The notes beneath the pieces were generated by a model. It had not been told where the DNA came from. It saw only the letters and a list, made by a program, of their open reading frames with translations, and made no database searches. A DNA stretch of 64,000 nt. Origin: Burkholderiales bacterium. GTDB taxonomy: Bacteria > Pseudomonadota > Gammaproteobacteria > Burkholderiales > JABEVD01. Positions 1 through 64,000 of this stretch are shown one piece after another. Within the stretch, counting starts at the first letter, position 1. Every line of letters starts with the position of its first letter. Position numbers and translations under genes: made by a program. The stretch spans positions 1 to 64,000 of the forward strand of contig JAIELG010000028.1 of NCBI GenBank assembly GCA_019753155.1, given 5' to 3'.

Positions 1-228
1 ATGACGGCCGACGACCCCGAGCTGGCCGACATCCGCGCCGACGAGCAGAAAATGGGCGTCATCGCGCTGACGGGCCGCTCCGGGGGCGTGCTCTCGGAAA
101 TCCTCTGGCCGGAAGACATCCATATCTGCGTATCCTCGATGAGCACGGCGCGCATCCAGGAAGTTCACATACTCGCATTGCACTGCCTGTGCGATGCGAT
201 TGATTGTCTATTATTGGGAGTCGAATAA
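1..228 (+). CDS. SIS-domain phosphosugar isomerase family protein (GmhA/DiaA-like), 3' end only
   Basis: Only the last 75 codons are present; the frame is open from base 1, so the first ATG is probably an internal Met. The stretch IALTGRSGG, followed by STARIQEVH and LHCLCDAID, is the C-terminal signature of sedoheptulose-7-phosphate isomerase GmhA and its paralogue DiaA, which binds DnaA. The next gene is a dolP-type BON lipoprotein, an arrangement common in Proteobacteria for the diaA/gmhA-like copy. Which of the two roles applies cannot be told from this fragment. Its TAA stop shares one base with the ATG of the next gene, so the two are probably cotranscribed. Confidence 0.85.
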
Positions 229-785
229 TGAAACCATACTGGGTTCTTCTCATCATGCCCCTGCTGTCGGGCTGCTTCCCCGTCGTTGCGACAGGCGTGG
301 GCGCGGGCGCTCTGATGGCGTCCGACCGGCGCACCAGCGGCGCCTATGTCGAGGACGAATCGATCGAGATCAAGGCGCAGAACCGCATCAGCGCGGAATT
401 CAAGGACGAGGCGCATGTCAACGTAATGAGCTATAACAGGAGCGTTCTCCTGACCGGAGAAGCGCCTTCCAAGGCCACGCGGGACAGGGTGGCGCAGATC
501 GCGAGGAGCATCGAAAACGTCCGCGCGCTCTCGAACGAAGTCGCCGTCATGGAAAAGAGTTCGCTGGGTTCGAGAAGCAACGACGTATTGATCACGGCGA
601 AAATCAGGGGGCAATATCTGAACAGCAAGGAAGTTCCCGGCAATGCCGTGAAAGTCGTGACCGAAAGGGGCGATGTCTATCTGCTCGGCATCGTTTCCCA
701 CAAGGAAGCCGATGCGGCCGCGCAAATCGCAAGCACGACCGGGGGCGTGCGCAAGGTGGTCAAACTTTTCGAATATAACGATTGA
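228..785 (+). CDS. dolP: BON-domain outer-membrane lipoprotein, DolP/YraP-like
   Basis: The protein has 185 residues. It begins with a lipoprotein signal peptide ending in a lipobox (LLSGC, Cys16), so the mature protein should be lipid-anchored, in this family at the outer membrane. Two BON domains follow, at about residues 40-110 and 115-185, each with the typical VLLTGEAP or VYLLGIVS strand. DolP in E. coli binds anionic phospholipid and supports outer-membrane integrity and BAM function. The ATG at 228 was chosen over an upstream start at 204 because the signal peptide begins there and it overlaps the preceding stop by one base. Confidence 0.88.
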   Translation: MKPYWVLLIMPLLSGCFPVVATGVGAGALMASDRRTSGAYVEDESIEIKAQNRISAEFKDEAHVNVMSYNRSVLLTGEAPSKATRDRVAQIARSIENVRALSNEVAVMEKSSLGSRSNDVLITAKIRGQYLNSKEVPGNAVKVVTERGDVYLLGIVSHKEADAAAQIASTTGGVRKVVKLFEYND

Positions 786-787
786 TC

Positions 788-1612
788 ATGCTCTATCCCG
801 ATCTCTTCAAATCCCTGGAAAAAGCCCGCTGGAGCATGGTCGACGACGTGCCGTGGGACGACTTCCATGCCGACATGTTGAGCGAAGAGCAGGCGCTCAC
901 GATCAAGATGAATGCGATCACGGAATGGTCCGCCCTGCCCGCAACGGAAATGTTCCTGCGCGACAACCTGCACGACAGCGATTTTTCCGCATTCATGTCG
1001 ATCTGGTTCTATGAGGAACAGAAACATGCCCTCGTCCTGATCGAATATCTCAACCGATTCAGGCCCGAACTCGTTCCGAGCGAGGAGGAGCTTCATGCCG
1101 TGCGCTTCGAGTTCGATCCGGCGCCGCCCCTGGAAACCCTGATGCTGCATTTTTGCGGCGAATTGAGGCTGACCCAGTGGTACAGGAGATCCTCCGAATG
1201 GCATACCGAACCCGTCATCAAACGGATATACGACCTGCTCTCGAGGGATGAGGCGCGCCACGGCGGCGCCTACCTCAGATACATGAAGCGCGCGATGGAG
1301 CGCTACGGCCTCCAGGCGCAAATCGCCTTTTCCAAGGTGGGCGTCCTGATGGCGAGTTCGGGAAGAACCAGCCGGGCGTTGCATCCCACCAATCTTCATG
1401 TCAACAAGGCGCTCTTTCCCAGGGATACCGTCCAGAGCAGGCTCCCGGATCCCGAATGGCTCTCCCACTGGCTGGATGACCAGATCGTCTTCGACAGGGA
1501 ATGCGAGTCGCGGGTGGTGGGCGGGATTTTGCGCAACCTTTCCAGCCTTTTCGGGGAGGAATTCCAGACGGTCACGCAACTCAACCATTACCGGAAGACG
1601 CTGGCGGCATGA
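788..1612 (+). CDS. Ferritin-like di-iron protein (acyl-ACP desaturase-like fold), function unknown
   Basis: The 274-residue protein carries two di-iron half-sites, EEQKH near residue 75 and DEARHG near residue 155, each preceded by acidic helix residues. This matches the ferritin-like superfamily that includes stearoyl-ACP desaturases and related oxidases. Homologues without an assigned reaction occur in many betaproteobacteria. There is no signal peptide or membrane segment, so it is probably cytoplasmic. The ATG at 788 follows the dolP stop; a TTG at 782 in the same frame is a less likely start. The stop overlaps the start of rfaE2, placing it in an envelope and LPS gene set, but I cannot assign a substrate. 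Confidence 0.75.
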
Positions 1613-2091
1613 GTTTCGATTTCGAAAGGAAATTGTGCAGCCCCGAAGCATTCCGGGAAAGGACCGCCGCGCTGGAGCGGCCGCTCGTGTTCACCAACGG
1701 CTGCTTCGATATCCTGCACAGGGGACATGTTTCCTATCTCGCCCAGGCGAAATCGCTGGGCAGAAAACTCGTCGTGGGCGTGAACAGCGACGATTCGGTA
1801 AGAAGGCTGGGAAAGGGGGAGGAGCGTCCGATCAACCCCCTGGAGGACCGCATGGCGGTGCTTGCCGCGCTTGAATGCGTGGATCTCGTGACATGGTTCG
1901 AGACCGACACCCCGCTGGAATTGATACTCGCCTGCAGGCCTGACGTGCTCGTGAAGGGCGGCGACTGGAAAATCGAAGATATCGTGGGGGGACGCGAAGT
2001 GAAGGGTTGGGGAGGAAACGTGCATGCCATCCCTTTCGTTTTCGAAAGGTCGACGACTGCGCTTCTGGACAAAGTTCGCCGCTCGCCCTGA
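1609..2091 (+). CDS. rfaE2: D-glycero-beta-D-manno-heptose 1-phosphate adenylyltransferase
   Basis: This 160-residue nucleotidyltransferase corresponds to the C-terminal half of E. coli HldE, made here as a separate protein. Visible motifs are [13 protein letters not shown] with the HxGH signature (residues about 27-39), [15 protein letters not shown], and VLVKGGDW. It activates heptose-1-phosphate to ADP-heptose for the LPS inner core. It starts with ATGA, overlapping the preceding stop. The window also has gmhB at 16032 and a SIS-family isomerase end at base 1, so most of the ADP-heptose route is nearby; the kinase half is not in the window. Confidence 0.93.
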
Positions 2092-2096
2092 CCGGG

Positions 2097-3158
2097 ATGA
2101 ACACGCAGCGCGGCTCAAGACTGTATTTCTATCTGGCGCTCGCTAATCTATGGATCGTCGTTTTCGCCAGCCTCTATCCTTTCTCGGGCTGGCGCGACCC
2201 AGGAATCGGCATGTTTTCCTTCGCGGTCATGCCGCTGCCCAGGCATGTGTTGTGGGGGGACTTCCTCATCAACCTCTCGGGCTATATTCCGCTCGGCTTT
2301 TTCGTCGCTCTGGCCGCGCTTTCGAGATTCAGGCATTTGTTCCTGATTTCCATCGTGATCTGCTCGCTCGTGAGTTTTTCCATGGAGTCCATGCAGACGT
2401 ATCTCCCGGCAAGGGTCGCATCCAATCTCGACTGGATTGCCAATACGGCAGGCGGGGCTGTCGGGGCATTGATTGCCCTGCGGACATGGCGTCTTCCGTT
2501 TTTCGACACCCATCTGGCGAGGCTCAGGGATGCCTGGATCATCGAAAGCAGCGCAGGGGACATCGGCATTGCATTGCTGGCGCTGTGGCTTTTCACCCAG
2601 ACCAATCCCGCCCTTCCCCTCATGGGGAGCTGGGTTCCGGATGAAGGGCAGATGCTGCAGCAACTCTTCAGCCCCCACCATTTCAACGCCATCGAGGCGG
2701 GTTCGATAGCGCTCAACCTGCTTTCCTTCGGACTCATCGCATCGTTCATGCTCCGCCCCGAAAAGAAAATAGCGATTCCCGTCGTCCTCATGCTGTTTCT
2801 CGCCATACTCGTCAAATCGGCCATGGCGGGCTTCCTGCTCAAGCCCAGCGTCTTTTTCGCCTGGGCAAGCCGGGAAGCCATGCTTGGGGTAGGAGGCGGA
2901 CTTCTTCTAATTTTCGTGTTCAAGGATTTCGCGCCGCGCTTCAGGGCGCTCGTTGCATCCGCTGCAATAGCCGCGCAGATCGCCGTCGCGACCCTGACTC
3001 CGGATATCGCCCCCCCCACATCCCAGCTTTTCCTTTTCGACTGGAAATACGGGCAACTGCCCACCCTGAGCGGCGCCACCTCCTTTCTCGCAAAACTCTG
3101 GCCGTTCCTTGCCCTTGCCTACCTCGGCTTCATTTACCGGAAAAATCCTCAGGCATGA
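2097..3158 (+). CDS. VanZ-family integral membrane protein
   Basis: The protein has 353 residues and about nine or ten hydrophobic segments. The first half has the VanZ-like pattern: an N-terminal helix with SLYPFSGW, then a GDFLINLSGYIPLGFF segment and a helix ending SMESMQTYLPAR with the conserved Asn-rich SNLDWIANTAGGAVGA. VanZ homologues confer teicoplanin resistance in enterococci, but the role in Gram-negative bacteria is unknown. The second half is a further set of membrane helices not found in short VanZ proteins. The start codon lies 5 bases after the rfaE2 stop. Confidence 0.8.
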   Translation: MNTQRGSRLYFYLALANLWIVVFASLYPFSGWRDPGIGMFSFAVMPLPRHVLWGDFLINLSGYIPLGFFVALAALSRFRHLFLISIVICSLVSFSMESMQTYLPARVASNLDWIANTAGGAVGALIALRTWRLPFFDTHLARLRDAWIIESSAGDIGIALLALWLFTQTNPALPLMGSWVPDEGQMLQQLFSPHHFNAIEAGSIALNLLSFGLIASFMLRPEKKIAIPVVLMLFLAILVKSAMAGFLLKPSVFFAWASREAMLGVGGGLLLIFVFKDFAPRFRALVASAAIAAQIAVATLTPDIAPPTSQLFLFDWKYGQLPTLSGATSFLAKLWPFLALAYLGFIYRKNPQA

Positions 3159-3184
3159 GATAATCATGATTTTTGGAATCCAGA

Positions 3185-3487
3185 ATGGGCTATTTCGAAA
3201 AACATGTCTTTTTCTGCCTCAACCAGAGGACTCAAGGGGAAGCCTGCTGCAATGACCACGACGCGACCGCCATGAGGGGGCACGCCAAGGACAGGATCAA
3301 GGCGCTCGGGCTGGACGGAAAGATCAGGATCAACACCGCAGGCTGCCTCGGGCGCTGCTCGGAAGGGCCGGTTCTGGTCGTCTATCCCGAGGAAACCTGG
3401 TACACCTATGTGGATATCGAAGATATCGACGAAATCATCGACTCCCACCTTGTGGGGAACAAAGTCGTCGAACGCCTCAAGATTTAG
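3185..3487 (+). CDS. Thioredoxin-like [2Fe-2S] ferredoxin
   Basis: The 100-residue protein has the four-cysteine pattern of thioredoxin-like 2Fe-2S ferredoxins: Cys near residue 11 (FFCLNQR), a Cys pair (EACC), then NTAGCLGRCSEGPVLVVYPE with the last two cluster cysteines. The C-terminal VDIEDIDEIIDSHL is also typical. Such proteins are small electron carriers related to the NuoE fold; the partner is unknown. I chose the ATG at 3185 because family members start MxYFEKHVF; an in-frame TTG lies 12 bases upstream. It is the last gene before an AT-richer inserted segment. Confidence 0.85.
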   Translation: MGYFEKHVFFCLNQRTQGEACCNDHDATAMRGHAKDRIKALGLDGKIRINTAGCLGRCSEGPVLVVYPEETWYTYVDIEDIDEIIDSHLVGNKVVERLKI

Positions 3488-3513
3488 CTTATGATCATGT
3501 AAACGCACAAAAC

Positions 3514-3528
3514 TCGAAAACAAATCAT
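3514..3528 (+). repeat. Left copy of an imperfect direct repeat flanking the ATPase-TOPRIM pair
   Basis: TCGAAAACAAATCAT here matches TCGAACAAATCAT at 5490-5502 apart from two extra A residues. The copies sit in the two intergenic regions on either side of the defence-like pair. This may be the trace of an insertion or recombination event, or chance; the match is short. Confidence 0.3.
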
Positions 3529-3669
3529 GCGCCATACATGGAATATGTAACTCCGTGTTCGATAACGAGAGGAATCTTTCCACCTCTATCGAACCTGATC
3601 GGCGCAAAATCGCGGTAAAACTGCAGTTACTTTCAGCAATGACACAATGACGATTATTGAGGTGATGAT

Positions 3670-4806
3670 ATGGCAAGCAAGTCCATCAAAACACTGAAAA
3701 TCACCAACTTCAAAAGCATTGATTCGCTGGGGTTGAACGACCTTACTCCGTTTTCCGTTTTTGCCGGCCCCAATGGCTCAGGCAAGAGCAATTTTTTTGA
3801 CGCACTGGATTTCATCAGCATTTTTGTTCGAAATGGAATCGAAACGGCGCTTCGTTCGCACGGAGGATTTGTAAACATCCATTCAGAAAAGCGAAGAGCT
3901 GAATACTCAAGAAAATTCAGCTTTGAAATCGAATGTGAATTGCCCGATCAGGATGAAGTATCGATTTTCCGCTATGAATTAAATGTTCATGATCTCGATA
4001 GCATTCCAAAGATCGAAGAACGTTTGGCCGTTAACGGGAACCCGCTGCTCACCCGAAGCAAAGGCGAAAAGCCGATCATTACAGAAGAACAAAACAGAAG
4101 AATCGAGCAATTTCCGGATACCTATTCAGCGTTATTGTTGTTCTATCAGCTGCCTCTTGCCGAATTATTGAGAAATCTGAAGTTATATCGAATTGACCCA
4201 ATCGGTGCGAAAGAACCCAACCAATCCGACAGTGATCCGACAGAGCTTGACCGAAAAGGGCACAATCTGGCAAGCGTATTGAGCCGCATGGAAAACAATG
4301 ACCGGGCGCGTGAAATCATTCTGGACTGGATGGAAATGATCGTGCCCGGTGTAGAAGATATTCAAACGGAGTCGCAACAACTTGATAGTAAAACAGCTCT
4401 GCTGTTCAAGGAACGGGGAACCAGGAGACGTTTTCCGGCTCGCATGGTCTCGGATGGCACGATTTACGCGCTTAGTTTGCTGGTAGCGGTACTCGATTCG
4501 GCATCTAGCCACGGAATTACTTTGATTGAGGAGCCGGAAAGAGGACTTCATCCCAAGGCAATCCGCGAAATGATCGAATTGATAAGGGAGCAGGCATCGT
4601 CCGGAAATCCAGTCTGGTTAACGACTCATAGCGAGTCGGTTGTTCGGGAATTGCAGCTTGAAGAACTGGTGTTAGTTGACAAGCTCGATGGTCGCACAAG
4701 GATGAAGCGCGCTGATTCAGGAAACCTCACCCAGAAAAGCCTGGCACCCCTCAATCTTGATGAGGCATGGCTCTCCAATCTACTGGACGGGGGATTACCA
4801 TGGTGA
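3670..4806 (+). CDS. AAA/ABC-type ATPase of an ATPase-TOPRIM pair (OLD/AbiL/PARIS-like defence)
   Basis: The 378-residue SMC/ABC-like ATPase has a Walker A motif GPNGSGKSN at about residues 32-40, a Walker B with a doubled acid in LIEEPERGLHP near 284, and a switch histidine in THSE near 318. The N-terminus (KTLKITNFKSIDSLGLNDLTPFSVFAG) matches AAA_15/AAA_21-type ATPases of OLD and related systems. A good ribosome site (GAGGTGAT) precedes the ATG. The TOPRIM gene starts inside its 3' end with a 7-base overlap, implying coupled translation. The pair is visibly AT-richer than its neighbours, which suggests acquisition. The antiphage role is inferred from architecture only. Confidence 0.82.
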   Translation: MASKSIKTLKITNFKSIDSLGLNDLTPFSVFAGPNGSGKSNFFDALDFISIFVRNGIETALRSHGGFVNIHSEKRRAEYSRKFSFEIECELPDQDEVSIFRYELNVHDLDSIPKIEERLAVNGNPLLTRSKGEKPIITEEQNRRIEQFPDTYSALLLFYQLPLAELLRNLKLYRIDPIGAKEPNQSDSDPTELDRKGHNLASVLSRMENNDRAREIILDWMEMIVPGVEDIQTESQQLDSKTALLFKERGTRRRFPARMVSDGTIYALSLLVAVLDSASSHGITLIEEPERGLHPKAIREMIELIREQASSGNPVWLTTHSESVVRELQLEELVLVDKLDGRTRMKRADSGNLTQKSLAPLNLDEAWLSNLLDGGLPW

Positions 4807-5390
4807 CAGTTGGGTTCGTGGTTGAAGGTAATTCCGACGAATTTTTGCCACAAAGCGAGGCTTTCAGAAATTGGTTGCGTGATGAATGCAATATCGAGGT
4901 TATTGATCCGGTAGTTAATGCCGGCGGCAACGGAAACATGTGCAGACGTAATATCGGAGTTTTTGTCGAAAAATTGAAAATTCAGGCAAACCCGGACAAA
5001 GTCATTGTGCTTGCTGACCTTGATCCGGATAAATGCGCACCTTGCATTGAGAGGCGCAAGGAAATCATAGGCCATGGGGGGATTGATCTAATTGTTATCG
5101 CGCGAAAGGCAATCGAGTCATGGTTTCTCGCCGATACCGAGGCGATGAGACGATGGACAGGAAACATTAATTTTTATGAGCCTGAGCCTGAAACCCTGGA
5201 AGGCATGCCATGGGAACGGTTAAAGCAAATTGGCCGCGAAATAGGGCACGGTCCTGGCAATAACAAACCAGGTTTTGCAAATAAGTTCATCCGTAGAAAT
5301 GGATTTGATGTAAGGCGGGCGGCAAATCACGCTAATTGTCCAAGCGCTCGTTATTTTATCGAAAAACTTCGTACCTTAGGACAAGATTGA
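4800..5390 (+). CDS. TOPRIM/DUF4276-like nuclease-type partner protein
   Basis: The 196-residue protein begins GFVVEGNSDE, a TOPRIM motif-1 glutamate, and has VIVLADLDPDK near residue 73, resembling the TOPRIM DxD motif. The following ARKAIESWFLAD resembles the conserved segment of DUF4276/RloB-like proteins that partner ATPases. TOPRIM subunits of OLD, PARIS and AbiL-type systems cleave nucleic acid once released or activated by the ATPase. Start: ATG at 4800, overlapping the ATPase gene by 7 bases; an upstream ATG at 4767 lies inside that gene. Residue matches are by eye, so the exact family is uncertain. Confidence 0.7.
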   Translation: MVTVGFVVEGNSDEFLPQSEAFRNWLRDECNIEVIDPVVNAGGNGNMCRRNIGVFVEKLKIQANPDKVIVLADLDPDKCAPCIERRKEIIGHGGIDLIVIARKAIESWFLADTEAMRRWTGNINFYEPEPETLEGMPWERLKQIGREIGHGPGNNKPGFANKFIRRNGFDVRRAANHANCPSARYFIEKLRTLGQD

Positions 5391-5489
5391 TGGTCCTGCA
5401 CAAGGTTTTTAGTTTCATCAGACGCCATTCTTCCCCAGAAAATTGCTGTTCTGCAATTATTGACTGTATGCGTGCCCACAATTAGACAA

Positions 5490-5502
5490 TCGAACAAATC
5501 AT
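5490..5502 (+). repeat. Right copy of the imperfect direct repeat flanking the ATPase-TOPRIM pair
   Basis: TCGAACAAATCAT lies just before the alpha/beta hydrolase gene and pairs with 3514-3528. Between this copy and the TOPRIM stop are about 100 AT-rich bases without a recognisable gene. Confidence 0.3.
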
Positions 5503-5506
5503 AACG

Positions 5507-6109
5507 ATGGAACAATACCGCTTTGAAATCGAAGGGCCTGCCGGAAAAATCGAGGCCCATGCCTACGACCCAGGGCAAAACAGGCGAGGCATCGCGCTCA
5601 TCGCGCATCCCCACCCGCTTTTCGGCGGGACCATGGACAACAAGGTGGTCCAGACCCTCGCAAAGTCTTTCCTCGAACTCGGCTATCTTTCGGTGCGCTT
5701 CAATTTCAGGGGCGTGGGGGAAAGCTCTGGAATTCACGACGATGGCAGGGGGGAAACCGAGGATGCGGCAGCGCTCGTCGAATTCCTGAAGAAGAAAGTG
5801 GGCGACCTGCCGCTCGCGCTCGCAGGATTTTCCTTCGGAGGTTTCGTCCAGGCAAGGCTCGCCCAGAATATCGATCCTGAAAAAATCGCCTTGGTCGCTC
5901 CGGCTGTGAAAAAATTCGACGTGCCCGCAGTAAAAGGGAAAATTCTGCTCATCCACGGCGAAGAAGACGAAGTCATCCCCCTTGCCGATCTGTTCGAATG
6001 GGCAAGGCCGCAGGGACACCCTGTCGTCGTCCTGCCGGGAGCCGGCCATTTTTTCCATGGCAGGCTCACCCAGATCAAAAAAATCGTGATCGATACTTTC
6101 AAGGATTGA
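5507..6109 (+). CDS. Alpha/beta hydrolase (COG2945-like, esterase-type)
   Basis: The protein has 200 residues, the usual size for this compact alpha/beta hydrolase family. It has the family motif HPHPLFGGTMDNKVV near residues 35-50, a nucleophile elbow GFSFGG near 108, an acid in HGEEDEVIP, and a final catalytic His in GAGHFFHG. There is no signal peptide, so it is probably cytoplasmic. The physiological substrate is not known. HemJ begins 2 bases after its stop, so the two genes are likely cotranscribed. Base composition returns here to the GC-rich pattern of the core genes. Confidence 0.87.
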   Translation: MEQYRFEIEGPAGKIEAHAYDPGQNRRGIALIAHPHPLFGGTMDNKVVQTLAKSFLELGYLSVRFNFRGVGESSGIHDDGRGETEDAAALVEFLKKKVGDLPLALAGFSFGGFVQARLAQNIDPEKIALVAPAVKKFDVPAVKGKILLIHGEEDEVIPLADLFEWARPQGHPVVVLPGAGHFFHGRLTQIKKIVIDTFKD

Positions 6110-6111
6110 AC

Positions 6112-6522
6112 ATGCCCTGGGTCAAATCCTTTCACATCATCTTCGTCGTCAGCTGGTTCGCGGGGCTGTTCTATCTGCCGCGCATCTACGTGAATCTGGC
6201 GATGGCAGGAGACCATGCCGAGCGGGAGCGCCTCATCCTCATGGCGGGAAAGCTATACCGCTTCATGACGCCCCTGGGGATTCTCGCGCTTGTCTTCGGC
6301 ACATGGCTCTGGATGGGATTCGGCTTTGCGGGCATCTGGCTGCATGTCAAGCTGCTTCTGGTGCTGTTCTTGATCGCCTACCATGCCTATTGCGGCAAGC
6401 TGTTGAACGATTTCAGGCTGGGCAGGAACATGAAAAGCCATGTCTTTTACCGCTGGTTCAACGAGTTTCCCGTGCTGATGCTGATTGCAATCGTCATCCT
6501 TGTCGTGGTGAAACCTTTTTAA
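6112..6522 (+). CDS. hemJ: Protoporphyrinogen IX oxidase HemJ
   Basis: The 136-residue membrane protein has four hydrophobic segments and begins MPWVKSFHIIFVVSWFAGLFYLPR, which contains the conserved HemJ histidine and the WFAG/YLPR signature. The C-terminal part has FYRWFNEFPVLMLI, also family-typical. HemJ oxidises protoporphyrinogen IX to protoporphyrin IX in haem synthesis and is the usual enzyme in bacteria lacking HemG and HemY. The start was set at this ATG because homologues begin here; the reading frame extends upstream without family similarity. Confidence 0.9.
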   Translation: MPWVKSFHIIFVVSWFAGLFYLPRIYVNLAMAGDHAERERLILMAGKLYRFMTPLGILALVFGTWLWMGFGFAGIWLHVKLLLVLFLIAYHAYCGKLLNDFRLGRNMKSHVFYRWFNEFPVLMLIAIVILVVVKPF

Positions 6523-6625
6523 GGCTATATTTTTTAACATTTCGATAGTATAGTTCTGCGAAACGAAGCCGATTCGGGACTATACTGTAACGAATTGCAA
6601 AAGACTTCTCCACGGGAAATTAAAG

Positions 6626-7573
6626 ATGAAAGCAATCTGTCTGAGATCAACGGGCGTCTCCCGCAACAAGTATATCGGCGCCGTCGCGCCTTTCGGCGTA
6701 TTGCCGTTCCGGCTCAATGTCGGGCATGACGAGATTTTCGAAATCTGCCATGCGGACGGCTCCATGCGAAATGCTCCCCTGCTGCACGGGGAAACCATCG
6801 CGCTCAAAAAATCCGGCACGGAAAGCTTTTTCGACATGAACGGTTCGAGACTCTCTCCGCAAGCCTGCCCCTTCGTCATCGAAAAGCAGGACGCCTTGCC
6901 GGACGGAAAAATCAACGATGGCGACAGCATAGGGTTGCGTTCCGCAGCAGGTTGGCTGAGTTCCGACTGCCATGGACTGAAAGCGCGGGACAGGCTCGAC
7001 TGGAGCGATGCGGCATTCCGTATCTATGAAATACCCCGTTTTTCCGGGCAAGACCCCCTGACCCTGATGCAAAGCGGCAAGGCAATCGATTTCCTCCCCC
7101 TCGGGCCGCACGGCCGCCCGGTCGGAGGCGACGCGCACGTGCATGTCAGGCTGGACAGGCCCGCCCCCCCCGGAGGAATCATCGTCTCGTTCCATTTCGA
7201 CTCCCCGGAACACCAGCATGTCTGCATACCCTGCATCCTGCTCGATGGGGTCACGGAAGGGTTCGCCCCCATCCATTTCGCGCATGTCCATGAAATTCCC
7301 GAGAGCGGCATCAGACTGAGCATCGCTGCGGAAATATCCTGCACCGGCGAAAACTCCGTCAAGTTCTACGCATACGCCGAAGGGCTGGCGCGAAAGGGCA
7401 GCGTATCCCTGTCCGTCCACAAACGCGCGCACTTCGAACCTTCGCTCAAGGAAGCGGAAAGAAGGGGCGCGGACAGGCGGGTTCAGGACAGAAGGATGCA
7501 GTACCGCAGGGGAGCGGAAAGAAGAGCACTGAAATACGGCCTCGACATCCTCGGCAGAACCCTTGATTCCTGA
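6626..7573 (+). CDS. Conserved-looking hypothetical protein with Arg-rich C-terminal tail
   Basis: I do not recognise a named family in this 315-residue protein. It has no signal peptide or membrane helix. The body is rich in beta-strand-like stretches such as GGIIVSFHFDSPEHQHVCIP and contains PilZ-like spacing in places, though not a convincing PilZ motif. Residues about 275-300 are strongly basic and repetitive, of the form ERRGADRR, VQDRRMQYRRG, AERR, a tail often seen in betaproteobacterial regulatory or membrane-associated proteins. It is a single gene facing the convergent coq7, with its own 100-base upstream region. GC-rich codon use matches the neighbours, so it is probably native. 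Confidence 0.65.
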   Translation: MKAICLRSTGVSRNKYIGAVAPFGVLPFRLNVGHDEIFEICHADGSMRNAPLLHGETIALKKSGTESFFDMNGSRLSPQACPFVIEKQDALPDGKINDGDSIGLRSAAGWLSSDCHGLKARDRLDWSDAAFRIYEIPRFSGQDPLTLMQSGKAIDFLPLGPHGRPVGGDAHVHVRLDRPAPPGGIIVSFHFDSPEHQHVCIPCILLDGVTEGFAPIHFAHVHEIPESGIRLSIAAEISCTGENSVKFYAYAEGLARKGSVSLSVHKRAHFEPSLKEAERRGADRRVQDRRMQYRRGAERRALKYGLDILGRTLDS

Positions 7574-7589
7574 CGGAATCAGTGCTTCC

Positions 7590-8216
7590 CTAAACCCAGT
7601 AAGTAAGCCCGGTCATCACCTTCGAACTCAATTTCATCAACATCCTGGCAGGAACCGGGAGTTCCGCGGCGCCCAGGGACACCGCCATGGCCGCATGCCG
7701 GGCTTCATCGAGTTTCATCTGCTCCACCACGGCGCGGCTTTTTTGATCGTTCCGGGGAAGGCGCTCGAAATGCCCTGCAAGATGACGCTCCACCTGACGC
7801 TCGGTCTCGGCAAGAAAGCCGAGATTCCATTTGTCCCCGATCAGGCCGACTCCGACGCCTATCGCAAGCGAGCCGGTGTACCAGAGCGGGTTCAGGAAGC
7901 TTTTTCTTCCCCCAAGTTCCGCGATCCTGTTCTCCGTCCAGGAGAGATGCTCGGTTTCCTCCCAGGACGCCTGTTCCAGTGAGCGCGCGATTTCCCTGTT
8001 TTTCGCGGTCATGGCCTGCCCCTGGTAGAGCGCCTGGGCGCAAATCTCCCCGCTGTGATTGATGCGCATCAGGGATGCGGACACGCGCTTCTCATCCGAA
8101 CTCATCTGGTTTTCGCCCATCTCCTCGCCCGGCTGTGGGCGCAGCGATGAAGCCGGGGCGAACAGGGTGCGCAAGCCCCTGTCGAAAGCCGTGATAATCC
8201 TGTCGATTTCGATCAT
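7590..8216 (-). CDS. coq7: 2-polyprenyl-3-methyl-6-methoxy-1,4-benzoquinone monooxygenase
   Basis: The 208-residue di-iron hydroxylase has the two carboxylate-bridged half-sites MRINHSGEICAQALYQGQ with EETEHLSW, and MKLDEARHA. This is Coq7, which makes the last hydroxylation in ubiquinone synthesis. Bacteria use either Coq7 or UbiF/UbiM for this step, and Coq7 is common in betaproteobacteria. The start is the ATG at 8216, which overlaps the stop of the upstream Fe-S oxidoreductase gene in an ATGA arrangement, so the two form an operon. Confidence 0.93.
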   Translation of the reverse strand: MIEIDRIITAFDRGLRTLFAPASSLRPQPGEEMGENQMSSDEKRVSASLMRINHSGEICAQALYQGQAMTAKNREIARSLEQASWEETEHLSWTENRIAELGGRKSFLNPLWYTGSLAIGVGVGLIGDKWNLGFLAETERQVERHLAGHFERLPRNDQKSRAVVEQMKLDEARHAAMAVSLGAAELPVPARMLMKLSSKVMTGLTYWV

Positions 8217-9340
8217 TTGAACCCCATCTGATAAGCCAGAATGACTACAGGGTGAAGCACCTTTACCCCCGCCCCGCGCAACGACATCGCGCATCCCACA
8301 TTGGAAGTCGCGACACAGCCTGTGCCGCTTTCAGCCACCATGTTCATTTTATCACCCAATAGCGCATTTGCCATTTCCGGCTGGGTCAGAAAATAGCTTC
8401 CGGCCGACCCGCAGCATTGATCGTTTCCCCCGAGCGGGACGACCTGAACCCCCGGGATCTTCTCCAGAAGGCGAAATGGATAGGCCTCCCCCTTCAGAAC
8501 GTTGCGCAAGGAACAGGGGACGTGGACCGCGATTTTTTCGTCGAGCGGAGAAATTTCGATAGTTTCCCAACCCTGCGCTTCCATCAGGAAGCGGTTGATG
8601 TCGACAATCCTGCCGGAAAGCTCGGCGCTGCATGCGGACGATGTTCCCACTATAGTATCCAGCCCTGCAAAGGCGAGCGCATTGCGCTCCTTCAGCTTCG
8701 AAGCCTCCTCACCGAAACGGGCATGGAGCGCACCGCAGCAGGTCTGGCTTTGCGGCACATGCACGGTATACCCGAGTCTCGTCAGAACGTGGATGGCGGC
8801 ATTCAGCGTCAACGCATCGGTGATGCGCGCGACGCAACCGAGGAAGAGGCCGACTTCCCCGATGACGGCCCCCCTTGCCGGATAGACCGGGCTATCCGGC
8901 AAGGGATGGACGATTTGCGGGAGCAGGTGGCCAAGCTTCGAGCGGATCAGCTTCGGGATTGCGTCCAATGCCCACCCGATTGTTTCCAGTCTTGCGGGAT
9001 GGGCGACCAGGCCAAGAGCAGCCTTTTCGAGGCTTCTGCGCCAGAAGCTTTTTTTTCTGGCCGATTCGATGGGCCGTCTCATGGCTCTCAAAATGGCGCC
9101 GTAGGCGACATGGTTTGGGCAAGCGCGCTCGCATGCCCGGCAATCGAGGCAAAGGTCGATATGCCAGGTGAAGCGGGCATTGAGCGGAATCTCTTCCTTC
9201 ATGACGCCGCGCATCAACGCAATCCTGCCCCGGGGAGAATCGGCTTCCGAAAGGGTCTTGCGGTATGTCGGGCAACTGGGCAGGCACAGGCCGCACGAAA
9301 CGCAACGATCCGCCTCCAAAATTGCAGTTGAACCTTGCAT
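8213..9340 (-). CDS. Fe-S oxidoreductase, GlcF-like (two 4Fe-4S clusters, two CCG domains)
   Basis: The 375-residue protein has two ferredoxin-type motifs, CVSCGLCLPSCP and CLDCRACERACP, in its first 90 residues. Two cysteine-rich CCG-type segments follow, TCCGALHARFG and QCCGSAGSY. This is the architecture of the glycolate oxidase Fe-S subunit GlcF. No glcD or glcE is adjacent; instead it is cotranscribed with coq7. Glycolate is made by RuBisCO oxygenation, so a glycolate role would suit this organism, but the separated context leaves the substrate open. In several betaproteobacteria this gene stands alone. Confidence 0.85.
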   Translation of the reverse strand: MQGSTAILEADRCVSCGLCLPSCPTYRKTLSEADSPRGRIALMRGVMKEEIPLNARFTWHIDLCLDCRACERACPNHVAYGAILRAMRRPIESARKKSFWRRSLEKAALGLVAHPARLETIGWALDAIPKLIRSKLGHLLPQIVHPLPDSPVYPARGAVIGEVGLFLGCVARITDALTLNAAIHVLTRLGYTVHVPQSQTCCGALHARFGEEASKLKERNALAFAGLDTIVGTSSACSAELSGRIVDINRFLMEAQGWETIEISPLDEKIAVHVPCSLRNVLKGEAYPFRLLEKIPGVQVVPLGGNDQCCGSAGSYFLTQPEMANALLGDKMNMVAESGTGCVATSNVGCAMSLRGAGVKVLHPVVILAYQMGFK

Positions 9341-9480
9341 GGCAATGCCTGATATCGATATCGTGCTAATATATCACCTTGAGATTCTTTGTCATCAAAC
9401 CGCCTCGGTTTTGCTTTACAATTCGACAGTATTTCGGCAAAAACTATCCTCACTGGGCATCGGAACCCCAAAAAACAGAC

Positions 9481-10308
9481 ATGGACGAGCCTTCTAAGGC
9501 AAGCTGGCTTCACAGGATAAGCGCGCTCCTGATGCGCGAACCCGAGGACAGGGAACAACTGGTCGAATTACTCCATTCCGCCTACGATCGCAATTTGCTC
9601 GATGCGGATGCGCTCGGCATGATCGAAGGAGTCATGCAGGTTTCCGAAATGCAGGTGCGCGACATCATGATTCCAAGACCGCAAATGGACGTGATCGACA
9701 TCAACGACCCTCCGGAAAAATTCATTCCATTCGTCATCGAAACCGCCCACTCCCGCTTTCCCGTCATCGACGGCGACAGGGACAACGTGATCGGAATTCT
9801 CCTCGCCAAGGATTTGCTGCGCCATTACGTGGACGGTGAATTCAACACCAGGGAAATGCTGAGGCCCGCGGTATTCATTCCTAAATCGAAGCGACTCAAC
9901 GTATTGCTCAAGGATTTCAGGAGCAACAGGAATCATATCGCTATCGTGGTCGACGAATACGGCGGCGTCGCCGGACTCGTCAGTATCGAGGACGTGCTCG
10001 AGCAGATCGTGGGGGAAATCGAGGACGAATACGATTTCGACGAAACAGAAGACAACATCATCGCGGACGCGCACGGACACTTTCGCGTCAAGGCCCTCAC
10101 GGAAATATCGGATTTCAATGAAAGCTTCGAAACGCATCTTAGCGACGAGCACTACGACACGATAGGCGGGCTGGTTTTGAGCCGGTTCGGCAGGTTGCCC
10201 AAGAGGGGAGAACACATATTCGTGGAAGGACTCAAGATACAGGTTCTTCGCGCCGACAGCAGGAGAATCCATTCGCTGCTCGTCGAAAAACTCAAACCCT
10301 CTGAATAA
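9481..10308 (+). CDS. corC: CorC/HlyC-family CBS-domain protein
   Basis: The 275-residue protein has a short helical lead, then MIEGVMQVSEMQVRDIMIPRPQM, a pair of CBS domains (about residues 65-185) and a C-terminal CorC_HlyC domain with DTIGGLVLSRFGRLP. The DEYGGVAGLVSIEDVLEQIVGEI stretch is diagnostic. CorC is linked to magnesium and cobalt efflux. The gene directly precedes lnt with a one-base overlap, the same order as ybeX-lnt in E. coli. The phoH-ybeY pair that usually lies upstream is at 21518-22889 instead. Confidence 0.92.
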   Translation: MDEPSKASWLHRISALLMREPEDREQLVELLHSAYDRNLLDADALGMIEGVMQVSEMQVRDIMIPRPQMDVIDINDPPEKFIPFVIETAHSRFPVIDGDRDNVIGILLAKDLLRHYVDGEFNTREMLRPAVFIPKSKRLNVLLKDFRSNRNHIAIVVDEYGGVAGLVSIEDVLEQIVGEIEDEYDFDETEDNIIADAHGHFRVKALTEISDFNESFETHLSDEHYDTIGGLVLSRFGRLPKRGEHIFVEGLKIQVLRADSRRIHSLLVEKLKPSE

Positions 10309-11768
10309 TGCCAAGGCTGGCTGCGGCTTTTCTGCTCGGGGCCCTCTGCGTTGCCGGATTCGCCCCTTTCCATTTTTTTCTTCTGACGATACTCTCCGTC
10401 GCAGGACTCATCCGCCTTTGGTCAGGAGAAGCGAAAGACTCGGCGTGGATAGGCTTTTCTTTCGGCATGGGGCTTTTCCTGTGCGGGGTAAGCTGGATTT
10501 ACGTGAGCCTGCACGATTTCGGAGGGATGCCGCTCTCCGTCGCAGCCGTCGCCACGGTGCTTTTCTGCGCCTTCTTGGCGCTCTATCCTGCGCTCGTGGG
10601 CTTTTTTCAGGCGCGCCTGCCGGGCTCTCCCGCAACCAAGGCCGTTCTCCTGATCCCGGCGCTCCTGGCCCTGGAGGACTGGCTGAGGGGCTGGCTCTTC
10701 ACGGGATTTCCCTGGCTCGCCCTCGGCTATTCCCAGACGGACAGCCCGCTCGCGGGATATGCGCCGATCCTGGGCGCCTACGGCCTATCCCTCATCACGG
10801 CGGTTGCAGGGGGACTCCTCTTTCTGGCCTCGAAAACAGCTTACAGGAAAAAAGCCGCCATCCTGTTCGCCATCGTCTTTCTTTGCGGCTACGGTTTGCA
10901 GAAAATCGACTGGACCCATCCCGAAGGGCCGCCCGTCACGGTCAGCTTGCTCCAGGGGAACATCCCGCAGGACAGGAAGTGGAGCAATGACGAGCTCGAG
11001 AGCACCATGGATATTTACCTGAAGCTTGCGCTTTCGAGCAAAAGCCGGCTGATCATCCTGCCGGAAACGGCGATTCCGATTTTTTACGACGAAGTCCCGC
11101 GCGAATACCTGAACATGCTCGAAGCGCATGCGAGGGAAAATCACGGGGATGTGCTGATCGGGCTGCCCGAACGCCTGACAGAAAACGAATACTACAACGG
11201 CGTTTTCAATTTCGGCCTCTCTCCCCATGAGCGCTACAGGAAATCGCACCTCGTTCCTTTCGGCGAGTTTCTTCCCGTGAAACCGGTCTTCGGCTGGCTT
11301 CTCGATTTCATGCATATCCCTATGTCGGATTTCTCCAGAGGTTCCCTTGACCAGCAGCCGATGCATGCGGCAGGCGAGCGGCTCGCCATCGATATCTGCT
11401 ACGAGGATGTCTTCGGCGAGGAAATCATCCTGCAGTTGCCGCAGGCCACCATGCTGATCAATGTCACCGACGATGCGTGGTTCGGGGATTCGATCGCCCC
11501 GCGCCAGCACCTGCAGATTTCCCGGATGCGCGCCCTCGAAACCGGAAGGATGATGCTGCGCGCCACCAACACGGGGATGACTGCCGTCGTCGACGCGCAC
11601 GGACGCCTGGTTTCCGAGCTTCCGACATTCATGCAGGGATCGCTCGATGCTTCTGTGCAGGGCTATTCAGGCGCCACCCCTTATGTGTCGTGGGGAAACC
11701 ATGCATTCCTCCTGCTCGCGGGGGCCATGCTTTTGCTCGGGTTGGCGAAATCCCGCAAGAACAAGTAG
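10308..11768 (+). CDS. lnt: Apolipoprotein N-acyltransferase
   Basis: The 486-residue protein starts with about seven membrane helices (residues 1-200), followed by a periplasmic nitrilase-fold domain. The catalytic triad is visible as Glu in LPETAIP, Lys in [12 protein letters not shown] and Cys in [12 protein letters not shown] last helix lies at the C-terminus. Lnt adds the third acyl chain to the N-terminal cysteine of lipoproteins, which here would include DolP and LptM. The ATG overlaps the corC stop by one base, so the genes are translationally coupled. Confidence 0.94.
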
Positions 11769-11781
11769 AATCAGCCCATTT

Positions 11782-12705
11782 ATGAACATGTTCCAGGACA
11801 TCATCTTCACCCTCCAGAAGTACTGGTCGAACCAGGGCTGCGTGTTGCTTCAGCCCTACGACATGGAAGTCGGGGCGGGCACGTCCCACACGGCGACTTT
11901 TTTGCGCTCGCTCGGACCCGAACCCTGGAAAGCGGCTTACGTGCAGCCTTCGCGCCGTCCCAAGGACGGCAGATACGGGGAGAACCCCAACCGCCTGCAG
12001 CACTATTACCAGTTCCAGGTCGTGCTCAAGCCTGCGCCCGCAGATATCCTCGAGCTTTATCTCGGTTCCCTGGAAGCGCTCGGCTTCGATCTCAGGCAGA
12101 ACGATATCCGCTTCGTCGAAGACGACTGGGAAAATCCGACCCTGGGCGCATGGGGCCTGGGATGGGAAGTGTGGCTCAACGGCATGGAAGTCACCCAGTT
12201 CACTTATTTCCAGCAGGTCGGCGGCATGGACTGCAAGCCCATCACCGGAGAAATCACTTACGGGCTGGAGCGACTCGCGATGTATCTGCAGGGTGTGGAA
12301 AACGTTTACGATCTGAAATGGACGGCAGGCATCACTTACGGGGACGTTTATCACCAGAACGAAGTCGAGCAGTCGAAATACAATTTCGAGCACAGCAACG
12401 TGGAATTTCTGCTCCATGCGTTTTCCAGCCACGAGAAACAGGCCGCCTACCTGATGGCGCAGCAACTGCCCCTGCCTGCCTACGAACAGGTGCTGAAAGC
12501 TGCGCACAGCTTCAATTTGCTGGATGCGCGCGGTGCGATTTCGGTCACCGAACGCGCGGCCTACATCGGGCGCATCCGCAACCTCGCGAAGAGCGTCGCG
12601 GCAGCCTATTTCGAAAGCCGCGCCCGCCTCGGTTTTCCCATGGCGCCGAAAGAATGGGCGGACGAAGTGCTGGCGCAAATCGAAAAGAGGAATGCAGGAG
12701 CATGA
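11782..12705 (+). CDS. glyQ: Glycyl-tRNA synthetase alpha subunit
   Basis: The 307-residue class II synthetase subunit is of normal length. It begins [20 protein letters not shown] and contains the family stretches [30 protein letters not shown] and [20 protein letters not shown]. It forms an alpha2-beta2 enzyme with GlyS. Normally glyS follows directly; here an unrelated GHKL-type gene lies between them, and its ATG overlaps the glyQ stop. Two in-frame ATGs lie six bases apart; I use the first. Confidence 0.96.
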
Positions 12706-13922
12706 ACAACGAAATCGTCATGACCGATGATTTTAATTGGCATTCATTTCAGGGTGTGCAAAAGAGACTGTTTCATGTCGCGATTAAGCAAGGCTATCAG
12801 GACATCAAGCTCGATTTTTCGAATGTGAAACGAGCATTTCCTAACGGTTTCGTTCCGTTAATCGTGTTGTCCGAGCAACTCAGAAAACAGGGCATCGAAA
12901 TTGAAACTGTTTTGCCCGACGATGATGCATGCAGACACAACATTATTGAATCGAATTATGCAGCGTATCTTTCTCCGCAATCCGGGCACCCATTATCCAG
13001 CAAGCCCAATGCACTCCATCAGTTTTCCGATGATTCAAGCCTAAATGACCTGATCAATAGTCAGGTGCACCAGATATTGGAACGAGCCACATATGCGGAA
13101 GGCGTACTGCAATCATTTGAATGGGCGCTTAATGAAATTGCAGGCAATGTTTTAGTCCATGCGGGCGTTGAGCACGGATGGATGCAAATAGTAGTGCATC
13201 CAGCGACGCATCATATGGCAATTGCGGTAGCAGACGGCGGTGTTGGCATACCGGAAACAATTCGCAAGGCATTTCCAGAAATCCAAAGTGATGAGGATGC
13301 CATTGCTCACGCGCTGAAAGAAGGCATCACTTCCCGCCCTGATTTTGGTCAGGGAAAAGGATTAACCGGCACCTTGCAAATCGTAAAAATAAATGCAGGC
13401 GGCAGACTATCCATTCATTCACAGAAAGGGCGAGTCGAATGGCTGAACGACCGATTGGAAATCAAGGGTGACTTCCCGCCCTTTCCTGGTACTTTTGTCG
13501 ATATCCAGTTAAATACGGCTGAGTCCATAGAAATTGAAAAAGCGCTCTGGGGAAATTTTCCGGGCCACCCATTCAATGAATCCCTCTATGGCAAGGACAC
13601 CCCTGCCGGACTGATGAGAATGGCATTGGCAAGCGAGGCAACAGGATTTGGAAATCGACTTACCGGATTGAAAATCAGGAACAAAATTGAGAACCTGCTG
13701 ATTTCTGCTCCGAACGATATACTGGAAATCGATTTTTCTGGCGTAGAACTCATCGCGTCCTCATTTGCTGATGAAGTTTTCGGCAAACTTGCATTAACGC
13801 TTGGATTTGTCGGGTTCGGATCAAAAATCAGATTGATACATATCAATAAATTTTGTCGTAGCATTATCGACGACGTAGTGCAATCACGAATTGTGCAATC
13901 GCGGGTATCCAATGGTCACTAA
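12702..13922 (+). CDS. STAS-like / GHKL ATPase / DUF4325 protein inserted between glyQ and glyS
   Basis: The 406-residue protein appears to have three parts. Residues about 15-95 resemble a STAS-like fold ([22 protein letters not shown]). Residues about 125-240 are a GHKL-type ATPase with an N-box [10 protein letters not shown] near 140, a G1 box VADGGVGIP near 177 and a lid glycine stretch GQGKGLTG near 217. Residues about 330-395 match DUF4325 ([22 protein letters not shown]). There is no kinase H-box or receiver domain. The gene is AT-richer than glyQ and glyS. It overlaps glyQ by 4 bases and glyS by 11, so it should be cotranslated with them. Function is unknown; a signalling or defence switch is possible. 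Confidence 0.8.
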
Positions 13923-16035
13923 TCATTCATTGCTGGTCGAGCTGTTCGTCGAGGAACTGCCGCCGAAATCGCTGAACGATCTGGGCGTCAGTTTTGCTGG
14001 GAGGCTGCATGAAAGCTTGAAAGCGCAAGGTTTGGCCCTGGAGGAAGGCGTCCGAATTTCCTTTGCTTCGCCTCGCCGACTTGCTGTGCGGATAAGCCAT
14101 GTACTCCCCAATGCTGCGGACAAACCGGTTTCGCAAAAGCTGATGCCTGTTTCGGTCGGCCTCGATGCCGAAGGCAGGGCGACGCCCGCATTGCTCAAGC
14201 GGCTCTCCGCGCTCGGCGCGGATGCTGCAGCGGTGCCGCAACTGAAACGTGCGATGGACGGCAAGTCCGAGGCGCTGTTTTTCGACAGCGTGGCAATAGG
14301 TGCGACGCTCGCCGAAGGCCTGCAAAAAGCGCTGACTGATGCCATAGCCAAGCTTCCCATCGCAAAAGTGATGACTTACCAGCTCGGAGATGGATGGAGC
14401 TCGGTGAACTTCGTTCGGCCCGCGCATGGGCTCGTCGCGCTTCATGGACCGGATATCGTGCCTGTAACCGCGCTGGGACTGGCTTCGGGGCGCGAAACCC
14501 GGGGCCACCGTTTCGAAGCGGCAAGCCCGATTCTGGAAATCCGGAATGCCGACAGCTACGAAGTGCAGATGGAAAAAGAAGGCGCGGTGATTCCGAGCTT
14601 CGATAAGCGCAGGAAAGAAATCAAAGAGCAATTGGCTAAAGCTGCGGCAGAGGTAGGCGGCGGAGCGAAGCCCGTAGAGGATGCAGCGCTTCTGGATGAA
14701 GTCACCGCGCTCGTCGAGCGCCCCAAAGTGCTCGTCGGAAAATTCGACCCCGAGTTCCTCGAAGTGCCCCAGGAATGCCTGATTCTCACCATGAAGGCGA
14801 ACCAGAAATATTTTCCGCTTCTGGATGCCTCAGGCAAACTTACCAACAAATTCCTCATCGTCTCGAACATCCGCCCCATTGATGCATCGCTTGTGATCCA
14901 GGGCAACGAGCGCGTGGTAAGGCCGCGCCTCGCGGATGCAAAATTCTTCTACGACCAGGACAGGAAGAAGCCGCTCGACTCGCGCATCACGGGCCTCTCC
15001 AGGGTCGTGTATCACAACAGACTCGGCAGCCTCGGCGATCGCATCGAGCGCGTTCAGGCGATCGCGCGCATCATAGGACATCGATTGGGCGGTGAAGAAC
15101 TTGCGCTGCAGGCCGATCAGGCAGCCCTGCTTTCCAAAGCCGACCTCCTCACCGACATGGTGGGTGAATTTCCCGAACTCCAGGGCATCATGGGGCGCTA
15201 TTATGCGCAGCACGACGGCCTTTCGGACGAAATCGCCCATGCCATAGAAGACCATTACAAGCCGCGCTTTGCGGGGGACGAATTGCCCCGCAATACCGTC
15301 GGCCTCGTCGTCGCGCTTGCCGACAAACTGGAAACGCTGGTCGGCATGTTCGGAATCGGGCAGATTCCCACGGGGGACAAGGATCCCTATGCATTGCGCC
15401 GCCATGCGCTGGGGGTCATCCGCATGCTGATGGAGAACGATCTGCAACTCAGCCTTGACACCCTTATTTCTTCGACCGCCGGCGTATTTCGGGATGTCGA
15501 GGCTTTTGAGTCTGGTCGCGCTGTCGTAGAAACGGAAGACTTCATCTCTGACAGACTGGTAGGAACTTTAAGGGATATAGGCTATTCAGCCCAGGAAGTC
15601 GATGCCGTGCTGTCCCTGCGCCCCCAGCGTCTGAGCGACATACCCAAACGCCTTGCCGCAGTGCACGCTTTCGCCGAGCTTCCCGAAGCCGAAACGCTGG
15701 CCGCGGCCAACAAGCGCGTGAGCAATATTCTCAGGAAGGCCGGAGGCGCAGTGGACGGCGAAATCGATGCTTCCCTGCTGAACGAGCCCGCCGAGCAGGC
15801 GCTGCACCAGGCATTGGGCCTGATTGCGCCGAAAGCGGATGAAGCGTTCTTTTCCGGAGAATATGCCTTGTCTTTGCAAATATTGGCGGCGCTCAGAAAT
15901 CCGGTCGATGAATTTTTCGACAACGTAATGGTGAATGCCGAAGATCCCGCATTGCGCGCAAACCGGCTGGCACTGCTTTCCCGGCTGCATTCGGCCATGA
16001 ACCGCGTCGCAGACCTGTCGAGGCTCGCATCGTGA
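13912..16035 (+). CDS. glyS: Glycyl-tRNA synthetase beta subunit
   Basis: The 707-residue subunit begins near LLVELFVEELPPKSL, the standard GlyS N-terminus, and continues through VYHNRLGSLGDRIERV and the HD-like region KADLLTDMVGEFPELQGIMGRYYA to a C-terminal anticodon-binding segment. Length is normal. Its ATG lies inside the 3' end of the preceding GHKL gene, in a different frame, so translation of glyS probably depends on ribosomes finishing that inserted gene. The stop overlaps the GTG start of gmhB. Confidence 0.96.
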   Translation: MVTNHSLLVELFVEELPPKSLNDLGVSFAGRLHESLKAQGLALEEGVRISFASPRRLAVRISHVLPNAADKPVSQKLMPVSVGLDAEGRATPALLKRLSALGADAAAVPQLKRAMDGKSEALFFDSVAIGATLAEGLQKALTDAIAKLPIAKVMTYQLGDGWSSVNFVRPAHGLVALHGPDIVPVTALGLASGRETRGHRFEAASPILEIRNADSYEVQMEKEGAVIPSFDKRRKEIKEQLAKAAAEVGGGAKPVEDAALLDEVTALVERPKVLVGKFDPEFLEVPQECLILTMKANQKYFPLLDASGKLTNKFLIVSNIRPIDASLVIQGNERVVRPRLADAKFFYDQDRKKPLDSRITGLSRVVYHNRLGSLGDRIERVQAIARIIGHRLGGEELALQADQAALLSKADLLTDMVGEFPELQGIMGRYYAQHDGLSDEIAHAIEDHYKPRFAGDELPRNTVGLVVALADKLETLVGMFGIGQIPTGDKDPYALRRHALGVIRMLMENDLQLSLDTLISSTAGVFRDVEAFESGRAVVETEDFISDRLVGTLRDIGYSAQEVDAVLSLRPQRLSDIPKRLAAVHAFAELPEAETLAAANKRVSNILRKAGGAVDGEIDASLLNEPAEQALHQALGLIAPKADEAFFSGEYALSLQILAALRNPVDEFFDNVMVNAEDPALRANRLALLSRLHSAMNRVADLSRLAS

Positions 16036-16565
16036 AGCTCGTCATACTCGACCGCGACGGCGTCATCAATTACGACTCCGACCAGTTCATCAAGAGCCCG
16101 GAAGAATGGAAACCCATTCCCGGCAGCCTGGATGCGATCGCAAGGCTTAACCATGCAGGATTCACCGTGGTGGTGGCGACGAACCAGTCCGGAATAGGAC
16201 GCGGCCTTTTCGAGATGTCCACGCTCGCCCACATACACGAAAAAACGCAGAAAATGCTCATGCTGGCGGGGGGGAGGATAGACGCATTCTTCTACTGCCC
16301 GCATACCGCCGACCTGAAATGTTCCTGTAGAAAGCCGGAGCCCGGCATGCTGCTCGAAATAGCTAGGCGTTTCGATGTCGACCTCAAGGGCGTTCCGGCG
16401 ATAGGCGATTCCTTGCGGGATCTCGTCGCGGCCGAAAAAGTGGGGGCGGTCCCCATTCTCGTCCTGACCGGGAAGGGGCAGAAAACCCTGGAAAACGGCG
16501 GCCTGCCCGAAGGCACGAAAATCTTCCCCGATCTTGCAGAAGCTGCGCGCTTTCTCGCAGGGTGA
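16032..16565 (+). CDS. gmhB: D-glycero-beta-D-manno-heptose-1,7-bisphosphate 7-phosphatase
   Basis: The 177-residue HAD phosphatase has motif I DRDGVIN, motif II ATNQSG, the zinc-binding cysteines and histidine in CPHTADLKCSCRKP, and motif IV GDSLRDLVAA. It removes the C7 phosphate during ADP-heptose synthesis, between the kinase and adenylyltransferase steps; the adenylyltransferase gene rfaE2 is at 1609. The GTG start overlaps the glyS stop (GTGA). Close to glyS is a common position for gmhB in betaproteobacteria. Confidence 0.93.
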   Translation: MKLVILDRDGVINYDSDQFIKSPEEWKPIPGSLDAIARLNHAGFTVVVATNQSGIGRGLFEMSTLAHIHEKTQKMLMLAGGRIDAFFYCPHTADLKCSCRKPEPGMLLEIARRFDVDLKGVPAIGDSLRDLVAAEKVGAVPILVLTGKGQKTLENGGLPEGTKIFPDLAEAARFLAG

Positions 16566-16567
16566 AC

Positions 16568-17278
16568 ATGGTTTTTTTCCGTTCCCTGATTTTCGCGCTG
16601 CTGCAGATGGTCTTCACCCCATTCTTCTCCATGATCTCCATCCTCACTTTCCCCTGGCCCCCCATGACGCGCTACAGGGTGATCTCGCAGTGGGCGCGCA
16701 TCATGATGTTTCTCGTAGAAAAAATCTGCGGCGTGCGGTACAGGCTGGAGGGTGCCGAAAACATTCCGGATGCCCCCTGCATCGTCCTTTCCAACCACCA
16801 GTCCGCATGGGAAACCATCGCTTTCCAGGTCATCCTGCCCCCCCAGGTCTGGGTGCTGAAGAAGGAATTGCTCAGGATTCCTTTTTTCGGATGGGGTCTC
16901 GCGATGACGAGTCCGATTGCGATAGACAGGGAAGAAGGGCGCGCAGCGCTCAAGCAACTGATCGAACAGGGGAAGGACAGGCTCGATGCCGGATTTTTCG
17001 TCATCGTGTTCCCGGAAGGCACCAGGATAGCGCCAGGAAAAACCGCCCCTTTCAAGATAGGCGGGGCATGGCTCGCAACGCACACGGGCGCGCCGGTTTT
17101 GCCGATCGCCCACAATTCCGGCTACCTGTGGGGGAAAAACGCGTTTTTCAAGCGCCCCGGTGTCATCACCGTCAGCATAGGGAAACCTGTCGAGACGAAA
17201 GGGATGAAGCCCAACGCACTCAACGAAACAACCGAGACATGGATTCGATCCGAAATGGAGCGCATGGGGAAGCCATGA
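16568..17278 (+). CDS. plsC: 1-acyl-sn-glycerol-3-phosphate acyltransferase (PlsC family)
   Basis: The 236-residue protein begins with a membrane segment (FFRSLIFALLQMVF) and has acyltransferase block I as NHQSAWE, block III as VFPEGTR, and a GGAWLATHTGAPVLPIAHN segment. In block I the usual HX4D aspartate is replaced by glutamate (HQSAWE), as in a known subset of PlsC proteins. It should make phosphatidic acid at the inner membrane. I chose ATG 16568; an in-frame GTG at 16562 overlaps the gmhB stop and is an alternative start. Confidence 0.87.
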   Translation: MVFFRSLIFALLQMVFTPFFSMISILTFPWPPMTRYRVISQWARIMMFLVEKICGVRYRLEGAENIPDAPCIVLSNHQSAWETIAFQVILPPQVWVLKKELLRIPFFGWGLAMTSPIAIDREEGRAALKQLIEQGKDRLDAGFFVIVFPEGTRIAPGKTAPFKIGGAWLATHTGAPVLPIAHNSGYLWGKNAFFKRPGVITVSIGKPVETKGMKPNALNETTETWIRSEMERMGKP

Positions 17279-17967
17279 AGCATACGGTCAGGCTCTTGGG
17301 GCAGGAGACGAGCTATACCCTGAAACGCAGCAGCCGGCGCACGGTCGGGCTGAGGATAGACACGCAGGGATTGACGGTCAGCACCCCGCTCAGAATGCCG
17401 GAAAAAACCATCGAAAACATCCTGCATGAAAAATCCGCGTGGATATTGAAAAAACTGGAAGAATTAAGGTCGAAACCTGCGCCCTTGCAAAACTGGGGCG
17501 AAGGAGAAGCCGTTCCATTTCTGGGCAAGAATTACATCCTGCGCATTTCCATGGCGGACAGAACCCGGATCGGAACGGGGGAAGGATTTCTCGAAGTTGC
17601 GCTTCCCGACCCGGAGCCTTCGAAGATAGGGGCCGCAGTCGAGTCATGGTACAAAAGGCGGGCGCGCGCCCACTTTGCGGAAAGGATCGCTCATTATTGC
17701 CCCATGCTCGAAGTAAAATTGCCCCGGCTTTTCCTTTCGAGCGCGAAGACGCGCTGGGGCAGTTGCAATTCGAAAAGGGAAATCCGCCTCAACTGGCGCC
17801 TCATCCGCATATCGCCCGATCTCATCGACTATGTCGTCGCCCACGAGCTTGCGCACCTCATCGAAATGAACCATTCCGCGGCATTCTGGAACACTGTCGG
17901 AAAAATCTATCCCGAATACAGGACAGCGAGGGCAACACTTAAACGCAGCCATCATCCCATGTGTTAG
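17275..17967 (+). CDS. YgjP/SprT-like M48-type metallopeptidase (DUF45)
   Basis: The 230-residue protein has the DUF45 architecture: an N-terminal beta-rich part (SSRRTVGLRI, GLTVSTPLRMPEK), the SSAKTRWGSCNSKREIRLNWRL signature and a zinc-binding HELAHLIEMNHS (HExxH plus a downstream His), ending in KRSHHP. It is predicted to be a cytoplasmic zinc peptidase; the substrate is unknown. The ATG overlaps the plsC stop (ATGA). Confidence 0.9.
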   Translation: MKHTVRLLGQETSYTLKRSSRRTVGLRIDTQGLTVSTPLRMPEKTIENILHEKSAWILKKLEELRSKPAPLQNWGEGEAVPFLGKNYILRISMADRTRIGTGEGFLEVALPDPEPSKIGAAVESWYKRRARAHFAERIAHYCPMLEVKLPRLFLSSAKTRWGSCNSKREIRLNWRLIRISPDLIDYVVAHELAHLIEMNHSAAFWNTVGKIYPEYRTARATLKRSHHPMC

Positions 17968-17976
17968 TATGTATCC

Positions 17977-18090
17977 ATGTCCCGCAAACTGAGAACTCTT
18001 CTTGTTTTGATGCTCTGCGCGCTCGTCCTGGAAGGATGCGGGCTGAAGGGGCCGCTGTACCTGCCGACATCGCAGGATCAGAGAAAATGA
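17977..18090 (+). CDS. lptM: LPS-assembly lipoprotein LptM (YifL-like)
   Basis: This 37-residue lipoprotein translates as MSRKLRTLLVLMLCALVLEG, then CGLKGPLYLP and a short tail. The signal peptide ends in a lipobox with Cys21, and CGLKGPLYLP is the hallmark of LptM, which stabilises the LptD-LptE LPS translocon. As in other Proteobacteria it lies directly before lysA, whose ATG overlaps its stop. The reading frame is short and easily missed by automatic callers. Confidence 0.92.
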   Translation: MSRKLRTLLVLMLCALVLEGCGLKGPLYLPTSQDQRK

Positions 18091-19340
18091 ATACTTTTTG
18101 CCAAATAAACAACCACCTGCACGCGGAAGAAATATCCCTGGAATCTGTCGCGGAAGAATTCGGCACGCCCTGTTACGTCTATTCTAAAGCAGCGCTCGCT
18201 TCGGCTTTCAGGGCTTATTCGGATGCATTCTCATCGCGCGACCATCTCGTTTGCTATGCGGTCAAGGCGAATTCCAATATCGCGATCCTGAATCTTTTCG
18301 CTCGCATGGGAAGCGGCTTCGATATCGTATCAGGGGGGGAACTCGAGCGCGTCATCAAGGCAGGCGGGGAACCTTCGAAAATCGTCTTTTCCGGGGTGGG
18401 CAAAAAAACCGACGAAATACGCGCGGCGCTGGATGCGGGCATCCTGTGTTTCAATATCGAATCCGAAGCCGAACTCGACCGCATCGATGAAGTCGCAAGG
18501 CAATCTGGAAAAAAAGCGAACATCAGCTTCAGGGTCAACCCGAATGTGGACGCAAAAACCCATCCCTACATTTCGACCGGACTCAGACAGAACAAATTCG
18601 GCATTCCCTACGGTGACGCCCTGAGGCTCTACCTCAAGGCCGCAGCACTTCCCAGCCTCGCCGTCGTCGGGATCGATTGCCATATCGGCTCGCAATTGAC
18701 CGAAACCTCTCCTTTCGTCGAAGCGCTGGAAAAAATCCTGCTGCTCGTGGACGAACTCGAAAAAAACGGCATCCTGCTTTCCCACATCGATGTCGGGGGT
18801 GGACTCGGCATACGCTACGGGGACGAAAATCCCCCCGAGATCGGAGATTACGCGACAGCCTTGCTGAAAAAGCTGGAGGCGCGCCCGCAGAAAATTCTTT
18901 TCGAGCCGGGGCGCTTTCTGGTCGGAAACGCAGGGATTCTCCTCACCCGGATCGAATACCTGAAGCACGGAGAGGAGAAGAATTTCGCGATAGTCGATTG
19001 TGCGATGAACGACCTGATGCGACCGGCTCTTTACGATGCCTACCATGAAATAATACCCGTCAGGCAGGGCGCACGCTCGGGCGAAATCTTCGAGATCGTC
19101 GGCCCGGTCTGCGAAACCGGAGATTTCCTGGGGCATGCGCGCAGGCTGGATGTGCAATCCGGCGATCTGCTCGCCATCCTTTCCGCCGGAGCCTATGGCA
19201 TGAGCATGAGTTCGAACTACAATTCGAGACCCAGAGCTGCGGAAATTCTGGTCGACGGAAATTGCGCCCATCTCGTCAGGGAAAGGGAAACGACAGCCCA
19301 GTCGATTGCGCTTGAAAAAATACCAAAGGAGAACCCATGA
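18087..19340 (+). CDS. lysA: Diaminopimelate decarboxylase
   Basis: The 417-residue fold-type III PLP enzyme has the PLP-lysine segment CYAVKANSN, HIGSQ, the GGGLGI phosphate-binding loop and the C-terminal CETGDF and GAYGMSMSSNYNSRPR stretches. It decarboxylates meso-diaminopimelate to lysine. The start is the ATG that overlaps the lptM stop. No dapF follows; an HDOD gene starts 4 bases before its end instead. Confidence 0.95.
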   Translation: MNTFCQINNHLHAEEISLESVAEEFGTPCYVYSKAALASAFRAYSDAFSSRDHLVCYAVKANSNIAILNLFARMGSGFDIVSGGELERVIKAGGEPSKIVFSGVGKKTDEIRAALDAGILCFNIESEAELDRIDEVARQSGKKANISFRVNPNVDAKTHPYISTGLRQNKFGIPYGDALRLYLKAAALPSLAVVGIDCHIGSQLTETSPFVEALEKILLLVDELEKNGILLSHIDVGGGLGIRYGDENPPEIGDYATALLKKLEARPQKILFEPGRFLVGNAGILLTRIEYLKHGEEKNFAIVDCAMNDLMRPALYDAYHEIIPVRQGARSGEIFEIVGPVCETGDFLGHARRLDVQSGDLLAILSAGAYGMSMSSNYNSRPRAAEILVDGNCAHLVRERETTAQSIALEKIPKENP

Positions 19341-20170
19341 ATCTCGACCCGGCAAGCATACTGAAAAGCATCGCCATTCCTCCCAGACCGGCCATCCTCA
19401 TCGACCTGATGGAAGAGCAGAAAAAGGAGGACCCGGACGTCAAAAAAATCGTGACCCTCATCGGCAAGGACATCGGCCTTTCCGCGGCGCTGCTGAAGAC
19501 GGTCAATTCTCCCCTCTTCGGACTGCGCTCGAAGGTGACTTCCGCCCAGGAAGCAATCCATTTCCTTGGCATGAAGAACGTCATGAACCTGATTTCGGGC
19601 TTCGCGCTGCGCGGCGCCGTCGGAAACACCCCGGCTTCCGTCGAAAAATTCTGGAACATGACCGAATCCGTCGCTCTGATTGCGGCTTATATTGCGTCGA
19701 GGCTGCCCGGCATTCCAAAAGACGAGGCCTATACCTTCGGCCTTTTCCACAATTGCGGCATGCCGCTCCTGGACAGGAAATTTCCCGAATACGAAAGCCT
19801 GCTCCTGAAGGCCGGCAAACACCAAGGGAAATCCCTGACCGAATTCGAGAACGAGAAACTCCATACCGATCACGCCACCCTGGGTTACCTGATGACGAAG
19901 AGCTGGAATCTTCCGGACGAGATTTGCGAAGCGACCCAGCGCCACCACGATCTTTCCATTTTCGGAGGATCATCCGGCCAGGCAAAAACCCCCACGCTGG
20001 TCGCGATCGCCATGCTCTCCAACAATGCATACCGCACTTTCCACAAGGTGCCTCACGAAGGAGGCAGCGCGCAGGGGGTTCCCATGGCTCTGGAGCATCT
20101 CGGATTTTCCTGGGTCGAATACGAAGACCTCAGGGAAAGCGCGCACCAGAAGCTGGCGGAAGCCGGTTGA
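19337..20170 (+). CDS. HDOD-domain signalling protein
   Basis: Most of this 277-residue protein is an HDOD domain: early [14 protein letters not shown], then [19 protein letters not shown] and [19 protein letters not shown], with the degenerate HD position at [11 protein letters not shown] and a later ATQRHHD. HDOD proteins are regulatory relatives of HD-GYP phosphodiesterases without clear catalysis. It overlaps the lysA stop (ATGA) and has a ribosome site (AAAGGAG) inside the lysA end. Output and partner are unknown. Confidence 0.88.
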
Positions 20171-20180
20171 GGCATACGGC

Positions 20181-21521
20181 ATGACGCAAGGCTCGAAAAA
20201 GCTGTACATCAAGACCTACGGATGCCAGATGAACGGGTATGACTCGGAAAAGATGGCCGATGTGCTGCGAATCGAATCCGGACTCGAACTCACCGATAAC
20301 CCGGAAGAAGCGGGAGTGATCCTGCTCAATACCTGTTCTGTGAGAGAAAAGGCGCAGGAGAAAATCTTTCACGAACTGGGACGGATCAGGCTCATCAAGG
20401 AAAGGAATCCCGATCTCCTGATAGGGGTCGGCGGCTGCGTTGCGAGCCAGGAAGGTGCCGCCATTTTCAGGCGGGCCGCCTATGTCGATCTGGTTTTCGG
20501 CCCGCAGACCCTGCACAGGCTACCGAAAATGATCAGGCAGCGCATCGAATCCGGACGCCCCCAGATCGACATAACATTCCCCGAAGTGGAAAAGTTCGAT
20601 GCGCTCCCGCCCGCCAGGGTTTCCGGAGCCTCGGCATCCGTTTCGATCATCGAAGGATGCAGCAAATATTGCAGTTTCTGCGTCGTCCCCTACACCAGGG
20701 GCGAGGAAATCTCGAGACCGCTGGAAGATATCCTCGCGGAAGTCGGGAGCCTGGTCGCGGGAGGCGCGAGGGAAGTGACCTTGCTCGGGCAGAATGTCAA
20801 TGCCTACAGGGGCTCGATGGAAGATGGGGAAACGGCCGACCTGCCGCTCCTCATCGAGTATCTCGCAGCAATTCCCGAACTCGGTCGGATACGCTACACC
20901 ACGTCCCACCCCAGGGAATTCACGCAACGCATGATCGATGTTCATGCCGCCATCGGCAAGCTCGCGAACCACCTCCATCTTCCGGTCCAGTCGGGCTCGG
21001 ACAAGATACTGTCTGCGATGAAGCGGGGCTATACTATCCTCGAATACAAATCCATCGTCAGGCGCGTGCGGGAAGCGCGCCCCGACATTTCCCTTTCGTC
21101 CGATTTCATCGTGGGTTTTCCCGGCGAAACTGACAGCGAATTCGAGGAAACGATGCAGCTCATAGCAGATCTGAAATTCGATTCGAGCTTCAGCTTTATC
21201 TACAGTCCGAGACCGGGAACCCCTGCCGCATCCATGCCCGACACCGTCCCGATGGAAGTCAAACAGGCGCGCCTCGCAAGATTGCAGGCGCAAATCGATG
21301 CCCAGGAAAAGGAAATCAGCCTCAGCATGGTGGGTACGAAACAGCGCATCCTGGTGACCGGCCGCGCAAGGAAAGACGATGCGGAGCTTGCCGGGCGCAC
21401 CGGAAACAATCGCATGGTCAATTTCGTGGGAAATCCCATCCTGATCGGTCGGTTCGTCGATGTGACGATCACCGAAGCCCTCACCCACTCGCTGCGCGGC
21501 GAGATCGCGGGGATGACTTGA
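20181..21521 (+). CDS. miaB: tRNA-2-methylthio-N6-dimethylallyladenosine synthase
   Basis: The 446-residue radical-SAM methylthiotransferase has the N-terminal UPF0004 domain ([27 protein letters not shown]), the SAM cluster motif [22 protein letters not shown] with [14 protein letters not shown], and a C-terminal TRAM domain. It modifies A37 of tRNAs reading UNN codons. The following phoH-ybeY pair is a conserved neighbour, as in E. coli. Confidence 0.96.
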
Positions 21522-22462
21522 AAACCGCGTCCATTTCCTTCACCCCCGCCGACAACAGGAGGCTTTCCAGCCTTTGCGGCGCACTGGACGAAAACTTGCG
21601 CCAGATCGAGATCGCCATGAACGTCAGCATTTCGAGGCGGAGCGAGAATTTCACGGTCAAGGGAGAGCCGGAAAAAATCAGGCTCGCGATTTCGGCGCTG
21701 GAACGATTCTATCTCCAGACCCAGGGACGGGATCTCGATATCGAGGAAGTCCAGCTCGGCCTCGTGGAGCTCGTCGCACCAGGGAAAATGGAAGCAAATC
21801 CCGACATGCCCATCCTGATGACGAGAAAACCCAATCTGCACGGCAGGACGCCGCGCCAGATCGAGTACCTAGGAAAAATACAGGGACACGACATCACTTT
21901 CGGAGTGGGTCCAGCGGGAACCGGGAAGACCTATCTCGCCGTCGCAGCCGCGGTCGACGCCATAGAACGCGAGTGGGTGAAACGCATCGTGCTGGTGAGG
22001 CCCGCCGTCGAAGCCGGGGAGCGCCTCGGATTTCTGCCGGGGGACATGGTGCAGAAAGTCGATCCCTACCTGAGGCCGCTTTACGACGGACTCTACGACC
22101 TGATGGGATTCGACAGGGTGCACAGGCTGTTCGAATCCGGCGCGATAGAAGTCGCCCCGCTCGCCTACATGCGCGGAAGGACGCTCAACCATTCCTTTAT
22201 CATCCTGGACGAAGCGCAGAACACGACACCCGAGCAGATGAAGATGTTCCTGACCCGCATGGGTTTCGGCAGCAAGGCCGTCATCACGGGGGACGTGACC
22301 CAGATCGACCTCGCGCGCGGGCAGAAAAGCGGACTCAACGAAGCCGTGGCCGTTCTCAGGAAAGTTCCGGGAATCGCCTTTACCTTCTTCCAGTCCGAAG
22401 ATGTCGTGCGTCACCCCCTCGTCCAGCTCATCGTCAATGCCTACCAGGCTTATGAAAAGTGA
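21518..22462 (+). CDS. ybeZ: PhoH family ATPase (YbeZ)
   Basis: The 314-residue protein has a KH-like N-terminal segment and a P-loop ATPase core: Walker [28 protein letters not shown], Walker [24 protein letters not shown], and [10 protein letters not shown]. PhoH/YbeZ partners YbeY in ribosome and RNA quality control. The start is TTG, overlapping the miaB stop (TTGA). The reading frame has no nearby ATG, and family members begin at this position. Confidence 0.92.
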
Positions 22463-22889
22463 CTTCAGCCTGAGCGTGCAGTACGCATCTCTTGCCCAAA
22501 ACCTGCCTCCGCGACATGCCTTCAGAAGGTGGATCAGGGCAGCCATACTGAAAAAGGTCGGCATCACCATCAGGATAGTCGACGAGGAAGAGGGACTCGA
22601 ACTCAACCGGCTCTACAGGGGGCGGGATTATGCCACCAACGTGCTCACTTTCGTCTACGACGAATTCGATCCCGTCATGGGCGACATGGTGCTGTGCGCT
22701 CCGGTAATCGAGCGCGAAGCCTTGGCGCAATCGAAGAGCCTGGAATCGCATTATGCGCACATGAGCGTTCACGGCGCCCTGCATCTTCAGGGTTACGACC
22801 ACGAAAACGAAAGCGATGCGGCAACCATGGAGGCTCTGGAGGCGAAGATCATGGCAAGGCTGGGTTACCAGAATCCCTATGGTGTATAA
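22452..22889 (+). CDS. ybeY: Endoribonuclease / rRNA maturation factor YbeY
   Basis: The 145-residue metalloprotein has the zinc motif HGALHLQGYDHE, plus the family stretches GRDYATNVLTFVYD and MGDMVLCAPV. YbeY acts in 16S rRNA 3'-end maturation and 70S quality control. It overlaps phoH by 11 bases. A TATAAT hexamer lies over its stop codon and may serve the next gene. Confidence 0.94.
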   Translation: MKSDFSLSVQYASLAQNLPPRHAFRRWIRAAILKKVGITIRIVDEEEGLELNRLYRGRDYATNVLTFVYDEFDPVMGDMVLCAPVIEREALAQSKSLESHYAHMSVHGALHLQGYDHENESDAATMEALEAKIMARLGYQNPYGV

Positions 22890-22912
22890 TTCGATTTTTG
22901 AGTCGCCCTGCC

Positions 22913-24043
22913 ATGAAGTCCATACTTGCGCTGCTGATCCTCCTTTTTTCGACTTCCCTTGCTGCAAGGCCTTTCGAAATCCCGCCGCCGCCTCTGGTCG
23001 AGGCAAAAGCCTACATGGTGATCGATTTCAACAGCGGCCAGGTGATCGAAAGCCGTAATCCGGACGAGCGCATCGAACCCGCATCCCTCACCAAGCTGAT
23101 GACCTCCTATATCACCTTCAGCGCCCTGCGCCAGAAGCTCATCACCCTAAACCAGTCCATTCCCGTTTCCGAACGCGCATGGCGCGCCGAAGGCTCGAGG
23201 ATGTTCATCGACCCCAAAAACCCCGTGACGGTCGATGCGCTGATCCACGGCATGATCGTACAGTCCGGAAATGACGCCTGCATCGCTCTGGCCGAAGGCA
23301 TAGCCGGGTCCGAGGAAGCCTTTGCCGGGATGATGAACCACGAAGCGCAACGCCTCGGGATGAAGAACACGCACTTCGTCAATGCGACAGGCCTGCCGAA
23401 CCCCGAGCATTACACCACGGTTCACGACCTCGCGATTCTCGCATCCGCGATCATCCGGGATTTTCCTGAGTACTATCCCATCTTCTCGATCAAGGAATAC
23501 ACCTGGAACAGGATCACCCAACCCAACCGGAACAGGTTGCTGTGGATGGACCCCTATGTCGACGGCCTGAAAACCGGTCATACCGAGGAAGCGGGCTATT
23601 GCCTCGTCGCATCGACAAAGAGGGGGCCGCGCAGGCTGATTTCAGTCCTCGTCGGCGCGCATTCGGACGCCGGACGGGCAATGGAAAGCCTGAAGATCCT
23701 CAACTACGCGCTCCAGTTTTACGATTCCGTCCGTCTTTATGCGAAGGGGCAATCCGTGACCACCCTCAGGGTGTGGAAAGGCAAGCAGAACACCCTGAAA
23801 GCGGGCTTTGCCCAGGATCTTTACGCCGCCGTGCCCAAGGGGGCGGCGTCCGGGCTGAAAGCCACGATAGAAGCGCAACAGCCGCTCATCGTGCCCGTCG
23901 TGGCGGGCCAGAAGGTCGGCGTCGTGAAAGTCAGCCTCGACGGAAAAAAATTCAGCGAATATCCGCTCATCGCGCTCGAGAGCGTGGAACGGGCGAATAT
24001 CTTCGGACGCGCCTGGGACAGTCTCACACTCCTTTTCAATTGA
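22913..24043 (+). CDS. dacC: D-alanyl-D-alanine carboxypeptidase, PBP5/6 type
   Basis: The 376-residue protein has a Sec signal peptide (MKSILALLILLFSTSLAARP). The penicillin-binding motifs are SLTK (Ser-x-x-Lys), SGN and KTG (GLKTGHTEEAGYC). A C-terminal beta-rich PBP5 domain and an amphipathic end (NIFGRAWDSLTLLFN) for membrane attachment follow. It trims the terminal D-Ala from peptidoglycan pentapeptides in the periplasm. The D-amino-acid transaminase gene starts 8 bases later. Confidence 0.94.
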   Translation: MKSILALLILLFSTSLAARPFEIPPPPLVEAKAYMVIDFNSGQVIESRNPDERIEPASLTKLMTSYITFSALRQKLITLNQSIPVSERAWRAEGSRMFIDPKNPVTVDALIHGMIVQSGNDACIALAEGIAGSEEAFAGMMNHEAQRLGMKNTHFVNATGLPNPEHYTTVHDLAILASAIIRDFPEYYPIFSIKEYTWNRITQPNRNRLLWMDPYVDGLKTGHTEEAGYCLVASTKRGPRRLISVLVGAHSDAGRAMESLKILNYALQFYDSVRLYAKGQSVTTLRVWKGKQNTLKAGFAQDLYAAVPKGAASGLKATIEAQQPLIVPVVAGQKVGVVKVSLDGKKFSEYPLIALESVERANIFGRAWDSLTLLFN

Positions 24044-24050
24044 GGAAATC

Positions 24051-24899
24051 ATGATCTATCTGAACGGAGAATTCATGCCTATGGAGGAGGCCCGGATACC
24101 GGTCCTCGACCGCGGCTTCATTTTTGGCGACGGAATATACGAAGTCGTGCCGGTCTATTCCCGCCATCCTTTCCGCCTGCGGGAGCACCTCCTTCGCATG
24201 CAGCATAGTCTGGACGGCATCGGGCTCCCGAATCCCCATACCGAAGCGCAGTGGTCCGATCTCGTGCATCGTCTCATCGCCCTCAACGAGCCCGAGGACC
24301 AGAGCCTTTATCTCCATGTCACGCGCGGCGTTGCGAAAAGGGATCATGCTTTCCCCAGGGGCGTTCAGCCCACGGTATTCATGATGTCGAACCCGCTCGT
24401 CACCCCGTCCAGAGAGACGCTCGAAGCCGGGGTTGCCGCGATCAGCGCTGCAGACAACCGCTGGCTGCGCTGCGACATCAAGGCAATTTCCCTGCTCCCC
24501 AACGTGCTCCTGAGGCAGATGGCGGTGGATGCGGGCGCGGTCGAAACGATACTGCTGCGGGAGGGCTTCCTCACCGAAGGGGCTGCGAGCAACATTTTCG
24601 TGGTGAAGGACGATATCCTGCTCGCCCCGCCGAAAGGCAATCTGATGCTTCCGGGAATCACCTACGATGTCGTTCTTGAACTCGCCATGGGTCATGGCAT
24701 CGCCCATGAAGTGAGAAAAATTGCCGAGGATGAGCTTTTCTCGGCTTCCGAAATCCTGCTCACTTCCTCCACCAAGGAAATCACGCCCATCACGAGCCTG
24801 GACGGAAAAGCGGTCGGAAACGGCAAGCCGGGACTCTTCTTCTGGAAGCTCCATGGCGCCTACCAGGAATTCAAGAATTCAGTGATGCGCCGCGCATGA
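24051..24899 (+). CDS. dat: D-amino-acid transaminase
   Basis: The 282-residue fold-type IV PLP enzyme has the N-terminal YLNGEFMPMEEARIPVLDRGFIFGDGIYEV, the PLP lysine in CDIKAISLLPNVL, and TEGAASNIFVVK. This pattern fits D-alanine transaminase rather than IlvE. It interconverts D-amino acids and alpha-keto acids, and suits its place after the D-Ala-D-Ala carboxypeptidase. YbeD follows with an ATGA overlap. Confidence 0.88.
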   Translation: MIYLNGEFMPMEEARIPVLDRGFIFGDGIYEVVPVYSRHPFRLREHLLRMQHSLDGIGLPNPHTEAQWSDLVHRLIALNEPEDQSLYLHVTRGVAKRDHAFPRGVQPTVFMMSNPLVTPSRETLEAGVAAISAADNRWLRCDIKAISLLPNVLLRQMAVDAGAVETILLREGFLTEGAASNIFVVKDDILLAPPKGNLMLPGITYDVVLELAMGHGIAHEVRKIAEDELFSASEILLTSSTKEITPITSLDGKAVGNGKPGLFFWKLHGAYQEFKNSVMRRA

Positions 24900-25162
24900 G
24901 TGAAGAATCCCTGATCGAATATCCCTGTGAATTCCCGATCAAAATCATGGGAAAAAGCGAAGCATCCCGCTTCGCCCAGTCGGTCCTGGAAGTCGTCCTG
25001 CACCATGCCCCTGATTTCGACGCGTCGAGCATGGAAATGCGCGCAAGCCGCGAAGGCAAATACATCAGCCTCACCTGTACCGTGACCGCGACTTCGAAAA
25101 CGCAACTCGATGCGCTCTACGTGGAATTGTGCGACCACCCCGACGTGGTGATGGTGCTGTAG
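24896..25162 (+). CDS. ybeD: YbeD/DUF493 family protein
   Basis: The 88-residue ACT-like protein begins ESLIEYPCEFPIKIMGK and ends in ELCDHPDVVMVL, both typical of the DUF493 family (E. coli YbeD). In Proteobacteria it lies between dacA and lipB, exactly as here. The role is proposed to be regulatory, perhaps in lipoate metabolism. The TAG stop shares its last base with the GTG start of lipB. Confidence 0.92.
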   Translation: MSEESLIEYPCEFPIKIMGKSEASRFAQSVLEVVLHHAPDFDASSMEMRASREGKYISLTCTVTATSKTQLDALYVELCDHPDVVMVL

Positions 25163-25767
25163 TGGGTGAAGTGGTCGTAAAGCGGCTCGGCACTGTCGAT
25201 TATCTGCCGACATTGGAGGCCATGCAGGAATTCACTTCCAGCCGCAATGCCGACACTGCCGACGAGATCTGGATGCTGCAGCACCCGCCGGTCTATACCT
25301 ACGGACTCGCCGGAAAAACCGAGCACCTTCCGTCGAAAACGGAATTTCCCGTAATCAAGGTGGACAGGGGCGGGCAGGTAACTTATCACGGACCCGGCCA
25401 ACTCGTGCTTTACCTGCTTCTCGACTTGAGGCGATCGGGCATGGGGGTGAAGACACTCGTCGGAAAAATGGAGCAGAGCGTGGTGGACTTGTTGGAACAT
25501 CACGGCGTAAAATCCTGCGGCAAAGCCGATGCGCCCGGCGTTTACGTGGGGGAAACGAAAATCGCATCCCTGGGCCTCAGGGTGAGGCGCGGCTGCACTT
25601 ACCACGGTCTCTCCCTTAACGTCGACATGGATCTCTCCCCGTTTCTCGCCATCAATCCCTGCGGCTACAGGGGACTCGAAGTGACCAGCGCGAAAAAGCT
25701 CGGGATGGAAGCCTCCCCGGAAGCGCTCGGGGAGGAATTGATCGTGATATTGAAGGAAAAGTTATGA
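25162..25767 (+). CDS. lipB: Octanoyltransferase LipB
   Basis: The 201-residue protein has [16 protein letters not shown], the catalytic lysine region [13 protein letters not shown], and the catalytic cysteine in [12 protein letters not shown]. It transfers octanoyl groups from ACP to lipoyl domains. The start is GTG, overlapping the ybeD stop by one base; the longer open frame upstream lies within ybeD. LipA follows with an ATGA overlap. Confidence 0.94.
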
Positions 25768-26687
25768 CGCAGAAACAGCGGGGGGAAGCCAAGACCTCCA
25801 GGATTCCCATCAAGATCGTGCAGCAGCCCATCCTGAGAAAACCTGAATGGATCCGGGTCAAATCGGGCAGTTCCGGGCAGTACCAGGAAATCAAGAAAAT
25901 CCTGCGCGAGCGCAATCTTCACACAGTCTGCGAGGAAGCATCCTGCCCCAATATCGGCGAATGTTTCGGCAAGGGAACCGCGACCTTCATGATCCTCGGG
26001 GATCTCTGCACGCGACGCTGCCCGTTCTGCGATGTCGCCCACGGCAAGCCCCTTCCGCCCGACCCGCTCGAACCTACCCACCTCGCGGAATCGATATCCG
26101 CCATGAAACTCAAATACGTGGTGATCACGAGCGTCGACCGGGACGATTTGAGGGATGGCGGCGCCGCGCATTTCACGGACTGCATCAATGCGGTGAGAGC
26201 CGCATCTACGGAGACGAAGATCGAAGTTCTTGTCCCCGACTTCAGGGGGAGGCTGGATATCGCCCTCGATATTTTCGGCTCGGGACTGCCCGACATCATG
26301 AACCACAACCTCGAAACCGTGCCAAGGCTCTACAAGGCTGCGCGCCCCGGCGCGGATTACGGGCATTCGCTCAAGCTTCTTTCGGAATTCAGGAAGCTTC
26401 ATCCCGAAATTCCGACGAAATCCGGGCTGATGCTGGGACTCGGGGAGGAAGACGAGGAAATCCTCGAAGTGATGCAGGATCTCAGGCGGCACGGCGTCGA
26501 CATGCTGACCCTCGGTCAGTATCTTCAGCCCTCCACAGGGCACCTCCCGGTATCCCGCTTCGTCACCCCGGAAAAATTCCGTGAATTCGAAGCCGCCGCA
26601 AAAGAGATGGGGTTTTCCCACGCAGCCTGCGCACCCATGGTCAGATCCTCCTACCATGCGGATTTACAGGCACAAGGCATCGTCTGA
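25764..26687 (+). CDS. lipA: Lipoyl synthase
   Basis: The 307-residue radical-SAM enzyme has the auxiliary-cluster motif [12 protein letters not shown] and the SAM-cluster motif [10 protein letters not shown], plus [11 protein letters not shown] and the C-terminal RSSYHA segment with the conserved serine. It inserts two sulfurs into octanoyl groups to make lipoate for 2-oxoacid dehydrogenases and the glycine cleavage system. It ends the long + strand operon and faces a PEP-CTERM gene. Confidence 0.96.
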
Positions 26688-26717
26688 GTTATTGCCGAGT
26701 TTCCCTCAATGAGGCGG

Positions 26718-27422
26718 TCAGGACCAGTTTCGACGCCTGACGATAAATCCGATCAACGCGAAGCCTGCCAGCATCAGCGCCCATTCGCCGGGCTCCGGCA
26801 CAGGGGCCATCATCGAAACATTGCCCGGAAGCTCGACCCACGAATAGCTTCCGCCGGAACTGCCGTCCTCGCCCTGATTGCCACCAGACACAGACATGCT
26901 GCCGACATCAAAAGAAGTGGGCGCATACTCCGAACCAGCCCAGTACCCGCCGTGCTCGACATTTCTGAACAGACTGTAGCTGGAATTGTGGGTCTCGGTG
27001 ATGGATTGCCCCGCCTTGCCGCCCAACTCGGTATAGAAAAACTCTTCCTGCTGGCCGACCGTCGGCAATGCCCATGTGTTGTGGCCAAGATAATCGGTGC
27101 TGTCCAGATACTTCACCCAAGCCGTCGCACCGAACAAGCTCATGGCGCCGGGAGTATCCGAACCGATGCCAAAGTCGGCCTCGTTCAGTCTGTGGACTTC
27201 GCCATTGGAGGTATCGACAGGCGCCGCCTCGATGATCTTGCTCACTAGCGAAGGATCCTCGGTCAGCATGGTGCCGAAAAGATTGCCGTCCGAACTCCAG
27301 GTGACATTCGCAACGCTGTCATACACCAGGCCGTTGCCGAGCGAGTCCAAGCTCGCATGAGCAATATTCGCGTTCAAGAAAACCGCCGCAAGCAATATCG
27401 CAGCTTTGAACTGATGGTTCAC
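26718..27422 (-). CDS. PEP-CTERM sorting-domain exported protein
   Basis: The protein has a signal peptide (NHQFKAAILLAAVF... ending in AHA), a DUF1566/Lcl-like middle part (GLVYDSVANVTWSSDGN, then WALPTVGQQEEFFY and GGYWAGSEY), and a classic sorting tag VPEPGEWALMLAGFALIGF followed by RRR. The tag is cut by an exosortase (XrtA-type). No exosortase gene lies in the window. The GTG start at 27422 has a strong ribosome site (GAGGGGG); an in-frame ATG at 27464 also has an upstream AGGGG and is a real alternative. It probably ends up in the cell surface or extracellular matrix. Confidence 0.85.
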   Translation of the reverse strand: MNHQFKAAILLAAVFLNANIAHASLDSLGNGLVYDSVANVTWSSDGNLFGTMLTEDPSLVSKIIEAAPVDTSNGEVHRLNEADFGIGSDTPGAMSLFGATAWVKYLDSTDYLGHNTWALPTVGQQEEFFYTELGGKAGQSITETHNSSYSLFRNVEHGGYWAGSEYAPTSFDVGSMSVSGGNQGEDGSSGGSYSWVELPGNVSMMAPVPEPGEWALMLAGFALIGFIVRRRNWS

Positions 27423-27499
27423 CTGTTCCCCCTCGAAGAAGTTTTCCGATTCATATCGAATCATCCGATCCCCTTATCGCCGGGGAGTGCAGCACTATT

Positions 27500-27515
27500 A
27501 GCATGAACCATGCCA
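27500..27515 (-). promoter_or_regulatory. Probable sigma-54 promoter of the PEP-CTERM gene
   Basis: On the minus strand the sequence reads TGGCATGGTTCATGCT. It keeps GG and GC ten bases apart, close to the TGGCAC-N5-TTGCW consensus. It ends about 35 bases before the upper start codon. PEP-CTERM genes are often sigma-54 dependent through the PrsK/PrsR pair, which supports the call. Confidence 0.55.
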
Positions 27516-27681
27516 CAACATTTTGAATTGGATCAAACGCATGTTATTTCAATATGTTGCCATGCGTTACAGAATGTTGCAGAAGTTCTGCGCAAAAGAC
27601 GCAACAGTAACTGTGTATTTTATTGACACTTTTTTCTGCCCCGCCGCGCCTCACCGACCGTCGCGACCACGCGGAACTTGT

Positions 27682-28866
27682 TCAGGGGTTCCTGAAACGC
27701 CGATCGAGCTGCGTCAAAGGGTAACTTTTAATGTAGAGGTCATATGCCGATTGCAGGGAATGATCCAGGGCCGCGCGGATGAGACTCATCCCCTTCCCGT
27801 CAGGCTGCGCATCCAGCAGTGACCGGTACAGCCCCGTATAAAAATGGTCTGGCTCCACATGCACCCGCATGACGACAGCGCCGGCATCCGGGTTGAGCGG
27901 CGCCAGGTATTCCAGAACCGCCTGCGCCCCAGGCGCGAGCCGCGTATCGGACAATTCCTCATCCAGATCGGCTGACACCTGTCTGGCGATGATCTTTTCC
28001 TGCAAGGTTCCAAAAATCGCCTTGTTGTCCTCGGATACCTGATAGATCTGCATGCTCACCCTGGGGGTGACATAAGTTGGGAAATAATGCCCCGTACCGC
28101 TGTTTGTCATGGCAAGCCGTGCGTGCAAGCGCCCACTTTGCGCAACAGGCGTGTTTACCGTAACTGTCACGCCTTTTCGAGACATCTCCACATCATGAAT
28201 TCCGCGCCATAAATGTTGCCGCTCGGGCATGTGACAATTCTGGCATTGCGTGCCCGCATAAGGGGAGGCTTGCCACTCCGCGTAAGTGTTTTCCAGGGGT
28301 TTGCCGTTCAGCACATAGCCATCTTTCCCGAATTGATGGCAGGTTGCGCAGAAACGCCCATCCTCGAATGCGGGAGAGCTGACGAATCCGCCATGAGATT
28401 TGCCGGGCTGCAACCCGATCGGCGGCGGGCCGTAATGCACATGGCGCCGCACATGGCACGCCGCGCAAACCAGCCCCTGTTCATGCAAATCACTCGCTAC
28501 CCCGCGCAAGGCTTTCCTCAGGCTCGCTTCCTGCTCGGCGAGCGGAGCATGGCATCTCGTGCAGGCACGCAATTCACCGACCGCATTCGGCTTGATCGAG
28601 AGCAGTTGCCCCATCACTCCGGGCCCCATTGCATGTGAGTGCAAACTATTGCGCCAACCATCATACTGCCTGGGATGACAGGCGCCGCATGAATCCGGAC
28701 TCAATTCGGTTTCGAGTGCGGTATAGGATTTTGGCGCTTTTCCCTGTGACTGGATCGGGAACGCCCAGTGGCGCTTCAGAAAAGCTTTTGTCGCATCCTG
28801 CGCGCCGGCTGGCAAGGCCGCCAGCATGAAAAAGACCGCAAGAATCCGCCTCGAACGTTCGTTCAT
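27682..28866 (-). CDS. Periplasmic five-haem c-type cytochrome
   Basis: The 394-residue protein has a Sec signal peptide (ILAVFFMLAALPAGA) and five CxxCH haem motifs: CGACH, CTRCH, CAACH, CATCH and CQNCH, spread over residues about 60-215. The last 180 residues lack haem sites and look beta-rich (TVTVNTPVAQSGRLHARLAMTN, YFPTYVTPRVSM), resembling cytochrome c554-family proteins. It starts immediately after the doxX stop with no spacer, which ties it to the buf operon. Its electron partner is unknown. A five-haem cytochrome at the end of a bufferin operon is unusual. Confidence 0.85.
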   Translation of the reverse strand: MNERSRRILAVFFMLAALPAGAQDATKAFLKRHWAFPIQSQGKAPKSYTALETELSPDSCGACHPRQYDGWRNSLHSHAMGPGVMGQLLSIKPNAVGELRACTRCHAPLAEQEASLRKALRGVASDLHEQGLVCAACHVRRHVHYGPPPIGLQPGKSHGGFVSSPAFEDGRFCATCHQFGKDGYVLNGKPLENTYAEWQASPYAGTQCQNCHMPERQHLWRGIHDVEMSRKGVTVTVNTPVAQSGRLHARLAMTNSGTGHYFPTYVTPRVSMQIYQVSEDNKAIFGTLQEKIIARQVSADLDEELSDTRLAPGAQAVLEYLAPLNPDAGAVVMRVHVEPDHFYTGLYRSLLDAQPDGKGMSLIRAALDHSLQSAYDLYIKSYPLTQLDRRFRNP

Positions 28867-29319
28867 TTATTTCGAAGCCAGTCGCTTCTCCAGCCAGGCG
28901 TCCGCCGACCACTTGCCGCGGCTGAGCACCAACAACACGCCCAGCAGTATGCCCCAGGACAGATGCTGATTGATGCCGGCAGGACTCAGGTCGGCATAGG
29001 ATATGACCGCCACCACGTTGAGAATGGAGAGGCCGGCGGCGGCAAAGCGCCCGAAAAAGCCCAGCACCAGAAGCACGGAAAGGCCAAGCTCGGCACTCGC
29101 AGCCATCGTTGCCGCCACTTCAGGCGGCAACAGCGGCACATGGTAAACATCGCTGAAGAGATAAAGCGTGCTGTCCCAGCTTTGCACCTTGGTCAATCCT
29201 GACTTGAAAAATACGTTCGCCAGATACAGGCGCAAGCCCAGGTCGAATACAGGCGCCAGGCATTCCGGAAAACGCGAGGCGGTATAATAAAGTCTTGCAA
29301 TTCGTGACAGAATATTCAT
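28867..29319 (-). CDS. DoxX family membrane protein
   Basis: The 150-residue protein has four hydrophobic helices and the DoxX pattern, including RLYLANVFFKSGLTKVQSW and a GFFGRFAAAGLSILNVVA segment. DoxX proteins are linked to redox and sulfur metabolism and often close bufferin operons. It lies 10 bases after the bufC stop. Its exact role in such operons is not settled; a quinone-linked step has been suggested for the family. Confidence 0.85.
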   Translation of the reverse strand: MNILSRIARLYYTASRFPECLAPVFDLGLRLYLANVFFKSGLTKVQSWDSTLYLFSDVYHVPLLPPEVAATMAASAELGLSVLLVLGFFGRFAAAGLSILNVVAVISYADLSPAGINQHLSWGILLGVLLVLSRGKWSADAWLEKRLASK

Positions 29320-29329
29320 AAGGCGTCTT

Positions 29330-30058
29330 TCAAGCAGTCAGTACAGGCAACAGGTTCAGCAGGGCGGCCTGCAAATCAAAGTTCGGATAGCACTCCAGCG
29401 TGGAAAAAGTCGCAACGCCCAATGGGATTCCGGCTCGTATCGAGTGCAGCCAGAGGGCATCGGCTTCCTGCAACGCTCTGACCCGAACCTCATCCTCTTC
29501 GCGGCTTACCAGCGCGATGGTCGGACCATCATCGAGATTTATCCGAAAATCGGCCGGCATTCCGGGTTGATGGGCATGCCAGATGGCCGTTATCGGATAC
29601 CGGGATTTCACGATCCCGCATGACGGATGAACCGGCAGGCGCAGGGACTCGTATTGTTCCGGAACCACCTGTGCAAGCCTTGCCAGATCGAGCGGGTCCG
29701 CATCCTGCGCATAGTAGGCAAGGTGGCATGCCCATTCCAGCCTCGCGACATCCGCAAGATAAGGCAGTCCGGGTTCTAAAGCGCAGATGAAGTCCCCGAA
29801 GGCTGCGCCATAGCGATGCAGGTTGCCGCTATGCGACGGGTGATTTTCGATGAATTTTTTCGCCATCATCGCAAAAAAATTTTGCCCGACGATTTTTTGG
29901 ATCACTGGATAGGCAATGGCAAGCGCACCTCGCAGGTTGCCGCGATAATTGTTGCGGTAGACGCCGACGGCGCTTTCTGCGGAATAGTTCGGGCAGATGA
30001 CCTGATTGTCCGGCAACAGTCCTTCGCCGCGGATGGCGCGAGCAAAATTCTCAAGCAT
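29330..30058 (-). CDS. bufC: BufC/HvfC-type DUF2063 protein, partner of the MNIO enzyme
   Basis: The 242-residue protein has the DUF2063 N-terminus (FARAIRGEGLLPDN, VGVYRNNYRGNLRGALAIAYPVIQKIVG) and a C-terminal domain with YPNFDLQAALLNLL. These proteins act as recognition partners that bring the precursor peptide to the DUF692 oxidase. The start was set at the ATG overlapping the bufB stop by 8 bases, since homologues begin near LENFARAI. It is the third gene of the bufferin operon. Confidence 0.87.
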   Translation of the reverse strand: MLENFARAIRGEGLLPDNQVICPNYSAESAVGVYRNNYRGNLRGALAIAYPVIQKIVGQNFFAMMAKKFIENHPSHSGNLHRYGAAFGDFICALEPGLPYLADVARLEWACHLAYYAQDADPLDLARLAQVVPEQYESLRLPVHPSCGIVKSRYPITAIWHAHQPGMPADFRINLDDGPTIALVSREEDEVRVRALQEADALWLHSIRAGIPLGVATFSTLECYPNFDLQAALLNLLPVLTA

Positions 30059-30878
30059 GCCTGTCCTCCACATACTGTCGCGCCCGAGCCGCCTCGTCCA
30101 GCAAAACCCCCAGTTCCGGGATGTCGTTGTCCCATTCGATCAATGTTGGGCGCGGCCCGATATGTTGCAGCGCAAATTCATATAATGCCCAGACCTCGGC
30201 GCAAACGCGGGAACTGTGGGTGTCCACCAGCATGCCGTCCGCAATGCTGTGACCGGCAAGGTGATATTCCAGTACCGCATCGACCGGCAGCGTCCGGATA
30301 TACGCCTTCGCATCCACCCCGAGGTTGCGCGCATTCACGTACAGGTTGTTGACATCGAAAAGGATGACGCAGCCTGTGCGCCGGGACAGTTCGGCGAGAA
30401 ACTCGCCTTCGCTCATTTCGCTGCGGGCGAAAAAAAGATAGCTGGACAGGTTCTCCAGCAGCAATCGACGGCCCAGCTTTTCCTGCACCTCTTCCACGCG
30501 AATCGCCACATGGGACAAAAATGCCTGGGTATAGGGAAATGGCAGCAGGTCGTTGATGACCGCGCCCCCGGCGGCATTCCAGCAAAGATGTTCGGATACT
30601 GCGGCAGGCTGCACCGCATCGACGAGGTTTCGCAACGACGACAAATGTTCCTCATCGAGTGGATCGGTGGAAGCGAGCCCCATCCCGACCCCATGCAGGC
30701 TGACCGGATAGTTCTCGCGCACCTTGAGCAAGGTATGGAGCGGCGCGCCGCCATCGAAGAAATTCTCGCTATGCACTTCGACCCAGCCCAAATCCGGATT
30801 GTCCCGCAATACCTCGCGGTAGTGAGGCGCCCGCAACCCTATGCCGGCGGTGCATGGCAGGGCAGCGGGCATCTCCAT
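30051..30878 (-). CDS. bufB: BufB, DUF692 multinuclear iron oxidase (MNIO) modifying bufferin cysteines
   Basis: The 275-residue TIM-barrel protein of the DUF692/MbnB/TglH family has GIGLRAPHYREVL, EVHSENFF, SLHGVGMGLAS, SEHLCW, LLLENLSSYL, FDVNNLYVNA, YHLAGH and LIEWDNDIP. The histidine and acidic residues are those that bind the iron cluster. In bufferin operons it oxidises core-peptide cysteines to thiooxazole-type groups that bind copper. The ATG overlaps the bufA stop by one base; a second in-frame ATG lies 6 bases on. Confidence 0.9.
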   Translation of the reverse strand: MEMPAALPCTAGIGLRAPHYREVLRDNPDLGWVEVHSENFFDGGAPLHTLLKVRENYPVSLHGVGMGLASTDPLDEEHLSSLRNLVDAVQPAAVSEHLCWNAAGGAVINDLLPFPYTQAFLSHVAIRVEEVQEKLGRRLLLENLSSYLFFARSEMSEGEFLAELSRRTGCVILFDVNNLYVNARNLGVDAKAYIRTLPVDAVLEYHLAGHSIADGMLVDTHSSRVCAEVWALYEFALQHIGPRPTLIEWDNDIPELGVLLDEAARARQYVEDRHA

Positions 30879-31141
30879 CACATTTCTTTCAGAGCGCCAT
30901 GAGCGATCTTCTCGCAAGTGCCTTTGGGCACGGCGACAAAATCCATCGGATCGTTGTCGCGGGTGGCCTGTCCGGCACAGGAGTGAGCACTCTTGTTGCT
31001 GGAGCAATCATTCTTTCCTGCCTTGGCGATGCCCCAGCATTTTTCCATGTTCATCTTGTCTGCTGCGTTTGCATTGCCGCTGACCAGACCCAGTGCCAGC
31101 AAACCGCCGATCGCGGCGGATAGAATATGACGGTTATCCAT
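30878..31141 (-). CDS. bufA: Bufferin precursor peptide (DUF2282)
   Basis: The 87-residue peptide has a Sec signal peptide (residues 1-26, ending ANA) and four conserved cysteines in [19 protein letters not shown] and KGTCEKI, the DUF2282 pattern. Bufferins are exported ribosomal peptides that chelate copper in the periplasm after BufB modifies their cysteines. A clear ribosome site (AAAGGAG) lies 7 bases before the ATG. A weak hairpin lies upstream between it and the Asn-Pro-Cys peptide gene, which allows either a shared or a separate transcript. Confidence 0.9.
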
Positions 31142-31169
31142 GGTAAAACTCCTTTATCGAATTGGAAAA

Positions 31170-31190
31170 GGGGGCCGATGCCGGCTCCCC
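31170..31190 (-). terminator. Hairpin with short T-run between the NPC-peptide gene and bufA
   Basis: On the minus strand GGGGAGCCG and CGGCCCCC can pair around GCAT with one bulge, followed by TTTT. It sits just after the NPC-peptide stop, so it may act as a leaky terminator giving more of the first peptide than of the buf genes. Confidence 0.45.
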
Positions 31191-31197
31191 GGATTCA

Positions 31198-31416
31198 TTA
31201 CATCTTGCCGGCGCAAGGATTCTTTGCAGCGCAGGGATTGGCTTCCTTCTTGTGATGCGATTTCTTGTGATGCGTCTCGCCGCAAGGATTCTTTGCAGCG
31301 CAGGGGTTGGCCTTCATTGCGCAGGGGTTCTTTGCAGCGCAAGGATTGCCGTCCGCATAGGCGGAAGATGCAGCCACCATTGCTACGACAGCCAGAATTT
31401 TCTTAAATGACTTCAT
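31198..31416 (-). CDS. Small secreted peptide with repeated Asn-Pro-Cys motifs, possible metal binder
   Basis: The 72-residue protein has a Sec signal peptide (MKSFKKILAVVAMVAASSAYA). The mature part of about 51 residues has six Cys, all in NPC motifs (NPCAAKNPCA, ANPCAAKNPCG, ANPCAAKNPCAG), split by a His/Lys block GETHHKKSHHKKE. Such Cys and His density suggests metal or thiol chemistry. It has a strong ribosome site (AGAGGAG) and lies 56 bases upstream of bufA in the same direction, so the MNIO enzyme BufB could modify it too. I know no characterised function for it; it could be a second precursor peptide. Confidence 0.82.
   Translation of the reverse strand: MKSFKKILAVVAMVAASSAYADGNPCAAKNPCAMKANPCAAKNPCGETHHKKSHHKKEANPCAAKNPCAGKM
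31213..31345. repeat. Internal DNA repeats coding the NPCAAKNPCA units
   Basis: A unit of about 24 bases beginning GCAAGGATTCTTTGCAGCGC on the + strand occurs at 31213 and 31282, with a diverged copy from 31321. The repeats are in frame with the peptide gene and encode its AAKNPCA units. They point to recent unit duplication; they are not a CRISPR array. Confidence 0.85.
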
Positions 31417-31467
31417 TTTGATTCTCCTCTATTGATAAAAACTGGTCTAATGACCACCGAACAAGCC

Positions 31468-31495
31468 TGCATGGTTGCCGGAAGGCAACCGTGCA
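31468..31495. other. Perfect-looking hairpin upstream of the NPC-peptide gene
   Basis: TGCATGGTTGCC and GGCAACCGTGCA form a 12-pair stem with one G-U/mismatch position and a GGAA loop. It lies in the leader of the NPC-peptide gene, downstream of the small Cys-rich genes. No T-run follows on either strand, so an RNA stability or regulatory element is more likely than a terminator. Confidence 0.5.
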
Positions 31496-31510
31496 TGCAA
31501 ATTTTCTCCA

Positions 31511-31624
31511 TCAATCCCGATGGCTATTTGCGGGTTTGAATGTTCGCTGCATCTCGGCAGTATAAGCCGTCAGCGCAGCCAAATCCCGCGACTCCCATGG
31601 CAATGGCTTGGAAGCCATCGGCAT
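31511..31624 (-). pseudogene. Possible remnant of a c-type cytochrome C-terminus
   Basis: A 37-codon frame reads MPMASKPLPWESRDLAALTA then YTAEMQRTFKPANSHRD. The MPM and the helix ending LAALTAYTAEMQ resemble the distal-Met and C-terminal helix region of class I c-type cytochromes. There is no haem motif and no good ribosome site, so it may be the leftover 3' end of a lost cytochrome gene, or chance coding. Confidence 0.3.
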
Positions 31625-31669
31625 CAATAAACAGAGATGATTGCGGCTATTTTTTTCATGGCACCCAGT

Positions 31670-31792
31670 TTACTTGAGCCACCAAACGACAGCGGCCACC
31701 ATGAAAATTACCATCATTCCCGCCATCATTTTTTCGTGGATGCACATGCCTTGTTGCTGTTTGCATCCCTTCATCGGGCACATCAGTGACAT
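31670..31792 (-). CDS. Tiny Cys-rich single-helix membrane protein A (40 residues)
   Basis: It reads MSLMCPMKGCKQQQGMCIHE, then KMMAGMMVIFMVAAVVWWLK. Three cysteines and a His lie before a single C-terminal hydrophobic helix, so it is probably an inner-membrane peptide with a metal- or thiol-reactive head. A very strong ribosome site (AAGGAGATGAA) directly precedes the ATG, which supports real translation. It follows tiny protein B by 31 bases on the same strand. No function is known to me. Confidence 0.7.
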   Translation of the reverse strand: MSLMCPMKGCKQQQGMCIHEKMMAGMMVIFMVAAVVWWLK

Positions 31793-31823
31793 TTCATCTC
31801 CTTATCCATTGAAATATTACGGG

Positions 31824-31958
31824 TTATTTGCCTATGAAGAGCGCGGCAGCGCCGACAATAACAGCCAATGCGACGAAAACCATCAGCAGCATCGCGGCCC
31901 CGTGGCCGCCGCAGCTTCCACACTTTTCACCTTCTTCCGTAGCGCATGTCCGGGACAT
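31824..31958 (-). CDS. Tiny Cys-rich single-helix membrane protein B (44 residues)
   Basis: It reads MSRTCATEEGEKCGSCGGHG, then AAMLLMVFVALAVIVGAAAL and FIGK. Cys5, Cys13 and Cys16 with His19 make an N-terminal head, followed by one membrane helix. The ribosome site is AGGAG six bases before the ATG. It is the first gene on the minus strand, divergent from the ECF sigma gene. The shared plan with tiny protein A suggests both belong to one response. No homologue is known to me. Confidence 0.7.
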   Translation of the reverse strand: MSRTCATEEGEKCGSCGGHGAAMLLMVFVALAVIVGAAALFIGK

Positions 31959-32007
31959 TTCGTTCTCCTGTTAAATTGAGTGAAGGAAAAATGTTGCTTC
32001 CTGAGCA

Positions 32008-32036
32008 TTAGTCGCGCCGGATTAAAATTCCTTACA
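32008..32036 (-). promoter_or_regulatory. Possible ECF-type promoter of the small-protein/bufferin unit
   Basis: On the minus strand TGTAAGG and CGACTAA are 15 bases apart, about 50 bases before the first small gene. The TGTAA-type -35 and CG-containing -10 resemble ECF sigma promoters. The divergent ECF sigma gene makes this attractive, but no second copy was found before bufA. Confidence 0.35.
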
Positions 32037-32065
32037 CCTGTCCGGAAAATTGTTATGCTTTACGC

Positions 32066-32662
32066 ATGAAGAATGCACCTCACGATCCGGACAATCTTGA
32101 TGCCCGACTGGTTTCATTGCGTGGCGATATGCTCAAGTTCGCCAGGCTTCAGTTGCGCGATGATGCCGCAGCGGAAGACGCCGTTCAGGAAAGCCTGGCG
32201 GCAGCGCTATCCGGACAGAAACAATTCAACAATCGCGCCCAGATCAAAACCTGGGTGTTCGGCATACTCAAGAACAAAATCATCGACATCATCCGCGAGC
32301 GCGTTCGCTCACCGAATTCGGCCGTCGAGGAAATCCCGGAGAATGCCTATGACGACCTGTTCAACGAGAACGGTTTCTGGCGGGAAGATACGCACCCATC
32401 CAGTTGGGGGGATCCTGAAAAAAGCTTCACCAGCCGGCAATTCTGGGAAATTTTCGAAATCTGCCTCACCCGTCTGCCGGAAAATACCGCCAGAATCTTC
32501 ATGATGCGGGAGATGCTCGGTTTCGAAACCGAAGAAATCTGTAAGGAATTGTCGGTCAGCCCGACTAATTGTTGGGTGGTGCTGCACAGGGCAAGGATGG
32601 GATTGAGGCTTTGCCTCGAAGAACGGTGGTTTAATTCGGAGAACCGACATGCTGAATTGTAG
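32066..32662 (+). CDS. ECF-family RNA polymerase sigma factor
   Basis: The 198-residue protein has region 2 (RLQLRDDAAAEDAVQESLAAAL, FNNRAQIKTWVFGILKNKIIDIIRER) and region 4 (LTRLPENTARIFMMREMLGFETEEICKELSVS, then VVLHRARMGLRLCLEE). A zinc-finger anti-sigma gene overlaps its 3' end, the usual ECF pairing. The upstream ribosome site is weak. It is divergent from the small Cys-rich genes and heads a + strand unit of thiol-redox genes, so it probably answers metal or thiol stress in the envelope. Confidence 0.9.
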   Translation: MKNAPHDPDNLDARLVSLRGDMLKFARLQLRDDAAAEDAVQESLAAALSGQKQFNNRAQIKTWVFGILKNKIIDIIRERVRSPNSAVEEIPENAYDDLFNENGFWREDTHPSSWGDPEKSFTSRQFWEIFEICLTRLPENTARIFMMREMLGFETEEICKELSVSPTNCWVVLHRARMGLRLCLEERWFNSENRHAEL

Positions 32663-32828
32663 GAAGGCGGCGGAATTGATGTCGCAGGGATTGGACAGGA
32701 AACTCGGCACGCTGCAAAGAATAGGATTGCGCCTGCACCTGCTGATGTGCAGTGGTTGCAGAAACTTCGACAAACAGATGAATTTCCTGCGCGATAGCTG
32801 CCGCAAATTTCCGCAGCAGGACAGCTAG
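32649..32828 (+). CDS. Small zinc-finger anti-sigma factor
   Basis: The 59-residue protein reads MLNCRKAAELMSQGLDRKLG at the start and has LRLHLLMCSGCRNF, giving the Cys...His-x3-Cys-x2-Cys zinc-finger pattern of zf-HC2 anti-sigma factors. It has no membrane helix, so it would act as a soluble ZAS-type sensor, possibly redox or metal responsive. It overlaps the sigma gene by 14 bases. Confidence 0.8.
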   Translation: MLNCRKAAELMSQGLDRKLGTLQRIGLRLHLLMCSGCRNFDKQMNFLRDSCRKFPQQDS

Positions 32829-32839
32829 CCCCGCATCCA

Positions 32840-33055
32840 ATGAAGAGCATCCTACTCGAATCCGAGCTGACTTGCCCGCATTGCGGATTCGCCAAGTTGG
32901 AAACCATGCCGACTGATTCATGCCTGTTCTATTACGAATGCAGCAACTGCAAAAAGTTGTTGAGGCCCAAGCCCGGCGACTGTTGCGTTTTCTGCTCTTA
33001 CGGCTCGGTCAAATGCCCACCCATACAGGCCCGGTGTTGCGACAGGCCGGGTTAA
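32840..33055 (+). CDS. GDCCVxC-domain putative zinc-binding protein
   Basis: The 71-residue protein has CPHCG, CSNCKKLLRPKPGDCCVFCSYGSVKCPPIQ and a late CC, ten cysteines in all. GDCCVFCSYG is the family signature. Members are often found near mercury or copper resistance genes, but the molecular role is not known. It lies 11 bases after the anti-sigma stop in the same operon. Confidence 0.88.
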   Translation: MKSILLESELTCPHCGFAKLETMPTDSCLFYYECSNCKKLLRPKPGDCCVFCSYGSVKCPPIQARCCDRPG

Positions 33056-33075
33056 TTGACAATCACGGAGATATC

Positions 33076-33456
33076 ATGTTCAAGTTCATCCGGAATTTTT
33101 TTCTTCTATTCATTCTCACCGTCCCATCCGCATTCGCGGTGGGCGATGCATTCGACCAAACCCGGTTCAATCAACTGCTCAGGGAGGGCAAACCTGTCCT
33201 GGTCAGCATTCATGCCGACTGGTGCGCTACTTGCCGGGCTCAGGAAGCTTTCCTCAAAGACCTGCTGAAAACGCCGCCCTACAACACCCTTCAGGTGCTG
33301 CGAGTCGACTTCGACAAGCAGAAAGAAGTCGTGCGCGCTTTCAGGGCAAGATGGCAAAGCACGCTGATCGTGTTCAAGAATGGCAAGGAAATTGATCGCT
33401 CGACCGCCGATACCGACAAGGACAGCGTCGCTCTCATGCTGCGCAAGGCCTTGTGA
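33076..33456 (+). CDS. Periplasmic thioredoxin-family protein
   Basis: The 126-residue protein has a signal peptide (FIRNFFLLFILTVPSAFA) and a thioredoxin fold with the active site WCATC near residue 50 and a later LIVFKNGKEI strand. The cis-Pro position reads STLIV rather than xPT, a point of variation for this fold. The stop overlaps the ATG of ccdA, which should supply it with electrons. Together they form a short electron route across the inner membrane. Confidence 0.87.
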   Translation: MFKFIRNFFLLFILTVPSAFAVGDAFDQTRFNQLLREGKPVLVSIHADWCATCRAQEAFLKDLLKTPPYNTLQVLRVDFDKQKEVVRAFRARWQSTLIVFKNGKEIDRSTADTDKDSVALMLRKAL

Positions 33457-34190
33457 TGGCGGCAGGACTGGGGGTTGCCACATATGGGCTGTCCTTCGCG
33501 GCGGGCGGCCTGTCCACCCTGTCTCCATGTGTGTTGCCGTTGATCCCCATTTTGTTGGGCAGTACCGTATCTGAAAGCAAATTGGCGCCCATGGCATTGG
33601 GCTCCGGATTGGCGCTTTCTTTCGCCGTTACGGGCACGGCTTTGGCGAGCCTGGGGCAGCTATTCGATTTCGATCCTGCCATATTGCATGTTGTCTCCGC
33701 CGCATTACTGGCGGCATTTGGCCTGATGCTGCTGTCCGCCCGTCTGCAGCGACGTTTTGCATCGGCAACCACCGGGGTCGGAAATGCGGGCAATGCTCTG
33801 GCGGCAAGCCTTAATCCCGAGGGACTGCGCGGACAGTTCATGCTTGGCCTCCTGCTGGGTGTCGCATGGAGTCCCTGCGTCGGCCCAACCTTGGGCGTGG
33901 CGATTGGTCTTGCCAGCCAAGGGAAGCAAATTGCCCAGGTTGCGCTCATCATGTTACTGTTCGGCCTGGGGGCCAGTTTACCCATCATAGGATTGGGCAT
34001 GCTCTCGCGCCAGGGCATGCAAAAATTCCGGGGCAAACTGCTGCTGCTCGGCGGAAAGGGAAAACAACTGCTGGGCGCGTTCATGCTGGCGCTTGGCGCA
34101 ATGATGCTGACCGGCACGGACAAACTCGTCGAGGCCGGATTGCTCGGCGTGACTCCGGAATGGCTGCTCCGGCTGACAACCATGATATAG
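33456..34190 (+). CDS. ccdA: CcdA/DsbD-beta-like thiol-disulfide transmembrane transporter
   Basis: The 244-residue protein has about six membrane helices and the two redox cysteines in LSPCVLPLIPILLG and AWSPCVGPTLGVA, as in CcdA. It carries reducing power from cytoplasmic thioredoxin to periplasmic partners, here most likely the thioredoxin encoded just upstream. A GTG three bases before the chosen ATG is an alternative start. Confidence 0.88.
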   Translation: MAAGLGVATYGLSFAAGGLSTLSPCVLPLIPILLGSTVSESKLAPMALGSGLALSFAVTGTALASLGQLFDFDPAILHVVSAALLAAFGLMLLSARLQRRFASATTGVGNAGNALAASLNPEGLRGQFMLGLLLGVAWSPCVGPTLGVAIGLASQGKQIAQVALIMLLFGLGASLPIIGLGMLSRQGMQKFRGKLLLLGGKGKQLLGAFMLALGAMMLTGTDKLVEAGLLGVTPEWLLRLTTMI

Positions 34191-34236
34191 CCGTGCCTTG
34201 ATGGCTGCGCTATCGAAGCGATGTGGGAAACAACCA

Positions 34237-35100
34237 ATGAATGAACTCGAACATCTCCTGAACAGCCTTTTCATCATGGCCACCATGGTGGAAGCGCGCG
34301 ACCCTTACACAGGCGGACACCTGTGGCGCGTATCCCAATATTGCCGTGTTCTGGCCGGGCGCGGCGGATTGCCTCCCAGCCAGGTGGCACGCATTTCTCT
34401 GGGGGGATTTCTGCATGACCTGGGCAAGATCGCCGTGCCGGATGCCATACTCAACAAACCGGACCGGCTGACCGATGGCGAATACGAAATCATCAAGACC
34501 CACCCGGAAGTCGGACGCCGTTTGCTGACAGACCATCCGCTTGCGGAACTGGCCGAATCGGCAGTGTTCGCCCACCATGAACGCCCCGACGGCACGGGCT
34601 ACCCGCTGCGTTTGCCGCACGAGCGGATTTCCACCGATGCGCGCATCGTCGGCATTTGCGACGCATTCGACGCCATGACCAGCACCCGGCCCTACCGCAA
34701 GGGCATGCCGGCACAAAAAGCGCTGGACATCATCAAAGACAATCTCGGCACTCAATTCGATTCCGAATGGGGTTTGCTTTTTCTGGAACTGGGCGCAGCG
34801 GGCAAACTCGATCATATCGCAGGTCACAGCGAACCTGGCATTCCCATGCATGACTGCCCAATGTGCAGCGCCCCCATGGTCGTCAGACGCAGTCAGCGCG
34901 AAGGGGATCATGCCTATTGCCGGGGCTGCGGGGCTGAAACCGAGATTCGCCTGACCGACGGAAATGCGGTCATCGAAGCAACAGGGAGAAGGGGGACGCC
35001 CGCCCAACTGGAACCCGAGGTCGACGTAGACCTTGTCCGGGAACTGGTCAAGGAATCGGCCACGCTCCTCGCGGAATTCAGCCTGCGCAGCAGGGCTTGA
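34237..35100 (+). CDS. HD-GYP domain c-di-GMP phosphodiesterase with C-terminal zinc ribbon
   Basis: The 287-residue protein has an HD-GYP domain: ARDPYTGGHLWRVSQY, HDLGKIAVPD, HHERPDGTGYP and DAFDAMTSTRPYRKGM, with all metal-binding residues present. A zinc ribbon follows (CPMC...CRGCG), then a helical end. It should hydrolyse c-di-GMP to GMP. There is no receiver domain. I chose ATG 34237 because it has a GGGAAA lead; an in-frame ATG lies at 34201. It is the last gene before a strong terminator. Confidence 0.88.
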   Translation: MNELEHLLNSLFIMATMVEARDPYTGGHLWRVSQYCRVLAGRGGLPPSQVARISLGGFLHDLGKIAVPDAILNKPDRLTDGEYEIIKTHPEVGRRLLTDHPLAELAESAVFAHHERPDGTGYPLRLPHERISTDARIVGICDAFDAMTSTRPYRKGMPAQKALDIIKDNLGTQFDSEWGLLFLELGAAGKLDHIAGHSEPGIPMHDCPMCSAPMVVRRSQREGDHAYCRGCGAETEIRLTDGNAVIEATGRRGTPAQLEPEVDVDLVRELVKESATLLAEFSLRSRA

Positions 35101-35192
35101 GATTCACCTGTCCGTCATGAAGAAGACACATACTCTTAACAATGCCTGGGTATAGTAGCGTCATGCATATCATTGCATACCCTCCTATATTC

Positions 35193-35218
35193 GCCCGCTG
35201 CAAAGCGGGCATTTTTTT
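35193..35218 (+). terminator. Rho-independent terminator after the HD-GYP gene
   Basis: GCCCGCT-GCAA-AGCGGGC is a perfect 7-base stem followed by ATTTTTTT. It closes the ECF sigma operon and separates it from the two-component system. Confidence 0.9.
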
Positions 35219-35276
35219 GGGCTTGCCGTTTTCCTCCCAAACGCCTTAGAATCGGCAAACTCTCGAGGACACATCA

Positions 35277-35945
35277 TTGAGATTATTGCTGGCTGAAGAC
35301 GACATGGTTCTGGGAGACGGCCTGACCCGCTCTCTTCAGCAACTGGGTTATGCTGTAGATGGCGTAAAGAACGGGGCCGATGCGGACCATGCGCTTGCCT
35401 TTCAAAATTACGACCTGCTCATTCTCGATCTCGGCTTGCCCAAAATGGACGGGCTCGAGGTACTGAAGCGGCTGCGCTTTCGCGACAAGTCCATCCCTGT
35501 GCTGATACTGACCGCTCGAGACGCCATAGGCGACAGGGTTACAGGACTCGATCTCGGGGCAGACGATTATCTGACAAAACCCTTCGATCTTGCCGAGCTG
35601 GAAGCCCGTGTGCGGGCGCTTGTCAGGCGCGGACAAGGGGCGCACAGCAACATCCTGAAGAATGGCCCGCTCATGCTCAACGTCTCGGGAAGGCGCGCTT
35701 ATATCGACGAGAACCCTCTGGAATTGTCCGCGCGCGAGCTTGGGGTTCTGGAGATCCTGATGCTGAAAGCGGGACAGGTGGTGGGAAAAGAACAGCTTGC
35801 CGAAAAACTTTGCAACTGGGACGAAGAAATCGGACCCAACGCGATCGAGGTTTATATACATCGACTGAGGAAAAAGCTCGAGTGTGCCGACATTCAAATC
35901 CGCACCATAAGGGGCCTAGGCTACCTTCTCGAGAAAATGCAATGA
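35277..35945 (+). CDS. OmpR-family response regulator (QseB/TctD-like)
   Basis: The 222-residue protein has a receiver domain with the acidic pair (LLAEDDM), the phosphoacceptor in LLILDLGLPKMDG and the conserved Lys in YLTKPFDLAEL, followed by a winged-helix output domain (ELSARELGVLEILML, IEVYIHRLRKKL, IRTIRGLGYLLE). The start is TTG. It overlaps the sensor kinase gene by 4 bases. The regulated genes are not evident from context. Confidence 0.92.
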   Translation: MRLLLAEDDMVLGDGLTRSLQQLGYAVDGVKNGADADHALAFQNYDLLILDLGLPKMDGLEVLKRLRFRDKSIPVLILTARDAIGDRVTGLDLGADDYLTKPFDLAELEARVRALVRRGQGAHSNILKNGPLMLNVSGRRAYIDENPLELSARELGVLEILMLKAGQVVGKEQLAEKLCNWDEEIGPNAIEVYIHRLRKKLECADIQIRTIRGLGYLLEKMQ

Positions 35946-37372
35946 AATCCGTTTCACTGCATCGCCAACTCATGCTCTGGCTCCTGATCCCGCTCCTTTC
36001 TCTATGGGTTTTTGGGGGAGTGATCGCTTACATCATTGCGGTGCGCTTTGCCGATCTTGCCCATGACCGCTCCCTGTTCGACTCAACGCTCACCCTCTCC
36101 GAACAGGTCAGGGCCGTCCATGGCAGGGTAATTCTCGATTTGCCCGAACCCGCCCTGAAAATGCTCGAGATCGACCCCTACGACAAAGTTTATTTCAAGG
36201 TCAGCAGCCGTTATCAGGGATGGGTTGCCGGAATGAACGGGCTTTCTCCGCCGCCAGCCGGAATGAACATCCCGTTCAATAGCCCTTATTATCATGACGA
36301 TATTCTGGACGGACATCATGTCAGAATATCCTCGCTCTACCTTCATGTTCCGGGCAACAGGCAGGACTGGATCCTGGTTCAGGTCGCGGAAACATTGGTC
36401 AAGCGCAGAGTGCTCGCCGACGAGATTCTGGCTGGTGTGATCCTGCCCCAGATGCTTCTGACAGGACTCGCTGCCGGCATCGTCTGGATCGGCATCACGA
36501 AGGGACTCTCTTCCCTGAGGCGGCTCCAGAATGAGGTTCAGAGCCGCTCCCATCGCGATTTAAGTCCCCTGTCGGAAGAAAATGCCCCAAGAGAAGTCGG
36601 CTCGCTGATCCGTGCGATAAACGACCTGCTCAACCGACTTGGCAATGCGCTCGCGGCGCAAAGCCGGTTCATCGCGGATGCTGCGCATCAGCTGAGGACG
36701 CCTTTGGCTGGACTCAAAACCCAAACGGATTATGCCTTGCGTCAAAGCAACCCGGACGAAATCCGGCATTCCCTCAAGCAGCTCCAGACGAGTAGCGAAA
36801 GAACCATACACCTCATCAACCAGCTCCTGTCTCTTGCGCGGGCAGAGCCCGGATGGGAAAAAACCATTCTTCCTGCAAAAATCGATCTGAATACGCTCGC
36901 AAGCGAAGTCACCAGCCGCTGGGTGCCCCAGGCGCTGAAAAAAGACATCGACCTGGGCTTTGAACCCGCTCCTGGGCCGGTGATTCTTTCGGGCTCTGAT
37001 TTCCTTTTGCAGGAAATGCTGGGGAACCTTGTCGACAATGCGATCCGCTATACCCATCCGGGCGGAAAAGTCACGGTAAGCCTGTTCAGGCGCGAAGGGG
37101 AAACCGGCATCTCCGTCGAGGATAACGGTCCCGCCATTCCCCGTTCGGAGCAGGAGCACATTTTCGAGCGCTTCCACCGCATCCTCGGAAGCCAGGAGGA
37201 GGGTTGCGGACTCGGCCTTTCCATAGTCAGGGAAATCGCCCACGCCCACAACGGAGAAGTGTTCCTCGTCGAACAGCCTGTCGGCAAGATTTTCGAGGTG
37301 CGTTTTTTCGTCCGGATGGGGCATCTGGATGATGAGTTCATTGATCAGCAGAAAGAGAAACTGGTAGTATGA
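35942..37372 (+). CDS. Sensor histidine kinase (QseC/TctE-like)
   Basis: The 476-residue kinase has two membrane helices (about residues 12-33 and 165-185) around a periplasmic domain, a HAMP region, an H-box ADAAHQLRTPLAGLKTQ, an N-box LGNLVDNAIRYTHPGG, and the G boxes VEDNGPAIP and GCGLGLSIV. The periplasmic part has a 2CSK_N-like look. It pairs with the upstream response regulator. Confidence 0.92.
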   Translation: MKSVSLHRQLMLWLLIPLLSLWVFGGVIAYIIAVRFADLAHDRSLFDSTLTLSEQVRAVHGRVILDLPEPALKMLEIDPYDKVYFKVSSRYQGWVAGMNGLSPPPAGMNIPFNSPYYHDDILDGHHVRISSLYLHVPGNRQDWILVQVAETLVKRRVLADEILAGVILPQMLLTGLAAGIVWIGITKGLSSLRRLQNEVQSRSHRDLSPLSEENAPREVGSLIRAINDLLNRLGNALAAQSRFIADAAHQLRTPLAGLKTQTDYALRQSNPDEIRHSLKQLQTSSERTIHLINQLLSLARAEPGWEKTILPAKIDLNTLASEVTSRWVPQALKKDIDLGFEPAPGPVILSGSDFLLQEMLGNLVDNAIRYTHPGGKVTVSLFRREGETGISVEDNGPAIPRSEQEHIFERFHRILGSQEEGCGLGLSIVREIAHAHNGEVFLVEQPVGKIFEVRFFVRMGHLDDEFIDQQKEKLVV

Positions 37373-37415
37373 TCGCCACTCGTTGGAAGATGAAAGACCG
37401 AGGGAAGCTCAAAAT

Positions 37416-37877
37416 ATGCGTTACTGGCTGATGAAATCCGAACCTTCCGATGTCAGCATCGACGATCTTGCCGCCATGCCGGACCAGAGAATCGCATGGT
37501 ACGGCGTGAGAAATTATCAGGCCCGGAATTTCATGCGGGACCAGATGCGGGTCGGCGACAGGGTATTTTTCTACCATTCGAGCTGCGCCGAACCTGGAAT
37601 TGCGGGAATTGCCGTTGTCGACAAGCTCGCCTACCCGGACGAGACCCAGTTCGATCCTTCAGGAAAATATTTCGACCCCAAGGCAACCTCATCCAATCCG
37701 CGCTGGTTCAACGTGGACGTGCGTTTCCTGAGGAAAACCCGGCTCATCGGGATTTCGGAATTGCGCCGCCACCCCGAGCTTGCCCAAATGCGCATCCTGC
37801 AGAAGGGAAACCGGCTTTCCATCACGCCGGTGGACCCCGCGGAATGGGATTACATCAATCGCGTTTTTCTGGCCTGA
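37416..37877 (+). CDS. EVE-domain protein
   Basis: The 153-residue protein is a complete EVE domain: MRYWLMKSEPSDVSIDDL, WYGVRNYQARNFMRDQMRVGDRVFFYHSSC and GIAVVDKLAYPDETQFDP. EVE domains bind modified bases in DNA or RNA. The start was moved to the ATG where all family members begin. Its 3' end overlaps the convergent carbonic anhydrase gene by 23 bases. Confidence 0.92.
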   Translation: MRYWLMKSEPSDVSIDDLAAMPDQRIAWYGVRNYQARNFMRDQMRVGDRVFFYHSSCAEPGIAGIAVVDKLAYPDETQFDPSGKYFDPKATSSNPRWFNVDVRFLRKTRLIGISELRRHPELAQMRILQKGNRLSITPVDPAEWDYINRVFLA

Positions 37878-38493
37878 GGGGTTCGAAAACTCCGCCCCGG
37901 TTCGCGAGCAGCATCCCGCATTCGATATCGAAATACCAGCCGTGAAGCAGGAGCCTGCCGGCTTCGACGCGGGACTCGATCCAGGGGAAAGTCGTCAGGT
38001 TTTCCAGGGAAGCCAGTATAGCCAGCTTCTCGCAATCCCTGGCAAGCAGATCGTCTTTCGCATCCGTATGCCTGGAGCAAGCCGCCTCCCTTGCGGAATC
38101 GGCGAGCTTCATCCAGTTTCTGACGAAAGAATGCTCCACTTCCGGGGGCGGCCCTTCCAGCAACGCGCGGATGCCGCCGCATTGCGCATGCCCCAGGACG
38201 ATGATATGTTCTACGCCGAGGTTGCAGACCCCGAATTCCAGCGCGGCGCTCGTGCCATGATAATGGCCCGAATTTTCGAACGGCGGAACGAGGTTCGCCA
38301 CATTGCGGATGACGAAAAGATCCCCCGGCGCGCAATCCAGAATGATCGCGGGATCGACCCTGGAATCACAACAGCCCAGAACCAATACCTTGGGCGCCTG
38401 CCCCTGTTCCGACAGCCGCTTGAAGAGGTCGGTTTCGAAGTGATTTTCACGGAAGCGTCCGAAACCTGCTACCAGCCCGGATAAATCCGTCAT
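37855..38493 (-). CDS. can: Beta-carbonic anhydrase
   Basis: The 212-residue enzyme has the zinc ligands in CCDSRVDP and HAQCGGI and the [16 protein letters not shown] segment. It interconverts CO2 and bicarbonate in the cytoplasm, which suits a RuBisCO-using cell. It overlaps the purC stop (ATGA) and so ends the fbp-purE-purC-can unit. Confidence 0.94.
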
Positions 38494-39368
38494 CCTGCGG
38501 CAAGCCGCGTCAAGGCTTCCCGATATTTCAGGGCGGTTTTTTCCACGACTTCGGCAGGCAGTTCCGGAGCCGGGGCTTTCTTGTTCCAGTCCTGTGCTTC
38601 CAGCCAGTCCCGGACGAACTGTTTGTCGAAGCTGGGCGGGTTGATCCCGGGCCGGTATTCGTCTTTCGGCCAGAACCTGGAGGAATCCGGCGTCAGGATT
38701 TCATCGATCAGGTAGAGACTCCCTTTTTCATCCTGGCCGAATTCGAATTTGGTGTCGGCGATGATGATCCCTTTCGAAAGCGCGTATTCCGCCGCTTCGG
38801 AGTAAAGCGAAATCGCCGCAGCCCTGACCTTTTTCGCAAGATCGACTCCAAGAAGACGCTCCGCCTCGTCGAAGCCGATGTTCTCGTCGTGCTCTCCGAC
38901 CGGGGCCTTGGTCGAAGGCGTAAATATCGGCTCGGGCAGCCTGTCGGCTTCCTTCAGTCCCGCAGGAAGCGAAATCCCGCATACGGTTCCCGACTTTGCA
39001 TATTCCTTCCAGCCGGACCCCGCGAGATAACCGCGCACGATCGCCTCTATCGGCAAAGGTTTGAGTTTTTTCACGACGAAAGCCCGGCCTTCGACTTCCG
39101 CTTTTTCCGCAGCATCGACCACGGATTCCGGCGTTATGCCCGTCAGGTGATTGGGAATGACATGACCGAGCTTTTCGAACCAGAAAGCGGATAGTGCAGT
39201 CAAAATCCTGCCCTTTTCAGGGACCGGCTCGGACAGAATGACGTCGAATGCCGAAATGCGGTCGGTCTGGACGATGAGCAGCCTGTGTTCATCCACTTCG
39301 TAAATATCACGCACCTTGCCGCGATGCAGGAGGGGAAGACTTTTCAGATTCGAATTCAGCATGGTCAT
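38490..39368 (-). CDS. purC: Phosphoribosylaminoimidazole-succinocarboxamide synthase
   Basis: The 292-residue protein is the long, yeast-like SAICAR synthase form. It has [37 protein letters not shown] and IADTKFEFG. It condenses CAIR with aspartate in purine synthesis. The start overlaps the purE stop (ATGA). Confidence 0.95.
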
Positions 39369-39853
39369 GGAAGCGCCGGAAGCTCAGTGGCAGCGATTTT
39401 ATCGGCCTGACTCTTGCGAAATTCGCTCAGGGCCGCGGCGAGTTCCGTATTTGTCCTGGCGAACATTGCAACGGCGAAGAGTCCTGCATTGGCCGCGCCC
39501 GCTTCCCCTATGGCGAAAGTCGCAACCGGGATGCCTTTGGGCATCTGGACCGTCGAAAGCAACGAATCCATGCCATTCAGGTATTTGGAAGGCATGGGAA
39601 CCCCGAGAACCGGGAGCTGCGTCTTGGACGCGATCACGCCTGCGAGATGCGCTGCCGCCCCCGCTCCCGCGATAAAGCACTGCGCGCCGCGGGCCTCGGC
39701 GTCCCGGACATATTCGATCAAAAGGTCGGGGGAGCGATGCGCGGAAATGACGCGCGCCTCAAAAGCAATGCCGAAATCCTGCAAATGGCGGGCGGCATGC
39801 TGCATCACCTCCCAGTCGCTTTGGCTCCCCATCACGATGCTGACCTTTTCCAT
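39365..39853 (-). CDS. purE: 5-(carboxyamino)imidazole ribonucleotide mutase
   Basis: The 162-residue class I PurE has [42 protein letters not shown] and [15 protein letters not shown]. It converts N5-CAIR to CAIR. No purK lies in the window. It starts 3 bases after the fbp stop. Confidence 0.95.
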
Positions 39854-39856
39854 CCG

Positions 39857-40858
39857 TCAGCCTTCGAGATGATAACCCACGACCCGCTCGACCTCGTTCT
39901 TCGAACCCAGAATGACGGGAACACGCTGATGCAGTCCTGAGGGCACGATTTCCATGATACGCCCGCGTCCCGTAGAACTCAGGCCTCCCGCCTGTTCGAC
40001 GATGAAGGACATCGGGTTGGCCTCGTACATCAGGCGCAGCTTGCCCGGCTTCGTCGGATCCTTGGTGTCGAAGGGGTACATAAAGATACCGCCGCGGGTC
40101 AGGATGCGGTGAACCTCGGCGACCATGGATGCCACCCAGCGCATGTTGAAGTTTTTTTCGCGGCCGCCGTCCTTGCCCTTTACGCACTCTTCCACGTAGC
40201 GCTGCACCGGTTCTTCCCAAAAACGCCTGTTGGACATGTTGATGGCAAATTCGGCAGTATCGGCCGGAATACTCATGTTCGGGTGAGTCAGGAAGAAGTC
40301 CCCCACATCGCGGTCCAGCGTGAAACCGTTCACGCCATGGCCGGTAGTCAGCACGATCATGGTAGCTGGCCCGTAAAGCGCATAGCCTGCGCACACCTGC
40401 TTCGTTCCGGGCTGCATGAAATCCGCCGCAGTCGGCTCGGTCACGCCTTCCGGGCAGCGCAGGATGGAAAAAATGGTGCCGACCGAAATGTTCACGTCGA
40501 TATTGGACGATCCATCGAGAGGATCGAAGGTGACCAGATATTTGCCTTTGGGATATTGGGCAGGAATCGGATAGATGTCATCCATTTCCTCGGATGCCAT
40601 CGCGGCAAGGTGTCCGCTCCATTCGTTCGCCTTGATGAAAATTTCATTGGTGATCACATCGAGCTTCTTCTGCGTCTCGCCTTGCACGTTCTCGCTGCCG
40701 GCACTGCCCAGAACCCCGATCAGCGCACCTTTGTTGACATCATGCGCGATCTGTTTGCATGCGGAAACGATGTCGTTGAGCAGACCGGTGAAATCCCCCG
40801 TTGCCCCGGGAATATTTCGCTGCTCTTCGATGATGAATTGCAAAAGACTCTTGCTCAT
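39857..40858 (-). CDS. fbp: Fructose-1,6-bisphosphatase class I
   Basis: The 333-residue protein has [22 protein letters not shown] and [15 protein letters not shown], the class I FBPase motifs. It makes fructose-6-phosphate for regeneration of ribulose bisphosphate in the Calvin cycle and for gluconeogenesis. It is on the same strand as cbbM-cbbQ-cbbO, 81 bases downstream of cbbO, so it may be induced with them. Confidence 0.95.
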
Positions 40859-40939
40859 GTTTTCTCCTCAGTCAGATTGGTTTGAATTCTTCAAGAAACT
40901 CGATTTTGCCTCATTTTACAGGTTTTTACGCCTGACTGC

Positions 40940-43147
40940 CTATTTGGTCAGCGCCATGAACAGCCTGGGCAGCCGATCTGGAAGACTGGCTACGTTGTCG
41001 ATCACGGTGTAGTGCCTGCCGAAAATATCGGCGACATAATTATCCGCCCCAGGGTCGAGATTGATGCAATAGGTATAAATGCCCTTCATGTCGAGTTCCC
41101 TGACGGCAATACGGGCATCCTCTATCAGATGCCGTGGATCCTGAACATCGATGTCGGATGGCTCGCCGTCTGTCAACACGAGCAGAAGCTTCTTATCCGC
41201 CTCCTGGTGCGCAAGATAATGTCCCGCATGGCGCATGGCGGCCCCCATCCTTGTGGAAAAACCGGCTTTCATGGCCGAGAGACGCTCTTTCACATCCATC
41301 CCCCAACGCTCCCCATAACCCTTGAAGTGGAGATAGCGCACTTCGTGTCTCGTGTCGGAGTGAAACCCGCCTATGGCAAAGGGGTCTCCGATTTGATCGA
41401 CCGCCCAGGCAAGCAGGGAAACCGCCTCCTGGCTGAGTTCGAGCTTGCTCTGCGTGCAGCCGCCGGGCACATCGGCAAGGGATGCCGAAAGATCGAGAAG
41501 CAGGGAAACGGCTATGTTCCTTCCATCATGGCGATGATTCATGTTAATGCGCGTATCCGGCTGAACGCCGCTTTTGAAATCGATCAGGGATCGGATGGCC
41601 ACATCCAGGTCCAGCTCGGAGCCCTCTTCCTGGTAGCGGATGCGCACCCTGTCCTGTGGCTTCAGCCTATCTATGATATTCTTGAGGCGCCTGGCGAGGA
41701 CGGCATGCTTGGCAAGCAGCCTGTCTATATGCGCAGGATCCCCTTTCGGATGCAGATGTTCGTAAACGCTTACCCAGTCGGGTCGGTAATGTCCGCTCGC
41801 ATGATCCCACTCCGGGTAGAGCCTGGGCGGCATTTCGTGTTCAGCCGCATCCTGTTTCGATCTGGCCGGCCTTTTCTCGTATTCCTCCTCATCGTCTTCC
41901 TCGAAAAAGCGCCACATCAGCCTGTTGTCGTCACGGTAATCGACCTCGGTATCCTCGAAATATATTTTGGCATTGAAATCGCTCGGCACGCGGGTCTCGG
42001 CGATGAACCTGACGCCGAGTTCCATCATGTCCCGCGTCGATGCGGGCATCATCTCCTTGAAAATTTTCACATAGTTGAGTATGACTGGATTCGTATAGGC
42101 GTGTCCGGGATCGAGAATGGCCCGGGAGAGCATGCCTAGGCGGTGCCTGATGGCCGACCATCCTTCCGGGCATGCGTCCTCTTTCGGCGCAGGATGGAGC
42201 ACCCGCCACAGGTTTCCAAGCCCCGGATACTCCCTCATCGCAAGCTGTTCCACACGGGAGTCCTCGAACACTTCTGCCGCGATCCTCTGGAACGGGCTGA
42301 GATTGTCGGCCATGATCGGCCTGGTCCAGCGCAAATGGGCGCACAGGTGGGCGAGCAGAGCGCGATAGCGGTCTATTCCACGAATGCCGTGCAGATCATC
42401 GTATACATCGGGAAGATGAACGCCGAGGCCATCCAGATAGGGAACGGGCTTTCTTAAGGTGTCGAATGCAAGCGAATACGGTATGAATGCAGCTTCCGTT
42501 TTCCAGAGTCCTCTGAGATAAAGATCGAGCTTGCGCTCATGGTCCGAGAACAGGGTGCCGTGCCGTTCGCGCTGCAAAACGGCGCGGCTGTCGACCGATT
42601 GCAGCAAAAAATAATCTCGTTGCCGGTCGGGGTCGGCTGCATGACTCCTGACCCCGTAATCCACCCAGGCCCTGATGCCGCCCAGAGAGAGCAGTTTGAA
42701 AAGCCGCGGTGCGCTCGTAAGAAATTCGACCAGGCAGGTGCTTGCATACATGGAATCGATGCCATGCACCTTGGGCGTGGTGCGCATCATGGTGTGCATT
42801 ACGAGGCTCATGTATTCCTGGAATAATCCGCTGGATTCCAGCGATCTTGCGGCTGTAACCATGCTCTCCATAAATGGGACAATCGCGCGGCTGTTGGGCG
42901 AGCGGGCGAGCTTTCTCGTGAACTCCACTACCTCGGGAATGATTTCCTCGCCCAGAAGGGAGGCCACCGGAGGCATTTCCTCCAGAAAGGCCAGGACAGG
43001 TTCTTCGCCGCGCCCCATCCTGCATATAGCCTGCGCACCATCAATGTAAGCGTCCACTCCAGAGACGCTCAGCATTTTACAGGCGCCGTCCAGGCAATCC
43101 TCGAACACCGCCTTGACGCGGGGAAAACTGCATTCCAGCCGGGTCAT
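40940..43147 (-). CDS. cbbO: RuBisCO activase adaptor CbbO (form II-linked copy), VWA domain
   Basis: The 735-residue protein has a long helical N-terminal part and a C-terminal von Willebrand A domain with the MIDAS motif DLSAS near residue 555 and LVLTDGEPSDIDV. CbbO binds RuBisCO and, with the CbbQ hexamer, removes inhibitory sugar phosphates. The start is the ATG one base after the cbbQ stop; a longer open frame overlaps cbbQ. It shares family features with the second copy at 46758, but the two are clearly diverged. Confidence 0.9.
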   Translation of the reverse strand: MTRLECSFPRVKAVFEDCLDGACKMLSVSGVDAYIDGAQAICRMGRGEEPVLAFLEEMPPVASLLGEEIIPEVVEFTRKLARSPNSRAIVPFMESMVTAARSLESSGLFQEYMSLVMHTMMRTTPKVHGIDSMYASTCLVEFLTSAPRLFKLLSLGGIRAWVDYGVRSHAADPDRQRDYFLLQSVDSRAVLQRERHGTLFSDHERKLDLYLRGLWKTEAAFIPYSLAFDTLRKPVPYLDGLGVHLPDVYDDLHGIRGIDRYRALLAHLCAHLRWTRPIMADNLSPFQRIAAEVFEDSRVEQLAMREYPGLGNLWRVLHPAPKEDACPEGWSAIRHRLGMLSRAILDPGHAYTNPVILNYVKIFKEMMPASTRDMMELGVRFIAETRVPSDFNAKIYFEDTEVDYRDDNRLMWRFFEEDDEEEYEKRPARSKQDAAEHEMPPRLYPEWDHASGHYRPDWVSVYEHLHPKGDPAHIDRLLAKHAVLARRLKNIIDRLKPQDRVRIRYQEEGSELDLDVAIRSLIDFKSGVQPDTRINMNHRHDGRNIAVSLLLDLSASLADVPGGCTQSKLELSQEAVSLLAWAVDQIGDPFAIGGFHSDTRHEVRYLHFKGYGERWGMDVKERLSAMKAGFSTRMGAAMRHAGHYLAHQEADKKLLLVLTDGEPSDIDVQDPRHLIEDARIAVRELDMKGIYTYCINLDPGADNYVADIFGRHYTVIDNVASLPDRLPRLFMALTK

Positions 43148-43148
43148 C

Positions 43149-43961
43149 TCAGCCGAAAATCGAATCAATGGCGTGATCCAGCGTATCACGGATGTCGGCA
43201 TCATCCGTGATCGGGCGCACCAGCGCCATGCGGCAGGCATCCACTGGCGCGATCCCGTTCACGATCAGGGTTGCCGCATAGACGAGAAGCCGGGTCGAAA
43301 TGCCTTCGTCGAGGCCATGGCCCTTGAGGTTGCGCGATGTTTGCGCAATGCGCACCAGCTTCTGGGCCAATTCGATTCCTGCGCTGGTTTCATGGGCAAC
43401 GATTCCCGTTTCGACTTCCGGGCTTGCATAGTCGAATTCCATCGCCGAAAACCGCTGCTTGGTCGACTGCTTGAGATCCTTCATCAAGCTCTGGTATCCA
43501 GGATTGTAGGAAATCACCAACTGGAAATCCGGGTGGGCCTCGATCAACTCGCCTTTCTTGTCGAGCGGAAGCGTTCTTCTATAATCGGTGAGCGGATGGA
43601 TTACCACCGTGGTATCCTGACGCGCTTCCACGATTTCGTCGAGATAACAGATCGCGCCGACGCGAGCGGCGGTCGTCAATGGGCCATCCTGCCATCTCGT
43701 GCCGCCTGCGTCCAGCAGATAGCGACCGACAAGGTCGGATGCAGTCATGTCTTCGTTGCAGGCGACAGTAATCAGCGGCCTCCCCAGTTTCCAGGCCATA
43801 TGCTCCACGAAACGCGACTTCCCGCATCCAGTCGGACCTTTCAGCATGACCGGCATTCTCGCAGCATATGCAGCTTCGAATAGCGCAACCTCTCTGCCCT
43901 GCGGCTGATAGTAAGGCTCCCTGCGTATCCTGAACTGTTCCGTATTAGCCATTTCACTCAT
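43149..43961 (-). CDS. cbbQ: RuBisCO activase AAA+ subunit CbbQ (form II-linked copy)
   Basis: The 270-residue MoxR-type AAA+ ATPase has Walker [29 protein letters not shown], Walker B ICYLDEIVEA and an arginine-rich C-terminal helix bundle. It is near-identical in plan to the copy at 49097, with many substitutions. It follows cbbM after a hairpin, so form II RuBisCO and its own activase are expressed from one locus. Confidence 0.93.
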   Translation of the reverse strand: MSEMANTEQFRIRREPYYQPQGREVALFEAAYAARMPVMLKGPTGCGKSRFVEHMAWKLGRPLITVACNEDMTASDLVGRYLLDAGGTRWQDGPLTTAARVGAICYLDEIVEARQDTTVVIHPLTDYRRTLPLDKKGELIEAHPDFQLVISYNPGYQSLMKDLKQSTKQRFSAMEFDYASPEVETGIVAHETSAGIELAQKLVRIAQTSRNLKGHGLDEGISTRLLVYAATLIVNGIAPVDACRMALVRPITDDADIRDTLDHAIDSIFG

Positions 43962-43985
43962 AAGGTTTCTCCTCCCGAAATGAAA

Positions 43986-44005
43986 AGCCCCTGCTTGCAG
44001 GGGCT
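43986..44005 (-). terminator. Hairpin between cbbM and cbbQ
   Basis: AGCCCCTG-CTTG-CAGGGGCT is a perfect 8-base stem with T-rich flank (TTTTCATTTC) on the minus strand. It probably lets most transcripts stop after cbbM, leaving lower read-through into cbbQ and cbbO. Confidence 0.7.
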
Positions 44006-44027
44006 TTGGTTTGCGCCGGACTGCGGG

Positions 44028-45407
44028 TTATTTGTGCACGCCCAGTTTTTCGCGCCAGCCTGGGAAAAGCTTGTCCGCATCTTTCGGGAAGGATTCGAAG
44101 GCACGGGCAAACTCCTTATGCTCCTTTGCCCACTCGATCGGATCGGCGCCGGCCTTCCAGCACTCGTAGGACTGACGCAGGGAAACCGCGCCTGCAGCCG
44201 GGCTGTCGATATGGCCGTAGGAACCGCCGCCTGCCGTGTTGATCACGTTGCCGTGGCCCAGGTTCTCGAAGAAGCCTGGCAGACGCAGCGCGTTCATGCC
44301 GCCGGAGATGATCGGGGTGGTGGGCTTGATGCCGTACCATTTCTGGAAGTAGACCGGACCCTGGCACTCGTCGCGCTCGATCATGTAGGCGATGTTCCTA
44401 TCGTCGCCTTCGCCTTCCATCTTGCCATAGCCCATGGTGCCGACGTGGATGCCGGAAGCGCCTTGCAGGCGGGACATCTTGGCCAGGACGAAAGCGGTGT
44501 AACCACGCTTGGCGGAAGGAGATGTCACCATGCCGTGTCCGGCGCGATGGTAGTGCAAATACTGGTTGGGATACTGACGGCGGGCAGTGGTGATCATACC
44601 GGGGCCACCGACGAAACCGTCGACCAGAAAAGCCAGCTTGTCGGCGTCGGGGCCGAAGGTTTCAAGCGCGAAATCGGCGCGTGCGCACATTTCATAGTGG
44701 TCGTCAGCCGTGATGTTCATGGAGAACAGCTTGGCCTCGCCGGTTTCGTCCTGGGCGCGCTTCATGGCGTCATAGACCAGCGGCAGGGTCTTCTTGATCG
44801 GGGAGAAGACCTGATTGCCCTGAGGCTCGTCGTTCTTGATGAAGTCGCCCCCCAGCCAGAACTGGTAGGCGGCATGGGCGAAAGGTTCGGGACGCAGACC
44901 CAGCTTGGGCTTGATGATAGTACCGGCGATATAGCCGCCGTTCACGACCGGGCGGCCCAGGATGCGCCACAGGTCGGAGATGTCCTTGGCCGGGCCGTCG
45001 AACATCTGGACAACGCGCTCCGGCACATAGAAATCGATCATCTTGGCATGTTCGATATCGCCCATGCCCTGATTGTTGCCGATGGCAAGCGTCAGGAAAG
45101 AAACCAGCATGAAGCGGCCATCGGTGACATTGCGGTCAAAGAGTTCCAGCGGATAGGCAATGCGCATATCTTCGGTGGCTTCGTCGATATGGTAGACCAG
45201 CGCGTCCACGCCCTTGGTGAAGTCGTCGGTGGTGGATACTTCCACATTGGTTCCGGTGGAGGATTCCGCAGCGAAGTGCGCCGCAGCTTCCAGATAACCA
45301 AGCCCAGCTTTGGGCTTCATTTTGTAGGCAACCAGAATGTGATTGCCGCCCTTGATGAGGTCTTCTTCCTTGAGTTCCAGATTGGCGTAACGGTTAGACT
45401 GATCCAT
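44028..45407 (-). CDS. cbbM: RuBisCO form II
   Basis: The 459-residue form II RuBisCO begins [20 protein letters not shown]. It has the active-site stretches [12 protein letters not shown] and [14 protein letters not shown] with the carbamylated lysine, HYHRAGHG, the loop-6 lysine in [10 protein letters not shown], and ISGGMNALR. Form II works as dimers, needs no small subunit and suits high CO2 and low O2. A divergent cbbR lies upstream. Confidence 0.97.
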
Positions 45408-45437
45408 ATCAATTCTCCATGATTGTAAAGAGGATAA

Positions 45438-45462
45438 ATAGCCATATGACGAACAAGGCTAT
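45438..45462. promoter_or_regulatory. Probable CbbR operator in the cbbM-cbbR gap
   Basis: ATAGCC and GGCTAT are inverted repeats 13 bases apart in the 114-base gap between the divergent genes. The place and LysR-type dyad form fit a CbbR site. Confidence 0.5.
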
Positions 45463-45521
45463 ACACCAACAAAATCATAAAAAATATTCATGTTTTCTGA
45501 TAAGATACCAAATAATTTCTT

Positions 45522-46430
45522 ATGCTAAGACTGACCCTACGCCAACTCGATATTCTCGAAGCCGTTGCCCGCTGCGGGAGCTTTTCCCGCGCGAGTGAAG
45601 AGCTGCACCTGACCCAGCCGGCAGTTTCCATGCAAATTAAACAGCTGGAAGCGTCCTTGGGTTTACCCCTGTTCGAGCAGATTGGAAAGCGCATTCACCT
45701 TACCCAAGCGGGGCGCGAGACACTGGGAACCAGCCGTGCCGTGAACCGTGAATTGGCAAACCTGGAACATGCCTTAGGCGATTTGCAGGGTTTGAAGGGG
45801 GGGGCACTGACGGTGTCGGTTGTGAGTTCTGCCAGCTACCTGGGGGCGCGGCTGATCGCTGCATTCCGACAGATCCACCCGGATGTGCGCGTGAGCCTGA
45901 ATGCGGTCAACCGCGAGACGTTATTGCGGCATCTGTCCGAAAACAGCATCGACGTTGCTCTGATGGGTCGACCGCCGGAAGGTCACGATCTTCAGGCACA
46001 GCCCTTCATGGACAATCCCCTGGTAGTAATTGCTTCGCCATCCCATCCATTGGCGGAGATGCACGACATCCCCTTGCAGCGCCTAGCGGAGGAACCCTTC
46101 GTCGGCCGTGAGCAGGGATCGGGTACCCGCAGCGCCGTGGAAAAGTTCTTCGACGAGAATGATCTGACACTCAAAGTCGCCATGGAAATGAACAAGAACG
46201 AGGCCATCAAGCAGGCGGTGGAGGCCGGGCTGGGCGTGGGTGTGGTATCACTCCATGGAGAGCTCGCAAAGAGGAGTTTGTGCATCCTGGACGTGCAGGG
46301 CTTTCCGCTGTTGCGGCAGTGGTATCTGGTTCAGCGGCAGGGCAAGCGCCTCAGTGCTGCGGCACAAGCTTTTGCTCGGTTCGTGCTGAATGAAGCGGCG
46401 CGGATTGCGCATGTGGACGTGGCTGGCTGA
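45522..46430 (+). CDS. cbbR: LysR-type regulator CbbR (linked to cbbM)
   Basis: The 302-residue protein has an N-terminal helix-turn-helix (LTLRQLDILEAVARCGSFSRASEELHLTQPAVSMQIKQLE) and a LysR substrate-binding domain with REQGSGTRSAVEKFF. It is divergent from cbbM, the standard CbbR arrangement. It is a diverged paralogue of the regulator at 52010. CbbR senses metabolites such as RuBP, NADPH or ATP. Confidence 0.92.
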   Translation: MLRLTLRQLDILEAVARCGSFSRASEELHLTQPAVSMQIKQLEASLGLPLFEQIGKRIHLTQAGRETLGTSRAVNRELANLEHALGDLQGLKGGALTVSVVSSASYLGARLIAAFRQIHPDVRVSLNAVNRETLLRHLSENSIDVALMGRPPEGHDLQAQPFMDNPLVVIASPSHPLAEMHDIPLQRLAEEPFVGREQGSGTRSAVEKFFDENDLTLKVAMEMNKNEAIKQAVEAGLGVGVVSLHGELAKRSLCILDVQGFPLLRQWYLVQRQGKRLSAAAQAFARFVLNEAARIAHVDVAG

Positions 46431-46458
46431 AGGCAGTGGTTTTTCGACAAGCCGAGGG

Positions 46459-46755
46459 CTAGTCCTCGTCGCCCAGTTCCGGATCCCATCCCTTGGCTCT
46501 GGCAAGTACCGTTGCCTTTTCGTAAATTTCGATGTGGCGCTGGCGCAGGTCGGGCGGCAAGCGACTGGGCAGGTTGGCGTATTTGTCCCATTCCTTTTCG
46601 CATTGATCCATCAGGAGCTGCATGCGTCCCATATCCCAGCTGCTGCAATCTTCGGATTCAGGGATAAAGCCGAACAGCCAGCCATCGAGCACGATGCGGC
46701 CAAGCTGGGTCATGCCGTGTTTGTCGTTGTAAAGGCCGACATAACGCTGTTCCAT
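46459..46755 (-). CDS. Small conserved-looking protein downstream of cbbO, function unknown
   Basis: The 98-residue protein is acidic, with many Trp and Met residues (LDGWLFGFIPESEDCSSWDMGRMQLLMDQCEKEWDKY, LPPDLRQRHIEIYEKA). I recognise no domain. It starts 2 bases after the cbbO stop in the cbbL-cbbS-cbbQ-cbbO unit, so it may be an additional factor for form I RuBisCO activation. There is no signal peptide. Confidence 0.75.
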   Translation of the reverse strand: MEQRYVGLYNDKHGMTQLGRIVLDGWLFGFIPESEDCSSWDMGRMQLLMDQCEKEWDKYANLPSRLPPDLRQRHIEIYEKATVLARAKGWDPELGDED

Positions 46756-46757
46756 TG

Positions 46758-49085
46758 TTACCTCGTCAATCCTGCGTAAAGCAGGGGCAGTTTCTCGGGA
46801 AGGCGCTCGACATGGTCCACAACCATGTAATTCTTCGCCCCGAAAATCCGGGAGACATACTGGTCGGCTCTCGGGTCGAGGCTCATGCAGTAGGCGAGAA
46901 TGCCGCTTCGGCCCGCTTCTTCGACCGCCTTCTTCGCATCATAGCGCAGGTACTGGGGATCGCGCACGTCGACGTCGGCAGGCTCCCCATCGGTGACGAC
47001 CATCAGGAGCTTCTTGGAAGACTTCTGCTGCTTCAGGTAGTACGAAGCGTGGCGGATCGCAGCCCCCATTCGGGTAGAGAGCTGCCCGGTCATGCCGGCG
47101 ATCCTGGCCTTGGGCGCATCGTCGTAGGGCTGATCGAAGTCCTTGAACCGGAAATATTCCACATTGTGCCTGCCGTCGGAACAGAAGCCGTGGATGGCGA
47201 ACGGATCCCCCGCTTTCGAGATCGCATCGGAAAGAAGGACGCAGGCCTGCCGGGTAAGCTGCAGAACGGTATGCTCCTGTCCGGCGACTTTCTCGTTGGT
47301 GGACTCGGAGAGATCCAGCAGCACCAGCACCGAGATGTCGCGGGTCTTCCTGACCAAGCGCATCATGATCCGCGGGTCAGGTTGCGTGCCCAGGCGGATA
47401 TCGATCTGGGCCCGGATGGCGGCATTGATGTCGATCTCGTCCCCTTCCTCGAGTTTCCGGATGCGCTGCACGCCCTGGGGCTGCATGGCGTCGAGCAGGA
47501 ATTTCATGCGAGAGATGACGCGCTTGTGCTGCGCGGCGATATCGTCGATGATCTGCAGGTCTCCGGATTTCGCCCTTTTTTCCAGCACGGTGGCCCAGGA
47601 AGGGCGCTCTAGCTGGATCTGGTAGTCCCATTCGGAATAGTGGAAGGGTTCGGAAACGGGTTCCTTTCCCTCGCTCTCGTTGAACGAGACTCCCATGTCC
47701 TCGTACGGATAGAGCTCCGTGTCCAGCACCCAGATTTCTTCCGCATCGTCTCCCGCGGTCTCCACGTCGACTTCGTTGGCCATTTCCATCACATTGACGT
47801 ATTTGCGCACCTGTTTCCGGGTTTCGTAGCCTGCGCTTGCCGCCTTGTCGAAATCGAATTCCTCGAATTCCCAGAAATAGCGGTTGTCGTCCCGGTAAGG
47901 CGCATTCAACTGGTCGGTGCGGATGCTGAAGGAAATTTTCTTTTCCCGGAAGGCATGCGCAAGGGCCACGCCGATGTCCCAGGAAACCTGGTTGGTATCG
48001 AGCCGTTCGGATGCTCCCTTGAAAAGCTTGCGCCCCAGATCGATCCAGGAATCGTCGTCCCGGTAGCTCTCGTCCAGAAGGGCGCGGGCCAGGCGGTCGA
48101 GATAATCGCCTGCGTTTGCCGCCTGATCGGGAGTCGCCGTATGCAGCCTGGCCCAGAGCTGCCTCAGGCCAGGAAATCCGCGGATGGCAAGCGCTTCCAC
48201 CCGAGCATCCTCTATCGCGGAAATCACCGCCATTTGCCAGTTGTTGAGCGCTTCCGCCGATATGGGATCCTTCGTATAAACGATGTGCGCTGCGGCATGA
48301 GCGGCAGCTGCGCGGTAGATTTCGACTCCTGAAACCCCCTCGAAATCATCATAGGCGTCCGGAAGGTGGATGAAGTAATTTTCGATGAAAGGTTTGTAGC
48401 CTTCGCGCTTCTCGAAGTCGCCGGAAGTGGGTTTCATGAAGAAATCCCGGGCCCACAGGGCGCGCAGATACATGTTGATGCGGCGCTGAACGTCGATGAA
48501 CAGCGTGCCCTTGCGCTCCTTCTGCAAGACCGCAAGCGACTCCTTGGTTTCGAGGCCGAAGTATTTGATCTGCTCTTCGTAATCGGTGCGATGCGCATGT
48601 GCGCCCCAACTGGCCCAACGGCGCAGTCCGCCCAAGGTCAACTGGGCGAACAGCGTATCCAGTTTTTCCAGCATCGGCCTCACGCCCCGCGGCGCTTGGG
48701 AAAGCAGCGTATTGATGAACTGCAGGTATCTCAGGAAAAGCTCGGCGTCCCCCAGCCGGTTGGCAGCCGTGGGAGAAGTTGCGAGCATCATCTCGATGAC
48801 TGCGCCGGATGTTTTCGAGGCCAGCGTCAGCGCAACGGCGGCGAGATCGGCAACGACATTCTCGCCGACTTCCTTGGCGACCAGGGGCGCATTTTCCAGC
48901 CACGCGACCACCAGGCCGCATCCCCGCCCCAGGCTGCGCAGAGCGGCCGCTCCCTTGATGTAGTTGTCGAGTCCCCGCGGCGAATACACTTTGACCGCTT
49001 CCGCCCAGGTCGCACGCAGGACGGCCTGCGACTCGGGCGATAGCTCGTCGACCAGTTCAAGATAATCGTCGAGATTGACGCTCAT
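46758..49085 (-). CDS. cbbO: RuBisCO activase adaptor CbbO (form I-linked copy), VWA domain
   Basis: The 775-residue protein has the CbbO layout: an alpha-helical N-terminal region, an acidic linker near residues 430-490 and a C-terminal VWA domain with MIDAS DLSES near 595 and VVTDGEPADVDV. It is 40 residues longer than the form II-linked copy. It starts 11 bases after the cbbQ stop. Confidence 0.92.
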   Translation of the reverse strand: MSVNLDDYLELVDELSPESQAVLRATWAEAVKVYSPRGLDNYIKGAAALRSLGRGCGLVVAWLENAPLVAKEVGENVVADLAAVALTLASKTSGAVIEMMLATSPTAANRLGDAELFLRYLQFINTLLSQAPRGVRPMLEKLDTLFAQLTLGGLRRWASWGAHAHRTDYEEQIKYFGLETKESLAVLQKERKGTLFIDVQRRINMYLRALWARDFFMKPTSGDFEKREGYKPFIENYFIHLPDAYDDFEGVSGVEIYRAAAAHAAAHIVYTKDPISAEALNNWQMAVISAIEDARVEALAIRGFPGLRQLWARLHTATPDQAANAGDYLDRLARALLDESYRDDDSWIDLGRKLFKGASERLDTNQVSWDIGVALAHAFREKKISFSIRTDQLNAPYRDDNRYFWEFEEFDFDKAASAGYETRKQVRKYVNVMEMANEVDVETAGDDAEEIWVLDTELYPYEDMGVSFNESEGKEPVSEPFHYSEWDYQIQLERPSWATVLEKRAKSGDLQIIDDIAAQHKRVISRMKFLLDAMQPQGVQRIRKLEEGDEIDINAAIRAQIDIRLGTQPDPRIMMRLVRKTRDISVLVLLDLSESTNEKVAGQEHTVLQLTRQACVLLSDAISKAGDPFAIHGFCSDGRHNVEYFRFKDFDQPYDDAPKARIAGMTGQLSTRMGAAIRHASYYLKQQKSSKKLLMVVTDGEPADVDVRDPQYLRYDAKKAVEEAGRSGILAYCMSLDPRADQYVSRIFGAKNYMVVDHVERLPEKLPLLYAGLTR

Positions 49086-49096
49086 CCCGCGTCCGC

Positions 49097-49900
49097 TCAG
49101 AAAAAGGTTGTCACTGCAGCATCCAGTGCATCCCTCATGTCCGGGTCGTCGGTGATCGGACGAACCAGGGCAACGCGGCAGGCGTTCTTCGGATCAACGC
49201 CCTTTGCGATCAGGCTGCCGGCATAAACCAGCATTCTGGTCGATATGCCCTCGTCGAGGCCGTGCCCCTTGAGATTTCTCGCCCGCTCCGCGATGGATAC
49301 CAGCTTGTCCGAAATTTCTCCGGAAACCCCCGTTTCGTGGGAGACGATCTCCACTTCGATCGCATGTTCCGGATAATCGAAATCGAGCGCGCCGAAGCGT
49401 TGCTTGGTCGACTGCTTGAGATCCTTCATCAGGCTCTGGTAGCCCGGATTGTAGGAAATCACCAGCTGGAAATCCGGGTGCGCATGCACCAACTCCCCCT
49501 TCTTCTCCAAGGGCAGAACCCGCCTGTTGTCGGTGAGCGGATGGATCACCACGGTGGTGTCCTGCCTCGCTTCGACCACTTCGTCGAGGTAGCAGATCGC
49601 CCCGAATCGTGCGGCGATGGCGAGCGGGCCGTCCTGCCATTTCGTGCCGCTGGCGTCGAGCAGGAAGCGGCCGACCAGATCGGATGCCGTCATGTCCTCG
49701 TTGCAGGCTACGGTGATCAGGGGCTTTTGCAGCTTCCAGGCCATGTATTCGACGAAGCGGGTCTTGCCGCATCCCGTCGGGCCTTTCAGCATCATGGGCA
49801 TACGCACGGAGTAGGCGGCTTCAAAAAGCGCCACTTCGTCGGCTACGGCTCGATAATAAGGCGCCTTCTCGATCCGGTACTGGCTGATGATGTCGGTCAT
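49097..49900 (-). CDS. cbbQ: RuBisCO activase AAA+ subunit CbbQ (form I-linked copy)
   Basis: The 267-residue AAA+ ATPase has Walker [29 protein letters not shown] and Walker [11 protein letters not shown]. It sits directly after cbbS, the arrangement that defines the non-carboxysomal form IAq type. It forms a hexamer that works with the CbbO copy downstream. Confidence 0.95.
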
Positions 49901-49929
49901 GGTCTTTCCTCGATATTCTCTTGCGGAAG

Positions 49930-49984
49930 GGTCAGACCACTGCGCCTATCCAGCGCAGTGGTCTGACCCCGCCTTACGGCGGGG
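49930..49984 (-). other. Two adjoining hairpins between cbbS and cbbQ
   Basis: A perfect 16-base stem (GGTCAGACCACTGCGC with its complement, 7-base loop, 49930-49968) overlaps a second stem CCCCGCC-TTAC-GGCGGGG (49967-49984). There is no T-run. On the minus-strand transcript they follow the cbbS stop and could protect cbbLS mRNA from 3' decay or reduce read-through into cbbQ. Confidence 0.75.
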
Positions 49985-49990
49985 AAATGC

Positions 49991-50347
49991 TTATACCGTC
50001 TTGCCGCGGTAGATCACCATGGAAGTGCCCTGCGACTGCGCATAGTTGTCATAGCCGATCAGGCGAACATGGTTGTTGGGATTGGCCTTGTGGCAGGCTT
50101 CCGCTTCCGCGAGGATCTTGTCGACATCGGTTTCGCCGAACATCGGAAGCTTCCACATGTACCAGTAATTGTCCATCAGGTGCTCCGGCTCGGTATGCTC
50201 GACCGCCGGGTTCCAGCCCTTCTTGACGATATATTCCACCTGTTTCCTGATTTGTTCGGCGTTCATCGCCGGCAGATAGGAAAAGGTTTCGAATTTGCGG
50301 CTGGCAGGGTCGCTCAGACGGCTTTTGTAATCCAGCATTTCAGACAT
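49991..50347 (-). CDS. cbbS: RuBisCO form I small subunit
   Basis: The 118-residue small subunit begins [28 protein letters not shown] and has the signature [14 protein letters not shown] and [17 protein letters not shown]. It forms L8S8 with CbbL. The start was set here because homologues begin at this Met; the longer open frame runs back into cbbL. It lies 55 bases after the cbbL stop. Confidence 0.96.
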
Positions 50348-50402
50348 GGTTTTCTCTCCTGTTATCGGTTTGAAATCCCGGCGCAACGCGCCGGGACAAT
50401 CA

Positions 50403-51824
50403 TCACTTGTGGGCAACGTCGAGTTTGTCGACCGTATCGAACTCGAACTTGATCTCTTTCCAGGTTTCCATGGCGATCTTGAGTTCAGGGCTCGATTTGG
50501 CGGCATCGGTCAGGATGGCCCTGCCTTCCCCCTCGACCTGGATTCCCCTGTTGCGCGCTTCGACGCAGGCCTCCAGCGCGACGCGGTTGGCGGCCGCCCC
50601 CGCCGCATTGCCCCATGGATGGCCCAGCGTGCCGCCGCCGAACTGCAGGCAGGCGTCGTCGCCGAAAATGGCGACCAGCGCGGGCATGTGCCAGACATGG
50701 ATGCCGCCCGATGCGACAGGGAAAACCCCGGGCATGGAGCCCCAGTCCTGGTCGAAGAAAATGCCGCGGGAACGGTCTTCCTTGATGAAGGAATCGCGCA
50801 TGATGTCGATCCAGCCGAGGGTCGCTTCGCGGTCTCCTTCGAGCTTGCCCACCACAGTGCCGGAGTGCAGGTGATCGCCGCCGGAAAGGCGCAGGATCTT
50901 GGCCAGCACGCGGAAATGGATGCCGTGGTGCGGATTGCGGTCGAGCACCGCATGCATGGCGCGGTGGATGTGCAGCAGGATGCCGTTGTCGCGACACCAG
51001 TTGGCCAGGCCCGTGTTCGCGCAGAAGCCGCCGGTGATGTAATCGTGCATGATGATCGGGGCGCCGATTTCCTTGGCGTACTCGGCGCGCTTGTACATTT
51101 CTTCCGGAGTCGGCGCCGTAACATTCAGGTAGTGGCCCTTGCGCTCTCCTGTTTCGCGCTCCGCCTTGTGGATCGCTTCCATGACGAAGTCGAAGCGCTG
51201 CCTCCAGCGCATGAAGGGCTGGCTGTTGACGTTCTCGTCGTCCTTGGTCAGATCCAGACCGCCGCGCAGGCATTCGTAAACTGCGCGGCCGTAATTCTTC
51301 GCGGAAAGGCCGAGCTTGGGCTTGATGGTGCAGCCCAGAAGCGGACGGCCGTATTTGTTGAGCATGTCGCGCTCGACCTGGATGCCGTGGGGGGGGCCGC
51401 CGCAGGTCTTGACATAGGCGATGGAAAAGCGCACGTCTTCGAGGCGCAAAGCGCGGATCGCCTTGAAGCCGAACACGTTGCCGACCAGCGAGGTGAACAC
51501 GTTGACCACGGAGCCCTCTTCGAACAGGTCGATGGGATAGGCGACGAAGGCGTAGAAACAGGTGTCGTCTCCCGGAACGTCCTCGATGCGGTAGGCGCGT
51601 CCCTTGTAATAATCCAGATCGGTCAGAAGGTCGGTCCAGACCGTGGTCCAGGTTCCGGTCGACGATTCGGCCGCAACGGCTGCCGCGGCTTCCTCGCGGT
51701 CCACGCCGGGTTGGGGGGTGATTTTGAAGCATGCCAGGATGTCGGTATCCTTGACATGGTAATTCGGTTCCCAATAGGTACTCCGGTATTCCTTCACTCC
51801 GGCATTGTATGTTTTGACAGCCAT
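50403..51824 (-). CDS. cbbL: RuBisCO form I large subunit (IAq-like)
   Basis: The 473-residue large subunit begins [20 protein letters not shown]. It has [37 protein letters not shown] with the carbamylated lysine, [12 protein letters not shown], loop 6 [12 protein letters not shown] and [13 protein letters not shown]. With cbbS and cbbQ downstream and no carboxysome genes, it fits form IAq, used at moderate CO2. An upstream in-frame ATG lies in the regulatory gap and was rejected. Confidence 0.97.
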
Positions 51825-51910
51825 GGCAGCCTCCTCAATTGTTTGAAAAAATCCCCAGGGGATCCGGTGAGTCGCTCGTTCTCGACTTGGAAACACTATA
51901 CTGCCGACGG

Positions 51911-51964
51911 ATCATAAGTTACAGTCAGATGATTTGATTGTTATCATCAATAAATTCTTATGAT
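51911..51964. promoter_or_regulatory. Nested dyad, probable CbbR operator of cbbL
   Basis: ATCATAAG (51911-51918) pairs with CTTATGAT (51957-51964), and GATGAT (51928-51933) pairs with ATCATC (51943-51948), with centres within half a base. This AT-rich nested palindrome sits between divergent cbbL and cbbR and probably contains the CbbR sites and both promoters; TATAAT at 51963 fits a -10 for cbbR. Confidence 0.6.
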
Positions 51965-52009
51965 ATAATCGCCCCAAGCCGCCAGCCCGGATTTCGATTA
52001 TGGGTTTCC

Positions 52010-52897
52010 ATGTTCCATCTGACCTTCCGCCAGCTCAGCGTTTTCGAATCCGTTGCGCGCAATTCGAGTTTTTCCCGCGCAGCCGAGGAAATGCACCTGA
52101 CCCAGCCAGCAGTCTCCATGCAGATCAAGCAGCTGGAAGAAAATGTCGGCCTGCCCCTTTTCGAGCAAATGGGCAAAAAAATCTTCCTCACGGAGGCGGG
52201 GAAGGAGCTTTACCATTACAGCAAAATGATCGCGCAGCAGCTTGCCGAGGCATCCCTGGTTCTTTCCGAGCTGAAAGGGCTTGAGCGCGGCAAGCTCAAC
52301 ATTTCCGTCGTCAGCACTGCCAATTATTTTGCTCCGCAACTCCTTGCGCAGTTCTGTTCGCAGCACCCCGAGATCAATGTGAGCCTCAACGTGGGAAACC
52401 GTGAGTCGGTTTTGAAGCAGCTCCACGACAACGAAGTCGATCTCGCCATATTGGGCAGGCCCCCGGAAGGGATCGATGTGGAAGCGCATATCTTCATGGA
52501 AAACCGTCTCGTCATCATCGCGGCAGGCGGGCATCCCTTAGCGGCAGAGCGACATATTCCGGCATCGCGGTTTCAAAACGAGACGTTCATCATGCGCGAA
52601 CAGGGTTCGGGAACGCGCCTTGCCACGGAAAAGTTTTTTTCGTCCCACAACGTCCTCGTCAAGACCGGGATGGAAATGAGCACGAACGAAGCCGTCAAAC
52701 AGGCGGTCCAGGCCGGGATGGGCTTGGGCATTCTGTCCATGGACACCGTTTTGCTCGAAGTCGAAACCGGACGCCTTAAAATCCTTGATGTGGAAGACTT
52801 CCCCATCATTCGCCATTGGTATATCGTGCACAGGCAGAACAAGCGCCTCTCCGGGGTGGCCGAAGCATTCAAAACTTTTTTGCTGACGAAGAAATGA
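52010..52897 (+). CDS. cbbR: LysR-type regulator CbbR (linked to cbbL)
   Basis: The 295-residue protein starts MFHLTFRQLSVFESVARNSSFSRAAEEMHLTQPAVSMQ, the LysR helix-turn-helix. It has a substrate domain with REQGSGTRLATEKFF and ends in FKTFLLTKK. It is divergent from cbbL. The start at 52010 is the family position; two upstream options (51938 in frame, 52000 out of frame) lie in the operator area. Confidence 0.93.
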   Translation: MFHLTFRQLSVFESVARNSSFSRAAEEMHLTQPAVSMQIKQLEENVGLPLFEQMGKKIFLTEAGKELYHYSKMIAQQLAEASLVLSELKGLERGKLNISVVSTANYFAPQLLAQFCSQHPEINVSLNVGNRESVLKQLHDNEVDLAILGRPPEGIDVEAHIFMENRLVIIAAGGHPLAAERHIPASRFQNETFIMREQGSGTRLATEKFFSSHNVLVKTGMEMSTNEAVKQAVQAGMGLGILSMDTVLLEVETGRLKILDVEDFPIIRHWYIVHRQNKRLSGVAEAFKTFLLTKK

Positions 52898-52927
52898 AAA
52901 AGGCGGCTTGGCCGCCTTTTTCATTTC
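52891..52927. terminator. Bidirectional terminator between cbbR and fba
   Basis: A perfect 17-base stem (GAAATGAAAAAGGCGGC and its complement) with a TTG loop has A-runs and T-runs on both sides, so it can stop transcripts from either strand. Its left arm covers the cbbR stop codon. Confidence 0.92.
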
Positions 52928-52940
52928 AGGCAAAATCCGA

Positions 52941-54005
52941 TTACTTGACTATGGCCTTCAATTCGCCCTTGGCATAGCGGGCCGCCATGGCATCCAGAGA
53001 AATGGACTTGATTTTCGCTGCCTGTCCTGCGGAGCCGAAAGCTTCGTAGCGCGCCTTGCAGATTTCCTTCATCGCCTTGGTAGCAACGGAGAGAAATTTG
53101 CGCGGATCGAAATTTTTGCGGTCTTCGGCAAGGAAGCGGCGGACTGCACCCGTGGAGGCCATGCGCAGATCAGTGTCTATATTCACCTTGCGCACACCGT
53201 GCTTGATGCCTTCCACGATTTCCTCGACGGGAACGCCGTAGGTCTCGCCCATGTCACCGCCGAACTCGTTGATGATCTTCAGCCATTCCTGCGGAACCGA
53301 AGAAGAGCCGTGCATCACGAGGTGAGTATTGGGAATGCGCGCATGGATTTCCTTGATGCGGTTGATCGCCAGAATTTCTCCGGTGGGCGGACGGGTGAAC
53401 TTGTACGCGCCGTGGGAAGTGCCTATCGCAATGGCAAGCGCATCCACTCCGGTCTGCTTGACGAATTCAGCTGCTTCTTCAGGATTGGTCAGAAGCTGGT
53501 CATGCGAGAGCTTGCCTTCTGCGCCATGTCCGTCTTCCTTTTCGCCTTCGCCCGTTTCGAGCGAGCCCAGGCAACCCAGCTCGCCTTCGACGGAGACACC
53601 CACCGCATGCGACATGTCGACGACCCTGCGGGTCACGTCGACATTATATTCGAAGGATGCCGGGGTCTTGGCGTCTTCCATGAGGGAGCCGTCCATCATC
53701 ACGCTGGAAAAGCCGGAGCGGATAGCCTGAATGCAAACTGCCGGGGATGCGCCGTGATCCTGGTGCATGACGACCGGAATATGCGGATAAGCTTCGACCG
53801 CTGCCTCGATCAGATGGCGCAGAAAGGCTTCTCCTGCATATTTTCTCGCCCCTGCGGAACCCTGCATGATGACGGGGCTGTTGCATTCGTCCGCAGCCTG
53901 CATGATCGCCTGGACCTGCTCCAGGTTGTTTACGTTAAATGCCGGAAGACCGTAGCCGTTTTCCGCGGCGTGATCCAATAATTGTCTCAACGATACCAGA
54001 GCCAT
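52941..54005 (-). CDS. fba: Fructose-bisphosphate aldolase class II
   Basis: The 354-residue enzyme has [23 protein letters not shown], the zinc histidine in [25 protein letters not shown] and VMHGSSSVP. It is the Calvin-type class II aldolase (CbbA-like), which also can act on sedoheptulose bisphosphate. It is the last gene of the tkt-gap-pgk-pyk-fba block. Confidence 0.96.
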
Positions 54006-54047
54006 GATTTTTCTCCTTCAGATTAATCCAGAATACAACTAGTTGGG

Positions 54048-55478
54048 TTATTTTCTATTATCGCCTACCTTGACGATTTTCATCGTATTGGTTCCTCCCG
54101 CCTGGCCTATGGGTTCGCCAATGGTCAGCGCAATGAAATCCCCATCTTCAACGATCCTGTTTTGAAGCATTACCTCTTCAACTTTCTCCAGAAGCTTGTC
54201 CCTGTCATAGCCTTTGAACTCGCCAAGCATCGGATAAACACCGCGATACAGCGTCATTTTCCTCCTGGTGTCCTCGATGTTGGTCAAGGCGTAAATCGGG
54301 ACGCCGCTGTTGATGCGGGACATCCATAAAGGGGTCGACCCGGATTCCGTGAGAGACGCGATGGCTTTGACTTTCAGATGGAATGCAGTGAATACCGTCG
54401 CCATAGCGATCGACTGATCGATTCGAGTGAACTCCCGGTTTAGGAACCCCCGTTCGAGGGACGCTTCAACCGACTTCTCGGCTTCGATGCAAATGCGGCT
54501 CATCGCCTCTATCGTTTCAACCGGATACTTGCCCGCAGCGGTTTCGGCAGAAAGCATGACTCCGTCCGTGCCGTCGAGCACGGCATTTGCCACGTCGGAA
54601 ACTTCCGCCCTGGTGGGAATCGGGTTTTCGATCATCGATTCCATCATCTGCGTTGCCGTAATGGTCAGCTTGTTCTTGTCCCGAGCCAGCTTGATCATCT
54701 TTTTCTGCAAAGCGGGAACTGCGGCATCCCCCACTTCAACCCCGAGATCCCCGCGTGCGACCATGATGCCATCGCTTGCATCGAGAATTTCTTCCAGGGC
54801 GGTTATCGCTTCGGCGCGTTCGATTTTTGCGATCAGGAGGCCATGTCCGCCGGCCTTGCGCAGCAATTCCCTGGCAAGCTCCATGTCTGCCCCGGTGCGG
54901 GGAAACGAAACGGCCAGATAATCCGCCTTGAGTTCGGCTGCCGTGACAATATCCTCCATGTCTTTCGCCGTCAGAGCAGGCGCGCTCAATCCACCGCCAA
55001 GGCGATTGATGCCCTTATTATTGGACAGGATGCCGCCGTGCTTGACCGTGCAATTGATCCGGGAGCCGTCTATCGATGTCACGTCGAGCACGATTCTGCC
55101 GTCATCGAGAAGCAGGACGTCGCCTGCGGACACGTCTTTCGGCAGGCTTTTGTAATCGAGCCCGACTTTTTGCTCGTCACCCAATGCGCAATCTGCATCG
55201 AGCACGAAAACATCGCCACGGTTGAGCCGGATTTTGCCCTGCTCGAATTTTCCGATGCGGATTTTCGGCCCCTGGAGATCGGCCATGACGCCCACCGAGC
55301 GCCCCTGTTCGTCGGCTATTTTTCTTACGAGTTCGGCACGCTGGATATGATCCTGGGCCGAACCGTGGGAAAAGTTCATCCGAACCACATCCATTCCAGC
55401 TGCGATCATCTCTTCCAACACTTTCGCATCGGTCGAGGCGGGGCCCAGCGTTGCTACAATTTTTGTTCTTCGTTGCAT
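54048..55478 (-). CDS. pyk: Pyruvate kinase
   Basis: The 476-residue protein begins RRTKIVATLGPAS and has MNFSHGSAQDH, LIAKIERAEAI, MVARGDLGVEVG, and ATQMMESMIENPIPTRAEVSDVANAVLDG. It makes pyruvate and ATP at the exit from the Calvin block. It lies between pgk and fba, the common order in autotrophic betaproteobacteria. Confidence 0.97.
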   Translation of the reverse strand: MQRRTKIVATLGPASTDAKVLEEMIAAGMDVVRMNFSHGSAQDHIQRAELVRKIADEQGRSVGVMADLQGPKIRIGKFEQGKIRLNRGDVFVLDADCALGDEQKVGLDYKSLPKDVSAGDVLLLDDGRIVLDVTSIDGSRINCTVKHGGILSNNKGINRLGGGLSAPALTAKDMEDIVTAAELKADYLAVSFPRTGADMELARELLRKAGGHGLLIAKIERAEAITALEEILDASDGIMVARGDLGVEVGDAAVPALQKKMIKLARDKNKLTITATQMMESMIENPIPTRAEVSDVANAVLDGTDGVMLSAETAAGKYPVETIEAMSRICIEAEKSVEASLERGFLNREFTRIDQSIAMATVFTAFHLKVKAIASLTESGSTPLWMSRINSGVPIYALTNIEDTRRKMTLYRGVYPMLGEFKGYDRDKLLEKVEEVMLQNRIVEDGDFIALTIGEPIGQAGGTNTMKIVKVGDNRK

Positions 55479-55532
55479 AGGATCATTCAGGAGGAGTTGC
55501 CAGCCTCGAATTATGAGGCCGGCACATTGCAG

Positions 55533-56714
55533 TTATTTTGCACGTTGTTCCAGGATGTCCACTGCGGGCAGTTTTTTTCCTTCGAGAAACTCAAGGAACG
55601 CGCCGCCTGCCGTGGAAATATAGGATACCTTGTCATATATATCATATTTCTGGATGGCGGCAATGGTATCTCCGCCTCCGGCCAGAGTAAATGCCTTGGT
55701 GTTGGCAATCGCATCGGCTATTTTTCTGGTCCCGGCACCGAACTGGTCGAATTCGAACACGCCGACCGGCCCGTTCCATACCACGGTACCGGCCTGCATG
55801 ATGATGTCGGCAAGTTCCTCGGCGGATTTCGGTCCGATATCAAAAATCATGTCGTCATCCGCGACCTCTGTCGCTTCTTTCAAAACAGCCGGCTCGTCGG
55901 CATCGAATTTCTTCCCAACCACCACGTCCACGGCAATGGGGATTGTTGCGCCGCGAGCGGTCATTTTCTCCATCAGCGCCAGCGCCGTGGGCACCAAGTC
56001 ATCCTCGCACAGCGACTTGCCTACATTTTTCCCGGCAGCCTTGAGGAAGGTGTTGGCTATGCCGCCGCCGACAACCATCTGGTCCACTTTTTCCGACAAC
56101 GCTTCCAGTACGGTAAGTTTGGTGGACACTTTGGATCCGCCTACTATGGCCACCATCGGACGGGCGGGATTGGCAAGCGCCTTTTCCAGCGCATCCAGTT
56201 CTTCCGTCAGCAAAATGCCTGCGCATGCTATCGGTGCAAATTTTGCGACACCATGAGTAGAAGCTTCAGCGCGGTGCGCAGTGCCAAAAGCGTCCATCAC
56301 GAACACATCGCAAAGCGCAGCATATTTCTTCGCAGTTTCGTCTTCGTTTTTCTTTTCGCCCTTATTGATGCGGCAGTTTTCCAGCACAACCAATTCGCCT
56401 GCAGCAACATCGAAGCCGCCGTCGACCCAGTCGCGTATCAGGCGCACGGGTTTTGCCAGACGCTGGGAAATATCATCGGCAACCGGCTTCAGGGAGTTTT
56501 CTTCCGAGAATTCGCCTTCGGTCGGACGGCCCAAATGGGACGTTACCATCACCCTTGCGCCCTGCTTCAGACAGTGGTCGATGGTAGCCATGGATGCAGC
56601 AATGCGGGCATCCGAAGTTACCTTGCCGTCTTTCACGGGAACGTTCATGTCAGCGCGAATCAAAACTCGTTTGCCCGCCAAGTCCAGGTCAGTCATTCGA
56701 ATGAAATTAGCCAT
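55533..56714 (-). CDS. pgk: Phosphoglycerate kinase
   Basis: The 393-residue protein has [38 protein letters not shown] and a C-terminal GGGDTIAAI. It phosphorylates 3-phosphoglycerate, the direct RuBisCO product. The 54-base gap to pyk holds a small imperfect hairpin. Confidence 0.97.
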
Positions 56715-56761
56715 TTTTTCCTACCGTTAGTTGAGCATATAGCGTGAAGACGCCGATCCGC

Positions 56762-57760
<999 letters not shown>

Positions 57761-57793
57761 TTATATTAACCCCTTATATGTATTATGAAACTG

Positions 57794-59806
57794 TTACAGG
57801 ACACTCATCACCTTGTTGGCGACATTGTCTACGGTGATCCCAAAATGCTTGAATAAATCGCCTGCCGGAGCGGATTCCCCGAAAGTATCGATTCCGACAA
57901 CTCCTCCTTCGAGTCCCACATATTTGCGCCAGAAATCCGTTACCCCGGCCTCCACTGCAATACGGACAACGCCTTTCGGCAGAACGCTTTCCCTGTAGGA
58001 TTCATCCTGACGATCGAACACGTTGGTGGAAGGCATCGATACTACACGAACGAAAATTCCTTTATCTGCCAATGTTTTCTGGGCTTGCATGGCAAGATCG
58101 ACTTCCGATCCCGTTGCGATGACAACTGCCTGAAGTTTTCCCTGCGCCTCTGACAATACATAACCGCCTTTTCTGATGTTGGCGATGCTCGTCTCGTCCC
58201 TCGTCTGAAACTTGAGGTTCTGGCGGCTGAATATCAATGAGGAAGGACCCGTTTTCCTTTCTATGGCACTGGCCCAGGAAACAGCGGATTCCACGGTATC
58301 ACAGGGCCGCCAGACATCCATGTTGGGAATGAGGCGAAGCGTCGCGGTTTGTTCGACGGGCTGATGCGTAGGGCCGTCTTCACCCAAGCCTATGGAATCG
58401 TGGGTAAACACATAAATCACTCGCTGTTTCATCAATGCCGCCATACGCAGGGCATTTCTGGCATATTCCGAAAACATCAGGAAAGTGCCGCCGAAAGGCA
58501 AAATACCGCCATGGAGGCTCATGCCGTTCATTATTGCGGACATGCCGAATTCGCGGACGCCATAGCTGATGTAGTTTCCCGGAGTCTTTCCATTGACATG
58601 ATGACAGCCTGGCCAGTTGGTCAGATTGGAACCGGTCAAATCGGCAGAACCCCCGACAAATTCAGACAATGCGGGTTGTATACCCACGATGCAGTTTTGC
58701 GAAGCTTTCCGGGTAGCAATAGTTTCCGACTTTTCGTTCGTTTTGGCGATAAATTCAGCAATATGCTTCTCCCATCCTGCAGGCAATTCGCCTGCCATGC
58801 GCCGTTCGAACTCGGCTGCCTCTTTCGGGTAGGCTTTTTCGTATTCTGAGAACTTGTTGTTCCACAGCTTCTCTATGCCTTCGCCTTTTACGCGCGCATT
58901 CCATCCCTCGTAGACATCGTTGGGAATTTCGAAAGGGGGATAATTCCATCCAATGTTGGCGCGTGTGTCGGCCACTTCCGCATCACCCAGCGCTGCGCCA
59001 TGCACGTCATGAGTTCCTTCCTTGTTCGGAGAGCCTCTGCCAATGACGGTTTTGCAGCAAATCAGGCTGGGTCTGTCGGTGATCCTCTTTGCCTGTTCTA
59101 TGGCCGCATCCACTGCCACAGGATCATGTCCGTCCACGTTGGCAATAACATGCCAGCCGTAGGCTTCGAAACGTTTCGGCGTGTCGTCGGTAAACCATGC
59201 TTCAACGTGACCGTCGATGGAAATGCCGTTGTCGTCCCAGAATGCGATCAACTTGCCCAAGCCCCAGGTGCCTGCCAGAGCGCAGGCTTCATGGGAAATT
59301 CCTTCCATCAGGCAACCGTCTCCCATGAATACATAAGTGTAGTGATTCACGATGTCGAAGCCGGGCCGATTGAATTCCGTTGCCAGAATTTTTTCCGCCA
59401 TGGCCATGCCTACGGCATTGGTGATGCCTTGCCCGAGGGGACCTGTTGTCGTTTCCACGCCTGCCGTATAACCGTATTCAGGATGACCAGGTGTTTGCGA
59501 ATGCAATTGCCTGAACCTCTTGATTTCCTCAATAGGCAAATCATAACCCGTAAGGTGTAGCAGTGCATAAATCAACATCGAACCATGTCCGTTGGACAAT
59601 ACGAATCTGTCCCTGTCTGCCCATTTCGGGTTGGCCGGATTGTGGCGAAGATGGCGATTCCACAATACTTCGGCGATTTCAGCCATGCCCATTGGAGCCC
59701 CCGGGTGGCCGGAATTCGCTTTTTGCACGGCGTCCATGGCCAAAGCGCGAATAGCACTGGTCAGCCTGCTGTAATTGGGTTTGCTCAAACTTTCTGAAGT
59801 TGCCAT
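57794..59806 (-). CDS. tkt: Transketolase
   Basis: The 670-residue protein has the thiamine-diphosphate motif [29 protein letters not shown], and [19 protein letters not shown]. It regenerates pentose phosphates for RuBP. As the first gene of the block it should carry the main promoter, in the AT-rich gap upstream. Confidence 0.97.
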
Positions 59807-60192
59807 CGGTAATATTCCTCAGTTGCCCTTAAATGTTAAGGTGTTATGAAAGCTTATGATTTATTTGAATTCCATATAGCCATATTGTTCATATGGGAAG
59901 CAACCGGTTGCTGCTTTCCCATCTAAAAGATTTGAGATTATTACTCATAGCCACTTGCAAGGCAATAATTGACGAAAGTCGATATATTTAAGTTTTATTT
60001 TTTTAATGAATAGTAATAACTAATAAAGCTGTGCGATAAGCTGTATATGTTTTTTATATTAATTATTTCATAATGTTACAATTAAATAAAGAATAAATTA
60101 AATCTGTTTTGATTGTGGATAATTTGTGCAGCATTTAATTATTATTTTAAAGAGTCGAGTTACGCACATTTACTCTACCATTTATCCAAGGG
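59807..60192. other. AT-rich intergenic region with tkt promoter
   Basis: These 386 bases have no convincing gene on either strand. They are far more AT-rich than the rest of the window, with runs of T and A between 59990 and 60190. The left part should hold the promoter of tkt and its operon, the right part the 3' end of the ntrY-ntrX transcript. No clear Rho-independent terminator was seen. Confidence 0.6.
59893..59922. promoter_or_regulatory. Palindrome upstream of tkt, possible operator
   Basis: ATGGGAAGCAACC and GGTTGCTGCTTTCCCAT form an inverted repeat with a 4-base bulge; the core GCAACCGGTTGC is a perfect 12-base palindrome. It lies about 90 bases upstream of the tkt start. No T-run follows, so an operator is likelier than a terminator. 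Confidence 0.45.
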
Positions 60193-61452
60193 TTAATTTT
60201 TTTTGAACTTGATCCCGAGCTGTTTTAATTTTCTATATAGGTGGGTTCTTTCCAGACCGACATTGTCAGCAACCTTGGTGATTCCCCCTGTCTCTTTTGA
60301 GAGATGGTATTCAAAATACATTTTTTCAAAAATATCCCTGGCTTCGCGTAAAGGCAGGTCCAGTGAAAAAGATATGCTTTTATATTCATTGGTTTTTTCC
60401 TGTTTAGAAAGAATTTGGTTGGTGTTTTCCAATGTAATTTCTTCACCCAGAGCTGTCAGCGCAAGAGATTTGACTACTGCCATGAGTTGCGCAAGGTTGC
60501 CTGGCCAGTCGTAATTTCTAAGTGCATTCAAGGATGCTGTATTGAATTGTTTTATTGGCGTTTCCTTTGCCTCGACATAGCGTGAAAGGATGAGGTTGGC
60601 AAGATTCGGGATATCTTCCGCATGGGTCCTTAAGGGTGGAATAACGACAGTTAAACTCATTAGTGTCTGGAACAGGTCAGCATCGTAATCGCCCAATGCC
60701 ACAAGTTTTGCCAGGGGTTGAGTGGAAGCGCATATCAGTTTGATGTTGTGGTTTTCAAGTTTACATAGCAAGGAAAGCAGCCCTTTTTGTTCTTCTTTTT
60801 TGAGGTCGCCGATTTCCCTGATGAAGAGTATGCCTTCTTTCGCTTTCTTTAGCAGATCGGTATGTCCTGAAGAGAGTTCGGCTGAATCTTCAAGATCGAT
60901 CCATGGAAAATTAGTGTTTCTGAAAAATTGTGCGCAAATATCAATCTCGCAACCGGGTTCCCCGGTTAAAAATACGGGAAGCTTGAGTTTCTTGGCATGT
61001 TCCAGTGTTTTCTTCAATTCGAGCACGGCATTGCTTTTTCCGAGTGCGGACAATGAAATAGGTGTGCTGGGAGAAGATGATTCGTTGTGCTGCAAAGCCC
61101 TTCCGACAGTGCTGAGAAGCTTCTGCAAAGCGATGGGTTTTTCGAGAAAATCGCAAGCACCTATGCGTGTAGCCTCGACAGCAGTATCGATGGTTCCATG
61201 TCCGGACATCATAACCACCGGCATGGTCAGAAGCCCTGAATTGGCCCATTCTTTGAGGAGCGTTATGCCGTCCGTATCGGGCATCCATATGTCCAGCAGA
61301 ACTAGATCGGGTCTGTTTTTATTCCTGAACAGGCGGGCCTGATTTGCATTCTCGGCCAAAGTGACCTGATAACCCTCGTCCCAAAGGATTTCGGACAACA
61401 AATCGCGAATGCCTACTTCATCGTCTACGACAAGGATTTGATTCGAACTCAT
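60193..61452 (-). CDS. ntrX: NtrX-like response regulator with degenerate AAA+ domain
   Basis: The 419-residue protein has an intact receiver (VVDDEVGIRD, phosphoacceptor Asp54 in LLDIWMPDTDG) and a C-terminal Fis-type helix-turn-helix (ITKVADNVGLERTHLYRKLKQLG). The central domain keeps the layout of a sigma-54 activator but not its key motifs: Walker A reads GEPGCEID in place of GExGTGKE, the GAFTGA loop is missing, and Walker B reads GILFIREIGD in place of GTLFLDEI. It therefore probably binds DNA without driving sigma-54 promoters. It directly follows ntrY. Confidence 0.88.
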   Translation of the reverse strand: MSSNQILVVDDEVGIRDLLSEILWDEGYQVTLAENANQARLFRNKNRPDLVLLDIWMPDTDGITLLKEWANSGLLTMPVVMMSGHGTIDTAVEATRIGACDFLEKPIALQKLLSTVGRALQHNESSSPSTPISLSALGKSNAVLELKKTLEHAKKLKLPVFLTGEPGCEIDICAQFFRNTNFPWIDLEDSAELSSGHTDLLKKAKEGILFIREIGDLKKEEQKGLLSLLCKLENHNIKLICASTQPLAKLVALGDYDADLFQTLMSLTVVIPPLRTHAEDIPNLANLILSRYVEAKETPIKQFNTASLNALRNYDWPGNLAQLMAVVKSLALTALGEEITLENTNQILSKQEKTNEYKSISFSLDLPLREARDIFEKMYFEYHLSKETGGITKVADNVGLERTHLYRKLKQLGIKFKKN

Positions 61453-63570
61453 TCAGACCTCCATGACCGAAGGGAGCATGATGCTGATGCACGCGCCGTT
61501 AGGGCTAATATTTTCAATTTGAATCAATCCATTATGTTCCTCGACTATTTTTTTGACTATAGCGAGGCCCAGCCCCGTTCCTTTCGGTTTTGTCGTGATA
61601 TAGGGTTCGAAAGCTCGGGACATCAAATGTTCCGGAAAACCGGCGCCATTGTCGCGAACGCTCAATTTAACGAACCCCTTTATGGTTTCTGTTTTAACGA
61701 TGATTTGGGAATCCTTCGTATCAGTCAATGCATCCTGTGCATTTTTCAAAAGGTTGTGCATAACCTGGCGCAGTTGAGTCTGGTCGCCGCTTATTTTGGG
61801 CAAATGCTCGTCAAGTTGCGTAGAAATATGCGTTGATTCGTATAGTGCCAGGACTTCCCGAATCAGGGTGTTGAGATGGACAGGTTGAAAATTGGGTTCC
61901 GTGGATTTCGCATACTTACTGAAAGCATCCACCATGCTGTTCAATGCTGCAACCTGATTGACTATGGTTTGAGTAGATCGTGTCAGCATTTTGCTGTCCT
62001 GGGGATCCAGTTTTTCATTCAGTTTATGTTGCAAACGTTCTGCGGACAATTGAATCGGAGTGAGCGGGTTCTTTATTTCGTGGGCAAAACGTCTCGCAAC
62101 CTCACCCCAGGCTGCGCTTCTTTGAGCCTGGATGAGGTGAGTAATATCGTCGAACACCACGATATAGCCTTTTTCAGTGACATCGGGCAAGCTTGAGCCG
62201 CGGACGAGCAGGATTTGGGTTCCGTTTTTTCCCACAAGATCGATCTGCCGCTGCCATTCCACTTTTTCGGAAGCTTCGAATTCGTTCCTGATTTCGGATG
62301 TGATGGGCAAAAGAAAAGGAAAAAGTCTACCCCATTCTTCCAGAGGCGCATTGATCAATTCCGAGAGTTCGGCATTCAAAGTTAGGCAGGCAGAAGGGTT
62401 TGCCGAGCGCAGTATGAACGATTCGTCGAATGCGAGCACTCCTGAAGAAAGGCTGGAAAGAATGCTTTCCAGATAGGCTTTCGCGCTTTCCAGTTGAGCG
62501 TGGTTTTTTTGAACAGATACGCGCGCTTCTGCCAATTGGTGCGTCATAAGATTGAATGATTGCGTCAATATGCCCAATTCATCGCGGCTTTGAACCGGGT
62601 GGTATTGACTGAAATCGCCCTGGGCCACGGCGCGAGTGCCTTCGGCAAGGATGGCAAGGGGGGCGCTTAACCGTTCGCTGATGAAAAAAGAGAGGGCGAG
62701 GGCACACAGAAGAGCCAGCAGGAGCGAAAGCGTGAGGGTTAAACCATACAATCTTTTCAGCCCCAGCCTGGACAGGGACAAACCTTGGTAATCCCTATAG
62801 ACGGATTGAACCGTTTCTGCGTCTTCCGCAAGCTGCTTCGGCACATGTTCGAGCAATTGCAGAACCCGAATATCTTCGTTTAATCTCAGCACATTCACAG
62901 GCACGATGACACGCAGGTACAGCCCCTTGTTCGGGATCGACTCGATAACGCTATACGCCTTTTGCATCCTGACCTGATGCAGAATCGATGCAGAAGGAAA
63001 CGCCAGGATCTGCCCTTCGTTTTCAGAGCCCGAAAACGCGATGATTTGTCCGGATTGGCTGAACAGCGTGCCATCCTGTGCCCCGGTTTGATCCAGGAGG
63101 CGATTGAATTCCGCAAGCATGGCATTGTCGGGAACGTCGGCAAGGGAAAAGGCCATGGTGTTCGCGCGTTTTTCCAGATCTTTTCGCATGTTGTCCAGAG
63201 TTGTTCGACCGAGATTCAATCCGCCCTCAAGTGCCTTGTCGACCCTCACGTCGAACCAGGATTCGATGCTTTTCGACAAAAATTGAACGGACAGGCTGTA
63301 AATCAGCACGCCGGGCAATACGGACATGAGCGCAAAGAAAAAGACGAGGCGGAAGGTCAGCCTGGCACCGAATACCTTCATTTTCAATTTGCGCAGCAGT
63401 TCGACGAGCTGATAAATGACCAGCCCGGCAAGCAGCAGGACAACGCCGCCGCCCAAACCCAGCAACACGGTATAGTGCTTGGAGAACAGGGCCGTGTTGG
63501 CGCTTGCAAGCGACAGGAGATAAAGCAGTATTGCGCCCAGAAATGCGCAGAGGATCAATAAATATTTCAA
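61453..63570 (-). CDS. ntrY: NtrY-like membrane sensor histidine kinase
   Basis: The 705-residue kinase has several N-terminal membrane helices (about residues 1-95 and one near 280-300), a periplasmic segment, a HAMP domain, a PAS domain, the H-box FAHEIKNPLTPIQLSAERL, an N-box MHNLLKNAQDALTD, and G boxes RDNGAGFP and GTGLGLAIVKKIVEEHNG. NtrY/NtrX pairs respond to nitrogen or redox state. It abuts ntrX without a gap. Confidence 0.92.
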   Translation of the reverse strand: MKYLLILCAFLGAILLYLLSLASANTALFSKHYTVLLGLGGGVVLLLAGLVIYQLVELLRKLKMKVFGARLTFRLVFFFALMSVLPGVLIYSLSVQFLSKSIESWFDVRVDKALEGGLNLGRTTLDNMRKDLEKRANTMAFSLADVPDNAMLAEFNRLLDQTGAQDGTLFSQSGQIIAFSGSENEGQILAFPSASILHQVRMQKAYSVIESIPNKGLYLRVIVPVNVLRLNEDIRVLQLLEHVPKQLAEDAETVQSVYRDYQGLSLSRLGLKRLYGLTLTLSLLLALLCALALSFFISERLSAPLAILAEGTRAVAQGDFSQYHPVQSRDELGILTQSFNLMTHQLAEARVSVQKNHAQLESAKAYLESILSSLSSGVLAFDESFILRSANPSACLTLNAELSELINAPLEEWGRLFPFLLPITSEIRNEFEASEKVEWQRQIDLVGKNGTQILLVRGSSLPDVTEKGYIVVFDDITHLIQAQRSAAWGEVARRFAHEIKNPLTPIQLSAERLQHKLNEKLDPQDSKMLTRSTQTIVNQVAALNSMVDAFSKYAKSTEPNFQPVHLNTLIREVLALYESTHISTQLDEHLPKISGDQTQLRQVMHNLLKNAQDALTDTKDSQIIVKTETIKGFVKLSVRDNGAGFPEHLMSRAFEPYITTKPKGTGLGLAIVKKIVEEHNGLIQIENISPNGACISIMLPSVMEV

Positions 63571-63589
63571 AGGGGGTTTTCAATCAAAA

Positions 63590-64000
63590 TCATGGAACAA
63601 AATCCCATTGGAACCAGTTGGTATCGAGATTCCATTCATTCGAGGCCAGCGCATCAATTTGAAAAGGTTTGGGGAGCAGGGAGATATCCAGGGACATCCG
63701 CAGCCGGCCTACGTAATCGGCCCCCTTTTTCAGCGCACTCTTGTTGATGACCTGCCGATGCAGCAGGCTGCCCATAACGCTGACCGCATCGGATAAATTG
63801 TCGAAATTCTGGTATAGCGTACCGCTATTCAATCTGTATTGCTGGGTCAATGCGTTGTAGCTCAGTTTGGTGTGCCATGAAGCATCGATAATTTTTTCAT
63901 CCAACCAATACCAGCGCACTCGGGTCAGCTCGAATTCGGTGAGGAAGTTCAGGGGAACCCCTTTTTTCAGGGCTTCATCGAGCGTTGGGTTGAGATGAAT
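63590..64000 (-). CDS. DUF4390 protein, partial at the right window edge
   Basis: The frame is open to the window edge; translation from base 64000 reads IHLNPTLDEALKKGVPLNFL, continuing TEFELTRVRWYWLDEK and ending WNLDTNWFQWDFVP. This is the DUF4390 pattern, a small exported protein that lies upstream of ntrY in many betaproteobacteria. Its N-terminus and signal peptide are outside the window. The in-frame GTG at 63919 is an internal Val codon. Confidence 0.85.
   Translation of the reverse strand: MHLNPTLDEALKKGVPLNFLTEFELTRVRWYWLDEKIIDASWHTKLSYNALTQQYRLNSGTLYQNFDNLSDAVSVMGSLLHRQVINKSALKKGADYVGRLRMSLDISLLPKPFQIDALASNEWNLDTNWFQWDFVP

Follow-up and report, generated by a model that had tools for sequence, protein, structure and literature searches.

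The window analysed here, a stretch of 64,000 nucleotides from a Burkholderiales bacterium (GenBank assembly GCA_019753155.1, contig JAIELG010000028.1), contains a short gene whose 72-residue product, MKSFKKILAVVAMVAASSAYADGNPCAAKNPCAMKANPCAAKNPCGETHHKKSHHKKEANPCAAKNPCAGKM, carries six cysteines, every one of them within an Asn-Pro-Cys (NPC) unit, with an HHKKSHHKKE block at its centre. An earlier note on this DNA had singled out the six NPC cysteines and the central His/Lys block, a signal peptide, a ribosome site and a gap of 56 bases to bufA on the same strand. The translated reading frame confirms the cysteine pattern and the block, and the remaining features are likewise present: the N-terminus is signal-peptide-like (MKSFKK, a hydrophobic core, then AYA), GAGGAG lies immediately 5' of the ATG and bufA starts at 31141. 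The position given for the gene also holds; its strand, which had been left unnamed, is the minus strand for the peptide and the buf operon alike. Throughout, genes were called as simple open reading frames and signal peptides from hydropathy.

The peptide gene and its surroundings

The features of the locus, in order of position, are the following.

27682..28866, minus strand: pentahaem c-type cytochrome with five CxxCH motifs, cytochrome c554-like (PF13435 and PF14522 over cut-off)
28867..29319, minus strand: DoxX-family membrane protein of the bufferin operon (PF07681, E 2e-18)
29330..30073, minus strand: bufC-like partner protein, DUF2063 (PF09836, E 8e-23)
30051..30881, minus strand: bufB, MNIO bufferin maturase (PF05114, E 3e-103; NF050167, 368 bits against a cut-off of 310)
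30878..31141, minus strand: bufA, DUF2282 bufferin precursor (PF10048, E 2.2e-25)
31142..31197, minus strand: 56-base spacer between peptide and bufA, with a hairpin GGGGAGCCG-GCAU-CGGCCCCC followed by UUUU
31198..31416, minus strand: NPC-repeat exported peptide, 72 residues, six cysteines (reading frame 31416..31198)
31670..31792, minus strand: small open reading frame with cysteine and one transmembrane stretch, upstream of the peptide (reading-frame list)
31824..31958, minus strand: small open reading frame with cysteine and one transmembrane stretch, upstream of the peptide (reading-frame list)
32066..32662, plus strand: ECF sigma factor TIGR02943, divergent (NCBIfam)
32649..32828, plus strand: zinc-finger anti-sigma factor (NF052368, 77 bits against a cut-off of 50)
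32840..33055, plus strand: GDCCVxC small protein (NF041374, E 1e-30)
33077..33456, plus strand: exported thioredoxin-like protein, with a homologue beside NPC genes in six other genomes
33453..34190, plus strand: CcdA/DsbD-like membrane protein, with homologues of 44-55% identity beside NPC genes in six other genomes

Downstream of the peptide, the minus strand thus reads bufA, bufB, DUF2063, DoxX and pentahaem cytochrome, the 5' end of bufB overlapping the 3' end of bufA. We considered an intrinsic terminator between peptide and bufA and set it aside: the spacer hairpin is present, G+C-rich and worth about -16 kcal/mol, but its z of -1.35 is not above chance, and a partial terminator at this point is possible. 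On the other side of the gene, the leader holds a terminator-like hairpin at 31443-31456 (minus strand) followed by GTTTTTATC, just before the ribosome site; the leader as a whole folds more favourably than its shuffles (z -2.45), and perhaps acts in attenuation. An Rfam search of 27000-35000 returned no match.

Several of the flanking genes recur at other loci with NPC repeats. The small reading frame at 31670..31792 has a homologue just before an NPC-repeat cytochrome in Sideroxydans (L054:5559-5678); its neighbour at 31824..31958 has no relative among the fetched NPC loci. Two other genomes have GDCCVxC proteins close to NPC genes. The divergent sigma-factor block also encodes an HD-GYP-type protein; this assignment, like those of the thioredoxin and the CcdA-like protein, is one we presume from sequence and family knowledge. 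The genome of the window (G000) carries a second, divergent MNIO gene elsewhere (G000:C2:2204-2884, locus L002; 465-codon open frame, 143 bits).

The peptide itself belongs to no family in the Pfam and NCBIfam libraries. DUF2282 does not match it in Pfam, bufA alone doing so, and no SoxY match is reported there. GPR15L, the PtrA N-terminus and Asr came up in these libraries as weak matches of signal peptide or composition, all below cut-off, and were rejected as identities. Repeats of the EGKCG 5-mer type are absent from its sequence.

A family of NPC-repeat proteins

When genome contigs were searched for the DNA pattern that encodes NPCAAKNPC, at least 119 stretches came up; the reversed pattern gave none in 55 genomes, and the repeat is therefore not a product of chance. 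Alpha-, Beta- and Gammaproteobacteria, Rokubacteria, Nitrospinota and others are represented among the matches listed. Plasmid and viral collections gave no matches, and a literature search by the letters of the repeat found no text on an NPCAAK-type repeat. NPC-repeat peptides form a widespread and apparently undescribed family of exported Cys-repeat peptides. The family was seeded with one exact motif, and the 50 genomes picked for their long contigs include related ones that are not independent of each other.

Two main kinds of protein carry the repeat. One is a short exported peptide, some 65-115 residues long; the other is larger, with NPC tails flanking a haem domain. The haem domain is a monohaem cytochrome c of SoxA/TsdA-like type (PF21342) or else, in alphaproteobacteria, cytochrome P460-like. 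Proline precedes 569 of the 623 counted cysteines in 63 NPC peptides. Other arrangements were seen alongside: the alphaproteobacterial P460-like domain fused to NPC repeats ends in CxxCH (L116:4724-6163, likewise L029, L042, L104 and L106), two cyanobacterial lipoprotein-like products fuse NPCAGKNPCASK repeats to a thioredoxin domain (L103:2137-2784, L139:2643-3266), and a TPR protein of Nitrospinota (L112:337-927) is flanked by units of the NPCGAK/HPCGMK type.

Judged by its sequence, the window peptide has the traits of the family, with Sec export and several NPC units, mostly NPCAAK. Its nearest BLAST relatives include peptides directly before a pentahaem cytochrome (L018, L203) or near one (L038), and its His/Lys block resembles those of Gallionellaceae peptides encoded directly upstream of DUF6969 (L178, L179, L252).

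The flanks of the NPC loci were inspected in 52 genomes, out to about 9 kb either way, the window excluded. DUF6969 was found in 38 of them, the NPC-tailed SoxA/TsdA-like cytochrome in 33, the sulphur transporter Sulf_transp in 22, a cupredoxin-like protein in 19, DUF302 in 18, a pentahaem cytochrome in 14, DUF3179 in 12, an ECF sigma homologue in seven, CcdA and thioredoxin in six each and MNIO in five. The make-up of this set varies between loci, and its commonest annotated members are related to sulphur rather than to copper export.

The NPC cytochrome carries PF21342 and a single haem, and its closest folds in the PDB are TsdA and SoxA. A cysteine about 40 residues after the haem motif (Cys142) is invariant, and the NPC tails are predicted to be disordered (pLDDT <50). 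TsdA and SoxA use a Cys-ligated haem to form a cysteinyl-thiosulfonate, which is passed to a carrier cysteine or a second thiosulfate (PMC6879331), and DUF302 also occurs inside sox clusters (PMC5037610). Since the closest folds are those of SoxA and TsdA, the cysteine is invariant and Sulf_transp and DUF302 are neighbours, we prefer, as a guess, a role for NPC peptides as sulphur carriers or thiol buffers in the periplasm, where CcdA and thioredoxin could keep their thiols reduced. The cargo is read from the neighbours, and metal buffering is the alternative.

The window departs from the common arrangement. The peptide there has neither DUF6969 nor the NPC cytochrome nor the sulphur transporter next to it, the genome encodes no NPC cytochrome at all, leaving the peptide as its only NPC gene, and its one PF21342 protein is without NPC units. 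What the window does have is the pentahaem cytochrome typical of a subset of the family, whose homologues (36-52% identity) often lie directly after the peptide elsewhere (L018, L019, L024). Neither this cytochrome nor the peptide was found in eight congeners, so that the two must have arrived or survived together; the pair is kept in the window with bufABC-doxX in between.

DUF6969 beside Cys-repeat peptides

The most regular neighbour of NPC genes is DUF6969 (PF22308). Within the order sample, DUF6969 scoring above 270 bits is present in seven of the nine NPC genomes, an eighth being cut by a contig end, and in none of the 390 others (p 1e-13). The window genome, which is 99.7% complete, has no match to PF22308 and is the only NPC genome of the order sample without any DUF6969; the partner was therefore invisible to the earlier note. 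In around a quarter of the sampled NPC genomes no DUF6969 lies closer than about 9 kb to the NPC gene, a figure that refers to the neighbourhood, and some of these genomes encode it elsewhere, away from the NPC gene (G187).

The association also holds in the reverse direction. All 17 fetched DUF6969 genes of other types in the order adjoin an exported Cys-repeat peptide. These lower-scoring genes lie nearly all in genomes without NPCAAK repeats, and the units beside them include NPCGPKK, NPCGPSNPCGPK, KCAPKCAPK, CGAKCGAK and PCVKTKAGGLA. Across the phylum, where DUF6969 occurs in 19 of 398 sampled genomes (about 5%), a Cys-repeat neighbour lies within about 3 kb of 17 of 20 DUF6969 genes; two genes are without one (L273, L277) and one sits at a contig end, and four genomes are common to the phylum-wide and order samples. 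An automated search for a Cys-repeat exported reading frame up to 2 kb upstream was positive for 49 of 72 DUF6969 genes, compared with 10 of 732 other genes. The first figure is a lower bound, since long NPC cytochromes escaped the detector, as did genes on the other side; the control rises to 67 of 732 when NPC reading frames are counted, which is the stricter figure because the control genes were drawn from NPC neighbourhoods. Three DUF6969 genes (L265, L266, L267) stand beside peptides that are Lys-poor and Ala/Glu-rich (CCAAEGCCAAEGCE, CAACAAGCAACAAGC) rather than Lys-rich, suggesting a different cargo.

Among 25 DUF6969 members, 35 residues are invariant, many of them His or Glu, including E49, H52, D57, D60, H70, H72, E78, H81, H83 and H115, and the alignment has no visible export signal. 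In an AlphaFold2 model (pLDDT 93.8, pTM 0.91), H70/H72, H81/H83 and H115 fall on successive strands with the paired histidines alternating, an arrangement whose strand positions suggest a metal site. A ferritin-like di-iron helix bundle was considered and rejected, as the model puts most invariant His and Glu on a beta sheet. A PDB fold search with the model found no match (best E 0.44), nor did a PDB search by sequence, and no paper under the name DUF6969 was found in the literature searched.

DUF6969 may thus be a dedicated partner of the NPC family, perhaps a maturase. Its regular pairing with exported Cys-repeat peptides whose sequences are otherwise unrelated makes action on the precursor its likeliest role; conserved, apparently cytoplasmic and with a His-rich core, it has the look of an enzyme that modifies peptides or of an escort dedicated to them. 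What ties it to the peptides is gene association rather than activity, and it is from associations of this kind that we infer precursor modification and cargo. More tentatively, and with a confidence that stays short of even, we propose that DUF6969 is a new-fold enzyme family that modifies cysteines of exported repeat peptides (NPCAAK, KCAPK, CGAK and others), which would define a widespread class of modified thiol peptides serving periplasmic sulphur or metal independently of MNIO and bufferins. If true, DUF6969 becomes a candidate peptide-modifying enzyme of unknown fold, many overlooked Cys-repeat peptides gain a context, and the maturation of exported Cys-rich peptides by means other than MNIO becomes a testable question.

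Competing explanations and known systems

The explanation we lean towards, by a degree that barely passes the even mark, is that of an NPC family with DUF6969 as its dedicated partner before export, a thiol cargo in the periplasm and an orphan copy in the window. DUF6969 would have its effect on the precursor, prior to export, either maturing it or accompanying it as an obligatory escort. The exported peptides would then carry or buffer a cargo held on their thiols, for example sulfane sulphur, thiosulfate adducts or a thiophilic metal, and would work with the pentahaem cytochrome, thioredoxin/CcdA and the SoxA/TsdA-like cytochrome c that bears NPC tails. The reading that best suits the window copy is that of an orphan family member that has stayed with the pentahaem cytochrome, the ECF sigma factor and CcdA/thioredoxin; the copy would survive between the ECF-sigma/CcdA block and the cytochrome, with bufABC-doxX intervening, and may now be a plain thiol peptide or be served by other enzymes. 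Because the genome keeps the peptide without DUF6969, either this partner is dispensable or the peptide is a relict. The window thereby offers a natural experiment, a family member without DUF6969 in front of a bufferin operon.

From this position in front of the operon the earlier note had suggested that BufB might act on the peptide too, which would make it a new class of metal-binding RiPP, and had asked whether NPCAAKNPC peptides lie near MNIO genes. Beyond the window, where the two adjoin, 5 of 50 other genomes have an MNIO gene no more than 10 kb away from an NPC gene, compared with 0.15-0.29 expected; chance clustering was accordingly rejected, although related genomes share part of the weak excess. 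The outcome that the note would have taken as refutation, homologues showing no preference for MNIO genes, therefore does not cleanly arise. A general link does not follow, and MNIO was discarded as the family's general partner: 29 of the 50 NPC genomes have no MNIO gene anywhere, and the order, in which 196 of 399 sampled genomes carry MNIO, shows no enrichment among NPC genomes (5/9 vs 191/390, p 0.75). Gene order and orientation at the NPC loci near MNIO are not conserved, bufABC-doxX being convergent with the NPC cytochrome in Gallionella (L156). The note's idea of a new class is supported in that the exported Cys-repeat peptides look like one, with no family in Pfam or NCBIfam and no description found by the letters of the repeat; the general rule of MNIO modification is not supported. 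Action of BufB and BufC from the adjacent operon on the NPC cysteines as well as on BufA is possible but disfavoured, and we rate it as improbable. It would fit the shared strand and short distance to bufA, a genome without DUF6969 and the tandem precursor genes that MNIO clusters can hold (PMC12452194), as well as the excess of nearby MNIO operons and a locus where both peptide systems stand side by side, a bufA-MNIO-DUF2063 operon being followed about 1 kb on by a CGAKCGAK peptide and DUF6969 (L233:5328-9191). Beyond the MNIO counts, the residue before each cysteine argues against it: this is proline for every cysteine of the window peptide and for none of 100 in 25 BufA homologues, and the captophorin MNIO FonBC (EGKCG-type), albeit of another MNIO subfamily, tolerates proline at no core position (PMC13097082). 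The peptide's lack of a DUF2282 match points the same way.

A stronger rival, which we nonetheless think unlikely, holds that NPC peptides are unmodified thiol buffers resembling metallothioneins, for Cu or Zn for example, with DUF6969 as a metallochaperone, stability factor or regulator and the clustering with bufferins as a sign of shared metal stress. Cysteines spaced six residues apart in a Lys-rich, predicted disordered chain (as in the low-pLDDT tails of the cytochrome), the nearby ECF sigma and anti-sigma factors, the co-location with bufferin operons and the persistence of the peptide without DUF6969 in the window genome are all consistent with it. It sits less well with DUF6969 being more constant than any other partner and conserved in a manner that looks like an active or metal site, and with commonest neighbours that are sulphur-related. 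We regard it as highly improbable that NPC proteins serve as a structural material of the cell envelope, cross-linked by disulphides: the Clostridioides difficile exosporium protein CdeC has six NPC repeats and self-assembles (PMC7677010), but it comes from a different phylum and location, and such a role agrees poorly with peptides this small and with their constant redox neighbours (cytochromes and thioredoxin/CcdA).

The system of peptide and DUF6969 that we favour, of which the window gene is one atypical member, has no described counterpart that we found; it shares traits with several known ones. CdeC has a His cluster besides its six NPC repeats, and we know of no link between it and DUF6969 or cytochromes. 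As a spore exosporium protein of another phylum, it is likely to resemble NPC peptides by convergence.

Bufferins (Buf1/DUF2282 and Buf2, with BufB and BufC) are closer, being short Sec-exported Cys peptides with an adjoining partner gene and stress-type sigma factors nearby, and a bufferin operon adjoins the window peptide. Sec signals are unusual among modified peptides. NPC peptides differ from bufferins in lacking DUF2282, in the proline before each cysteine of the window peptide and in a partner, DUF6969, that matches MNIO neither in sequence nor in fold, most sampled NPC genomes having no MNIO. The EGKCG captophorins or oxazolins (fontiphorin, HvfA) share with NPC peptides tandem short repeats of one Cys and one Lys each, export and a widely variable number of cysteines. 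They differ in the unit, which is NPCAAK in NPC peptides and places before the cysteine the proline that FonBC does not tolerate, and in the link to MNIO, which is not general for NPC peptides.

With the SoxAX/SoxYZ and TsdA systems, the NPC cytochrome shares the SoxA/TsdA domain PF21342 and an invariant cysteine downstream of the haem motif, and the likeness extends to the Sulf_transp, DUF302 and CcdA/thioredoxin genes near NPC loci. Unlike those systems, the NPC cytochrome has a single haem and NPC tails, and the window genome is without it. By analogy, the multi-cysteine NPC tails could fill a carrier role like that of SoxY.
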